Positions 1 to 64,000 of a stretch of DNA of 64,000 nucleotides are shown here, piece by piece; position 1 is the first letter of the stretch; each line of letters begins with the position of its first letter. The notes beneath the pieces are model-generated. The model was not told where the DNA came from, ran no database searches, and saw only the letters and a program-made list of their open reading frames with translations. The position numbers were made by a program, and so were the translations under genes. The stretch lies in the NCBI RefSeq assembly GCF_000203815.1, contig NW_004457624.1, forward strand, positions 310,001 to 374,000, read 5' to 3'. The DNA is from Cavenderia fasciculata (lineage: Eukaryota; Evosea; Eumycetozoa; Acytosteliales; Cavenderiaceae).

Positions 1-1
1 A

Positions 2-70
2 AAGAAATATTTAATTAGAATTAGTGGTGGTAAAATAGAAATGGTTACTCTTGGTAAATCATTAAATTAA
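2..70 (+). CDS. C-terminal tail of a ComC-like membrane protein (5' end outside window)
   Basis: The first 23 codons are open and stop at TAA 68-70. The encoded end (KKYLIRISGGKIEMVTLGKSLN) closely matches the cytoplasmic tails of the two ComC-like proteins encoded at 37842-42389 and 44472-48988 (KKYSIRFTKGKLEMINMR and KKYFIRFTGGKIEMVTMK). This is therefore the last piece of a third member of that family, lying just after its transmembrane helix. The protein would be a type I surface protein with a short basic tail. Everything upstream is missing, so domain content is inferred only from the paralogues. Confidence 0.8.
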   Translation, partial: KKYLIRISGGKIEMVTLGKSLN

Positions 71-170
71 CTTAATTTAAAATATGTAATAAATAAAATG
101 AAATAAAAAAAAAAAAAAAAAAACAGGTAAACTTTACAATTTTTTCTCTAGAGTTTCTTATTGTACAACA

Positions 171-382
171 ATGGAACCTGAATTTACTATTGATGAGTAC
201 AATTCTCCTTCTCATAGATTCTTCTACTATCGTTCACATCATTTCACTTTGATTGCTGGTAATGATGAAGAATCTTCGTCCCTCTATCTTGTAGATGGCT
301 TTAAAAGGTCAAAGACTACTCGAGGTTATACTCTTCAAGAAAGAGAAATTAAAGATGATGGTGATGATATCATGTAAGTTCA

Positions 383-443
<61 letters not shown>

Positions 444-2951
444 CGGTGATGATGATGATATCAACTATAGTTTGAATATATCTAAATCTTATTTTATATT
501 TATATATTTCTCTTATCTTACTCGACTTACTTTTCTTTATTATTAGTAATGTAGTATTTAAAGTACCACCAGAATTAAAAGGAGGTAAAAAGTTTAAGAG
601 ACAAAAGGAACATGATAATGAAATTGATATTCTAAATCATATCAGATCAAACAGAGATCAAGGTAACGGTTGTGATCAAATCATTGGGTACTATGGTACT
701 GCACCTACAACCGATGGACAGAAAGCAATCATTATGCAATACTGTGAAAATGGTTCACTGTCATCACTCATTGGTAACTCTCAGTTGATCAATGGTGAAA
801 GACTACTTATCATACTACGTGATGTTGCCAAGGGAATTGAATACCTTCACAGTGATTCGATTAGTTTGATTCATCGAGACATTAAACCAGACAATATTCT
901 CATCGACAAGGATTATCGAGCTTATATTGCTGATTTTGGTATATCAACACGTGTTGATATAACAGGTGAAGCTTCAACTATTGGTATAGGTACTCCTGTA
1001 TTTATGGCTCCTGTAAGTAAATCAAATCAAAATGTATATGTATATTTTTAAAAATTAATTAATTTTATTATTCTTTTTTTTTTTTTAAATATAGGAACAA
1101 TCAGGATCAATCTCATATCAAAATGATGTTGATATTTATAGTTTTGGTGTATTGATATTTGTAGTATTATCAAATGTATTTGTTGGTGTCGATGATGATG
1201 TTGAGAAATCAATAGAAACTGCATTGGATTGGCCAGATGAATGCAAAGATTTAATCAAGAGGTGTGTTTGCTTTAACCCACAAAAGAGACCAAAGATTGC
1301 AGAGGTTGTCAAGGATCTTGAAGAGGTGATCAAAGCAGAACATTTGGACAAGGCACTTGAGAATCGAAAGGTTGTCATGGCAAAGAAATCAAATCGTGTA
1401 GAGTTTTTAAATCAAAGTGCATTCAACGATCCGAAACTCTATGCATGGGATGAAAAGTATCATAATATTATAAAGACATTTCTCAGCACTAAAAGGTGGA
1501 TCACTATAAGCGCATGTAGTGGAACTGGAAAAAGTGTACTTTGTTATCAATACGCTATCATGGCAAGAGAGACCATGGGAATGGTACCAGTTTGGATTGA
1601 TTGTTTGGATTTAAAAAAGACCTATAAAGACATTGCAGCAGATAAATTGCTTATTCCAGAAACTTGGTGGTCACAAATAGAAGGGGAAGCAGTCGGAGAG
1701 TCATCATCATCATCATCATCCACAACTCTGGAGAAATTAATAAGAACTGTCAACATGACCATTCAAAACTTGTATCGTAGTCAAAATCATTTGATGATAT
1801 TTGACAACTTTCCAAACGATATTGGTCAATTAGAGATGCTATTAAAGAACCTCCCCTCCAATGCTACAGCCATCATCAACTCACGTCACAACATATCACC
1901 AAATCCAAATGATATAATCAACATACCATTTGAATTGTCTGCCTATGACATTCAAACCTTTTTCGACTCAATCTTTCAACAATACTATACTCAAACAAAG
2001 CATAGATTCTTTACTCATATTTCTGTCAATAGTTTGGAAGCTGATCTTGTTAAATCAACAGTTCTAGTCACAAAAAGGTTCATGGATTATGCAACAAAAA
2101 TATTTGCATGTCTTTTATTATTTCATGACAATACCGATAATAATAATAGCTACAACAATATTATCTCTAAAATCCTCGGTGTTCAAGACGACTCTAGAAA
2201 AGACAAGAATGATTTAACCCCTATTTTCAACACGATAAAGACAGATGTGGAGATGAAAAAAATATTTACAGAATCAAAAAATGGAACAGAAGCATTTGAA
2301 AGGTACTGTAAACAACTTGGAAACAAAGAACCATTTGGTCAATTTGTAGGTAATGATATTCTAGAATCTCTAGAGAAACCTGCCAAACAACTTTTAATGG
2401 CTGCAACTATGATTGATAGTTCATTTATCGAGTTGCCAACACTAGTGGGTTTTCAAGACTTGGAAGAGACCCAAATTAGCGTAGCGATGGAATCAATGGA
2501 TACACTAGGTCCATGGTTTGCACAAATAATAGAACAACAAGATAGTGTAGGACTTTGTATAAAGGAATCTGTTGTACTTTTAGTTCTAAAAACAATTGAC
2601 CAAAATACCAAAACACAATTAATTATTGATCTAACCAAACAATTGACAAGAATTGTTAATAACCATGGTAGCGATGATGATAATAATAATTTCAAACAAA
2701 ATTCAAGGCACATTATTAAATTTTATCAAACTTTGCAAACAAATAATTATAGAATTTCCAACCCAACAATCGATTTATTTAATCATATTTCAAGTCAATT
2801 GGAACAATCAATGGAAACTAATCAAAATCAATTTAAATTAATTTGTCAATATGTAAAATCACAACAACCACCTGCAATACTATTACCACCAACACCTCAA
2901 GTAGCCTCAACCTCTGGCCCAGGCTACTACTCTATTTGTAATATTATGTAA
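171..2951 (+). CDS. Protein kinase fused to a STAND-like P-loop NTPase, with C-terminal CaaX-like motif
   Basis: Three exons (171-373, 547-1012, 1095-2951) give a closed frame of 841 residues. The kinase domain (about 60-300) has a candidate ATP lysine in VVFK, HRDIKPDN near residue 177, ADFG near 197, and APE rebuilt across the second intron. It should be an active Ser/Thr or dual-specificity kinase. A P-loop domain follows: Walker A SGTGKS near 366 and a Walker B-like LMIFDNF near 456-462, then a long helical region. The order kinase, NTPase, helical tail suggests a STAND-type switch, but I cannot name the NTPase family. The last four residues are CNIM, which fits a CaaX farnesylation signal and would place the protein on membranes (inference). 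A Ser run at about 425-432 is low complexity. A related pseudokinase-NTPase lies at 61189-63032. Confidence 0.85.
384..463 (+). repeat. GAT trinucleotide microsatellite inside intron 1 of the kinase gene
   Basis: A near-perfect GAT/GAC run fills much of the 173-base first intron. It is open as poly-Asp in one frame, but the frame of the upstream exon stops at TAA right after the donor, and splicing 373 to 547 restores the kinase fold. I therefore treat it as intronic. Confidence 0.85.
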
Positions 2952-3083
2952 ATAAATCAATTAATTAATTATAACATCATCGATCCAATGTCTGACGTTG
3001 TTGGGTCAGAAAGCAAAAAAAAGATGTAGAAAGAGAGGTAATGATTACATGTGCATTCATTCTTCTGCTTCGGGCCAAACAAA

Positions 3084-3121
3084 AAATTTCATATGGGAGG
3101 TGATCTTCCCAAGTGAAATTT
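3084..3121 (+). promoter_or_regulatory. 13-bp hairpin upstream of the TMEM14 gene
   Basis: AAATTTCA (3084-3091) pairs with TGAAATTT (3114-3121), and TGGGA (3094-3098) pairs with TCCCA (3107-3111), with a 2x2 internal loop and an 8-base apical loop. It lies 47 bases before the ATG, so it is either a 5' UTR element or a small RNA. The surrounding 2952-3167 stretch has no gene and is richer in G and C than other spacers. I could not match it to a known snRNA, snoRNA or class I RNA. Confidence 0.45.
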
Positions 3122-3167
3122 CATTGTGTCTTTAACAAAAGAGTAGAGATAAATAAATTAGAAGAAT

Positions 3168-3635
3168 ATGGCTGGAGAACAACATATCAGTAATGGAATG
3201 GGAGCCTTGGCTTTAATGGGTATGAATCATATGATATGATATGATAAATGATTGCTTTTACTAACCAAAACTTGATTGTTGATTCGTAGGAGGTGTCGCT
3301 GGTTATATGATGAAAGGATCTAAACCATCTTTAATTGGTGGTTCTGTCTTTTCTGCTTTATACTTTGGAACTAGTTATTTGATTGGTGAGAAGCCTGAGG
3401 TTGGTCACGGTGTTTGTGCTGGTAACTATTCATTCATTCATTCATCAATGTGATTATACAATAACATCATTCATTTCAATATACTATAGGTATCTCTGCT
3501 GCATTTGCAACTATCATGCTCAAGAGAGCTTATCAATCAAAGAAGGTTATGCCTGGTGGTATTGTAGGAAGTGCTGCTCTTCTTACCTGCGCATACAGTA
3601 CTAAAAAGTTTTTAGACTATAAGAATGGTATCTAA
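3168..3635 (+). CDS. TMEM14 family membrane protein
   Basis: Three exons (3168-3219, 3290-3421, 3490-3635) with GTATGA and GTAACT donors and TAG acceptors give 109 residues. The sequence has the TMEM14 pattern: GGVAGYMMKGSKPSLIGG, a second hydrophobic segment with SALYFGTSYLIG, a third (ISAAFATIMLKRAYQSKK) and a fourth (MPGGIVGSAALLTCAY). The family are small four-helix inner-membrane proteins; animal TMEM14C moves protoporphyrinogen across the mitochondrial inner membrane in haem synthesis. That role here is by family only. The length is normal. The start is the only ATG before the conserved core. Confidence 0.93.
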
Positions 3636-3845
3636 ATTTTTAATATAAAGAGGAACCAATCATATGATAAATGATAACACATACAAACTTGTACACAATA
3701 TATCAGCCTGACCAGGAATAGAAATTATTTGGATTTTCTTTAAGAAGTTAATATTATTATCTGTTTTATTGTAATGTTATATTATATTATTATATTATAT
3801 TATTATATTATTATATGTTTGATTTTCTTTATTATTTTTATTTTT

Positions 3846-6054
3846 CTAGAACCAAACATCTTGTAAATAACGACCAGATTTACCAAGATCATCAATATAA
3901 GATTGTGAAGCATTTTCATCACCACCACCATGTTCACGAATAATTTGTTGAAGAGTTTGTTGAACACTCTTGGCCATATTACGAGCATCACCACAAACAT
4001 AGATGTAAGCACCTTGTTGTAGAGCCTCCCAAATCGATAGACTGTCTTCCAAGAGCTTGTGTTGGACATAGACCTTTTTGTCGATGGCTCTAGAGTAGGC
4101 AACACTTAAATCTCTAATGATACCTTCGCTCTTGTAAAGTTCTATTTCCTCCTTGTAGAGATAATCGACATCGGCACGACGACATCCAAAGTATACCTTG
4201 GTGTTGAGTGCTGGTTGATCGGCAGCTTCTGCAATCTCTACACTCTTTTGTTGTTGGAGTTTAAACTTGATTTCTTGAAGGAATCCTCTAAATGGAGCTA
4301 AACCAGTTCCTGGTCCAATCATAATAATTGGTGGACACTTTGTAAGTGATGAAGATGATTTTAATTGACTACTAATAACTGTATTGGTTGAAATGGTTGT
4401 TGTAGTTGTAGTAGTTGTGGTAGTGGTAGTTGTAGTAGTCTTTTTACTGCCACCAAAATATGGTGGTAATCTAAAATGTGATTCACGAACAAAGATTGGT
4501 ACTTTGGAACCTGGAGCGAGCTTGGAGAGCCATGTTGAGCATACTCCATTGTGTAAACGTTTGGCACCGTTGACAAAGTTGACAACGACAGAGGTGATAG
4601 TGACACGACCAGGAGTGGCCGAGTGCGACGAAGAGATGGAATAGTAACGTGCGGGGATACGTGGCATTAACTCGAAAAAGTGAGCAATGGGTGGTTGGAC
4701 GCCTGGGAACTGGACAAGGAGATCGACGACTGATCTAAACTCGTGCTTGATGTAGTTGTTGTACTCGTCGGTTGCTTCCTCGCTGGCGAGTTGAAGCAGA
4801 CGCTTCTTTTCCTCTTCAACGGCAGTGTATTCGGCCAAGGCACGGATGATTGCCTTTCGGGGTGGGTTGGTAATGTCAAAACTCTCATGGAGAGCCTTTC
4901 GGATGGTGACGGGGCCAAACGAGGCCTCAACGACACGACCAGCCTTGTCGTGTGGCACGAGGGCAAAGATCTGCTCGCCATCAACGCCAAGACGTGTGAT
5001 GAGTGCTTCTACAAGCTCCGTGTCGTTGACTGGGAACACACCGAGATGATCACCGGGTGTGTAAGAGAGTGAGGTACCGGAAATGTCAAGCTCGACATGT
5101 CTACACGAACGGTCCGATGCAACACCGTGCAACTCACGATTCTCAACGACGGTGGCGAGGTATGGGTTCTTCATCTCGTACAAGACGGTCTTGCCGTCCT
5201 TGTCGAGCTTTGGTTTGATGCGAGGTGGCACCACTTTGATGTATGGGTTGCTAATATCCTGTCCTTCGCCGTCGACGTTGACCATACGGAAACGTGGTAC
5301 AAACTTGTCGTCCTCGGCAGACTTGAGTTCGTAGCCCAAAAATTCGCATACGCTTGGCCACATGTTTTTCTTCCAGTGGATGAAATCCTCCTCCAAGGTG
5401 GCGTCGTCGTCACCTTCTCCACGCTCCGACACTCTCTTTCCACCCAACTCTTCCATGCGACGGTCAATCACACGTGCCACTGCATTGTAGTGTTCGTAGG
5501 TCTTGTTGCCCAAGCCAAAGACGGTGAATGGCACGTTGCTCAAACTGGCTGGTTGACGGTCTTCGCTTGTCAACCACAAATAAAACTCCTTGGCATTGTC
5601 GGTAGGGTCACCCTCACCATGAGTAGCCACAATAAACATGACAAAGTATTCGCTTGATAGATCCTCTGGATCGTACAACTCCATATCGACAACATCAACT
5701 GGAATACCAATCTTTTTGGCTTCCTTTTCCAAAACACGTGAAAAATCTTCTGCAGTTCTAGTTTGTGTTCCAAAAAAGATTTTTAATGATTTCTATGTAA
5801 ATGGAAAGTTAAAAGTAAAAGTAAATTAATATCCATATTGTCAATATTGAATCAATTTCGTCATTGTTTCAATTTCTTACCTCTTTTGATTTAAATGATT
5901 GTACTTCTGGTTTTTTGACTGGTTTGGTGACTACTGCTCTCTTTGGTGGTGGAGGTGGTGGTCTATTCATATACAAGTAGGTACAAACAATGATTGCAAC
6001 CACTATGATGGTTGGTAAATATTCATTTACCAATTCTTCAATCATGTCCATCAT
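3846..6054 (-). CDS. NADPH-cytochrome P450 reductase
   Basis: Two exons (6054-5881, 5792-3846) give 706 residues. An N-terminal anchor (about 8-28, TIIVVAIIVCTYLYM) is followed by a Pro/Lys linker, a flavodoxin FMN domain starting at IFFGTQT, an FAD domain with RYYSISSS, and an NADPH domain with GPGTGLAPFRGF and CGDARNMAKSV. The chain ends in DVWF, close to the aromatic-ended tails usual in this family. It passes electrons from NADPH through FAD and FMN to microsomal P450s, such as the one encoded at 59442-61158. An extra low-complexity loop of about 30 residues with a Thr run (near residue 508) sits between the FAD and NADPH lobes and makes the protein longer than the usual 680. D. discoideum has RedA and RedB of this type; I do not assign which. 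Confidence 0.95.
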
Positions 6055-8004
6055 CTCTTTTATATATATTGAATGTTGTTGTTATTATTGTTAAAAAAGG
6101 CGGGTTTGTAAAAAAAAAAAAATAATAAATAAACTTTGAAAATAATAATATTTAATTGCTAGAGAGAGATTTAAGTAAAGTAAAGAAATATAATTATTAA
6201 TACATTATACATAAATATAAATAAAACTAACTATGATAGTATATGGATTGGAGTTTTAAAGTTTTTTAAAAAAATAAAATAAAACAACAAAAAGGTTGGT
6301 GTACAACTGAACCAATAAACAATACAATAATAATAAATAAGTTTAAAACGTTAAGTTACATTTTTTTGATCTTGAATATACGATTGGGACCAGCACCAAA
6401 AAACACACACAATTAATATTATTTATAATTAATTATAACTAACGATACATTACTACTACTAATACACTACTCTACTTGGTTGGTATTAAATAGTTTGGTT
6501 GTTGTTGATGGTTTGTTTCCCAAAAACATACATAAAAGATGATTAATTATAAAAAACAAACAAAAGTTTCAGATAGACAATAAATTGTGGCAATGTGTGT
6601 GTGTGAGTGGGATTTGTACAGATAGATATTTATCACACCAATCCAATCTATAATCTCTCTAATATTACCTCTCCGATATCATAAATAAAATAATAATAAT
6701 AATAATTAACTGTTGGCCAATAATATTAATAATAATATGTTGTATGTATGTTTGGGATAATTATGTCGATTTATATTTATATTGGATGTTTGTTGTTGGT
6801 GTCGCGTGTATGTCAACCAAAAAAGCAACAACATAGATAGAGAGTTTTAGCATAGCTTATATGTATGTATAAATATGGATCGAAAGGGGAGGTAGTTGTT
6901 TTTGGCAGTGTGAGTTCCTCTCTCTCTCTCCAATGTAGGTTGCCTAGGTTGAGAAGCAGAGTAGAGTAGGTAGATTTATGTATATTTATAAATAGAGAGA
7001 AAGTTGATTCAATTTGGGGGGTAAAGTTTTGATTGATCCAATCTCCCTCTATCCAAAGTCGTGGTGGTGATGATCAAACATAAATTGATGTATATTTTTA
7101 TCTGAATCATCCCCACTAACCCCCCACAACAACAACAACAACAACAACACACATTTTGGTGGTATGATGATGTTGATGTTCTGTATCTATCTGTTGTTGA
7201 ACTGTCAGGCCGATGATGATGACGATGTTGATCAATCATTATTCCATCGTATTTTTATCTTGTTCTCTACCTCTTTGTGTGTGTGTGTTTGATGTCTTGA
7301 GAAGTGCATCTGAAATGTCATTCAATGTGAGAGTCGCCCAATATTTTTATTTTTTCTTTGTCTGATTCGCCTTGCTTGTTGTGATCATTGTATATTCTTG
7401 ATATCTTCTTTTGTTACAAACAAAATATGCTCACCACAATAAAATAGATAGATAGATATACTATTACAATATAACTTACAATTTAAGAATTGAATATTTT
7501 GAAAAAGATAATAATAATAATAATGAAAAAGTAGAAGATGATGTGATGAAATTAAAAAGTATAACTAACTGTGTTGTTCTGTTATTATTCTATATATATC
7601 TCTCTTGTCACTTTCTCGACTTTCTTTCTCTTTGTAGTGTATAGTAAGTACTTGAACTGCTACACTTATTATTATTATCTTCTCGTTGCTCTCCTCTAAG
7701 AATCTGTGAAAGTATAAAGGATGAGCTCTGATTCATGTTGAACACCTCCTATGCAAAAAAAAAAAAAAAAAAAAAACAAAAAAAAACAAACCTTTCACGT
7801 GACGTTCAAGAAATCAGTTGGATCGTGAGTTGATTGGTCGGTTTGTAACCTTTTGGTCGACTGGGATGAAGTTGGAAATATCTATCGAGCCGATATGGCT
7901 GGTTAATGACCCGGCCTTTTATTTATTATTAAATTCATTTTCCAATTGGTTGGTAGGTAGTAATACAATATTGTTGTTTGTTGCTTTATAAAGCTTTTGT
8001 TTTG
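6055..8004. other. Long non-coding spacer upstream of the P450 reductase
   Basis: About 1.9 kb between the reductase start and the stop of the next minus gene. It holds A/T homopolymers (for example about 7755-7780), an AAC microsatellite (about 7128-7148) and TG-rich stretches. The only open frame (7009-7239, minus) is low complexity. I see no tRNA or convincing exon. It probably contains the reductase promoter near 6055-6200 and the 3' UTR of the downstream gene near 7900-8004. Confidence 0.6.
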
Positions 8005-11000
8005 TTATAGTTTCTTCATAAATATATTTTTAGCAGCTCGAACTCTGAGTCTAAATATATTACTGTCTTTTAAATAGATTATAGTACCAATGAGTAATGC
8101 AATAAAGACGGCACCACCAACACTGGCACCAACTGCAATCTTCCAAACTTGAGAGTTGTCGTTATCATCTCCACAGTGTCCAGTATTTTCATTCTTTGGT
8201 GTTACCAAAGCACTGAAATCTGGATCAAGTAAACATGATGAACATTGGGGTACATGTATACCAATATAGGCAGTGTACAAATTACCATCTTGTCCTTGTT
8301 GTCCAACAATACGAGTTTGATTGATAAATTCATTCTTTGTAAATGTCTTTCTACCATTTGAATAGGAATAGGAAAGGAATCTACCATAGAATTGTGTTGA
8401 TCCTTTGATTACTCGAAGATATGATTCAGTTGATGCTTCGTCGTCTGAGAATATTGGTATTTGAGTCTCTTGGCAATTCTCAACAAATGATTGTTGATCT
8501 GCATCCAATGTAGTTGTAAATACAATTCTAAGATGTGTAAGGAATGATTGGAAATTCCAATTGGTAACATTAACACCAATCTTGATTGAATTGGCTGATA
8601 CATTTAATAAAGTGTCTCCAAACAAGACAGATCTTGAAATATTTGAAAATTCAATAGTTGTTTGAATCGTTACCAATGGTTGTAACGGTGATGGACTAAG
8701 AGTATAAACTAAACGATCAACAGATGTAGTACTATTGTCATATGAAACTGTCCAATTATTTGTGATCAATTGACTGACTATATTATTGTCACTATCAATC
8801 TCTTCAATTGATACCATTGAAAATTCAAATTTATAATCATCCAATGTTGTTGAATTATCCAATTGAAAAGTAGCAGTTGGTTGTGTTTCATTCTTTACAA
8901 ATGTTACATTTGGTTCAACTAAAATTAAATAAATAAATAAATAAGTTAATATATACAATACAATAATAATATTATTATTATTATTATCAATTTAAAATTT
9001 ACCTTTTAATTTACAATTATCTTGATAACCTTGTTGACATATACAAATTCCTTGGTCATTACATTCACCATGACCGTAGCAATTTTGTGTTTCATCAATA
9101 CATTTTTGTTTTAGGTTGGTTGAAGGTGGGTATGGAATGAATACAAGGTTGTTGAGTACAGCACTCGATGAATCGACAGTAACCAATATAGAAAGGGGAC
9201 CTGGAGTAATTAATTTTCTTGGATCGGCCGTGCAGAGGATATACGATGAATTCTTGGTCATTGAACCACTACATTGAATGGTTTGATTTAAAAGTATGTT
9301 TACAATGTTGGGAGAGTTTCCAAAATAACCAAATAGTTCTAATGTGGTGGTTGTAAAGTCGACAGTTGTCAACTGAGCAGATGACACGACTGGATAAGTG
9401 ATAGAGGTGACTTTTGCATTTTGGATGGATTGTGTCATATAGGCATTTGTTACGATGAGTGTATAGTTACCATCGGGCAATGAATTCATTCGACAAATCA
9501 CAGAAGTGGTACCAATCGATCGAATGGCACATGGTTGTCCATTAAACCTGATAGATTGTTGCACATTGGGATTGATATAATCAAACCACACCTTCACCTC
9601 ATAGTATGGTGATTGAGGGGAATTGATAAATGTCGATTGAATATCCATTCCATACTTTACTTTAATGGTCGTGTCTACCACATCAAAAGTATAGGTGGTT
9701 CGTGGTGTCAATGGATTCAAAGCAAATGTAACAGATGTGAGTCCCAATACATTGTTGGTCATCAATAAATGGGAGTTTGGAACTATCGCTTGAATATTGT
9801 AATCTGGGTTTCCCCATCCAAGTAAACTACCTTGTATCTGAATAATCGCTCCAAGTTTAATTAAAGAGTTGTTTGTTGTAGTAAATGTTGGACCTAAAAC
9901 AAATAAATAATAAAATAAAATATATTAATATTTATGGCAACATTCATTAAGTTATTCTAATTATTTAGATTTACTTACCACAAATGATTTGTGGAATGGG
10001 AGTATTGATTTTAATAATATTGGGATATACATCTTTAAAACATTTAAAGCAAGATGGAAAGATTGTAATACCAGTGTTTAAAAGTTCCAAACTTGCAAGT
10101 GAACAAAATGAATCTGGTAAAGCACCAGTCATCTCTGGATTATTATTCAAATTCAATTTCAATTTACCACCACCAGGTAATACATTTGTAAAAATTGATC
10201 CATTAATTGGTGATTTAATTTTTGAATTTTCTAAATTACTAAAAATAAATAAATATTAGATTATATATATATATGATTTGATGATTTCTTCTTCTTCTTT
10301 TAATATTTACAATGACTGCAAGCCTGCTGGTAAAATCACAGATGGGAATGAATTTAAATTATTATTCACAAAATTAAGGTTTCTGAGTGCAGGAGGCCAA
10401 CTGGATATCAATGGAAAATCAAATTTACCATTTGATGAGTATGTTCTTAAATATAAAAGAATATATATTAGTAAATTAACAATGAATGGGATAAATAGTT
10501 TTGATAATAAATAATTAATAATTACATGTTTGCCAATTTTGTATATGCGTTTGTGGCGATTGGATTAATATATGCCCTTGGTCCAACTATTTCTCTACAA
10601 TAATTAATTAATAAAGAAGGAGTTGAGAATGATTAATAACTACCTATAGGTTGTACTATTCTTTCTTTTGGATTATGTAACTTACATTGATTGTAAAAGT
10701 GCTGGAGAAAAATCAACAAAACTTAATTCTGCATTATAGGATTCAATTCGACTATACGTAATAAATATAAATAAATAATAATAATAAATAATAATTATTA
10801 TATAATTGTACATTTTTTTTGTTATAATCCGGATTAACATACATATTTTGATTTGGAGCAGGAGAATTCCAAGTAACGGTATAGGTGTTTTGTACAGAAG
10901 TATTCAATGAGAGATCGAAATTGGTCAATAGAGGAAATGAATTTACGTCAAATAAAAGGGTTATATTGGCTACAGTTGGGTTGATTCGAAGTGTCAGATT

Positions 11001-11921
11001 TTTCAATTGGACAAGTTGAATATAACTATCGAGGTAAATATTGGATAGTGGTGACACTGATACCAATGGTTTGGTAATAACAATAGTCTCCAAATTTGAT
11101 TGATTAAAGAATCCAGGAATAGATGTCAAATATGAATTATTTAAAAGGTATCTAAATGATATTTAAATAAATATAAATATAATAATAATTATCTTTTTTA
11201 ATACTAATAATCTTACAATTCTGTTAGTTTTGGACAATTGATTGGAAAGTCAGATGGTACTAATACCAATGATGGATCATTTTCAATTCTTTAAATAATA
11301 ATAATAATAATTAGTATAATATTCTATCAAATATATAGGGATACATACACTAAACGAGTCAAGTTAGGCATATTTTTGACACGACCAATAAATAATTGAG
11401 CGTCAGTGGTAGCAGCCACTTGATCAGCTGTTCTATACTCTAATATCTTCAAATAAGGTAGATTGAATTGTGCCACATTAGAATCAGGTAAACCAATATT
11501 AACATATGTCGTTACATTGATGTATCTATATCGATAGGTAGATGAATATTAATTAGTTATTCAGATATAAGTAAGATCCTTTTTAAAAAGAGCCAAGAAC
11601 ACTTACAATTCAGTAAAATGAAGTACATTGTTCTCATTGGTACATTTAACGTATGGTTTAGCATTACATAGTGTTGCATCAAGTGGTAGTAGATTATTAC
11701 CAACTTGTTGAATCATCCATTTTACAGAGTCGACTATGATAGTAGTAATGATTGATTGATAAGTATGTAAGTATTATTATTGTAATAGATCTCTCTATCT
11801 TTTGATTATACTTACGTTCTTCTTGAGGTATTTGTTGACTACTGACATGACTAATGTTAAAGTTACACACCAACACAGCAACTACAATCGCTAAAAATGA
11901 TACTCTCTTGTTGAAGGTCAT
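8005..11921 (-). CDS. Secreted LRR-like/IPT/EGF ComC-type membrane protein (copy A1)
   Basis: Eleven exons: 11921-11816, 11733-11607, 11525-11349, 11288-11217, 11151-10843, 10751-10686, 10594-10526, 10445-10311, 10238-9979, 9893-9003, 8918-8005. The lengths sum to 1041 codons plus stop with every join in frame. A signal peptide (MTFNKRVSFLAIVVAVLVCNF) is followed by leucine-rich-repeat-like segments, many ending near a splice site. Next come an IPT/TIG-like domain, an EGF-like module (CYGHGECNDQGICICQQGYQDNC), a Ser/Thr/Asn-rich beta domain resembling the ComC supersandwich domain, a transmembrane helix (VWKIAVGASVGGAVFIALLIGTII) and a short basic tail. It should be a type I cell-surface adhesion or recognition protein. 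The last exon is almost identical to that of copy A2 (14598-18559), while the N-terminal half has diverged. It shares a promoter region with the plus-strand gene at 12204. Confidence 0.85.
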
Positions 11922-12024
11922 TTTATTTTATTTTGTTTGTACTAGTATGTATCTGTGTCTTGTACTTTTGAATATTTCATATTCATTGTATCAACCAACT
12001 GGTCATGCACCTAGGCTAGATTAT

Positions 12025-12094
12025 TATTTATAAATATCTTGATAGTATTTGGACGATTTGAAATTTCCGAATACTATCAAGATATTTATAAATA
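12025..12094. repeat. Long perfect inverted repeat in a divergent promoter
   Basis: The arms 12025-12049 and 12070-12094 are exact reverse complements over 25 bases. The pairing extends inward by up to 7 more pairs if one G-U is allowed, leaving a short AT-rich loop. It lies about 105-175 bases from the start codons of both divergent surface-protein genes (11921 minus and 12204 plus), so it could be a shared operator, a cruciform or a transcribed hairpin. Confidence 0.85.
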
Positions 12095-12203
12095 CTAATC
12101 TTGCAAGGGTTTTTCGCAGAAGGTTCAAAAGGACAGAGAAATATGACTAGTGGTCGACCAATAGTTTAAACCCTATACCATCATCATCATCACAAGTTAC
12201 TTA

Positions 12204-14535
12204 ATGAAGAGTTATCAGTTTATAGTATTGGTATTTGTATTGTTACTTCTTCTTGCACCATTCAATTTGAAAGAGTGTAATGCTCAAGATGAATATGCAA
12301 TTCACCCAGATGAAGGTATGTAGAACATGTTCATTGTTTACTTATTCATCCCTCTCTCTTCCTCTCTTTCTCTCTATATTAAAGTTGATAGTTTGGAATG
12401 GATTATTAAACAGTATGTGATACCTTGGAAGATCAACAAGACGAGCAATGTTTTAACTGATATGGAGGATGTCAAATATACCGATTATGTTACTGTCAAC
12501 ACTAATGGCCAATTAACTCGTTTGTAAGTAGATACATCAAACGAACAAACTACTAGACTAACTATTATGTTTCTAGAAAAACACCATATTATGAGGAATA
12601 TTTTGATGATGATGGACCACCTGACAAGAACCTTCCTTTTCTAAATTTTACGGCACTAGAAGCTCTCGATTTACAATCAATACCAAGAGATGGTAGTATC
12701 AACTTTATGGAGCTGACTAAAGCTATGCCTAATCTTTTTCGTCTAACATCAGCGATTGAAGTCGATTCTTATCCAGAGGGATTCCCATACTCTAAAAAAA
12801 TAAGAAATTTGTATGTTGCGATGACTGTGGTTGATTATTTATTCATTTATTTATTTACACTTTCTTTCTTATCTTAAAGTCAAATGCTTTCTCAAAATGT
12901 AGTAACCTATCCAAAGAATTTTAATTTATTGTATTGGCCATCTTTAAATCGATTGTATGTACCTCCCCCAAATAAATAATTGAATGAGAATTAATATTTT
13001 TTAATATTCTAGAATAATATTTAGGGTCAGCGAACCTGTACCAATAGGATTCGGACATGGAATGGGAGGATCGATAGTGATTGGTAAATTGAAAACATAC
13101 TTTCCATACCCATTTACATTGTCAGATTCAATGTGTGGATTTGATTCGGTCGTATCGCCTTCGACTACTGATTTTGATAATCCTAGGTATGCTGGCAGTT
13201 GCTTTAGATGTTTTTATCGTGACTACACACCATTTACAAGACAATTAGGGCCACCCCCAGAACCAACCGGTGAAGGTCCATATATCAATGATTATATCAG
13301 AGAATCAAATTGTGGTATGTAATCTAAATCAAGAAGAATATTCTTGATCTATTTATTTATTTATTTTATTTATTATTTTTTATTTATTTATTTATTTTAG
13401 AGGTAACAATTACATCAGTAAGATATAATGGTAATAGTATAACAGTTTATGGAAATAATATAATTGGAGGTGCTAAAAGAGGTGGAGATACATTGAAACC
13501 ATTTCAGACTCGGTTTGGTACAATCACACCTATTAAACAAAATAGTATATTCAAATACGATCGAAATTCTTCTTTAAATAGTCCAGATGAAGATGTACCT
13601 ATTGGATACTCAACGTTGTTTAAAAGTTTTGTTGTAGTCAAAATATCATTTACACCTATTAATATGGGAGATGTTCAAGCGATCAATCAAGTTCCTTTTG
13701 GTATAAAGGTTTCAATTGTATTAAATTATAATCACAATATCCTTCATACAATGAGTATCAATGGTGCTCCTTGTAAATGGTTTGATAAAGTATACAATTC
13801 ATCTCTTGATAGTTTATCATGCCTCTTTCCTCTTTCCATTATAAATAATGTCACACCTTTAATATACAGTATATCCAATATGAGACGACATGAAAATAGA
13901 GTATTTAATTTTATTCAACGTAATACAAATATAAATATAAATAATTAATTATTTTTTAATTAATAACTTTTAATTTTTTTTTTTTAGAATATCCAATTGC
14001 AAATAATAGTGAAATAATTCAAATATTGGTTTACAATAATGAAACCATTAATAGTAGTAATAATAGTAATAATAATATTGGAAATTATTCAATCTTGTTG
14101 ACAGGTTATTTTGGTAATATTTCAAATACAACGATTGCAAAGGTAGAGATTGATTCAGTTCCATGTATAGTTTTAATGATCAACTCTACTACAATAGAAT
14201 GTAATATGACGATTGATTCTAATCATTACAACAATCAAGATCTTGGAGTACAACAAGTTGAAACATATATAGAAATTGATAGTCATTCATTATCATCAAC
14301 CAACATTATTTATTTTAATATTTCAAATCACCAAATTATTCCTTCCTCTTCATCTTCTTCCAACAATGACAACTATAACGACGACGACTATCAATCTAAA
14401 ACCAAAATTTATATTATTGTTTCAGTTGTTGGAGCTGTTATACTTTGTACCACCTTTTTCATTGTTCGAAAGGTTGCTATAAATCCTAAAACAACAAAAC
14501 AAGTTAAACTAAGACTTGGAAAATTAAAAAAGTAA
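12204..14535 (+). CDS. Secreted LRR-like/IPT membrane protein, short paralogue of A1/A2
   Basis: Seven exons begin at 12204-12315, 12385-12523 and about 12578, with the last ending at 14535. The phases match copy A1 (exon 1 ends with one spare base, exon 2 with two). A signal peptide (FIVLVFVLLLLLAPFNL) is followed by the family's first block (VDSLEWIIKQY, compare LDSVKWMIQQVG in A1), LRR-like segments, an IPT-like region with many N-glycosylation sites, and a transmembrane helix (IYIIVSVVGAVILCTTFFIV) with a basic tail. Unlike A1 and A2 it has no EGF module and no ComC-type domain, so the membrane-proximal part is shortened. The gene is convergent with A2. A hairpin lies between the two stops. 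Confidence 0.8.
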
Positions 14536-14572
14536 TATGTTACAAAATTTATTTATAAATATATATGACAGG

Positions 14573-14594
14573 ATAGGAGGTTCACCTCTCCTAT
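14573..14594. terminator. Hairpin between convergent genes
   Basis: ATAGGAG (14573-14579) pairs with CTCCTAT (14588-14594) in the 62 bases between the stop codons of two convergent genes. It could help 3' end formation for either strand. This is inference from position; no AATAAA-type analysis was possible. Confidence 0.35.
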
Positions 14595-14597
14595 AGA

Positions 14598-17500
14598 TTA
14601 ATCGAGTTCGACACCTTTTTTCTTTCTCATCATAATGCTTTTAGCAGCATTGACTCTAATTCTAAATGAATTACTGTCTTTTAAAAATAGAACAGTTGCA
14701 ATAACCAATGCAATAAAGACGGCACCACCAACACTGGCACCAACCGCAATTTTCCAAACCATAGAATTGTCTTCTTCATCGCATTGTCCAGTATTTTCTT
14801 TCTTTGGTGAAACCAAAGCACTGAAATCAGGATCGAGTAAACATGATGAACATTGAGGTACATGTATACCAATGTAGGCTGTGTACAAGTTACCATCTTG
14901 TTCTTGTCCAACAATACGAGTTTGGTTGATAAATTCATTCTTTGTAAATGTCTTTCTACCATTTGAATAGGAATAAGAAAGGAATCTGCCATAGAATTGT
15001 GTTGATCCTTTGATTACTCTAAGATATGATTCGGTTGATGCTTCGTCGTCTGAGAAAATTGGTATTTGTGTCTCTTGACAATTCTCGACAAATGATTGTT
15101 GATCTGCATCCAATGTCGTTGAAAATACGATTCTAAGATGTGTAAGGAATGATTGGAAATTCCAATTGGTAACATTGACACCAATCTTGATTGAATTGGC
15201 TGATACATTTAATAAAGTGTCTCCAAACAAGACGGATCTTGAAATATTTGAAAATTCTATGGTTGTTTGAATCGTGACCGATGGTTGTAATAATGATGGA
15301 CTAAGTGTATAAACTAATCTATCAACAGATGTAGTACTATTGTCATATGAAACTGTCCAATTATTTGTGATTAATTGACTAACAATATTATTGTCACTAT
15401 CAATCTCTTCAATTGATACCATTGAAAATTCAAATTTATAATCATCATTCAATTGAAAAGTAGCAGTTGGTTGTGTTTCATTCTTTACAAATGTTACATT
15501 TGGTTCAACTAAATTAATTAAATATAAATAAATAAGTTAATATAAATAATCTTTCAATAATATTATTATTATTTTAATTTTACCTTTTAATTTACAATTA
15601 TCTTGATAACCTTGTTGACAAATACAAATACCTTGATCATTACATTCACCATGACCATAACAATTTTGTGTTTCATCAATACATTTTTGTTTTAAGTTGA
15701 TTGATGGCGGATATTGAATGTAGAGGAGATTGTTGAGGATGACATTTGAAGAGTCGACAGTCACTGATAAAGAAATGGGTCCTGGTGTCTGGAATTTAGT
15801 TGGATCAATGGTACATGAAAGATACGATGAATTGATATGGTATGAGTTACACCCGATCGTTTGGTTAAAGCTAATTTCGGCAAGTGCAGGCGTTTCCCCA
15901 AAATAACCAAAAAGTTCCAATTGAGAGGCATTGGTTGAGAGTTGTGCAGACGAGACAACTGGATAATTGTAAGGGGCACCTATGGCCAATTTAAGATTCT
16001 TGCCCGTAATTGCATATGGGTTTTGTATATACACCATATAGGTTCCTGCATCTATTTTAGTGAATATTTGGCAAGATACCTGGGTATAGGTAACACGAAC
16101 ATTGATACAATCGATGGTAGAGGGTATCACACCAAATTTAACAACGTGTGTGAGACTTGGATTGACATAGTCCATTGAAATGTTGATGGCCAAATAGGCA
16201 GGCGATGGTGACCCGATATACTTGGAGCTGATATCAACTTCACCATTGCTGATGATGAATTGAACGGTAGCATCAACTATACTGATTGTATGTACATTGG
16301 AGACTGACGACGATGGATTTAAATCAAATGTCAGCGATGTAGAGTTAAGAGGAATGTTGAAAAAGGATATTCTCTTGTTTGGAATGACTGCCAAAACATT
16401 ATCTAATGGATTACCCCATCCAAGGTTTTGTCCACTTTGATTTTCAAGCAATCCATTTGCTGCATAAAATGGTTCTGGATTATCAAATGTACTTGCTAAA
16501 TAATAATAAATATAAATATAGAATATTAGTATAATTCTAGTAAATAATTCATTCATTTCTTTTATGTATACATACAACAAATAAAATTCTGTGGAATTTG
16601 TAAGTCCATTTGGATAATTGTTGGATTATCAGAATAACAGTAAAAACAATCGGGTACTTGATTAAAGCCTGTGTTTTTAATTTGAAGTGATCGAAGTGAA
16701 CATAAGTCTGGGGGTACCATTCCAACTAGGTTTTCGTTATTATTTAACATTAAATTAAACTCTCCATTTTTTAAAACATTTGTAAATACATTGACTGGTA
16801 AAGATCCTGTAAGTTTTGAATCATCAATATTTCTATAAAAAAAATAAATAAAAAATAATAAGTTAATGAGAGAAAGGATAAAAATAGTATTATTATTATT
16901 ATTTAATGAATAGTTACAAGGTAGATAATGTGCTTGGGAGTATGGTATTTTGGAAAAATAGTACAAGATCATTTGATCGAAATTCCAATATTGAAAGTGA
17001 AGGTGGATAAAATCCACTTCCAAACGGCATATCATTTAATGAATTTGATTCATAAGTTCTGTTAAATATAATATAATAATCATAATAGTTAGTATCTATA
17101 CTTGTAAGTAACTATTAAAATAATAATAATAATAATTACAAATTTTTTAAATTGTTATATTCATTCATATTATCAGGTGCAAGGGTTGCACTACCAATTA
17201 GTTTCCTATAAATAAACATAATTTATAATTATTTAATTAATATTGTATACCATTATTATCATCATTATTATTTTTAAAAAAGTACTTACAAATTAACAAT
17301 AGAATCTTTTGGTTTTGGTCCATCCATAACCATTATTAAACTTCCTTGTCTAGATTCAAGTATACTTTTGAGATGATTTAAATAAATATTAATATATACC
17401 ATATTATTCATTATTATTAATACATTACACTTGATCCATTTTTCTAATCACTTTAAAATTCAATGAATAAGCTGCAGTTGAATTTAAAGCAAAATCCCTA

Positions 17501-18559
17501 TAACAAACAAATTAGTTTCAGAGAATAATGCAGATACTTAATTAAATGTATGTACGTACAAATAAATTAAATTTGGAGTTGTGTCACTGTTCAAATAGGC
17601 GCTACTACTTGCCGTGGGACTAACAGTGACTACCAATTTCTTTAGTTTTGGTAATCGATGGTATTGACCAATCGGAATATCTTGCAATACATTTTGTTCA
17701 ACCGTTCGGATATAAATGGTTTCCAATGATGTATTATTGAAAAATGATGATCCTACTAAACGTAGTTTTTTGTTTTCAACCAAAAATCTAATAATTAATT
17801 GAAATATTAATAACCAATCAATATTATTGTATTATTATTACTATTGTTGTTGTTGTTGATGATAATACTAACATTTCTCTAAGACTTGGTAATAATTTTG
17901 GAAAATCATTTGGGATTGATTGCATGGCAACATCACCTTGAATTCTAAATGAATAGAATATATTAGTATTGGAATGGTATTAGAATATAGCTTCTATATT
18001 ATAACATACGTTAATCTAACCAAAGCAGGTAAAGTATTAACTCTATGAATCAATGCATTCAAGTTATTTGATGAATCAAATACTTGGTTGGCACGACTCA
18101 CCAATACCAAACTTTGAAGATACGGCAGTTCAAATTGCTGTAAATTGAAATTTGGTTGTCCAACATTATTATACACCTCTACATAAATAGATCTATTTAA
18201 TGTGTTTTTGTTAGTAATGATTGTTTAAACATATATGTATATGTATCTATATATCTACATTGATGTAATGTGAAGTTCACCTGTAATGGTTGAACATTGA
18301 ATATAAGTTGTTTGTTGACACAGTTCAGTACCAACTTGTGGAATAGTAGATCCAAGGTATTTAATCATATAATAAACAGAATCAACTATAGTAATATAAA
18401 GTATACATTAGTAATGATTCATGAATGATCATTGTAGTTATAGTTGTTTATGTTGTACATACTTTCTGCAGGTGGTAATCCTTGGCACTCTACAACAGGT
18501 GTATAAAAACAAGCCAATAATGTAGCTATTAATAATACACAGTGTAGATATCCTTTCAT
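14598..18559 (-). CDS. Secreted LRR-like/IPT/EGF ComC-type membrane protein (copy A2)
   Basis: About twelve exons. The first three (18559-18463, 18385-18259 and the one starting near 18196) have the same phases as in copy A1, and exon 2 is 127 bases in both. The order is signal peptide (MKGYLHCVLLIATLLACFY), IDSVYYMIKYLG block, LRR-like segments, IPT-like domain (exon about 16497-15594), the same EGF module as A1, then the last exon (about 15509-14598) with the ComC-type domain, transmembrane helix and a basic tail ending KKKGVELD. From the EGF module to the helix it is nearly identical to A1; the N-terminal ectodomain differs strongly. Exons between 18196 and 16577 were placed by eye and may be off by a few bases. 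Confidence 0.8.
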
Positions 18560-18717
18560 CTCTTTTAATATATCTATCTATCTAAGCCAATGATGAATGT
18601 CTGTATACTTTTTAAAGGTTATTTATCAATGGATCAAACACCCACCATTGCAAGCGAAAGAATGATTGAAAGATCGTCGCATGGTGTGGACAGAACAGAA
18701 CATCATTCCGTTGCCAG

Positions 18718-18750
18718 ATATCTTTAGATAAATATATCTAAATATCTATT
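18718..18750. repeat. Short imperfect palindrome upstream of copy A2
   Basis: AGATATCTTTAGATA is followed within a few bases by a near reverse complement (TATCTAAATATCT). It lies about 160-190 bases before the A2 start codon, a position similar to the longer palindrome in the A1/12204 promoter, although the sequence differs. Confidence 0.35.
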
Positions 18751-18886
18751 TTTTGAAAATAAGGTGTCCTTGCTCTCGGCTTGAATTTTGTGGAATTTTT
18801 TTTTGTACTTAAAATAAATATTTTTTTAATTTAATAACTAGTTCAACAAAAAACAACTAATTATATTTATTTATTTATATTTCTAT

Positions 18887-19948
18887 TTAATTTTGAATAT
18901 AAATCCATTGATTATTAATTTGTTGAAAATGAGTTGGTTTCCAATCTTTTTGTTGGGGGAGTTTAGCTTTTTCTTTTTGATCGATTTTACTCTTTTCTTT
19001 GTTGACATTTTTTGGGTTGCCTGCTGCCACTGCTTCAAAGACTGGGTTCCATATTCTGTTGGAATCATTTTCAGGGAGGTTGGGTGGGAGGATGAGTTGG
19101 CCGGGTGTGAGTGCCGGTCGCTGGAGGAAAGTTGTAAAGTCTTTGGACGAGTGAGTCGAGTTGATCAAGAGTTCCTGGTCCCAGGTACCCTTGATTTTCT
19201 GGAGTTTCTCGGTACCTTTGTAGAGTGTTGCCTCGACTGCATTGTACGACCCAAACAAAAGTGGTTTCTCGAGCAGAGTAGTCTTGACACGCAGGTCATT
19301 CTTGTTGTTGGTCAGTTCAGTGTCACCGAAAAACTCTGCAAACTGACGAAACACACGTATGGCCATCGGTGCCAACGAACATGTATACACCTCGTTGAAA
19401 CGATCAAGTTTGATAAGAGTATCACCATCATTGATCAGTTTAACATAGGTACCCATAAAAATACACTTAAACTCTGTGGTACTGGTCACAGTGATACGTG
19501 ATTCTTTGTGGTACGATATGTGGCAGCTGATGGCCGGTTGAATCTTTTCGGAAAAGAAGTGGACTTCAGTGGGGTTACCGTCGACGCCAAATTGGCGATG
19601 ACCCTGGTACGTCTCACCGAGGATAGGGTTGAGTGGTCGTTTAGTAGTCTCCTCTGGCAAATGTAAACAACTCATTACGAATCTGTACACTTGCAACATA
19701 CGTTCCTTTTCATCGTCGATTTCATTTGCTTTGATGAGTAGGTCGAAATGAGCAGTTGTTGTCTCATTGCAGTATGTCAAGAAACTCTTGGGTAACACCA
19801 ATGCGCCCGGACATGGTGCATCGGTAATATCAGAGCCTATCTTTGCCTTTTTCAAGACCGATGTAATCAATGAAAATGTTGATTGATTATTCTCTTCATC
19901 TGCCATTTCAACTTCCGATGTTGTTATTCCTACTTGCTCTTCTGACAT
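18887..19948 (-). CDS. Oxysterol-binding protein-related (ORD) protein
   Basis: A single exon of 353 residues. It is a short ORP made almost only of the OSBP-related lipid-transfer domain: LVLPKSFLTYCNE, KERMLQVYRFVMSCLHL, RPLNPILGETYQG, LLFGSYNAVEATLYKG and KIKGTWDQELLINS are typical ORD blocks. The family moves sterols or phosphatidylserine against PI4P between membranes. The usual EQVSHHPP signature is replaced by SEKIQPAISCH, which lacks the two histidines that bind the PI4P phosphate, so PI4P exchange may be lost or changed. The C-terminal tail is Lys-rich. A broken paralogue follows at 20400-21527. Confidence 0.93.
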   Translation of the reverse strand: MSEEQVGITTSEVEMADEENNQSTFSLITSVLKKAKIGSDITDAPCPGALVLPKSFLTYCNETTTAHFDLLIKANEIDDEKERMLQVYRFVMSCLHLPEETTKRPLNPILGETYQGHRQFGVDGNPTEVHFFSEKIQPAISCHISYHKESRITVTSTTEFKCIFMGTYVKLINDGDTLIKLDRFNEVYTCSLAPMAIRVFRQFAEFFGDTELTNNKNDLRVKTTLLEKPLLFGSYNAVEATLYKGTEKLQKIKGTWDQELLINSTHSSKDFTTFLQRPALTPGQLILPPNLPENDSNRIWNPVFEAVAAGNPKNVNKEKSKIDQKEKAKLPQQKDWKPTHFQQINNQWIYIQN

Positions 19949-20399
19949 TTTCTATAGAATGTAGTATAGTATATTTATAAGGTATAATAATAACAAATAC
20001 AGTTTGGGTTATCTATTTATCTTTATCTCTATTATTCAATATTATTGAATTATGAATGTATGTATGTTTATCCATTTAATTTATCATCCACCCCCTTCAA
20101 AAAAGGTTGATACAATTAAATTATTATTATTTTTATTTTTGAGAGAGGGTGTTGTGTGGTTGTTTAACCACATTGTTGTGATCATCACCAATCACCACCA
20201 CATTATTATAATTGGAAACTAGGTAGCATATGTGCACACCACCCACACATAGTATTCCAACAAATCGGATGACATTTAATGTTATTGGCTATTTTTTGAT
20301 GATGAGATCACATGTGAGTTGAGTAAGATTTTTTAAAAGTTGATTAAAGATAGATGTAAGATGTGAAGTGAAGAGAAGTTGTTTGTTGATTTATTAATG
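19949..20399. other. Spacer between the ORP gene and its pseudogene
   Basis: AT-rich, with CACC/ACCA-rich patches near 20165-20260. I see no exon or RNA gene. It probably holds the promoter of the minus-strand ORP gene. Confidence 0.5.
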
Positions 20400-21527
20400 T
20401 AGTTGGTTGTTGTTTTTGTTGTTGGTGTTGTCTTGTTTAAATGGATTTTTGGAAATGGATTGGTTTCCATACTTGTCCACTTGTCAACATCTCTTTTGCT
20501 TTTCTTCTTTGGTGTTCTTTGTCTTTTCTTTTGATATGTTTTTTGCAATTCCAGTTTTAGCAGCATTAAACAGATTTCTCCAAACACGATCTGAATCACT
20601 TTCTAAGTCGGTCAATAGGTGGTTTGTTGATTACTACATTTTCTGTTCCTCCATCTCCTTCTCCTTTACTCATAAATAAAGAGTATACATTATTTTGATT
20701 ATTATTAATTAATAAATGACCACTCCAACATCCTTTAATTTTGTTTAATTTGACCACGCCAGACGATAGCTTCGATACAGTCACATGCACCATAGATGAG
20801 TGGTTTATCCAATTAAGTTGTTTCGATTCGATAGTCGTCTCAATCATTATGTAATGTTGTCTTGCCAGTACTATGAGAATTGACGAAATAAACGTATTGC
20901 AACAGGTGCAATATTTGATCTGTACACTTGATCGTATCGATCAAATCGAATACACAAATCACCTTCAAATGCAAGTCTAACAAAAGTACCCATAAAAGTA
21001 CTCCTCACAGTCAAACTTGCATTCCCACTAATTCCAACATCCCTATTATAAATTATAGGTACATTTATTCCAACTATGTTAGTAATCTAATCCAATAATA
21101 ATACTATATTATATTATACATACGAGGATGATGATTTACTTGTTCAGCAAAAAAGAATACACGGTGGGCTGCACATGATCCTTCTTCTTGATGCTGATGA
21201 TAGTTATGATAGTCTACATAACCTTGAAAGGTTTCACCTAGGATTGGATTACGAGGTTTCTTGGTAGCACCATTGAATTGGATTAGATTGGAGATGAGGT
21301 AGCAATATACTCGTAACATTCGTTCTTTTGGACTGTCGGTATCGTTGGCTTGAATCAACATGTCGAAATGAGAAGCATAGCATTCTGAAATGATGGTCAA
21401 GAATGACTTGGCGAGTACTAAAGAACTAGGGAATGCTATCGATGTTAGATCAGCTCCATAACTAATCTTTTTAATCAACTGACATGGTCGATGTATTTGA
21501 ATTCTCTTGTTCAACATCCATTTCATT
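20400..21527 (-). pseudogene. Decayed oxysterol-binding protein paralogue
   Basis: The blocks are colinear with the intact ORP: SLVLAKSFLTIISEC, KERMLRVYCYLIS, KPRNPILGETFQGY, FFFAEQVNHHP, then after a 50-base intron FMGTFVRLAFEGD and APVAIRLFRQFS, then KLNKIKGCWSGHLLIN and SDRVWRNLFNAAKTG. The parts sit in different frames. There is a shift between the ATG and the first block, a stop with shift just after FRQFS, and another shift before the SDRVW block. At least three lesions make it a pseudogene. It still keeps NHHP, which the intact copy has lost. Confidence 0.88.
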
Positions 21528-22284
21528 CATTCAAGTTTAAGAATAACTAGATATCAATATTGTATTATAATATATAATATATATATAAGAGGGCCGCCCT
21601 CTTCAAAATCTTCCATATTTTTCATTGTTAAACACCACACACAATATTAAATGGATCGTGTTCATTCTAGCGAAAATCATTTATCTCTATCAATCATGTT
21701 TATCGGAACTTGTAGCTTCGATGATCATTCTAGCTACACTAGGTATGTATTATTTTGTCTGCTTGTATTCTATACTTCTTACAGAGCAAGGTGTAGAGAA
21801 GAGAAGTATGGTGAAAGCTGTGTGTGAATCTATCAATCCCACTCTCACCCCAAACCTTTACTTTTTGATAATCATCGTCGACAGTAATGCTACCCTGCCA
21901 TACCCCCCAAAAACACTAATCACCTCTTCATTCTACTTATATACACTCCCTCTCTTTTACTCTTTTCTTTTTAGTGTACAATGATCAATTATTCACACTC
22001 ACTCTGATCATTCATATGCATGTGATATTACAGAGTGCCATGTATCAGTTTATCTATTTATACACTTTGGATGGAACTAACTGTGAGATAAATGAATGAA
22101 TGAATGAATGAATGAATGAATGAATTGATCAATGCAATCATCATAACAGACAACTATGTTGATTGATTATGATTCTTTTATGAAACCAAAAAAGCAAAAA
22201 GAAAGGATTAAATTATTTATTCATATACTCTAGAGTCAAATTTAGAAAAGATTAATAATATAAGAGTCTGGAAGATCACCTAAA
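21528..22284. other. Spacer with a doubtful open frame and a GAAT microsatellite
   Basis: A plus open frame from 21625 to 21984 is rich in hydrophobic residues but has low complexity and no recognisable family. A GTATGT donor-like site near 21742 could make a short spliced gene starting at about 21652, but I cannot support it. A (GAAT)n tract lies at about 22090-22127. The last 100 bases probably hold the promoter of the gene at 22285. Confidence 0.4.
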
Positions 22285-25200
22285 ATGATTAGGATCATTT
22301 CACTCATTTTAGTATTATTTATATCAACTAGTTATGGTATGTTAAAGATCTAAATAAGTTGTTAATATATTTAACACTTGTTTTATTTATAGCTGGATGG
22401 GGATTTGGTGATTTATTTGGTTGGGGTAGACAAGAAGATGAAATACAGGTAATTAGACCAATAAGAGAACACAAGAATGTATTTTGCCAATTACGAGACT
22501 CTTTAATTGGATGTGAAAGAGACAAGGAGTGTCAATGGGTACCATTGAAATCATGTTGTTCGAGTTGTGCGACAAAAGGTGTTTGTGTCAACATTCATCA
22601 TGTCAATCGCAGTTGTCCACATGAACCAAAAAGTGTTTGTGTCACTGACCTTGTTCGTGATAGACAAGCCTTTCAATTGGTATCCACTAACCCTATAGAC
22701 CTCGAGCCATACGGTCTAACAGAGGTCGTTCCAAGTAAAATGTCATGTTGCGATTTGAAATGTGAATCTCAAGGAAAGATTTGTGGACTTGGACAAACCA
22801 CTAAATGTCTTGATCCCACCAACCCATGTTGTCGTATGTCGGCAGTCTGTATCGACGATCCAAAATACACAACCATCGCATCGACCGTCGCAAGTACCAC
22901 TTGTTCATCAATAGGTACTACCACTGCAACTACAACTGCTTCAACCGTTGCATCTACAACTGAAGCTGAAACTATGTTCTCATCGATTGCAGTCACTACA
23001 ATTGGTCAAGTTTCAACTGCATCGACCACTGCATTTATTACAAGTAAATATATTCTATCTATATCTTAAAAAAACTATTAATTAATTAATTATTTTTTAG
23101 ATGTGCAATCAACTATTGCTAGTACTGTAGCATCTACAACCGCATCGACTATTGTTTCTACCATTGGGTTGATTGATACTGGTTATTCTATTGGCATTGT
23201 CACCACCACTGCTTCAACTATTGCCAGTACAACAGGTAAATAATAATATTTTCAGCTTAGTAAAATAATAATATTAATATTTATCCTTTTATTTTATTTT
23301 GATGCTACTGTAGCATCAACGACTGGATCTACAATTGCTTCAACTACTGCCAGTACAACCGCATCAACCACTGCAACAACTACTGCTAGTACAACAGGTA
23401 ATATAAATCATTTAAATAATCCTTAAAGGCATAGACCTAACATATTTTTGATCACAATTTAGCTAGAACAACTTCCGCTGCCACTGCGTCAGCCACCACA
23501 ACATCAACTCCAACTACTACCACTGCTACCACCACCACTGCAGCCACAACAACGTCAACTCCAACTACTACCACGGCACCAGCCACAACAACATCAACTC
23601 CAACTACTACCACTACTACCACGGCACCAGCCACAACAACGTCAACTCCAACTACTACCACGGCACCAGCCACAACAACATCAACTCCAACTACTACCAC
23701 TACTACCACGGCACCAGCCACAACAACGTCAACTCCAACTACTACCACCACCACTGCATTCATTACAACGTCAACTCCAACTACAACAACGACTACAACT
23801 ACTACCACGGCACCAGCCACAACAACGTCAACTCCAACTACTACCACGGCACCAGCCACAACAACATCAACTCCAACTACTACCACTACTACCACGGCAC
23901 CAGCCACAACAACGTCAACTCCCACGGCACCAGCCACAACAACATCGACTCCAACTACTACCACTGCTACCACCACCACTGCAGCCACAACAACATCAAC
24001 TCCAACTACTACTACAACAACAGGATCAATCCCATCAACCAGTGCTAGTACCACTGCTACCACGGCACCAGCCACAACCACATCCACTCCAACTACAACA
24101 GCTTCTACTACAGCTACTACCCTTGCCTCAACGATTGCTACTGGTAACAATGGTATTGTAACTACTACAGCTACTACAACAGCATCTACCACAGCTACTA
24201 CCCTTGCCTCAACGATTGCTACTGGTAACAATGGTATTGTAACTACTACAGCTACTACAACAGCTACGACCCTAGCTACGACTATTGCCGATTTATCATG
24301 TATGTATACTCGAGAGAGAGAATGACATTGTCCCAATGGCAATTTAATTATTTAATTATTTATACTTTTTTAAATATTTATTTACTCATTTAAAGCCGGT
24401 ATACCTCTTACAACTTTGTATTTAACGACTGATTTTATTGATACTACAATTGGAAATGGTGTTACGATTTGTAAGTACCACAATATGATTGATTTAAAAA
24501 TGTTATAATACACTAATAGATATATGTTGGATTATATTTTTAGCCTCGACGATAACAACAACGGCAACGACCACTGCAACAAGTATAGCCTCTACAACAG
24601 TTACAACATCTCCACCATCAACTACGGCTGCGCCAACAACTACTACTGCACCAACCACTGGAACTGCAAGTGCTACGACAACTGGTGGTACTACAAGTGT
24701 AAGTGCATCAACTACAGCTAGTACAATTGCCACAACAATAGCTTCAACATCTGCTACGACTACTGCTTCAACCACGGCTACTACAGCGACTACAACTGCT
24801 AGTACTACCGCCTCTACTATTGCTACGACTATTGCATCAACCTCTGCTACAACAACAGCTTCAACAACAACAACAACTGGTGCAACTACAACTGGTGCAA
24901 CTACAGCAAGTGCAACTACTACAGCCAGTACTACAGCGACGACTGCTACCACAACAACTGGTGTCACTACAACTGGTGCAACTACAGCAAGTGCAACTAC
25001 TACAGCAACAACTACAGCAACAACTACAGCAGTCAGTACAACAGGAGTAACAACTGGTAATACCAATTCATCCAATTTCTGTGGATCTCAAACAACTGAA
25101 GGTGATTGTAATGGTTACAATCCAATGTGTGAATGGCTTAATTTCCCATGTTGTTGTGGATACACTATTGATGTTTGTGTCTACAATCCACAGTATGAAA

Positions 25201-26372
25201 CCGATCCGATTTGTCGTACTGATCTTCATTGTGAAATCGATCCACGAACCAATCAAATTTGTGAATTCTGGACCCATTGTACTCCAGGTTGGGAGATTTA
25301 CGAGATCCCTAGAAAGACATGTGCCGAACTAGGATGTGAAGCTCAAGGATTAATCTGTGAATGGAGACAGACAGTTCCTTGTCTTGGTACAAGATGTTGC
25401 TCTCAACATCCAGTCTGTGTTGATGACTATGGCGGACCTATTATCACTGAATATGGTGATGATATGGATAAATACAAGCCATATGCCGACACGACCACTG
25501 GTGCTCGCGATCGGTCTGGCCATGTCGATCCAACCCCCTTCCCAATTGCTCCACGGGACTATCTCATGCCCGTTCTCGATGAAATACCATGCGAGCAACT
25601 ATTCACACAGTCAAGTTGCGAATTCAAGAGACCACTTTGTGAATGGCAGACGTATCAAGGTTGTTGCGGCATCGAATCACGATCAGTGTGTGTCCATAAC
25701 CCAGACCCATGGAAATATTGCTCCAATACAACTAGTTGTATGAAGTATAGTGCTACTGGACAGATCTTCGAGATAGATTCTGGAAACTGTCGTCCACAAA
25801 CGGGTTGGGAGGAATTCACTCCATTTGTTGGTAACTGTAGTTCGCTTGAATGCGATAAATTGGGGATGCGATGTGTACAAACTCTGGTCACTGATTGTTC
25901 TGGGACTTCGTGTTGTCAACCATCACCTATTTGTGCACCATACGACAATACCAAATCCATCTGTGAAATAGAGTCTGGCATCAGTATCAATCATCATCAT
26001 GACAATCATCTCAAACCTCCTTACCATGATCCCAACCACCATGATAACCATCATTATGGACATATCTGTCACCAAGAACATACATGTGAACATGTCCTAT
26101 GTCCAAAGAACACAGCCTGTCATCATATTGGAGGTCACTCTACCTGTGTCCCAATCAAACCACATCACGTTGATGATATTTGTTCAAAGGTTTATTGTCC
26201 AACCGGCACCAATTGTCATCTCACAGAAGATGGATATCCAATATGTCTCGACTATGACAAGGAACTTGATCACCATCACCACACCTCCACAGCATGTGAT
26301 CCAACATGTCCAAATAATATGAATTGTATCATTGTAAATAACAAACCTCAATGTATATTTAAATTTACCTAA
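22285..26372 (+). CDS. Secreted Cys-rich, Thr-rich mucin-like matrix or spore-coat-type protein
   Basis: Seven exons: 22285-22336, 22393-23043, then starts near 23101, 23313, 23461, 24396 and 24543, ending at 26372. A signal peptide (MIRIISLILVLFISTS) leads to a Cys-rich block (CQWVPLKSCCSSC, CCRMSAVC). Then come about 700 residues of Thr/Ser/Ala/Pro mucin-like sequence, a second Cys-rich block repeated at least twice (FCGSQTTEGDC, CEWLNFPCCCGY; compare CEFKRPLCEWQTYQGCCG), a His-rich linker and three follistatin-like CxxxxCPxxxxC modules. This pattern fits dictyostelid extracellular matrix or spore coat proteins; the exact role is inferred. All six introns interrupt codons after the first base (phase 1), so each repeat exon can be gained or lost without shifting the frame. 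A large minus-strand open frame over 23452-24342 is only a shadow of the Thr repeats. Confidence 0.88.
23463..24300 (+). repeat. Coding minisatellite encoding Thr/Pro/Ala mucin repeats
   Basis: A roughly 39-base unit encoding about ATTTSTPTTTTAP is repeated with small insertions of ACT/ACC codons, followed by a longer TAS/TTA type repeat towards 24300. Codons for Thr vary within and between units, but large blocks are identical, a sign of recent unequal exchange. Confidence 0.85.
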
Positions 26373-27130
26373 AATCAAACAAACAAACAAGCACCAATCA
26401 AAAATAATAATAATAATAATTCCGCTGATTTTTTTTCTATTATAAATCTAATCTAAAAGTAATAAAACAAAAGTAAAAAATATTAAATCTTAATTCTTTT
26501 TTACTCATTCTAAATACTCGTGATTAGTGATTTTTATATCCTATTCCCTTTAAATTTGAAATAGAAATGACAAGTAAATTTATATTTGGTTCTGTCCAAG
26601 CATAGTACACTACTATTACTCTTCTTTTTCTTTTTTATAAAGATTCACCTAAAAAATTCATAGAGGAGGTAATAAATGTCCTCAAGGATACCTGCAGAGT
26701 TGGACTACCACGGAATATGGTCTGTTGATCAAATCAGTATAATTTATTTTGATGGAGAATACAAAAAATCTAAAGATGAAATATATGAAGGTCTGAAATT
26801 TTGGAATACCTGAAATCTATTGCCACACCAAGTATGTATTTCATGAAATAAATCGAAGATCTTCTATATTAGAAAGAATTCTATTGAAATTTAGATACAA
26901 ACCTCCAACCCTCAAAGACACAAACAATAAGAAAATAAGGAGAACAAAATGATATTGACCATTTGATATCCACGTTTCGGAATCCAAAAACAATTTGTAC
27001 AGGTAGAAAAACAATTTGAAAGGGTAGGAAAAAGATTAGAGAAGCAAGAGGATCTTATTCTTAGTGTACGTATCAAACAAGGGTTCTAGTAGAATGGTGC
27101 AAAATAATAGTATAATTTTTTGTAAAAATA
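26373..27130. other. Spacer with an unidentified coding remnant
   Basis: No intact gene. Around 26720-26812 a short plus frame reads SVDQISIIYFDGEYKKSKDEI before stops, and 26880-27060 has other protein-like pieces in different frames, so this may be a decayed gene I cannot identify. The left part is the 3' flank of the mucin-like gene, with an ATA repeat at about 26405-26420. Confidence 0.35.
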
Positions 27131-27134
27131 AATA

Positions 27135-27237
27135 ATTGATTTATTGACAATATATAAAAGAGGTTTCATTGATATTAGTTCCAAAAGGAGGAGTGACCAA
27201 TATCAAGTCATTATAATTCATTGTTGACAATAATCCA
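27135..27237 (-). promoter_or_regulatory. Candidate SECIS element in the selD 3' region
   Basis: Read on the minus strand, AUGAC (27211-27207) is followed by an 11-base stem TTGATATTGGT (27206-27196), a loop of about 16 bases containing CC pairs, the matching stem ACTAATATCAA (27179-27169) and UGAA (27168-27165). This gives the UGAN/NGAN pair set of a SECIS core with 11 paired bases, one of them G-U. An outer helix also forms: a 12-base segment near 27225-27240 pairs with a segment near 27135-27147 at about 10 of 12 positions. It lies about 390 bases after the selD stop on the same strand, as a SECIS should. The apical loop has C where most SECIS have AA, which some known SECIS also show. Confidence 0.72.
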
Positions 27238-27600
27238 ATCCATCTATTCCATCTATTCTTTTAATAAAAATCTTTCTATTCAAATATGAATTGCGCTGCT
27301 TTGCATTCATTCTATTGAATTAAAATTATTACTTGTATTATTATTATACTCAAGAGAGATAGGTAATAATACTGGGAAATGATGTTTAACAAAAAATTAA
27401 TTATAATTATTTTGAAAATATAAATATTTGGTTTTGGTTTGGTATTGGTTTGATTTGATTTGTTTTGTTTTGTTGTCTACTATTTAAATGATTGTTGTTG
27501 TTATTTTTTGGTTTGGGTAAATATTTTTTTCCAATTTGATTTACCCATATACTACTATTATTGATTTCAATATATATATTGGATGATCCATTCTTTTTTT

Positions 27601-28843
27601 TTAAAAATTATTATTTGGTAAAACATTAATAATATTTAAATTATCTACGAGATAGGAGTAATTTTCAGATTGAGGTTTATCACTTGCTTTAACCTTGCCG
27701 ATGATCCAAGCTGGTTGTTTATCGATTTCTTGCATGTCGTCGATAAATGCCTGAGCCTTGTCGGCAGGCAAGGCAACCAACAGACCACCACTCGTCTCTG
27801 CACTCATACCCTTGAGGAGGTTGTAGTTGTAGTTTAGAGTGGCGTCAATCTCTACCATGCCTTGCATGATTGGCAACGTGTCAATTTCAAAGTAGACTGC
27901 TGCGTTTTGGTTCTTGGCCAAATTCATCGAGTGTCCCAACAGACCGAATCCAGTGACATCGGTACATGCGTGTGCACCGTGTTTCATCATCATTCTTGCA
28001 CCGGTTCTGTTGAGACGTGCCATTGAGTTTACAGCATATGCCCAACACTCGATAATCTGCTCACGAGTGACTACACCAGTGATACGCTCCCATTTCTCTG
28101 GGAATCCTTGTAACCATTGATGTGCGTTGGCACACACCTGTGTTCCTAGTGGTTTGGTCAACACCAATACATCACCAGCAACAGCTCCAACTGGCATGAT
28201 AAACTCGTCCTTTTTAACCACAGATGTTGCTACACCTCCAATAATAGGCCATGGATTCTTTACAGTTTGTCCACCCGTTATATTTGTTCCTGCAATCTTT
28301 GCATTATCTAAAGAATAAAAGAAATAAAACAAATTAATAAACAATAAGAAGAATCATTAACGTTGATGTAGATATATACCATTAAAACCATTGATCATTC
28401 CTCTAGTACTCCAAGTTCTTTGTTCTGGGGTCATATCGGTAGAACCTGCCAAGATCATCAACATATTGTCACAATCTGCAATACCAAAGGAATAGAGATC
28501 TGATAGTACGTTTGCACATGCTATCTTACCCATAAGATAAGGATCATCACAATTTGGGAAAAAGAACTAAAATGAATTGAAGTTGAATTGAAATGAATGA
28601 ATGAATGTTAATGTTTGAATTGTTTTAAATGTATATGTATATATGTATGTTACATACATCAGTAGTAGAAACCATAACTATATCATTAAACTTTGTAGGC
28701 ACAACAGAACAATCAAAACCAATACCTGAACCAATACCCTCAAGAAGGGAGAGCAGCTCCTTCTGAGGGATCTTACAACCTCACCCTTTTAATTTTGTAA
28801 AGTCTGTTAACTTGCAAAGTAACTCTTCTTGTTTACTTCCCAT
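27601..28843 (-). CDS. selD: Selenophosphate synthetase, a selenoprotein with in-frame UGA (SPS2/SelD)
   Basis: Three exons (28843-28658, 28566-28380, 27307 side 28307-27601) give 359 residues if UGA at codon 21 is read as selenocysteine. The site reads LKG-U-GCKIP, the catalytic position of SelD, which is Cys or Sec in the family. Further family blocks are [61 protein letters not shown] and SAETSGGLL. The enzyme makes selenophosphate from selenide and ATP for Sec-tRNA synthesis. Without recoding the start codon would give only a 20-residue peptide, so the upstream exon is easily missed by gene callers. The gene lies alone, and its 5' end has been copied to 29752-29895 as a dead fragment. Confidence 0.94.
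28781..28783 (-). other. Selenocysteine (UGA) codon of selD
   Basis: The TGA lies in frame between AAA GGG and GGT TGT, at the exact active-site position of SelD. The reading frame continues through two introns into a full SelD protein. A SECIS-like hairpin lies in the 3' region. Confidence 0.92.
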
Positions 28844-29023
28844 TCTTTCTCTTTCTATCTTTAATACAAATAACTAAAAGCGACGGTGTATCTGAACAAT
28901 GAATGATGAATCTTATGTTATCGGTTTGAGGGTCCGCATCAAAAAAAATTCGATTATTTTTTTTTGATTGAGATGAACTTGAACTTCAAGAACAAAGGAA
29001 AGTACGAACGTTTATTATTTTAT

Positions 29024-29494
29024 TTATTCATATACATCTTCTTCTTGTTCTTTGTTTTTAAATTCTCCAAAGAACGACATTACTGGTTCGCCAGTCTTTG
29101 GGTCTCTGTTGAAATTGAAACCTTTGATTCTCGAAAGTGCATTCTTTTTGGCTCGAGCCACCAAATTCATGGCTCTATTGATTTCAAGATTGATCTCTTT
29201 ATAACGTTGTAACAACATGTAGTCATAGCCATCGGAAAGATAGACGGTTCCTTTAGAGACTGGCTTTAAATGATTGGGGTGGTACTTTTTGGTTCCAGAG
29301 TGACCACAGACTAGGAGCTTGACAGTGGCAACCTTGTGTTCTAGATGTTGATGATTGTATTTGGGTTTATACTTTGCAAGTCTAAGTGTTTGATTCTCTC
29401 TCCAGTATCTGTAATCTTCTAATGATACACCATAAAGAAGGTTGGATAATGGTTGTAAAATATCTTCTTCATGATCGAATTCATAGGTTGTCAT
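29024..29494 (-). CDS. Unknown dictyostelid small protein, local family member 1
   Basis: A single exon of 156 residues with no family I recognise. It shares a colinear pattern with the products at 30594-31148 and 34961-35500: an acidic start ending in GVSLEDYRYWRE (GVPTEDYQYWVD in the others), KPKYNHQHLEHK, KKYHPNHLKPV, a central INRAM block and a C-terminal block with SFFGEF (EFVFFGEG in the others). No signal peptide or membrane segment is seen, so it should be cytosolic or nuclear. The start ATG lies only 4 bases after a run of 13 C on the coding strand. The shared promoter box lies about 140-180 bases upstream. Confidence 0.75.
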   Translation of the reverse strand: MTTYEFDHEEDILQPLSNLLYGVSLEDYRYWRENQTLRLAKYKPKYNHQHLEHKVATVKLLVCGHSGTKKYHPNHLKPVSKGTVYLSDGYDYMLLQRYKEINLEINRAMNLVARAKKNALSRIKGFNFNRDPKTGEPVMSFFGEFKNKEQEEDVYE

Positions 29495-29627
29495 GACAGG
29501 GGGGGGGGGGGTTATTATTTATATGTATATGTATAAGAGGAAGAAGAAGTATTTGTTGTGTAAAAAGATGATGATAATAATGAATTAGGGTGACCAACAA
29601 ACTAGAGTTTTATAGCTATGCTTTCCC

Positions 29628-29675
29628 CTGTCAGTCGGATCATCAACAACCCCACAACGCTACGGTCAGTCATCC
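29628..29675 (-). promoter_or_regulatory. Shared promoter box, copy 1
   Basis: On the plus strand it reads TGTCAGTCGGATCA, then CAACAACCCC, then TACGGTCAGTCATCC. The same arrangement lies upstream of three other members of the local gene family. It has two related GTCAGTC units about 35 bases apart. It sits about 135-180 bases before the start codon at 29494. Confidence 0.7.
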
Positions 29676-29751
29676 AAAAAAATCTCAACTATGAGTTTGC
29701 TGTTTGTTGTGAGCATGTATCTCTTTCTCTCTATCTCTATACCCTCCTTCT

Positions 29752-29895
29752 CAGGGATCTTACAACTTGCAAAGTAACTCTTCTTGTATACTTCACATTC
29801 TCTCTCTATCTCTATCTATCTGTATCTTATATAACTACAGCGAGTATTTGAACAATGATTGACTATGGTCCTATGTTTGTATTTGGACACCAAAA
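29752..29895 (-). pseudogene. Dead fragment of the selD 5' end and promoter
   Basis: Bases 29752-29895 match the start of selD and its upstream DNA (28765-28955): GGGATCTTACAAC, CTTGCAAAGTAACTCTTCTTG and the following TC-rich leader are shared. About 31 bases that include the selenocysteine codon are deleted, and the ATG is now followed at once by TGA. It therefore cannot encode SelD. With the family pseudogene at 30241 it suggests tandem duplication of a block running from selD exon 1 through the neighbouring small gene. Confidence 0.8.
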
Positions 29896-30240
29896 AAAAA
29901 TTCAAAACAATTTTTTAGAATAGAATCTTTTGATTGATCTTCACAATTGAAAATAAATGATTGTCAATGTCGTTGTTTGAATATTATGTATTACCTTTGT
30001 CTTGTAAATCAAGTACCTTAACTTTTCTTATCTCTATTTCTCTCTTTCTCTCTCTTTTTTTTGAACAAAATCTGAAGAATGAAAAAGTGAACATCAAATG
30101 TGTGATTTTTTGTTTTATGATATTTATTTATTTAATTAAAATAAATATAAATAATCCATATTTACAATTAATGGATACTATGTTTGTATTGGTTGGTCCA
30201 TCACCATCATAAGAAATATATAAAATAATAATAAAAGTAA

Positions 30241-30495
30241 TTAATAATCAATATGATTTAATTCGCTATTTTCACTCCAGCAAAGAAAACAAATTTTGTT
30301 ATCTTTCCAGAACCAAAGATATCTTTGGTGAAAGAGTAACCATTGATACTCTTCCAATTTCTCTTCTGACATTCTTGAGATTTTGTTCGACTTGGTTGAT
30401 TGCATGTTGATACGTTGAAATCTATCACCTTTGATGTCATAGTTGATAAAGATGCAGTCATCAACTGGTGGTTTGTCTTGACTGACTATTATACT
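30241..30495 (-). pseudogene. 3' remnant of a local family member
   Basis: The coding-strand pieces INYDIKGDRFQRIN and, in another frame, SGKITKFVFFAG match VINGGRFQSIN and KGKITEFVFFGEG in the intact members at 30594-31148 and 34961-35500. A frameshift separates the two and the first half of the gene is absent. It lies just upstream of the selD fragment, in the same relative order as the intact family gene beside selD. Confidence 0.8.
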
Positions 30496-30593
30496 TTTAT
30501 ATTTGTTAGAAATTGAACAAGTAAAATGCAGAGACACGAATACAGGTCGACGCAAAGACAGAGAGATATTATTTTTTTTTTTAGTATACACAA

Positions 30594-31148
30594 TTATTTT
30601 TTATTTTTCCAAGTGCTTGTATTTCTCATTCTAAGGCTTTTAGGACGTGTACCTTCACCAAAGAATACAAATTCTGTTATCTTTCCTTTTTGGTCTCTTG
30701 TCACTTGGATTCCTTTTACTTCTTCTCCCATTTGTTCTGTGACATCATGCAAAGTATCAGTGGCTCTTAACATTGCCTTGTTGATCGATTGGAATCGACC
30801 ACCATTGATGATTGTATCGATATGAGGAGCTTTTGGTGGGTCGGCTTTTTTGAAATGGTTCTGATGGTACTGTTTGGGAGAGTCACCAGTCAAATGGGAG
30901 ACCAATAATTTGGTCTTGGCAGCTTGGTGTTCTAAAAGTTGATGGTTGAACTTGGGTTTGGTCTTGTTCAATACTAGTGGGGCTCTTGGTCCCATAGCGA
31001 TTTGTGTAGCGTCTACCCAGTATTGGTAATCTTCAGTTGGTACTCCTGTAAAATAGGCATAGGCTTCAACAACATGTTCGTCACGTTCATAGTGGTATGT
31101 AGTGGTAGTAGTGGTGGCAGCAGCGGCGTTGGCTTTGGTGGTAGACAT
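30594..31148 (-). CDS. Unknown dictyostelid small protein, local family member 2
   Basis: A single exon of 184 residues, near-identical to the 179-residue product at 34961-35500 except for a Thr/Ala-rich N-terminus and a divergent region around residues 135-150. Pattern: HYERDEHVVEAYAYFTGVPTEDYQYW, KPKFNHQLLEHQAAKTKLL, SPKQYHQNHF, INGGRFQSINKAML, KGKITEFVFFGEG, then a basic end RPKSLRMRNTSTWKNKK. No known domain. The flanks 30525-30600 and 31260-31380 are also shared with the other copy, so the duplication covered the whole gene and its promoter. Confidence 0.78.
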   Translation of the reverse strand: MSTTKANAAAATTTTTTYHYERDEHVVEAYAYFTGVPTEDYQYWVDATQIAMGPRAPLVLNKTKPKFNHQLLEHQAAKTKLLVSHLTGDSPKQYHQNHFKKADPPKAPHIDTIINGGRFQSINKAMLRATDTLHDVTEQMGEEVKGIQVTRDQKGKITEFVFFGEGTRPKSLRMRNTSTWKNKK

Positions 31149-31302
31149 GGTTATTAATTGTATAAAATATATTTAATGTTGTTATATAAATATAAATAAT
31201 ATTATTATTTAAAAGAAGAAGAAGTATTTGTTGTTGTTGTTGTTGATAATAATGAATGAGAGTGACCAACAACAAACTAGTGTTTTAAAGCTACGCTTTC
31301 CC

Positions 31303-31350
31303 TGTCAGTCGGATCACCAACAACCCCGCAACGTTACGGTCAGTCATCCA
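31303..31350 (-). promoter_or_regulatory. Shared promoter box, copy 2
   Basis: The plus strand reads CTGTCAGTCGGATCACCAAC and then CGTTACGGTCAGTCATCC, as in copy 1, about 155-200 bases before the start codon at 31148. The flanking words (AAAGCTACGCTTTCCC before it, AAAAAATCTCAACTTGC after it) are shared too. Confidence 0.7.
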
Positions 31351-31525
31351 TCAAAAAAATCTCAACTTGCTTGAGTTTGCTGAATATATATTATTATTTA
31401 TTTTTTATATATATATATAGAAATAAATATATATAGATACTTACTTTAATAAATAAATAATTAGTTGAGGTATAAATAATAATAAAAAGATCTTTTAGAT
31501 TAGTTTGTAGTAGTGAATAATTAAA

Positions 31526-32020
31526 ATGAATTGCAGTTTTAAAGGTACTTGTACAGATACAGTCAAGTCAGTCTGAATCTAATCTCCTATCGCTATGTAA
31601 TTGATCATTGTTTTAATTTATAGTTTTTATACAAGAAGTAAATGTCGAAGACAAGAAGTAAATGTAGCAGATGCAATGGAATTATCATGTTGCAATCAAA
31701 GAAATGAAATCTTTTTGTTCTTGGTCGATATTTTCATCACTGAAGAAAAAGAGGACGATATAGGAAGATTGAAAGCAGCACGCAATATTGAATCGGCAAT
31801 CACTATATCATCAATTTGTGGTCACATTGAATATGTCAAGTATCTTGTATCAACATTCAACATTACTACTCTTGGAAAGTGGTGTACACATAAAAATTTG
31901 ATTTCGGAGATTGCATCCTTCTCTTTCCCAATTCAATTCGCATCGTATTATTATAAATATTATTTGTATTATACTTACTTATACTTACTTATCTGTATTT
32001 TATTTTATCTAATTTAAAGA
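31526..32020 (+). pseudogene. Ankyrin-repeat-like fragment
   Basis: The frame over about 31619-31900 encodes two ankyrin-like units (AMELSCCNQRNEIFLFLVDIF and SAITISSICGHIEYVKYLVS) of the kind common in dictyostelids. A possible first exon (ATG 31526, donor after about 31543) joins out of frame to it, and the 3' end runs into low-complexity Tyr/Leu. It looks like a short remnant. An intact small gene with unusual splicing cannot be excluded. Confidence 0.45.
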
Positions 32021-32098
32021 AGGAGAAGAAGATGATCGCGATAAAGAATCCAAATCAATTATATGTTGAATTATCTTTCAGTTGCAAACAAAGACATC

Positions 32099-33845
32099 AT
32101 GTCAAAGTCTGGTAAGCTAGTACGTTGATCATGTGTACATGATCATTCATGATCAGTCGACTGATTATTGTGTATCTATCTATAGATCCACAAGTATTGG
32201 TATATCAATCGACCCATGGAGAACCAGACAATTTCCAATTAGTTGGAGCTTCTGAAAAGATAAAGAATAACCTAAACCCAACCTTTAAGACCCCTGTCAA
32301 GGTTGACTACTACTTTGAAGCTTTGCAACCATTACAATTTGTCGTTGTCAATGTCGATGGTCCAACCAAGACATCCTACAAAGATCTAGCCAAACACGAT
32401 ATCATTGGTAGCTGTATCATCACACTCAGTGAAATCGTATCAGTACCAGGTCGAAGAGTAGAAAGAAACTTAAATACACCAGCCGGTAGCTTCAGTGGAA
32501 TGATTGACATCAAAGCTGAATTCTTCCAAAGAACTGGTCAAAAGGTTCTTTTCCAAATTGCTTGTAGACATGTAAATAGTCAAAAGAGAAAGGATGAATG
32601 AATGGAATGATTAACTCTTTATTTATTTAAATTTAGTTGGACAAGAAAGATTTATTTGGAAAGAGTGATCCATACTTTAAGATATTTAGAAAGAATGAAG
32701 ATGATGTAACATGGACAGAGTTTTATCAATCCAAGGTAATCATGAATGAATTGAATCCGATATTCGAAGCAAACAAGTTTCCAATAGATGTTGTATGTGG
32801 AGGTAATCTAGATCGACCAATCAAATTTGAATTCTTTGATTGGGATAAACGATCAGCTCATGATTTAATTGGTATTTTCGAGACTACTTTAAGACAATTA
32901 CAAGAGAGTGATATTAGAACTATGGAAATACCAATTGTCAATGTAAAAAAAGATTGTAAATCGGGATACAAGAATAGTGGTATTTGTTACTTTAAGAGTT
33001 TCTATATCAAGGCTGCCTACCCCTACTCCATATTAGATTTCATTGCTGGTGGTACAGAGATTGGTTTGATGGTTGCTATTGATTGCACAGTCTCTAATGG
33101 ACCACTACATAATATTGGTGAGACCTTGAATCAATATGAACAGTCTATATTGGGTATTGGACGTGTTTTGGAGCCTTATGACACTGATCGTATGATTCCA
33201 GTCTATGGGTATGGTGGTAGTATCAACGGTGTCACCTCACATTGTTTCCCATTCGATGTGATTGGTGGTAGAGAGGAGGCTGCTGGTATCTACGACGTCC
33301 AAAGAATTTATCGCCAAAATATGTCAGCTATCGGTCTGTCTTCACCAACCAATATGGAACAAATCCTTAAAAAGGCAGTTACTGCTGCTGAAGCAGGTAA
33401 AATATCACCTACTCCAAAATACACCATTCTTTTGATTATCACCGACGGTGATATTTGTGACTTGACCCAAACTAAAATTCAAATTGTAAAAGGTTCCAAA
33501 TTACCATTATCCATTGTCATGTATGTAAAACAAATCAAAAAATAATCAATCAAACAATAATTATTTATTTATTTAATTTAATTTAGTGTCGGTGTTGGTA
33601 GTTCTGCATTCTTTTCAATGAATGAGCTTGATGGTGACATGAATTCATTAAAGGGAGCGGTCAGAGACATTGTCCAATTTGTGCCATTTGCTGAAGTCTG
33701 CAAGAATGGAGATATTGCCAAGGAAACATTAAAGGAGATTCCAAAGCAATTCATTCGTTACTTTAAGAAAAATCACATCACTCCACCCCCACCAAGACCT
33801 TACATTGCTCCACCCTATACGCAACCCATTCTATACCCACAATAA
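32099..33845 (+). CDS. Copine (two C2 domains plus von Willebrand A-like domain)
   Basis: Four exons (32099-32111, 32186-32571, 32637-33520, 33587-33845) sum to 513 residues in frame. The first coding exon encodes only MSKSG. The C2A domain covers about 10-130 and the C2B domain about 133-250 (DKKDLFGKSDPYFKIF, NPIFEANKF, FDWDKRSAHDLIG). The A domain starts at IGLMVAIDCTVSNGP, a MIDAS-type motif with Thr for Ser, and contains YGYGG, CFPF and SIVIVGVGSS. The Pro-rich end is typical. Copines bind membrane phospholipids on calcium rise; in D. discoideum they act in cytokinesis, contractile vacuole function and development. Which of the cpn genes this matches cannot be told here. Confidence 0.95.
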
Positions 33846-33931
33846 CATTATATACATATATAAATAAACAAATCATCATTTTATTTTATCTATCTATTAT
33901 TTTTTTAATTAATTATTACTTATACATTTAT

Positions 33932-34441
33932 TTATTTTTTATTTTTATACATTTTTTCTGGTTTAGATATTTGATTATTCTTTCCAATGAAATAGAATTC
34001 AATAGTGTCTCTAGCTTTGGAGATGGATAATCCTTTTAATGGACCAATTTCTCTTCTTACACTGACAAACATTGTTTGAGATTTAGCCATCAAATCGTTG
34101 ATATCTTGAAACCGGCAACCCAATATGAAATCCTTTCGGTCTGGAACAATAAAGATATCTTGTACTCTTTTGAAATGGTATGGATAGTACTGATGTTTTT
34201 GGTTTAAACTATCATTTGTGTGGGTCAAGTGACAAAAGACCTTTTGATCTTGGCATTGTGATGTTCAAGTTGTTGATGACCGAATTATGGTTTGTTCTTG
34301 TTCATTAAAAAGAGCGTATGTTTCTCTCCAGTATCGGTAATCCTCTAATGGTACACCTGAAAAGACGATGGCAAGTGTTTCTATAATATCCTCTTCGCAT
34401 TCGTATTCAAATGTGTGTGAGAATGATTCTGTGTTTAACAT
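33932..34441 (-). pseudogene. Broken local family member
   Basis: An ATG at 34441 opens a family-like start (FEYECEEDIIETLAIVFSG, then LEDYRYWRE). The frame then shifts, a TAA interrupts NKP-stop-FGHQQLEHHNAK (compare NKTKPKFNHQLLEHQAAK in the intact copies), and a second shift precedes YYPYHFKR, CRFQDINDLM and the FYFIGKN end. One stop and two shifts make it a pseudogene. A weaker promoter box remains upstream at about 34553-34575. Confidence 0.85.
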
Positions 34442-34552
34442 TTATGTATATATATATATATAAATAAAATGGTATAGATGTATGTAAGAAAGAAGTGACA
34501 ATGATCATTTAGGTAACCAACATAACTAGTAGGGTCTCCCTCATCAAGGCCA

Positions 34553-34576
34553 CCACAACGTTACGGTCAGTCACCA
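34553..34576 (-). promoter_or_regulatory. Shared promoter box, copy 3 (degenerate)
   Basis: The plus strand keeps CACAACGTTACGGTCAGTCA but has lost the left GTCAGTCGGATCA unit, replaced by a diverged CTCCCTCATCAAGG. It lies upstream of the broken family member, about 115 bases from its old start codon. Confidence 0.6.
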
Positions 34577-34960
34577 TCAAAAAAAGTAAATATAAACCCT
34601 CGAAGCTACCCGAGTTTGTTGTTTGAGTTGAGGTTGTTTTGATCCTACTTATATATATATATATGTATATGATATATTTATAGTTGTACTTTTTATACCT
34701 ATCTATCTATCTATCATGATCTTCTAGTATACTAGTTTGCTATTATTAATTAAGAAGAAAGCATAATTATCCAACATTTGTCGTAAGTATACTAGTTTGT
34801 TGTCCTGATATATCTTGTAAAAGTAATCAAGTACTTAAACTTATCTCTATCTCTCTCACTATGTTCAAAATAAAACAAGTAAAATGCAGAGACACGAATA
34901 CTTTTAAATATTTACGTAGCAAAGACAGAGAGATATTATTTTTTTTTTTAGTATATACAA

Positions 34961-35500
34961 TTATTTTTTATTTTTCCAAGTGCTTGTATTTCTCATTCTA
35001 AGGCTTTTAGGACGTGTACCTTCACCAAAGAATACAAATTCTGTTATCTTTCCTTTTTGGTCTCTTGTTACTTGGATTGCTTTTACTTCTTCTCCCGTTT
35101 GGCGTTTGACTTGGGCCAAGGTTTGAACGGCTCTTAACATTGCACTGTTGATCGATTGGAATCGACCACCATTGATGACTGCATCGATATGAGGAGCTTT
35201 TGGACCATCGGCTTTTCTGAAATGGTTCTGATGGTATTGTTTGGGAGAGTCACCAGTCAAACGGGCAAGTAACAGCTTGGTCTTGGCAGCTTGGTGTTCT
35301 AAAAGTTGATGGTTGAACTTGGGTTTGGTCTTGTCCAGTACGAGTGGGGCTTTTCCTGGACCCAAGGCGATTTGTGTAGCGTCTACCCAGTATTGGTAAT
35401 CTTCAGTTGGTACCCCTGTAAAATAGGCATAGGCTTCAACAACATGTTCGTCACGTTCGTAGTGGTATGTAGTAGTCGTAGTGGTAGTAGTGGAAGACAT
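34961..35500 (-). CDS. Unknown dictyostelid small protein, local family member 3
   Basis: A single exon of 179 residues. It is the close sister of the product at 30594-31148: identical over most of the GVPTEDYQYW, KPKFNHQLLEHQAAKTKLL, PKQYHQNHF, GGRFQSIN and KGKITEFVFFGEG blocks and in the last 17 residues. Differences cluster around residues 133-147 and at the Thr-rich start. The 3' flank (AT-rich, with the shared ACAGAGAGATATTA word) and the promoter box are also copied. No known domain, signal peptide or membrane helix. Confidence 0.78.
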   Translation of the reverse strand: MSSTTTTTTTTYHYERDEHVVEAYAYFTGVPTEDYQYWVDATQIALGPGKAPLVLDKTKPKFNHQLLEHQAAKTKLLLARLTGDSPKQYHQNHFRKADGPKAPHIDAVINGGRFQSINSAMLRAVQTLAQVKRQTGEEVKAIQVTRDQKGKITEFVFFGEGTRPKSLRMRNTSTWKNKK

Positions 35501-35619
35501 GATGGTTATTTAAAATAGTAATTTTATAAATATTAAGTATTATTTGTTGTTGTTGTTGTTGGATGATGATAATAATGAATTAGGTGACCAAGAAACTATG
35601 GTTTTATAGCTTGTTATCC

Positions 35620-35670
35620 CTGTCAGTCGGATCACACAACACCCCCAAAACGTTACGGTCAGTCATCCAT
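35620..35670 (-). promoter_or_regulatory. Shared promoter box, copy 4
   Basis: The plus strand reads CTGTCAGTCGGATCACACAA and CGTTACGGTCAGTCATCC, the same spacing as copies 1 and 2, about 120-170 bases before the start codon at 35500. Confidence 0.7.
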
Positions 35671-36039
35671 CCAAAAATCTCAGCCTCAGCAAAGGCCAAA
35701 GCTGAGTTTGTTTGATCGTCACTCTATCTCTTCTATACTGTTCAATCTGATGGATGTTCTAGTTTTAACTTTTGATATTTGATAGAATATATAATGCATT
35801 ATGATAAATATATATATATATATCTGTACTGTCTTTTATCTGTTGAGTATTGTTTTAATCTAAAAAAGGGTGAACATCAAAGTAGCTCTAGAATCTAGAG
35901 CTTACGTCGAAGGGATATTTAATTTTTATTTTTTAGTTTGAGTTTGCTGTTAGATCATCAAACTTTGATGTACAAATAATCAAAAGTGAGAATATAGTAA
36001 AATGGTTGGTTGGTTGATAGATAGACAGGTCTATTTTAT

Positions 36040-36423
36040 TCACATAAATACGATTCTTTTGGGAGGTCTATCACCTATTATGGCTCTACCCGACTCTGTA
36101 TCAAACAATGATTGAATTGCTTTCAAACTGGCTCTTGATTCCTCGATGTATTGGGGAGTGTCGTGTTTGATGTGATCTAGTACCAGCTTTACTTTGGGAA
36201 GGGGAATCTCTTTTTTGTTGAATTCATTGGTCACTGATGGGTATGGGTCGATGTTTGAATACTTGACTTTGAGATGCTCTGGATCGATTTGATTAGCTAC
36301 ATAGAATCTTTTGATATTAGAGATCTTTCTCTCAATAATAAAGTGATTTAATGTTGGCATTGGGTTCTTGGTGTCATAAATATTATTTGACATTGACATT
36401 GTTGGATGTTGTTGATTGTACAA
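36040..36423 (-). CDS. Unknown small protein, possibly a distant member of the local family
   Basis: A single exon of 127 residues. It shares only weak, colinear features with the neighbours: KVKLVLDHIKHDTPQYIEE resembles KTKLLVSHLTGDSPKQYHQ, followed by a helical SRASLKAIQSLF where the others have SINSAMLRAVQTL. It ends with a basic PPKRIVFM. A single inverted piece of the promoter box (ACCGTAACGTT near 36610) lies upstream. No known domain. It could be an independent gene. Confidence 0.6.
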   Translation of the reverse strand: MYNQQHPTMSMSNNIYDTKNPMPTLNHFIIERKISNIKRFYVANQIDPEHLKVKYSNIDPYPSVTNEFNKKEIPLPKVKLVLDHIKHDTPQYIEESRASLKAIQSLFDTESGRAIIGDRPPKRIVFM

Positions 36424-36608
36424 TCAATGAGGTATGGGTTTGTGTAATATGTCAGTGACGGTTAGAGATATAACAACAAAGAGAGAGATAGATAAAAGAG
36501 ATATATTATATATATATACAAAGTATAGGTATGCTTAGAAGTAAAAGATTGATTTCCCTCACCCTCTTTGTGAGCAACAATTTATAGATTGCTCTTGTTG
36601 TTGTGATA

Positions 36609-36625
36609 TAACCGTAACGTTTTGG
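36609..36625 (+). promoter_or_regulatory. Inverted partial promoter-box motif
   Basis: ACCGTAACGTTTTGGG is the reverse complement of the CGTTACGGT core of the four family promoter boxes, about 190 bases upstream of the start codon at 36423. A related GTGACGGTTAG lies at about 36453-36464. Confidence 0.4.
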
Positions 36626-37089
36626 GTCGAACTTCAAAGTGACACAACAACAAATATCAACCAGTTTTTGCACTCTACTTTTGTGTTGTATAGTGATGTA
36701 CTTTTCAAAGATTTATATGATGAGAGAGCCTAATTCATGTTCTCGAAAACATTCTTCTAAAATCAATATCTCTCTCTTTCTTTATGATTATGTATGTAAT
36801 ATAAAGTAATCATCATGGGTAGTGTAGTATAAGTATGAATACTAATAAGTATAAAATAAAATATGCAAAGTAAATCAAAGTTTGATCGGTTGGGCTTGGT
36901 GGAATGGTTTGCTCGGTTTTTTTTTTTTAATTTTTTTGAATTTTTTTTTTCTTTTTGTCGTTTTTTGCAACAATAATTATTCTGAGGAGTCGTTTACCCA
37001 CACTCGCGTAGCGTATCGATAAAGTAGTATCTATCTATCTATCAATTTACTTTTTTATAAATATATATATATAATCACAAACAGTAAAA

Positions 37090-37691
37090 ATGTCCGACGA
37101 CGAAAAGACTATTGCCAAGCCAGCCTTTGTTTCACCAATTGCCCAACCAATGGCCGACACCAAATTGACCGATAAATTATTAAAGCTCGTCAAGAAGGCT
37201 TCAAAGGACAAGAAGCTCAGAAGAGGTGTAAAGGAAGTTGTAAAGACTGTTAGAAAATCACCAAAGGAAACAAAGTCAAATAAGAACAAGTATGAAACAT
37301 AATAGTAGTGATGTTGTTGAAACATATATCATATGATTGATTACTAACACTCTTTCTGTCTCTATCTCTATCCTATAGGATTTGTATAATTGCAGGAGAT
37401 GTTTCACCAATCGATGTTTTATCACATATTCCAGTCATGTGTGAAGAGAGAAATATTAAATATATCTATGTACCATCCAAAGAAGCTTTGGGTGTTGCTG
37501 GATCAACCAAGAGACCAACTTCAATTGCTATGGTTGAATTGGATGACGATTCTGAACACAAATCTTTAATGAAGGAATGTTTGGAAAAGATTCCAGTATC
37601 TGTATGTCAAGACAAATATAGATAGATAGAGATATATCAAACATAACAATGGAAACTAACCTTTTTTTCTTAAATTACTTAGGCACAATAA
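37090..37691 (+). CDS. nhp2: NHP2-like H/ACA ribonucleoprotein subunit (L7Ae family)
   Basis: Exons 37090-37289 and 37379-37601, with a likely third exon of 9 bases (37683-37691, encoding AQ and stop), giving 143 residues. The L7Ae fold blocks are clear: LLKLVKKASKDKKLRRGVKEVVK, IAGDVSPIDVLSHIPVMCEE and YIYVPSKEALGVAGSTKRPTS, the last being the NHP2 type. NHP2 is a core subunit of H/ACA snoRNPs, which guide pseudouridylation of rRNA in the nucleolus. The alternative without the last intron runs to 37625 and ends VCQDKYR. A GTATGT donor and a TTACTTAG acceptor favour splicing. Confidence 0.9.
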
Positions 37692-37841
37692 ACAAAAAAT
37701 ATTTTAAAAATTAATTCAATCAAATTTGTTGGGATAGATAGATAGATAAGGATAAGATGGGAGTTTACAACAACAACAACAACAACAGGATATATATATA
37801 TATATTTGTACAAATATTATTTATTTCGGTTGGTTATTTAA

Positions 37842-40800
37842 TTATCTCATGTTTATCATTTCAAGTTTACCTTTGGTAAATCTAATTGAATATTTCTTTC
37901 GGATGTACCAACCGATTAGAATTGAACATGCAATGATCAAGACACAGCCACCAACAATGATACCGGCTAATTGTGGTTTGGAGAGGGTTGGTTTCTTTCC
38001 ACATTCATAGTCACTGTCACCATTATCAACAAGCATAGATAGATCGGGATCAAGTTGTGCATAGTTGGAATAGTAGGGAACGTTGATACCAATGAATTGA
38101 CGTGTACCAGATGACTCTTGTTTTTCAACGACAGAGTTTTGAATGACCGATTGTCTTCCATCAATGATACCACTACGAATGAATCTTGCATAGATTGATG
38201 ATCCACCAACTTTGAGTTTAACCCATTGTACATCATTTTCATCATTTCCATTACCCAATCCATAATCCAATTCTGAACAAGCATCATCACCATCGTCATC
38301 AATATTGATTGAAATGTCCATAATGATTTGTAAGGTATTTGTAATTGATTGGAATGGGTATTGATCAATACCTATATTAATCTTGGTTGATGATGGTGGG
38401 AGTGAGATTGGTTGATTACCAAATGAAATCTCTTGAGCATCTCTAAACCATTGAACAGATACTGATATGGTGGTATTGGTGAATGAAGAGTTGGTTGAAT
38501 CGGTTGGAATTGACAGTGTACTGTTGTAGAGATAGTTGATTGATTTTGACATATCCATAGTTTGATTAGAGTATGCCCAATTATCAAGTGGATACTCTTT
38601 ATATGTAGTACCATCCATTTCAATCTCACGAATCGATACAATTGAAACTATACTATAAATGAATCGGTCGGTTGTAGAAGAGGTTGTATTTTGGTTGCCT
38701 ATAACGACCGTTGGTTCAGTCTTTGTGATGTTGGGGATGACTTGAATCGTTGTTTGTGAGCATGTTGGACCGTACCAACCATTTATACATGCACATCCAT
38801 TGTCACCGCAAGTTCCGTGATCCGATCCACCACACCCACTTGGGCATGGGACAATTGCTGGTGGAGTGTATGGTGCAACATAATCTTTAACACTCACAGC
38901 AAATGGAAGTGAGAGTAGAGACAATGCAGACGACTTTAAAGTGATACGTATACTTGCAAGCGACGCTGGAATGATCGTGGGGATAGTGAATGTACACGAG
39001 ATGGGAGAGGTAAAAGAGACAGGGTAGGATTTTGAGAAACCCGGCTCGTCAATCACCGCAACGACCGTAGTGGACTGTGTCGTGTAGAATTGGTTCATTC
39101 CTCCCCCGACTAGAACAACCACTCCACCAGCACGAGGTATGTCTGATTGTGCATACTTTAAAACCAACGAATTCGAAAGAGTCAGTGAATAAGTGGTGTT
39201 GATAAAGTAAGGGTTCGAGCTGTTTTGACCCATGATTTCAGAAGCTGAAAAACCTTGTGTATTCATGTTGGTGTCAAATGTGCCATACACTGAAACCGAC
39301 AAGTTACTAACTGCACCAAACCCGTAGGGAAGTGTTGCTAGATACGTGTATTTTGCAAGCAATCCAGTTGGACCAATCTCTGATGCTACCGGACTGATAA
39401 TAAAATAGTTTCCAACATCGTCCAATAGATAGATGTTTGGTTGATGACGAGGTGAAATGGGAGTAGTACCACCAGGTGTTTTAAACGTTGCAACAAATGA
39501 AATGTTTCTATCATTTGTTCCAACATCAATGCGGCGAGGATCAGCAATCAATTCGTTGAGTACTGGTGCACCGTATTGTGTACGAGCTGGACATGGAGCA
39601 ACAACACGTACAAGTGGTTCTGGATCTGAATCCAATTGGAGGAATGGATCAACCAATGTTTCAAAATTGTATTGACTAGGATATGGTTTGGTTCGTACTG
39701 GATAAAACGATGACCATCCACTACGATCCACCAAATACAATCCTGTAATTTTAAAAGTTTGAGTGATACATGTAGAAGCATCAAAATCAAATCCAATTGA
39801 ATGATCACCTTCATACATTGAACCATTGACCAATGTACTTGCGCCCAAAACAAAGGTTCTTGGTAAAGGATCCATATCCGATGTAATATTAACCAAACCA
39901 TAATCCAATCCATTGACCCTATCAACAATTGAAAGATTAAATTGTATTCTTGAAGTTGAAAAGATTGGTTTTATATTTGTAATCATTGGTGGGAATTTAT
40001 CTAAATCTAAAAAATAAATATAAAAGAAAATAATTAATTAATAATTAAATTTAGATTGAATTGATGAAATATATATATTGGTTTTACATACTATTTGATT
40101 TAACTCTTAATTGTGAAGATGGACCAAGTTTAGAGATTAAAGTTGTTGAATGAGTATACTTGTTAAAGAAATATTCAATGGTATCATTGCCGAGATTTTG
40201 TGGTAATATAAAGTCTATACGATAACTATTGAATTTAGGATCAACGTATGCCAACGATGAGATGGAACGACTTCCAAATTGTCCATCGGCATTGAGTTTG
40301 GTGAGGAGGATCGTAACGTTGAATGAAGCAAGTGAGCTTGTTATCATAGCGTCAGAGACGGTAAACAACATGGTGACGGTGGTTGGACCAAAACTAGTGT
40401 CAATGTCGTTGGGTATGAATTTCACTGATGTAATATTGGCAGGACGTAGATAGAGTTGTGGAATTGGTAATTCAAATGGTACAAAGTTATCGGCACTTAG
40501 GAATTGACCTGGCATCACCAATACAGATACACCAGCTGAATCAGTTAAAATGATCGTTGATACAACTGGTTGGAGTTGAGTTGGATTAAGTTTAAATTCA
40601 GTCATGACGGATCCACCAATTGCAGTACCTGATATAATTGAACTTGGTCCAATCACTGTCGTTCCACCATAAATTGATACTGATCTCATACCTGTATATA
40701 CACTTGTTTGATAATCAATCTTTACAAGACATGAATATCCTGTAAATGGAAAATACCTAAAAAATAAAAGAGAAAATATTAATTATTAATTATTAATTAT

Positions 40801-42389
40801 TAATGATTATTATTTGTTTGCTTGATTATTTTTTGACATACTCAACATTTGTAATGATTGGTGGAGTTGGGGTTCCACCAGGCACAGTTTTGCCATTACT
40901 TGGACCTGATTGAGTGGTAGTTCCAAGACATCCCATGGTAAGTATTGTTACAGGTAAACCTGGTGGTAAGACGAATGGTGGTCTGTATATTAGAGTTTGT
41001 GAAGCTCGATGGTTACCAAATGGTGCTGGAATGTACAACTGAAACATGCCTGAAGCGAAAAACATGTTTACATTCTCGTCGAGGAATGTCGTAGACATTT
41101 GAGTTTGTAGATAGTTGAGACCGTAGAATGGACCGTCGGACCACCCACCAGCAGACATTTGACTAATCGAGGTAGTGTCCGGTAGGATGGTGATTGGAAA
41201 GGTTGTAGTCGACAACTGAGCATATCCACCACTAGCAACTTGATAGATACTAGTATCTCGTGTCGATGAAAGTACAAATTCTTTAAAATAGGTTAGCTGA
41301 CTATTACTATTGCCAAACACCTTGCGTAAAAACTTGATAGATTGTCCATCCGCCGAAAACAATTGTAAATCATTGATCGCTGGTGTACTAGAATTGACAT
41401 TTAATTGATAATGGTAACTTGATTGTTCCCATCTAGCAATACTTCTTTCAGTTGTTAATGATGAATTGGTTGTATATTTTGCCACATCAATATTATCTAA
41501 AAAAAAAAATAATTAATTAATAAATATTTAAATATGAATGAGTAATGTATACATACAACTTGGGTAAAGAGATAAAGAAATGATAGGATTTGTAATAGTG
41601 ATTGTTGAAATGGTAATAGAAATTAATTCAGATGTTGGTTGGGTAGTTGGGAGTGTACCGGAAGGATTTAAAGTCACCTTGAATCGCATTGGGATGGTAC
41701 TGGTAGACGTAGACAATGGGTAGATTGTAACACATTGGTAGTAATTAAAAGTAGAGCATGTTAAAATTGCATTGGTACCTATTAAATCGTAATCGACCGT
41801 TGTCGTTGCCTCTACCACCCATGTACCATCTTCAACATATCCACTGATACTTGATGATTTTATAGTCAAAGATGATGGAGGTGCTAAGATGATCAAAGAA
41901 TTAAATAAAAAGTAAGTATATATATTTATAAATACTTGTATTTGTTTTTTTCATTAATTTATACATACATTTACAAGTAAAAGTACCTATTGATAGAGTA
42001 TAGGAATCAAATGTAGAGTGAATAGTTAAAGTGTAGCTTTTGGTAGTTTGAGCAAAGTAGGGAGAGATCTTTACCAATAAAGAAGGACCATACGATACTG
42101 TACCAAAAGAGACTGATGCGTTGATTGGTGTCATAGAACCAGTCTCTGTCAATTGAACATATGAGAGTGGATCAGTTGTTTCAACTTTGACGTAAAAGTC
42201 AGCTGAACAATAGAGAGAACCTGCAAATGTAATGTATGCAGTGCCGCTAGTAGGCATTCTTAATTGTTTGACTACATTTAATACTGCTTGACTACTCGTT
42301 ACAAATAAAGATAGTTGAATAAAAAGTACGATTACAAGAAATGATAAAACTCTGCTGCTACTACTTTTCAAAAAGGGGTCGATCTTCAT
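37842..42389 (-). CDS. ComC-like type I surface protein with EGF module (copy B1)
   Basis: Five exons (about 42389-41968, 41885-41560, 41500-40842, 40757-40093, 40007-37842), roughly 1,410 residues. A signal peptide (FLVIVLFIQLSLFVTSSQA) is followed by several IPT- or Ig-like beta domains rich in Ser, Thr and Asn and an EGF-like module (CGDNGCACINGWYGPTC). Next come a ComC supersandwich-like domain (SIVSIREIEMDGTTYKEYPL), a transmembrane helix (LAGIIVGGCVLIIACSILIGWYI) and a basic tail ending KLEMINMR. It is probably a cell adhesion or recognition receptor. From just before the EGF module to just before the helix it is nearly identical to copy B2 (44472-48988), while the rest is clearly diverged. 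The two copies are in direct tandem. Confidence 0.86.
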
Positions 42390-42455
42390 CTTCCTTTTGT
42401 TTTCGTATTGCTGTGTGAAAGTAGTATATGTAAATATGAATGAATAATATAGTTA

Positions 42456-42457
42456 GT

Positions 42458-42497
<40 letters not shown>
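42456..42497. repeat. ATAG microsatellite
   Basis: About ten uninterrupted GATA units, 70-110 bases upstream of the B1 start codon, probably within its promoter or leader. Confidence 0.9.
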
Positions 42498-42498
<1 letters not shown>

Positions 42499-42728
42499 GA
42501 AGATTGGAGAAATGAGAAACGAAATAGATTCAGCGCATTATATATAAAAAAAAAACAAACAATGAACCAACTACCGATCACCCTTAGGTCAGGGCGATAC
42601 GAAACGAATCGCTGATCTTGTGTTGGGTGCGAAATGCGATAAAAAATATCTTTTTTGTTTTGATTGCGCCATCTTTTTAGACGATGGCCATAGATGGAGA
42701 GAATCGGTGCCCTTTTATAATTAATTAA

Positions 42729-42885
42729 TTATTTATTTCTGCTTATCTTCTTGGTTGGGACTTTGACATCATTACTATCGATAGCTATAAAGTATGGTGG
42801 AACAAAGACTTGTTGCCAATCGGCGGCTACACTCAATTTTATGAGCCAAGTCTCATTTTTGGAGTCTGAATCATAATAACGATAC
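42729..42885 (-). other. Possible orphan 3' exon
   Basis: After a TTTTAG acceptor the minus strand is open for about 50 codons (RYYDSDSKNETWLIKLSVAAD, then WQQVFVPPYFIAID) and ends in TAA at 42729-42731. The composition looks like protein, but I find no convincing upstream exon and no family. It may be the last exon of a decayed gene. The rest of 42390-43372 is promoter-like, with direct repeats of ATGTGCATATCA near 43072-43098. Confidence 0.35.
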
Positions 42886-43372
42886 TAAAACGAAATAATT
42901 AATAATTATTGGTTTGGTCCAAACCAAAATCTTTAAGTTAAGGAAACCTTTAAATACAACGAAGTTCAATTGTAAAAAAAGGGGGAAAGCCCAGAGGGTT
43001 TTTTGCGTTGGGATTCTCTAGCTTCAAATTGATTTGATGTGGAAAAAATCTATAAAAACCTCATCACTCAATGTGCATATCAACTCAATGTGCATATCAC
43101 AAATCAATTTGATCAAATCATATAATTATATCTCTCTCTCTCTCTTTACTCTTTACTATATCTTTTTTAGCTAGCTCGAAAGTAGATTATTTGTATGTGG
43201 TATAGGTGCATGAATGAGTATTCTTTTCATTCCTTTTACTAACCATTTGCTTATCTTTTTTATCTCTTTTTTTTTGTCTCTCCTCACTTGTTCAACTTTA
43301 TCAATTTATATAGATCTTTTGCATCTTTAATTCTTTGACATATTCTAGATAGATCAATAGCTAAAAAATCTC

Positions 43373-44050
43373 ATGGCTAATATGAACCCCCAATCTCATG
43401 ATTGCCCTGCCAACAGAGGTGTTGAGAATGTATCAGCAGGTGCTTTGTTAAGCTTTATAAATAATGGTACAACCATTGTAGACCAATCTGCTTCAGTGGG
43501 GAGTCCACGAAATATTCCCTTTTCTGCTTTAACGGACAAGAATTAATTATCCTTGCCATGGGCACAGATGTCACCCGCATTGTGACAAAAAGGAAAAAGG
43601 CCTCTGTTTATGTTTCTGTAACCGATGAACAACTCGAGAAATTTCCATTTTGGGTGGCTGGCCACAACAGAAAGGAAACAGAGGAGGAGATTAATAAGAG
43701 GAAGAATGAGAAAAAGAATAATGGAACAGCCCTTACTCCCGAGGATGATGTGCCCAAATGGTTTTTAAAGATCGGCAAAGTATTCCTCGCTCCAAGCACT
43801 TTCGAAGCCGATCTATCATCTTGGGCGCCCAACACCACCACAACCACCAACTCCTCATCTGATGGGTTTTCTATGATGCTAACTAGTCCAGGTCATGGCA
43901 TGGACACCTCATCAGATTACTAGTACGACGAGCACTAGTGCTGTGGCTACTGCTTCTGGTGGCACAAAAAAAAGCCAAAGCATAAAGTCCTCTGTTTCCA
44001 AAACACCATCGAGCACAAAAGGAGCTAAAGGAAAAGGAAAAGGAAAATAA
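43373..44050 (+). pseudogene. Unidentified frameshifted gene of unusual composition
   Basis: Three plus-strand pieces follow in order: MANMNPQSHDCPANRG to 43546, then NGQELIILAMGTDVTRI to 43923 (KFPFWVAGHNRKETEEEINKR, VPKWFLKIGKVFLAP), then STSAVATASGGTKKSQS with a Lys/Gly-rich end (KGAKGKGKGK) to TAA at 44048-44050. Each join needs a one-base shift. Together they look like one former protein of about 220 residues with a basic tail. The region is richer in GC than the neighbourhood, which may point to a mobile element or foreign origin. I do not recognise the family. Confidence 0.5.
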
Positions 44051-44125
44051 ATAAATATATAAATAAAATAAATATATAAATAAAATCAATGAATAAATGA
44101 ATCAATAAATAAATAGATCATACAC

Positions 44126-44157
<32 letters not shown>

Positions 44158-44159
44158 GT

Positions 44160-44400
44160 TGAACTTTTAATAATTTATTCGAGGGATATGATACCTGCAT
44201 TGTCGATGTAATAGGATATCGTCGTGGGGAAGAAAATTGGATGAAGCTATGGGTATTACTTTTACTTTTAAGAGTTATAATAAACTCTAAAGTGATATCT
44301 TTAAACCATTTCTTACAAACCAGTGCCAATTGATGTGCATCTCCTGTGTAGTATGTTGATGTTGTTGATGGTTGATGTCATTTGATCCAAGAATGAAGAA
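44160..44400 (-). pseudogene. Fragment of an F-box-like gene
   Basis: The minus strand encodes QLALVCKKWFKDITLEFIITL, matching ELALVCKDWFNYIRDCFVV near the N-terminus of the protein at 49397-51355, then runs out after about 50 codons. Only the first helices of the domain remain, with no upstream start in frame. It is probably a dead copy left between the two ComC-like genes. Confidence 0.6.
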
Positions 44401-44471
44401 GAAGATACATTTAGGCGTGCTCTTCATTATTATTAATTATTTATTTGATTTATTTGATTATTTTATTTGAT

Positions 44472-47400
44472 TTATTTCATAGTGACCATTTCAATTTTAC
44501 CTCCAGTGAAACGAATGAAATATTTCTTTCTAATGTACCATACAATGAGAAAAGTTGATGCGAGGAGGACGATGGAGCCTGCCACTGCAATACCTGCGAT
44601 TTGAGCGTTGGTGAGTACTGGTTTGGTGTCTCCACATCCATAGTCACCGTCACCATTATCAACGAGCATAGATAGATCTGGATCAAGTTGGATATTTTCG
44701 GTGTAGTAGGGAACGTTGATACCAATGAATTGACGTGTACCAGATGACTCTTGTTTTTCAACGACAGAGTTTCGAATGACTGCTTGTCTTCCATCAATGA
44801 TACCACTACGAATGAATCTTGCATAGATTGATGATCCACCAACTTTGAGTTTAACCCATTGTACATCATTCTCATCATTACCATTACCCAATCCATAATC
44901 CAATTCTGAACATGCATCATTATCATCAATATTGATTGAAATGTCCATGATGATTTGTAAGGTGTTGGTAATTGATTGGAATGGGTATTGATCAATACCT
45001 ATATTAATCTTGGTTGATGATGGTGGGAGTGAGATTGGTTGATTACCAAATGAAATCTCTTGAGCATCTCTAAACCATTGAACAGATACTGATATGGTGG
45101 TATTGGTGAATGAAGAGTTGGTTGAATCGGTTGGAATAGAAAGTGTACTGTTGTAGAAATAGTTGATTGATTTCGACATATCAGTGGTTTGGTTAGTGTA
45201 TGCCCAAGTGGTGAGTGGATACTCTTTATATGTAGTACCATCCATTTCAATCTCACGAATCGATACAATTGAAACTATACTATAAATGAATCGGTCGGTT
45301 GTAGAGGTTGTATTTTGGTTGCCTATAATAATGGTTGGTTCAGTCTTTGTTATGTTGGGGATGACTTGAATCGTTGTTTGTGAGCATGTTGGACCGTACC
45401 AACCATTTATACATGCACATCCATTATCACCGCAGGTTCCGTGGTCCGATCCACCACACCCATTTGGACATGGGACAATTGCTGGTGGAGTGTACACTGG
45501 ACGGTAATCTTGCACGGGAATAGACAATGCTTGAGATGTAACTGTAGCTGACTTTAAAGTGATACGTATACTTGTCAACTGCGCTGGGATGGGTACTGGA
45601 ATGACAAAAGTAAATGTCATGGGTCCGGTAAAAGTGGCCGGTAGAGTTTGGCTAAACCCAGGCTCATTAATGACTACGTTAAACTCGGTGGTTGGAATCT
45701 GGAAGTGTTGGCTGACACCTGCCGTAGCGACTGTCACTGCACCACCATCACGTGGAATATTAGTCATTGCATACCGTAATACAATGTTGTAGGGTGAGTA
45801 AAAGGTTTGGACAAAGTATGGATAGGAACTGCTTTTGCCGAAAATCTCCACCGATGACATGCCGAGTGTGTGCAGGGCATTATCAAACACACCGTATATC
45901 GAGACGGACAAATTACTGCTCGCACCAAATCCATAGGGAATGGTTCCTGCAAAGTTGTAGTTGACTGTTCCACCATTTATCGATCCCAACTGGCCAGGTA
46001 TGAGGAAATAGTTGGATAAAGCGTCGGTCAAATACAAAGTAGGTGTGTGACGTAACGAGATACCTGTACCACTTTGATCTTGGAATGTGGCTAAAAACCA
46101 CATATCTCTGTTATTCGACCCGACATCAAGCGATGGACGTGAAATAATAAGATTAGTCAGCATAGGGCCGGGCACAGTGATAACGGGAAGCGAACAATTA
46201 ATAGTAAATTGTAAGACTGCTGGAGAAGCAAGTTGAATGAATGGATCAATCAAAGTCTCTACATTGTATCGATTGGGTATGTATGCAGCCTGTGATGGAT
46301 AATATGACGACCATCCACTACGATCCACCAAATACAATCCTGTGATTCTAAATAATTGGGTTGTTCTACAAGTCTCAGTTGGCAAGTTATAGTTGAATCG
46401 AATCGAATGATCACCTTCAAACATTGAGCCATTAACCAATGAATTAACATCCAAAACAAAGGTTCTTGGGATTGGATCCATATCCGATGTAATATTAACC
46501 ACACCATAATCCAATCCATTGATTTTATCAATAATTCTAATATCAAATCCAACATTATTTAAATCTAAATTTGGTTTTATATATGTAATCATTGGTGGGA
46601 ATTTATCTAAATCTAAAAAATAAATAGAAAAAAAAAAAAAAAAAAAAAAAAAAAAGAAATTAATAAATGTGATTAAATATATATATATTGTTTACATACT
46701 ATTTGATTTAACTCTTAATTGTGATAAAGAACCAAGTTTAGAGTTTAAAGTTGTTGAATGAGTATATTGATTAAAGAAATATTCAATGGTATCATTGCCG
46801 AGATTTTGTGGTAATATAAAGTCTGAACGATAACTATTTACGACGGAATCAAAGTAGGATAATGAAGAGATGGAACGACTTCCAAATTGCCCGTCGGCAT
46901 TGAGTTTGGTGAGGAGGATGGATATGTTGAAGATGGGGGAACTAGGTGTTTCGGTGAGATTAAACAACATGGATACAAAGCTAGGTCCATAACTAGTGTC
47001 AATGTCGTTGGGAGCAAACAACAACGATGTAAAGTTATCTGGACGTAAAAAGAGTTGTGGAATATCCAATTGATAGGGAACAAATGCATCGGTACTGAGG
47101 AATTGACCTGGTACGACAGCGATTGTCATACCGATAGTATCGCTCATTGAAATGATTGGTGCTGTATTATCAGTAGCCAAAGAGAATGGATTGAATTTAA
47201 CTTCTCCCGTCAATTCTCCCTTTGAAAAATCACCACTAACTATAGACTCTAGTGAAAATACTGTATTGTAAATAGTAATCGATCTCAATCCAGTCAATAA
47301 ATCACTTTCAAAACCAACCTTTACAAAACATGAATATCCTGTAAATGGATAATACCTACAAATAAAAAAAAGAATTGATAAGTAAATGATAATGGATAAT

Positions 47401-48988
47401 ATCTATTCTTATTTTTTACTTACGAAACACCAGTAATAGTTGGAGGTTTAGCTCCAGTAGGGAATGATTTACCATTGTTGGCAGTATAAGATTTCATAGT
47501 TGAAAGATACCTAAATGTGACAGGTGTTGTATTTAATCCACGTGGTAACATGAATGGTGCTCTAAATACGAATCCACTTGATGATCTGTGCAATCCAAAT
47601 GGGAGTGGTAGAGAGACGACCGAATAATAAGTGGATATTTGTACATTGCCTTGAAGGTATGGTACATCGGCTACCTGTGTCTCGAGATAGAGATTGTAGC
47701 CATTAGGTTTGTCTGTATACCCACTTGCACCAATAGAACTAATATACTCTTGGTCGGCAAGATACCCTATTTGATAGGTAACATTGAGTATAGATCTATA
47801 GCCTCCCTCTGCAACTTGTTGCATTCTATTCGTCATAGTGGATGATAACGACAACTCTTTGAAATAAGATATTCCCACCAAACTGTTTCCAAGTACCTTT
47901 CTAAGGAATCTAGTATTCGAGCCATCGACCGAATAAAATTGTAATTCATTCATCGACGTTGAACTAGAATTTACATTTAATTGAAGATGATAATTTGAAG
48001 TCACCCATTTACCAATAGTTCTTGCTACCTCTGGTGATGAACTTGATGTAAATCCTGCTAAATCAGTATCTAAATAAAAAAAAGAAAAAGAAAGAAAGAA
48101 AAAGAAAGTATAAATAAAATATATTATTTAATAATAATAATTAGACATACTATTAATAGTTGGGAAAAGTGAACCAGAAATGATAGGATTTGTAATGGTT
48201 GTAGTTGACATTCCAATTTCAAACAAATTGTCGGTCGCTGGTGTATAGGACATGGATGATTGTGGGGATATACTTAATTTGAATCGCATTGGAATGGTAG
48301 CAGTAGCAGTTGATTGTGGATAGATTGGAGCACACACATATCCACTCACTGCAGTACACGTCACAAATGTTTGAGAGGATACTAAATCGAAATCGACAGT
48401 CGTCAATACATCTACCACCCAAATACCATCTTGAACATATCTATTAATATTTGATGATTTTATAGTCAACGTTGATGGCAGTGCTAAAGTGTATATATTC
48501 GAAATAAGAAAGAAAAAGATAATTAGATATATATATATATGTATATGTTATTATTATTTGTTTGATTGATTGATTGATTGTGATTGATTCATACATTTAC
48601 AATTAAAATTCATATATTGATCAACAGATTCTGATTGAGTATTATATTCTATAAAGTAGGTTGTTTGAGCCATTGGTAGGTATGGGGTAACTTGAATGAG
48701 CGACTGGGTGCTGAGGGTAGCGAAGACACCAAAGGTGACTGACGAGTTGACGATGGCACCAGTCTCTTGAAACTTTAGTCTGACGCTGGTCACAGGTGCA
48801 GTGTTTTCTAACAACGCGTAGATAATGGGCACACACTGTAACCCTTGCGGCGTCGTAATCGCAGTGCCTTGCTTAGGCATTCTTTGGTTGGACACGACCT
48901 TTAAAGTTGCGTCGACACTACATAATGATATTATTACTAATAAACAAAGTACTATTGACACAATCACACCTATATTGTGTAGCTTCAT
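44472..48988 (-). CDS. ComC-like type I surface protein with EGF module (copy B2)
   Basis: Five exons (about 48988-48591, 48485-48150, 48071-47424, 47355-46701, 46612-44472), with the same layout as copy B1. A signal peptide (VIVSIVLCLLVIISLCSVDA) is followed by IPT/Ig-like domains, an EGF-like module identical to that of B1, the ComC-like domain, a transmembrane helix (IAGIAVAGSIVLLASTFLIVWYI) and a tail ending KIEMVTMK. The tail is closer to the fragment at 2-70 than that of B1 is. The intron between exons 4 and 5 contains a run of nearly 30 A (about 46627-46654). The function is inferred as cell-surface recognition or adhesion. Confidence 0.86.
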
Positions 48989-49396
48989 TCTTTTGGTGTG
49001 ATATTTTTTTTTATTTATTTTTTTTTTTACGTATGCTGCTAAGTACTCTAGTATTATGAATAATTTACTTTTTTAAAACAATTTAAAGAATGATGTGATA
49101 TATAATATTATAATATATATTAAATAAAGTGATGTCAATGGCACGGGGAATTAGGGACACCCCATTCGTGTTTGATTACAACTAAGATAAGAAATTTTTG
49201 GTAATATGGTAGGTCGGCGTAAATATCAAAAGATCTTTTTGTTTTTTTGGTGTTGGAAATTTCGTGATGGTCCTTGATTAAATATTATTAATTTAATTAC
49301 AAGTTCTATCTATCTATCTATATAATCCACTTCCAACTAGTAATACATTATTATTAATTATTATTAATGAATATTAATATTAAGTTAATATTAATA

Positions 49397-51355
49397 TTAT
49401 TTTTTAATACCAATAATTGATTTAAGTTCATATGATGTATGATATTCACCGAGGGAATATCCGAAATGTTGTGGTCGTTTTGCTTTTATGTCCCATTTCG
49501 TAGAGATATGGAATTGGGGTAATTCCAATGCAATCTTTTCTTCATCAATGGTTTTATCAATTTTCATCTTTAATGGTTTGGGAGTAGAAGAAGCTTTCTT
49601 TTTAGGTTGATTTAATGTTGGTTGTGTTGGTTCCAAGGATGGTGGTGGTGGATAGACATAGTGTCGATAGGAATGTCTAACATAGAATGATTCCAATGAT
49701 TTCGATTGTGAAAATGATTTAATCATCATATCTATTGATTCCTTTAAATCGGTGGGACCACGAGTTGAGAATGATATTTCCAAATGAGTTAGGTATGGTG
49801 ACGATAAACAAGAGTTGATCGTTGGTTGTAATACCGATCCTTTTATAAAACAAAAATCAATTGAATGAATAATTGATAGTCTAGTTACTCTTGTTGACTC
49901 TAATATTGATTCAATGATACCCATCTTTGCATGTTGATTTGTATTAGGATTAATGAGTGGTGGTGGTGGATTCAATGTATATCCACTATGATCAAATGTC
50001 AAAACAAGGTGGTTTTGATCCGTCATATGAATATTAAAATAAACCAATCCTAATTGATTCTCTGGTGTTGGTTGATCTAATCCAATAATCGCATTACTCG
50101 CTTGTACATATTGTTCCAAAATACTTGGCATTGACAATGACAACTTTGGAAATAGTTCTAATAAGTCTAAAGGGATTTGTGATGCATCACACCCTGCCGA
50201 CACTGGATTCCAAACCAATGATTTTAAATTATCCAGTACATTATTATTATTATTACAATTATTATTATTACAGTTATTATTTCTTAATGCAAGTTGTTTT
50301 AAATATTTTTGAGAAGCAATTAATTGGTTGGTTGGATCAGTGATTGTTAGTTCTTCTAATAGTCCATCTTGGGTGTACAGATAACTCTCTTTATATGTTA
50401 CATGTTTTGGTGAATCGAAATAGTTTTGTGACCCAAATATAACTTGATCTTTACTGATTCCCAATACTTTGAATCGTGTCAATCTACTATGATCTTCATT
50501 CATTTGAACAGGTACTTTAAAAGTATCCATATCATAATTGTATTCATAGTCATGTTGTGATTCATCTTGACTACCTTCATCTTCTTCTTCTTCATTATCT
50601 TGTTGTTGGGTTTGTAGAGTCTGACCTGCTATCAATCTCATTCGTTCAATTCTTTTGTTTTGTTCATCTACCTTTCGATCATGTACAATCGACGTACTTG
50701 CAAATGGAATGACATAGGTATCTTTGAGAGATACTTTAAACTTTTGACACCCAAGTAGTTCAGTCATCACATCACGTGCATACTGTTGACTTGAAGGTCG
50801 ACTATTCATCCAAAGACTACGATACTTTCTATCAACCTTGACATTAAATGTTTCAAATAATTTGAAACAATCAAATTGATAGTATTTATCTGTAATGATT
50901 ATACTACTACTCTTATTATGTTGTCTCTTCTTCTTCTTCTTCTCCTTCTTTTTCTTATTATTATTATTATTACTTTTGTTATTGTTTTTGTTATTATTGT
51001 TATTTTGAGAAGATAATCTAATGATTACAAGTGATTCATGTAAAGATAGTTTAGAGATGGTTGGTGCTTTCATGATTGATAGATGTGCGTCTATCTTGAT
51101 GGTCTTGACTAGTAGTGGGTCGGTAGTATGTTGATTCCAAATGACAATATCACGTTGCACAACAAAGCAATCTCTAATATAGTTGAACCAATCCTTGCAT
51201 ACCAATGCCAACTCTAACCTCCATTTAGAGCATCCCAACATCTTGTCAAGTGTGAATTCAACTGTATGATGCCATGTCTCTTTTAATATCAAATATTGTA
51301 TGTATTTGTTAACAACCACTATTATATTCGTATTTGTATTGGTATTCGTATTCAT
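49397..51355 (-). CDS. Dictyostelid F-box-like family protein
   Basis: A single exon of 652 residues. After a repetitive NT start, residues 20-70 (YLILKETWHH, then KWRLELALVCKDWFNYIRD) resemble the F-box-like start of a large dictyostelid family. The middle holds Asn/Lys low-complexity stretches (about 117-145) and an acidic Glu/Asp patch. The rest has scattered leucine-rich-like segments (LESFYVRHSY, LTHLEISFS). Such proteins may recruit substrates to SCF ubiquitin ligases, but that is inference. The gene is divergent from the PAH gene at 51529, with only about 170 bases between starts. Confidence 0.6.
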   Translation of the reverse strand: MNTNTNTNTNIIVVVNKYIQYLILKETWHHTVEFTLDKMLGCSKWRLELALVCKDWFNYIRDCFVVQRDIVIWNQHTTDPLLVKTIKIDAHLSIMKAPTISKLSLHESLVIIRLSSQNNNNNKNNNKSNNNNNKKKKEKKKKKRQHNKSSSIIITDKYYQFDCFKLFETFNVKVDRKYRSLWMNSRPSSQQYARDVMTELLGCQKFKVSLKDTYVIPFASTSIVHDRKVDEQNKRIERMRLIAGQTLQTQQQDNEEEEDEGSQDESQHDYEYNYDMDTFKVPVQMNEDHSRLTRFKVLGISKDQVIFGSQNYFDSPKHVTYKESYLYTQDGLLEELTITDPTNQLIASQKYLKQLALRNNNCNNNNCNNNNNVLDNLKSLVWNPVSAGCDASQIPLDLLELFPKLSLSMPSILEQYVQASNAIIGLDQPTPENQLGLVYFNIHMTDQNHLVLTFDHSGYTLNPPPPLINPNTNQHAKMGIIESILESTRVTRLSIIHSIDFCFIKGSVLQPTINSCLSSPYLTHLEISFSTRGPTDLKESIDMMIKSFSQSKSLESFYVRHSYRHYVYPPPPSLEPTQPTLNQPKKKASSTPKPLKMKIDKTIDEEKIALELPQFHISTKWDIKAKRPQHFGYSLGEYHTSYELKSIIGIKK

Positions 51356-51528
51356 TGATTGTGTGAATGAATGTACATTGTAATTACAATTATTACTATC
51401 TTCTAATTAATTGGAAAAAAAAAAAGAATAAAATAAACTTGAGCAAGCTGAGCTGCTTGAGTGAGACACAACCAAATGTTTATGAAATTTTAAAGTTCTT
51501 TTAACTTTATAATTTATTACAAATAATA

Positions 51529-52176
51529 ATGTATACAAGTCATCACAATCAAGAAGATGATACCTTTTCTTTATTAAATCAACTTGAACAATTAACTTTA
51601 GAGTCGGTCTCGCCGACATCATCTTCGACCAATCAACAGCAACAATCCAAAGGTTACCAAAATGCTGTTCTCTTTTACGATCAAATTATTAAAGATGTTC
51701 CTTTGTTGGTTCCACAATTTAACATTATCATGAAGGAATATAGACAACATATGTATGATACATAGATCTCTGCTTATTAATACATACTGTATGTATTAAT
51801 AATGTATGTTTCCTTTTTAATTAGATGTGATATACCTAAAACATTTCAAAGAGTTTATGATTTGTTCAAAGATCATAAACATTTAATCAAAGGATTTAGT
51901 CAATTCCTACCTCGTGAATATAAACATGTTGAGGAGAAGAAGAAGGAGGTGAAGGAGGGGGAGGAGGAAGATGAGAAAGATGCAGCCGTGCTATATGTAG
52001 CAAAGGTTAAACAACGATTTAAAAGTACCCCTCAAATATACCAACAATTTTTGGTGACCTTGAAGATATTTAATGGTAATAATCAAGCTGAAATAGCTTC
52101 TCTAATTAATATTTTGTTCATAGGTCATAATGATCTAATACAAGATTTTAAACATTTCCTTCCCAGACCAAAATAA
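51529..52176 (+). CDS. Small protein with two PAH (Sin3-like) domains
   Basis: Two exons (51529-51752, 51825-52176) sum to 191 residues. PAH-type helices occur twice: AVLFYDQIIKDVPLLVPQFNI, EYRQHICDIPKTFQRVYDLFK and LIKGFSQFLP, then YVAKVKQRF, IYQQFLVTLKIFN, EIASLINILFIGHNDLIQDF and FLPRPK. PAH domains in Sin3 bind short helices of repressors and bring in histone deacetylase. Here the protein is only two PAH units, without the HDAC-interacting region, so it could act as a small decoy or adaptor (inference). An acidic/Lys-rich linker joins the two units. Confidence 0.85.
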
Positions 52177-52205
52177 TCCCACTTTACTTGAATTAATCCT
52201 TTTTG

Positions 52206-52206
<1 letters not shown>

Positions 52207-52258
<52 letters not shown>
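52207..52258. repeat. AAT microsatellite and start of a duplicated 3' flank
   Basis: An ATA/AAT run is followed by about 85 bases (52258-52340) that recur at 52778-52862 after a second AAT run (52743-52780). The repeated part covers the end of the minus-strand gene at 52327 and its 3' flank. Confidence 0.85.
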
Positions 52259-52259
<1 letters not shown>

Positions 52260-52326
52260 CTTTTTAATAAATAATAATTGAATCCAATGGATAATTAAAT
52301 CTTTGTTATATACGAATTATTTATCA

Positions 52327-52735
52327 TCAAACAACGAGTTGATGTTTTAAAAAGTTAGAAAACTTGGTTCTTTTGATTTCTAAGGTGTCAGAACCCTCGA
52401 TAGTAAACTTGTCACAATAGAACATTGCCATTTTGGCAATATCTAATTCATCCATAGTGCTAGTTAGTTTGAAAAATATTGGATTAGTTACAATTGTATC
52501 AAGATTAACATTTCAAAGAAAAAGGTAACATACTTGACATTAATAGTCTTGGCACCAATTGGGTAACTACCAAATTTTGGTGCTCCAAATGTTTTGAATG
52601 CAGCCTCCAAGTTACCATGGTAATAAATATCCAAATAATCGAACGAAAGATAGTGGGCATATTCATCTTTGCTTTTGGTACATGGCAATAAGAATAAATT
52701 TATATTTGGTTGGTTTCTGTTTGACTCCTGGAGTG
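52327..52735 (-). CDS. Unknown small protein, possibly 5'-truncated
   Basis: Exon 2 (52459-52327) and exon 1 (ending 52534, GTATGT donor) join in frame to give about 95 residues from CTKSKDEYAHYLSFDYLDIY, with FKTFGAPKFGSYPIGAKTINV and MDELDIAKMAMFYCDKFTIEG. No family recognised. There is no ATG in frame at the 5' end; the frame stays open back to the AAT repeat at 52743. Either an upstream exon supplies the start or this is a truncated copy. The duplicated flank on both sides favours a collapsed tandem pair. Confidence 0.5.
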
Positions 52736-52742
52736 ATCTTTC

Positions 52743-52781
<39 letters not shown>

Positions 52782-52862
52782 CTTTTTAATAAATAAATAA
52801 TAATTGAATCCAATGGATAATTAAATCTTTGTTATATATGAATTATAAATCATCAAACAAGA
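52743..52862. repeat. Second copy of the AAT run and duplicated 3' flank
   Basis: It matches 52240-52340 over about 85 bases with few changes (shared words AATTGAATCCAATGGATAAT and TAAATCTTTGTTATAT). The copies are about 535 bases apart in direct orientation and flank the small gene at 52327. Confidence 0.85.
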
Positions 52863-53116
52863 CAAGTATTTTGTTGGGGCAAATGTTTCTGTTGTTGTCG
52901 TTGTAGTTCTTGTCTTTTGTTCCAAATATTTTCATCTTTTTTCTAAAAACAGATCTATCATTCATCCAGCTTGTGTCATCTAATCTATTCGTGTCAAATC
53001 TTTTTCCAAAGATCAATCTAATCTTTCTTTTCCTTTCTAAAAGAATGAATCATATAATTTCATTTCTTAGGTTGGTTGTATGTTTTGGTTGTTTGGTCGA
53101 ACTATTATTATTATTA
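52863..53116 (-). other. Possible exon or gene remnant
   Basis: The minus strand is open over about 53040-52853 (ERKRKIRLIFGKRFDTNRLDD, then SWMNDRSVFRKKMKIFG), ending in a stop inside the duplicated flank. A second frame after a TTTTTAG acceptor (RQELQRQQQKHLPQ) ends at the stop position used by the gene at 52327. I cannot decide between a remnant of its duplicate and chance. Confidence 0.3.
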
Positions 53117-54349
53117 TTATTGATGGTTTATTTGATCGATTGATATTCCTGTCCCCAACAAATAACTATATTAAAGTATAAATATAAATTGAATTAGTTA
53201 ATTATTTGATTTTGATTGGATATATATTAAAAATACATACAATGATAGAGAATTATTATAAAAAATAAAAGAATTATTATTGTTGTTACTACTACTACTA
53301 CTACTACTATTACTATTACCGCTACTACTTTCTATTTTTCCAATGATATGATTACATTGTTTACATTTTAGTAGTAGTTGTTGTTGTTGTTGTAGTTGTA
53401 GTTGATTATCCTTTTCAATGATTATATTTAAACCTATTTTACTTAATATATAGGAATGATTGTCAATCATAAATCGTTCTTGTTCCTCTGTATAAGTGTC
53501 AATGATCATTGTACTATCACCAACAATACAATCACACTCTATACACTTGAAAATGATTATGGATTGATAGAATTCATCCAATGATATGTCATTTGATGAT
53601 TTAACCTTATTCTTATTGTCTAGTTGTGTGATTGATTTTCTTTTAATCCCTGTTAACTTGTTATTATTATTAATATTATTATTTAGAGGTTGTTGTTGTT
53701 TCTTTGCTGATAAATTAGTTATAGTTGGTGCTTTAAATTGTCTGTATGGTGAAGTTGAAGTTGGGGATACAGGTGATAGTATTTGTTTTGATTGTGCTGA
53801 TTGAGATGGTGTTGTTGTTGTTGTTTCTCCTTCTTCTCCTTCTCCATCTTCATTATCTTTATCATCATCGTCATCATCTTGATCAATTGATCTAAATATT
53901 GATGATCCAGGTGTAGAAAAAGTTGGTGTAGCTGATAGAGTTGCATCTTCATCAATCTCTGATGTCGATCTATTACTACTACCGGTAGTCATCTCTGGTG
54001 ACATTGGTGATGTTGTTGAGTTGGTAGATGTTGTTGTCTTTGGTGTCCACGACGGAGTCGATAGAGGGAATTGCGATACATCAATATGATTACCACCACC
54101 ACCTGTGTTGTTGTTATTATTATGATGACGAATGACAGGTGTCTTGATTGCACTACTACTAGCAGTGGCAGTGGGAGTGGCAGCTATCTTGTTGTTGTTG
54201 TTGTTGTTGGACGGTCTCATAAACTTTGGAGGTGGTGATTTAAACGGTGATTGATAGTCCATCGATTGGTCGACATCATCATAGTCTTCATCATCATTGT
54301 ATTCGTCTTCTCCATCACCATGATGATCCTCTTGAATATTTGTGTTCAT
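53117..54349 (-). CDS. Mis18-like zinc-binding (Yippee/Mis18 fold) protein
   Basis: Exons 54349-53241 and 53165-53117 join in frame to 385 residues. The first 230 are low complexity (acidic start, Ser/Thr/Pro and Asn runs). The folded part starts at about 255: FKCIECDCIVGDSTMI gives the first CxxC and LLKCKQCNHIIGKIESS the second, with the Gly-Asp after the first pair and the spacing seen in Mis18. An Asn/Ser insert follows the second CxxC, then FIFYNNSLSFYLLG closes the domain. Mis18 proteins prime centromeres for CENP-A loading. The assignment rests on the paired CxxC motifs and their context; a Yippee or cereblon-type domain is the alternative. Confidence 0.65.
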
Positions 54350-54447
54350 CGTCGTGAATTCTAATTAATAATAAATTATTTTACTTGGCTTTCGAAAGTT
54401 TGTTTGGTGGCGCCAAAAATAATTTTTAATTGCACGTTAATATAATG

Positions 54448-54497
54448 GTCATTCATATTTAATCTTTCTATCAACCTATCATTCACCAGCATCGTCG
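54448..54497. repeat. Single copy of the 56.05-kb hairpin arm
   Basis: The stretch CAACCTATCATTCACCAGCA and flanking words (GGTCATTCATAT before, TCGAT after) match the loop and right arm of the hairpin at 56050-56120. It lacks the left arm, so it may be a solo piece of the same element. Confidence 0.55.
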
Positions 54498-54662
54498 ATC
54501 TTTCACCACGGTATACTGATGTTTGGAATACATCATTCCTAAAAGTAATTTAATGTAAACAATCTAGATTTAAAGAAATGTCATCTGCCATCCTGCTGCC
54601 TTAACAATATTTATTTTGATTTCTAGAGGCATATAGTATTTTAATAATTATTATAATATTTA

Positions 54663-54920
54663 TTATTTTAAATTATTATAACAAAATCCGGTACATGTTG
54701 CAACGGCTGGAGTAGCATAGTGAGTGACACCCCAACAGAGTGCTTTGACTTGAGGAGGAAGGACTGGGACACGACAAAAGGCTTCCATGGCAGCAACACT
54801 GGTTCGACAAGCTGCAATGCATTGTCCAACTGAAACTGCCAAGACTTGATTATTGTTTTGGGTCAATAATAAAATTGACATCAATAAAAAGATCATAATT
54901 GTTGTTGGGTTTCTTGACAT
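54663..54920 (-). CDS. Small secreted Cys-containing protein
   Basis: A single exon of 85 residues. A signal peptide (IMIFLLMSILLLTQNNNQVLA) is followed by about 55 residues with six cysteines in the pattern CxxxC ... C ... C ... CxxxC (GQCIAACR, FCRV, LCWG, TCTGFCY) rich in Ala and Val. Small secreted proteins with this spacing occur in several eukaryotes and are mostly of unknown role; an extracellular or antimicrobial function is only a guess. About 570 bases of spacer with poly-A and AT tracts follow before the next feature. Confidence 0.7.
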   Translation of the reverse strand: MSRNPTTIMIFLLMSILLLTQNNNQVLAVSVGQCIAACRTSVAAMEAFCRVPVLPPQVKALCWGVTHYATPAVATCTGFCYNNLK

Positions 54921-55504
54921 TTTAGAAGAATGATAATAGAACTACTTTTTGTTGGGTATTTGATTGACTTGTTGTTTGTTGTGTTGAAAAGAAAGAAAAG
55001 CTCAAGCTTTTGATTATATATATATATATAGAGTAAAAAAACTATATGAAATAATACAAGTATTGAAAAAACAATAAATTGATTATTGAATTTTTGATTT
55101 CCATATCTTTCTCTTTACATGTACTTATCGCCACCATTCATTAATATTAAATTGAGTGTTGGTTGATTTAATTAGTGGTTGGATGGTTGATTATTATTAT
55201 TTTTTAATTGATCTTGATCCATCCCTTTTCTCAACAATGACTATCGCAAAGTAAATAAATAATAAATTGAATTAATTAATTTTATTGATTATAGATTTCA
55301 TTATGATAGATTTAAAATACATACAATGAAAGAGAATTATTATTATAAAGGGGATACTAGAAAAATAGAACCCTATTTCCTTGAATTTTTAAAGATAGAT
55401 CACCAAATTTATTTTTTTTATTTTTTTTTCTTTGTGTGATCTTCAAGACCTTTTTTTTTTTTTTTTTTTGTTTCATTCATTCATTCATTCATTTTAATTT
55501 AATA

Positions 55505-56790
55505 ATGGATGATAAAGACGAAAGGATATTTCGTTTAGAACAGGAGCTTCTACAATTCAAGCAATTGTTAATGCAGAAACAATTAAATCAAACAACTCAA
55601 CACCAACAACTAAATCAATCAAATTATCCATCAAACCAACAATATCAATATCAACCACAATCGAATCAATCAAATTATCAATCAAATTATCAATCAAACC
55701 AACACAATCAAATCAATCAAATTATCAATCAAACCAACAATATCAATATCAACCACAATCGAATCAATCAAATTATCAATCAAACCACTATCAGATAAAT
55801 AATATTTGGTATTCAAATCAATCAAAGAGATGTAGCACAACAAGAACAATACTCGGTATATATAAATTCAATATCCTTATCAATTGCTATCATACACAAC
55901 TGAATCGATTTACATACAAACAAATAGTTGATTTTCTAACAAGGAGAATTTAATGTTTATAATAGATCCCTCCAACAAATCGGAGAAACAAATTATAACA
56001 AGTTACAGAGAGACCATTCATTTTCATCCAATAACATATACCTGTCGCATGCTGGTGAATGATATGTTGATACAATTATCATTCATATGGATCATTGTAT
56101 CAACCTATCATTCACCAGCATTATCGATCGATGACGGTACGTACTTATGTAGGTAGTGGTTGCCCGACCCCCTCCCCTCCAGATGATCATCACCCAATCA
56201 AAAGTTGGTCTTATAGTTATTATCCGAATGGTTTTTATAATAATTAATAATTAATACGCATAACAACCAAAGGTTAGAGACTGTTATATCGACCTGTTAA
56301 AAGAAATACTAGAACAGGTCAAGACCAATCCTAGAGTATTGATAAGTGGTACGAGTGGAATTGGTAAATCAATATTTGGTATTTATCTACTACATTATTG
56401 TAGACAATTCAAAATGTAGTGTATCATACTAGCTTACATACCGATAGTTATTCATTTTACATTTGGTAATGGTGTACCTTGTGCCACTAGATAAGCAATG
56501 AATGTCTGAAGATCCGACCTTGTCGTCATGCTACAATTACAATGATACTAAGGTACACCACATGACGACGACGATGATCAGAATCTCTCTAATCGTTGTC
56601 TCTTTAGATTCAGTTACAGAAATAGGTTGGTGAATAAGATTCAATTTCATCATCAAAAAGAGCTTATTATTATGGATGATATATTGCCAGGTGGAGGTAC
56701 TACACCATTTGACAAACAGACATGGTACGGATTGGTAAGGCCTTTTAACCTCGACACTAATTGTATATCAATACTTTAAAGTATTGTCAT
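55505..56790 (+). pseudogene. Decayed P-loop NTPase gene (CRN-like, tentative)
   Basis: An ATG at 55505 opens a coiled-coil start (DERIFRLEQELLQFKQLLMQ), then Gln/Asn repeats in which a 50-base block is duplicated with a frame change. After a gap that contains the 56050 hairpin, about 56275-56419 encodes RDCYIDLLKEILEQ and LISGTSGIGKSIFGIYLL, a Walker A motif, then stops. A later piece (56640-56755) encodes KELIIMDDILPGGG, like a Walker B. The order resembles the P-loop domain of Crinkler-type or related NTPases in dictyostelids. The frames are broken, so I call it a pseudogene. A gene with several unseen short introns is less likely. Confidence 0.6.
56050..56120. repeat. 30-bp inverted repeat (hairpin) with 11-base loop
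   Basis: The arms 56050-56079 and 56091-56120 pair at 28 of 30 positions. The loop is CATTCATATGG. The size and near-perfect stem fit a small-RNA precursor or a tiny inverted-repeat element. A solo copy of the right arm lies at 54448-54497. Confidence 0.85.
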
Positions 56791-56850
56791 CAATCTTTGA
56801 ACTATTCACCAATTGGTCATTTCTTTATTCCAAAATAAATGTTTGTTTAT

Positions 56851-58204
56851 TTAAATAAATAATGATAATAATAATGTTGTAGCTATCGTGAATATAAAGA
56901 TAATATAAATTTGTGGATAATGTGATAATGATCCAGTACTTGAAGTAATCGATCCAGCACCTCGTATACCACACATACCATAATTTAATCCATTGAATGG
57001 AGTATCTTTTGGATTACATCTAGATGGATCTTCGAAACGGAAACAAGCATCCTGGTATTTGCAGTAGAGTGTAGGACACTCACGAGACAACTTGCTACCT
57101 GGGACATGTTGTCTATTTGAAAGATAGGTCTTTGTTCGAATAGAACAATCGATAATATCTATATAAGATTCCATACATTTCGTCATCTTGGGTTGATTGT
57201 AGTAATACAATGAATCTTTGCATACTCCAGTTGAAGAACCCGTGGCAGTACACTCACACTTTTCAAATCGGTCATTGCATCCTGATGTCTCTGTACCCGG
57301 GGAGCAGATAACCGAACTATTTGTAGCAGGTGCTATCACCTCGCAAACATGAGTCGCCATGTTACAATAGTACCCTTGACGAGAGTTGCATGATCCGGCG
57401 GGTGAAGTGTAGTTACATGCTTGACCAAGACCCTTACTTCCCATCTTGACACACACCAAACTATTGGTGATGTTGTTGGCATCGGATGGATCACACAATA
57501 AACCAAGTATACATTGTGGATTAGTTAGAGGTGCATCAATGTCGTCGAAATACCTTGAACACTTTTCACCCAACCCAACTCTATTATAACATTTTTGTTT
57601 GTTACAGAATTGATCCCATGGACAATGTTCTTGTTTGGTGCATTCAATTCCTGCTTCTACCTCTGATCCAAGGAGTAGTGGCATGCAAACATCTTTGATT
57701 GGCTCACATTCCAACCCATCTAGACATTGATTATCTCTTTTGCACTTTTCACCGTATTGCAAGTATTTCAATGTTTGACAAGTCTTTTGTGATTCATTTC
57801 TGGCAGAAGGATAACAATCAGCTCCATCTATACACCCATTATCAGCGTCACAGACTTCACCCAATCCAGACTGTTTTTTACACACATTCAATGGAATAGG
57901 TTCAGTTGACGATCCATCACTACTTTCCGATGATGGAGATGATGGAGATGATGGTTTTGGTTTATTCTTTGGATTCAATCCACAATATAATCCCAACTAA
58001 AAATAATTTAATTAAATATAAAATTAATTAATATTTTAAATTATTTTTTTATTTGTTTATTCTATTTATAATTATACATACTTGACAAAGAGTATTTGGT
58101 TTAGTACAATCCTGTCCTTCAGTTAAACATTTGTTACAAGTTTGTGAGCTACAAGTTGATATCAATAATACCAATAATAATAAAAATGTAATTATTACTT
58201 TCAT
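56851..58204 (-). CDS. Secreted Cys-rich protein, probably GPI-anchored
   Basis: Exons 58204-58082 and 57996-56851 give 422 residues. A signal peptide (VIITFLLLLVLLISTCSS) is followed by repeated Cys-rich units (CNKCLTEGQDC, GEKCKRDNQCLDGLECEP, CTKQEHCPWDQFC, LGEKCSRYFDD, LGQACNYTSPAGSC) of the dickkopf/EB-like type common in dictyostelid surface proteins. A Ser/Pro linker sits near residues 51-70. The chain ends with a Ser-rich stretch and a hydrophobic tail (IYIIFIFTIATTLLLSLFI) with no basic residues after it, the form of a GPI-attachment signal. The role is unknown. Confidence 0.82.
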
Positions 58205-59441
58205 TCTCGCCAATAACATAATTATTTGTTTGTTTTTACAATGAAGAAACAATCATTGTTGTCTTTGATGGATTGGATGATCGACAAAGGAAGGTGATGA
58301 TCATTGAAATAGGAATGGGTACCCATGGTTAGGTTCTGCGTGCCTGCCTTCCAACTGAGGAATGTAAATATAAATACATAATTATATAGAGCTTTAATAA
58401 AGTCAATGACGATCTTCATATGAATTGATCAATAACAATATTCATCCTATCCAAACCACCAACCAACCATGTAAATCACCTAAACCATTATATGTGCATC
58501 CACCAACCAACCACCCATCTTAATCTATATTTGTATGACTGACAATGCTTTCCATGAAAGTAGGTGATTGACTTGTATGGTGTGTGTTACAAATATGTGT
58601 GAAAAGTAATATTGCTTGCGGTTGTTGATTCCACACATAACACTTTCTTTATTAAATATATAACTACCTATAATATAAATAATATTTAACTGACTGATGA
58701 TAATCATAATAATACATTTTCAAAAATATCTTGTAATGAATAATCTGATCCTACTTTGTGGGTTGTGACAAAAACAGCAAACAACAACAAACTTCGATCT
58801 CTTGTCCGGAGATTTAAAACAGTTAACTTTGAAGAACCCATTGTCTGTCAGTGACACAAAGAAGAACCTAACCATCACCTCTCCCACCTTTCAATTCGAA
58901 AACCGATTGATCGAGTAGTTGTATGCAGCTGTCAAATGGGGGGTGTCTCTTGTCTGTTTATGGACATGTGTATTTGTATGACACTACAATGAGCAAAAGG
59001 GGGTGATAAACGATGATGGATTGATGATCAATGGGGGTGCAAATAACACAAACTTTTTGAATCTCTCTATCCGATCAGACTCTGTACTATGAGCTATAGG
59101 GGTGGGTAACAACAACAAGATGAAATGTCATCCCTATAGGGAATATCCGTGTCTTTGATTCAATTGACTTGACGTGTGTAGTTGAGCGTCATCACGATAA
59201 TATTTAACTTAATAGCTTTCTTCTTGTTCTTCTTGTCCTCCTCTCTACTTCTTCTATCACTACCACCACAACTACTATTATCACTATCGTTGTCATAGCG
59301 GGTATTATTTATTATTATTGTAACCGATTCATCCTCCTCTCCTCATCGCTCTCTCTCATTCTCTCATTCTCTATCAGTATTTATAAACATAGATATATAA
59401 ATATAAACATAAACATATAGATATATATATATGATATAATC
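58205..59441. other. Divergent promoter spacer
   Basis: About 1.2 kb between the minus gene at 58204 and the P450 at 59442. It has several G-rich patches (near 58935-59105, such as TGGGGGGTGT and AGGGGGTG) that stand out in this AT-rich DNA, and an AT-rich leader before the P450. Short open frames at 58222-58419 and 58525-58707 have no support. I see no RNA gene. Confidence 0.5.
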
Positions 59442-61158
59442 ATGTTATTAACATTCTTTCAATATCTACTCTATTTGATTATTTTTGGTTTATTTATTTC
59501 TTTTGTAAGTGTGTTGTGCAAACTACTCTGAATGAACATCTTCATCTTTCATCATTTTTTATAAAAGTTTATTTAATTATTAATTAATTATCTTTTGTCT
59601 TTTATGTAGGTCAAAAAGAATAAAAGAATATCAAGTAATGATCCACCACAGAGACACTTTGCTTTACCTCTATTAGGTCATCTGCATTTGTTGGGTGACT
59701 TGCCTCACAGAAGTTTGACTAGAATGTCTCAACGTTTGGGACAAAAGGTGATTAGTCTTTGGTTTGGTGACAAGTACACGGTGGTTGTGAGTGACCCAGC
59801 TGTCATTCGTGAGATATGGGTCAAGAACTTTGACAACTTTACCGATCGTGGTTTCATCAACTCGATTGCCATCTACTCTGGCAATTACAATGACTTGGCA
59901 TTCTCTGATGGCCCATTGTGGCGCAAGAGTAGAGGTCTCGTATCAACAGTCTTTACAAAGACAAAGTTGAAATCAATGAATCAACATTTATTAGATCAAG
60001 CTAATCAATTAATACAATCAATGAAACCATATCAATCTTCAAATCAATTTGTATGTATAGTTTAGAAAAAAAGGAAAAGAAAAAGAAAGAAGATAGGTAT
60101 TAATATTAATATTATTTGTTTGTTTTAGTTCTTATGTAAGAAATATTTTAGTAAATATGCAATCAATGTAATATTGAAATTAGTAGTTTCAGAGGAAATT
60201 GCTTATGATGAGAGTGTGGATGATGGAAAGATGAAAAGATTAACTGATCCCATTCACGCTGTGTTCAAGACATTAGGTAGCGGATCACTTTCAGATTACA
60301 TCTCTGTATTATCACCACTCTTTTACTTGCAAAATAGAACATTCAAACGTAAAGTAGCCAACATTAAACAATTCATGCGTGAAACCTATGATGAACATAT
60401 TACCAATTTAGATTCTGAAAAGTATGTACATAATTTATATATATATTAATTAATTAAATATTATATTTAATCAACTTTATTAATTATTTGTTTGTTGTAG
60501 TCCAAAAGATGTATTAGATTTATTAATATTAGAATTTGGAGAAAAGAATGTTGACCAAATATTACATATTGCAATGGACTTTTTATTGGCTGGATCAGAT
60601 TCAAATGCTGGAACGGTTGAATGGTTTTGTTTGTATATGATTAATAACCCACATATTCAACAAAAGGCATATGATGAATTGTTGGTTAGTGTGGGACATG
60701 GTAATCAACCAGAGTTGTCACATCGTGCCAAAACACCTTATCTCGTTGCTATTATTAGAGAGGTGATGCGGTGTCGTCCAATCGGACCACTTGGATTACC
60801 TAGAGTGGCGTCAGAGGATATTACAGTATCTGGTTACTTTATCCCAAAGGGTACACAAATGATCCAAAACATATACGGTGTGCACCACGATCGCGACTAT
60901 TGGGAAGATCCACAAGAGTTCAGACCAGAGAGATTCCTTGTTGACACACATTCAGAGTATTGGTTAAATTTCTCGTGTGGTCCTAGAAACTGTGTCGGCA
61001 TGAATTTGGCTCTGGATGTCGTCTATCTCGCATGTTCTGCCATTCTAATGAATTTCAAATTGTCATCTCCCAACACACCAATCGACGACACTGAAGTATT
61101 TGGTCTGACCATTCATCCAAAAGTTTTCCCAATGTCACTTGAACAAAGAATTAATTAA
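59442..61158 (+). CDS. Cytochrome P450
   Basis: Four exons (59442-59504, 59610-60050, 60129-60421, 60501-61158) sum to 484 residues. The first exon is an N-terminal membrane anchor (LLTFFQYLLYLIIFGLFIS). The I-helix AGSDSNAGT is near residue 295, the K-helix EVMR near 352, PERF near 408, and the haem site FSCGPRNCVG has its cysteine near 429. It is a microsomal monooxygenase of the dictyostelid group that resembles the CYP508 or related families; the substrate is unknown. Electrons would come from the P450 reductase encoded at 3846-6054. All joins are in frame. Confidence 0.94.
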
Positions 61159-61188
61159 AAAAACAAAAAAAACAAAATATATATATAT

Positions 61189-63032
61189 TTAAGAAGAAGA
61201 TAATTGTTGTTGCTGTTGTTGTTTATTAATTTCATCAGTAATAAATCTTTGGAATGTACATAGTTTGATTAACCGCTTTTGTTTGTAATTTTTAACCAAT
61301 GTTTGGATGGTTTTTGGGAATCCAATGTTTGGGTACTCGATCAATCCAGGAAAGGGTGCTACTTTTGATCTCAAACATAGTTCGATCATCTCTTGTATTT
61401 CTTCTATTGACAATTCTCCAATTTCTACAATCTTTATAGTTTGTTTGGTTTTTCCACCAATCTCTATAATCTTTTCATTTTGTACTGTCTTGACACGTCC
61501 ACATTTTTCCAATTCATCCTTTTCCAATTCCACCAATATTTTAGTTGTTTTTAATTGTTGTTGCTCAGAGAATAATATCTCGTACAAGGGTTCATCATCT
61601 TGACAATAAATAAAATTCTCAATAATGAGGAATAGTTGGGAACCAGAAAGATCGATCTGGTTGAATATAGTATTTACAATATCTTGATCAGTGGATAGTG
61701 GGAGGGGGAGAAGGTCCGCATTTTTTTTTGATCCAGACATACCAACAGCCAATTGTTTGAGTTGGTCTCTAAGACTAATTCGGTCTTTTCCAAGTTGAAT
61801 GACATATGGAATGAACGAATCGATTTGCCTATTAAACAATTGCTTTCCAAATAGATTGGCAGTTGTCGATTTACCAACTCCCAAGATACCAGTCAGAAAT
61901 ACTGTATTGTTGGTCTCGAACAACTCTAAAAGTTGTTTTTGTTCTTTTCGATGATAAAACTCACCATACAGTGGTTCCAAGTTGGATGTAGGTATAACTA
62001 TTTTGTTTCCAACTCCAGTTGTCTTGTAATACTCTTGTCGAATCTTATCAATATTCATTTCAACATATTTTCCAAATTCTTTTTGTGCATTGATATCTAC
62101 ATTTTCAAAACTATTTTTAATATCTTCTAAACTTTTATTTCCAAATAAACTAACATATAATAACAAATAATAACAAATAATAACAAATAGAATTAAATGT
62201 TAATATATAGTTGAGAAATAAATATTTATATTTTTTAAAAAGACATACCAAGTATTAATTAATTGTTTATAGGTATCTGGGATACCGAGACTGGCCAAGG
62301 TATCTGGAGATGCAATCTCTTTTCTAATTAGATTAATATTTGCAATTGCCAATAATATAATTCCAAGACTATAAGAATCTAATTGTTTCTCATCAACTAG
62401 AGAAACTGCTGATTTATCACGTTCCTAAGAAAATAAATACAAATAATAAGTATATATTTTTCTTTTTTTCTTTTTTTTTTCTTTATATTTACCATGGAGA
62501 CACTTGCACCACCAGTACTACTACCTTCTCTTTTATTTAAACAACTATTAAATATAGATAATTTAGAGTTATAGTCATTGTCAATGAGAATATTTGCCAA
62601 CTTGACACCACAATAATTGACACCTTTTTGATGTAGAAAGAGCATCGCTTCAATAGTGCCTCGAATAATATTAAATATATTCTTCCAAGTTAATGCACTT
62701 TTTTTGTGTGTTGTTAGGTATTCGAGGAGAGACCCTTTCTCGATATAGTCCATCAAGATGATTTGTTCTTCTTCTTGGTCCTTGTTGAGTGACACTTGTT
62801 TGAATGCAATGAATTTGACCAAGTTGGGGTGTGGTTCCTTTGATTCTTCATTGTTGTATATCTTTCTCCATTTTGCATTGTCACCGTTGAATCCCATCAA
62901 AGATCCCTTGATGTAATGTTTCATTGCTATATTGTTAAAGTTGGCATCTTGTACTAGAAACACTTCACTTTGTGTACTTCTTCCTATAATCTTCTTATTC
63001 TTATAATCTATTGATTCTATATTATACATCAT
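61189..63032 (-). CDS. Pseudokinase fused to a STAND-like P-loop NTPase
   Basis: Three exons (63032-62493, 62424-62249, 62149-61189) sum to 558 residues. The kinase-like domain covers about 1-235: the ATP lysine is present (IAMKHY, residue 38) and HPNLVKFIAF and MDYIEKGSLLEYL are normal. The HRD motif is YCG-VKLANI (residues 140-147) and DFG is IFN, so catalysis should be lost. A P-loop domain follows with FLTGILGVGKSTTANLF near residue 330 and a Walker B-like LFLIIENF. The end is a Gln run plus SSS. The same domain order occurs in the active kinase at 171-2951. It may act as a sensor or scaffold; that is inference. Confidence 0.85.
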
Positions 63033-63229
63033 TTCATTCTTTATTAATTATATCTATTCTATCTGTATCTCTGTTTAAATATCTAACAGTGTGATTGGCC
63101 TCACCCCTCTGTTGGCCCTACTTTTTAAAAATCTTTTTCTTTTCTTTTGTTTTTTAATTGTTGTCTCTTCAACCATTGATCATCATAATTAATATAGTTG
63201 AAAAGAAAGATATATAGAAAGATAGATAG

Positions 63230-63945
63230 ATGGATGTTCAACTTGATGTAGTATCTCAACTACCAGCCTCATCGGCTTGTGCAATGCCACCTCTTCAAAT
63301 ACCCACCACAGCCACCATAATATTAACAATCATCATCATGATGGTGGTGCATCTTCATCTTCAACTGTCACCACCCCAAAAGATATCCCTCATCCTCCTC
63401 CATCTCCAACAATCAATAACATCAACAACAATAATAATGAAAATATAATATTATATGAAACAAAAAATGTAGTGATTACAAAAGAAGATAATATGGTTAT
63501 AAAAAAAGCAACTCTTCAAAACCAAGATAAAGACAAATATATCAAAAGAGAATTGGAATTCTACAAGTTGATAGAAAACAAATCATTCTTTTTGTTGAGA
63601 TGTTTAAACATTCAAAACAAAGAGGATAATATTATTCGACTACCATACATGCAACTGGACACACTCGACGATGTCTTGACTAAAAACAAATACCTCTATG
63701 TCGATACTATTATCAATATGGTTCGTAATATCATTGGTGGAATAAAGGAGTTGCATCAATTAAAAATATCGCACTGTGATCTAAAACCAAGAAACATATT
63801 TGTTGATGATCAGTATAATATAAAGATAGGTGATTTTGACTCTGCTAGGTGTGAAGAAAAAATCAAAGAATCCCCTTTAAAAGATTATACATTGGGATAT
63901 TATCCAATAGATGATACTCATATCAAGGTAAATAGAATAGAATAA
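63230..63945 (+). CDS. Protein kinase, 5' part (gene continues past the window; start unclear)
   Basis: From about 63277 the frame encodes a His/Asn/Ser low-complexity start, then a kinase domain: VIKKATLQ with the ATP lysine, ELEFYKLIENKSFF, then ISHCDLKPRNIF with HCD for HRD and GDFDSARC with DFD for DFG. It stops at a GTAAAT donor-like site near 63929. This is the top of a second active-type kinase, possibly again with a P-loop domain downstream. The best ATG (63230, MDVQLDVVSQLPASSACAMP) is in another frame. Between it and the kinase lies either a frameshift or a small unseen intron, so the start is not settled. Confidence 0.65.
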
Positions 63946-64000
63946 TGGATTATTATTATTATTATTAGTATTGATTATTGATTATTTATTTTGTTTTATT
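63946..64000. other. Window end inside a probable intron
   Basis: A TTATTATTA-rich stretch after the donor-like site of the kinase gene. No acceptor is reached before the window ends. Confidence 0.4.

Follow-up and report, generated by a model that had tools for sequence, protein, structure and literature searches.

The question raised by this locus is whether a group of small open reading frames (ORFs) on one strand of the Cavenderia fasciculata genome is a gene family that turns over under a shared promoter, and what its products may do. The window, that is, the whole stretch of 64,000 nucleotides that was analysed, corresponds to C21:310001-374000 within a 31.0 Mb, 21-contig genome.

Family members inside and outside the array

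The ORF list, the genome search, and protein comparison (the alignment for m1 and m3, the m2-m3 comparison for m2) identified three intact family members on the minus strand, at the places expected from the original prediction: m1 (29024-29494; 156 aa, a single ORF), m2 (30594-31148; 184 aa), and m3 (34961-35500; 179 aa). They are related far beyond chance, since an m3 query recovered the other intact members at E 5.6e-103 and 2.4e-14, and m2 and m3 are near-twins with 155 of 178 aligned residues identical. Two dead copies had also been proposed on this strand. The one at 33932-34441 is indeed a broken relative, in which the profile search recovered two stretches (E 1.8e-10 and 5.2e-7) and, at E 0.017, another piece; its family motifs run from frame 0 to frame 1 and back to frame 0. 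The case for the other, the broken remnant of a member's 3' part at about 30241-30485, is weaker: its protein profile matches (E 0.58 and 4.8) are below significance, and its assignment comes from the DNA repeat comparison, where a stretch of 34 nt agrees at 88% with each of the two neighbours, and from the motifs GDRFQRIN and KITKFVFF, which sit in two separate frames.

Clustering of minus-strand members was as predicted, but the family extends beyond the array. Across the whole genome, at E up to 1, the m3 query matched at least seven places: the three members, the frameshifted copy, a locus on C1 with a 234-codon ORF, a locus on C18 whose ORF has 177 codons when the first in-frame ATG is taken as its start, and, also on C18, a scrap of 22 residues. 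Six of the eight places matched by m1 were family, the other two rows lying at E 0.3-0.6. The C1 protein matched 24 places, five of them family loci; the remaining 19 (E 1e-4 to 0.8) overlap its asparagine-rich tail and were left out of the member count. All genome copy counts for the family are lower bounds.

In the C18 copy, the family sequence IFQINPEVDFLG lies in frame ahead of the first ATG, and an in-frame TAG occurs upstream of it with no ATG in between; this copy therefore lacks its start or has an upstream exon. Of the two stops in its match, one ends the ORF and the other is the next codon. The scrap at L008:4871-4936, CPLVLDKTKPKFNHQVLEHQVA, comes from a second family member on C18 and is 86% identical to m3, to which it is nearer than the adjacent C18 gene is. 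Birth and death of copies, as originally proposed, is borne out by the near-twin duplicates, the frameshifted copy with its likewise decayed 5' block, the fragment, and the scrap on another contig.

An alignment of five proteins (m1, m2, m3, C1, and C18 without its N-terminus) contained 16 invariant columns, including, in m3 numbering, W38, N63, H64, Q65, L67, E68, H69, K75, L76, L77, Y89, and H90. The predicted motif NHQxLEH is present in all five members. EDYxYW occurs in m1, m2, and m3, but C1 and C18 read EDLRAW and DEYRLW, while GGRFQSIN and VFFGE are found, among these five proteins, only in the near-twins m2 and m3.

A 119-aa ORF on the same strand (36040-36399) had been put forward as a possible distant member, a homology that stayed unproven in profile, pairwise, and genome searches. 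Against the family profile it scored 3.2 bits, and 5 of 500 shuffled sequences, 465 of which obtained a score, did at least as well. Its pairwise scores against m1, m2, m3, C1, and C18 were reached by 19, 79, 143, 1051, and 4 of 2000 shuffles, respectively. The alignments with m1 and m3 share a common register; that with C18 is in another register and covers a part of the ORF other than where those two begin. Apart from the ORF itself, its genome search returned a single row, at E 0.63. The profile and pairwise scores may be taken as hints of kinship, short of proof, and would leave room for a very old relationship with the family.

The surroundings of the array include window proteins that match Dicty_spore_N and ComC_SSD, which marks the DNA as that of a dictyostelid. 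A SelD-like gene with an AIRS_C domain lies on the minus strand at 27601-28843 (extent judged by eye); the sequence of its first exon, with the active-site motif, suggests that its own product is a selenoprotein. In the interval separating m1 from m2, a stretch of 55 nt (29764-29818) agrees at 87% with the first part of the SelD-like gene (28809-28863), and is a relic of a duplicated 5' end. Between m2 and the frameshifted copy, a copine gene occupies 31676-33845 on the plus strand (extent likewise by eye), within which the ORF 32742-33545 matched Copine in the domain search.

Protein properties and predicted fold

The proteins are small and mostly basic, with pI values of 8.8-9.8 in five of the six examined (the five members and the 36040 product) and 6.7 in C18; none has a strongly hydrophobic 19-residue stretch, the highest mean being 1.56 (C1). 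The prediction that the family has no known domain held in Pfam, NCBIfam, PHROGs, PADLOC, and PDB, where no match passed a curated cut-off or, in the absence of a cut-off, reached significance. In Pfam, searched with the three intact members, the 36040 product, and parts of C1 and C18, the best score was 14.3 bits against a cut-off of 24.6. For the five aligned members, the best values were E 0.013 in NCBIfam (three m3 rows at 11.9-13 bits against 204-562), E 0.23 in PHROGs, and E 0.0095, in one member of five, in PADLOC, which was rerun singly for four of the five members and the 36040 product. The PADLOC matches, to PtuB in C18 only (E 0.0095 and 0.016), cover residues 88-132 and 70-119, outside NHQxLEH and at two differing places of the profile, and we took them as chance. 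Among PDB sequences, a one-member query gave a best E of 0.29, and the family profile gave one row, a 38-position match to the PRL-1 phosphatase at E 0.011. Searches for relatives in IMG/VR viruses and in prokaryotes of the GTDB genomes gave 510 and 151 pattern matches, respectively, none of which was confirmed.

Structure prediction and profile search of the 179-residue m3, two of the checks suggested at the outset, yielded a low-confidence AlphaFold model (mean pLDDT 54.8; 36.6 for m1) and no significant known family. The m3 model passes from a strand through three helices and a long helix to a beta hairpin; block means were 53-71 in the first two helices and 71-75 in the hairpin and the last part of the long helix, with values under 50 in residues 54-111, which include NHQxLEH. 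Foldseek and VIA, run with the m3 model only, returned no reliable match.

A 5' block almost exclusive to the array

Upstream of the coding parts, m1, m2, m3, and the frameshifted copy carry minus-strand blocks (29495-29699, 31149-31379, 35501-35710, and 34442-34618, respectively) that align from CAAACTC toward the start codon, ending in m1 at the base before ATG; upstream of CAAACTC, the similarity between blocks ends. In the intact blocks, two GACTGAC repeats 35-36 nt apart flank a core CCGTARCGTT, and are followed by a TATA-like box 108-141 nt before ATG. The element pair of m1, TGACTGACCGTAGCGTT...CCGACTGACA, lies at 29629-29672 (minus strand), with TATAAA 120 nt before ATG and another at 29 nt; that of m2 lies at 31303-31346, with TTTAAAA at 141 nt; and that of m3 at 35621-35665, with TATAAA at 108 nt and another at 28 nt. 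The frameshifted block has kept the core (34551-34567, one mismatch) and the first GACTGAC, and has lost the second GACTGAC and the TATA-like box.

Genome-wide pattern searches confirmed this promoter-like block, predicted as a conserved promoter, and placed it almost solely in the array. With up to two mismatches, the 17-position core ACCGTARCGTTNNGGGG had 15 genome matches: three exact (m1, m2, and m3), three with one mismatch (the frameshifted copy, an inverted element at 36611, and C21:730043), and nine with two. Thus, five of the six cores at 0-1 mismatch are in the array, the sixth, C21:730043, being inside a 1379-aa ORF. All four genome matches of AACGYTACGGTCAGTC (up to one mismatch) and all three of the spaced pair TGACTGACCGTA(10-40)CCGACTGACA fell in the array, as did four of the five matches of AACGTTACGGT, the fifth being in a 176-aa ORF, and a 131-base query from the m1 block recovered m1, m2, and m3 only. 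For two of the patterns, controls read backwards matched more often (64 vs. 5 for the 11-mer and 56 vs. 15 for the core), so that these words are rare in the genome regardless. The surroundings of the C1 and C18 copies (9.0 and 9.5 kb) contained neither a core within three mismatches nor either longer repeat word within one mismatch; hence, the element does not define the family.

Block identity is about 80% even where two members share only 36-39% of their protein residues. Between m1 and m2, 55/142 residues, 72/142 third codon positions, and 161/201 block positions are identical, and between m1 and m3, 53/146, 77/146, and 148/187, respectively. The m2-m3 blocks (147/190) are less alike than the corresponding coding sequences (481/534), and the case for a conserved promoter therefore rests on the m1 comparisons. 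The block of the frameshifted copy is more distant (108/159 to m1 and 90/171 to m3).

A small inverted repeat adjoins CAAACTC in all four blocks (29667-29699, 31341-31379, 34568-34618, and 35660-35710), with arms of 4-6; between 0.6% and 10% of shuffles do as well. The arms vary between copies in matched fashion, but since the copies are related, the repeat is only suggestive. No RNA gene was found in the window with Rfam at gathering scores, nor in 26000-37000 at E up to 1, and a tRNA scan of the window with the bacterial code found none. The sequence CCCACAA in the m1 block resembles the DUSE motif, a reading that was rejected because CCCACAA is not kept in the other copies.

The inverted core lies on the plus strand at 36611-36627, with one mismatch, about 220 nt 5' of the 36040 ORF. 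Its origin by chance appears unlikely, a judgement made post hoc, after the element had been seen. When the region upstream of this ORF was aligned locally, direct and inverted, to each of the four 5' regions of the family, most of what aligned was A+T-rich or simple sequence, with scores reached by 0 to 72 of 300 shuffles; one of these eight alignments, that with the inverted frameshifted copy, crosses the core (1/300). We tentatively consider a private regulon, in which a dedicated transcription factor would read the near-exclusive element and the 36040 ORF, as an unrelated neighbour, would have joined by promoter capture when it acquired this element in inverted orientation, although we regard this scenario as doubtful.

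Selection, rival explanations, and meaning for the family

Nei-Gojobori counts showed that the closest pair, m2-m3, is under purifying selection (dN/dS 0.34, Fisher p 0.0005 on rounded counts). The ratio was similar for m3-C1 (0.35, p 6.5e-7), a distant pair with a high dS of 1.72, and higher for m1-m3 (0.69, p 0.10; dS 0.88) and C1-C18 (0.78, p 0.33), two values compatible with relaxed constraint. Along the m2-m3 coding alignment, identity in 60-column steps changes from 93-97% at the 5' end to 78-90% and then to 98-100% at the 3' end, and the longest identical run, 105 of 534, was reached by 3 of 5000 permutations. The over-long run and the uneven identity suggest partial gene conversion; constraint could also account for the run.

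Our preferred explanation, to which we give a probability of about 60%, is a lineage-specific family of small and for the most part basic proteins, which is jointly regulated and grows through local duplication. The family would expand in this way and lose copies through frameshift, and its coding sequences may be partly homogenised via gene conversion. One array-specific cassette, with the CCGTARCGTT..GGGG core between two GACTGAC repeats about 35 nt apart and above a TATA-like box, would switch the array copies on together, presumably as a promoter site read by one factor. The lack of the element at C1 and C18, the TTTAAAA of m2 in place of TATAAA, and the second TATAAA of m1 and m3 close to the ATG count against this explanation. 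The products, probably soluble and most likely intracellular, would serve for binding or as adaptors in a single state of stress or of the life cycle. That role is guessed from charge, the low-confidence fold outline, and the conserved W, H, and Y residues, and the condition-specific role envisaged by the original prediction is one that we infer only. Likewise, we infer that the family is restricted to its lineage, relatives having been sought in this genome, IMG/VR, and the GTDB species genomes.

The same observations could be read in other ways. If the family were decaying without a present function, recent duplicates would look constrained and yet drift to pseudogenes, as two broken copies among the five in the array, the doubtful start of the C18 copy, and the C1-C18 ratio would lead one to expect; the low m2-m3 and m3-C1 ratios argue against such decay, as do the three 5' blocks, which stay alike despite protein divergence, and we find it improbable. 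It is similarly hard to favour the view that the shared block, rather than being a constrained promoter, has spread from neighbour to neighbour as a cassette that recombines or moves. That view would explain why the three intact blocks are roughly equidistant (77-80%) when the coding parts differ widely, those of m2 and m3 being far closer, why block similarity stops upstream of CAAACTC, and why a duplicate from the 5' end of the adjacent SelD gene also lies in the array, but the genome search found the block and the repeat pair nowhere outside the array, and the repeats and the TATA-like box are positioned as expected of a promoter.

A third alternative, unlikely in our judgement, is that the proteins belong to a known domain family but have diverged beyond the reach of sequence profiles. 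This alternative draws on the secondary-structure order of the m3 model, whose helices and hairpin are repeated in the m1 model, and on the Foldseek list for m3, where, among matches that are not reliable, four entries of DUF600 or EsaG type (2ia1, 3i0t, 8guo, and 8gup) recur.

In comparison with known systems, Dictyostelium discoideum has co-regulated clusters of short, similar genes that are expressed together, and the array, with its clustered short and similar genes, resembles them in that arrangement. A literature search found no title concerning the array family. In C. fasciculata, 3358 lineage-specific and 1077 expansion genes have been listed among 12165 genes (Table 1, PMC8535579). 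With three intact array genes and the C1 and C18 loci, the family has the two or more paralogs in one genome that a lineage-specific gene family calls for, and these paralogs without a detected relative elsewhere can be likened by kind to the dictyostelid lineage-specific genes of that source. Expansions, as defined in PMC8535579, require that a species have over four paralogs and no fewer than double the number of any other species; this genome has five near-full-length loci, C18 being doubtful. A shared private promoter element is not discussed in the passages of PMC8535579 on lineage-specific genes, where the array family was not recognised either; the array family carries a candidate for such an element.

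In brief, the array is a real, turning-over orphan family that shares a 5' element, of a kind well known in dictyostelids (PMC8535579). What distinguishes it from being one among several thousand lineage-specific dictyostelid genes is the near-exclusive element, of which an inverted copy precedes an ORF whose kinship is unproven. The array offers a small model in which to study how young gene families acquire and keep their regulation: the blocks remain similar as the proteins drift apart, a broken copy lacks parts of its block, and the core also stands upstream of the 36040 ORF.
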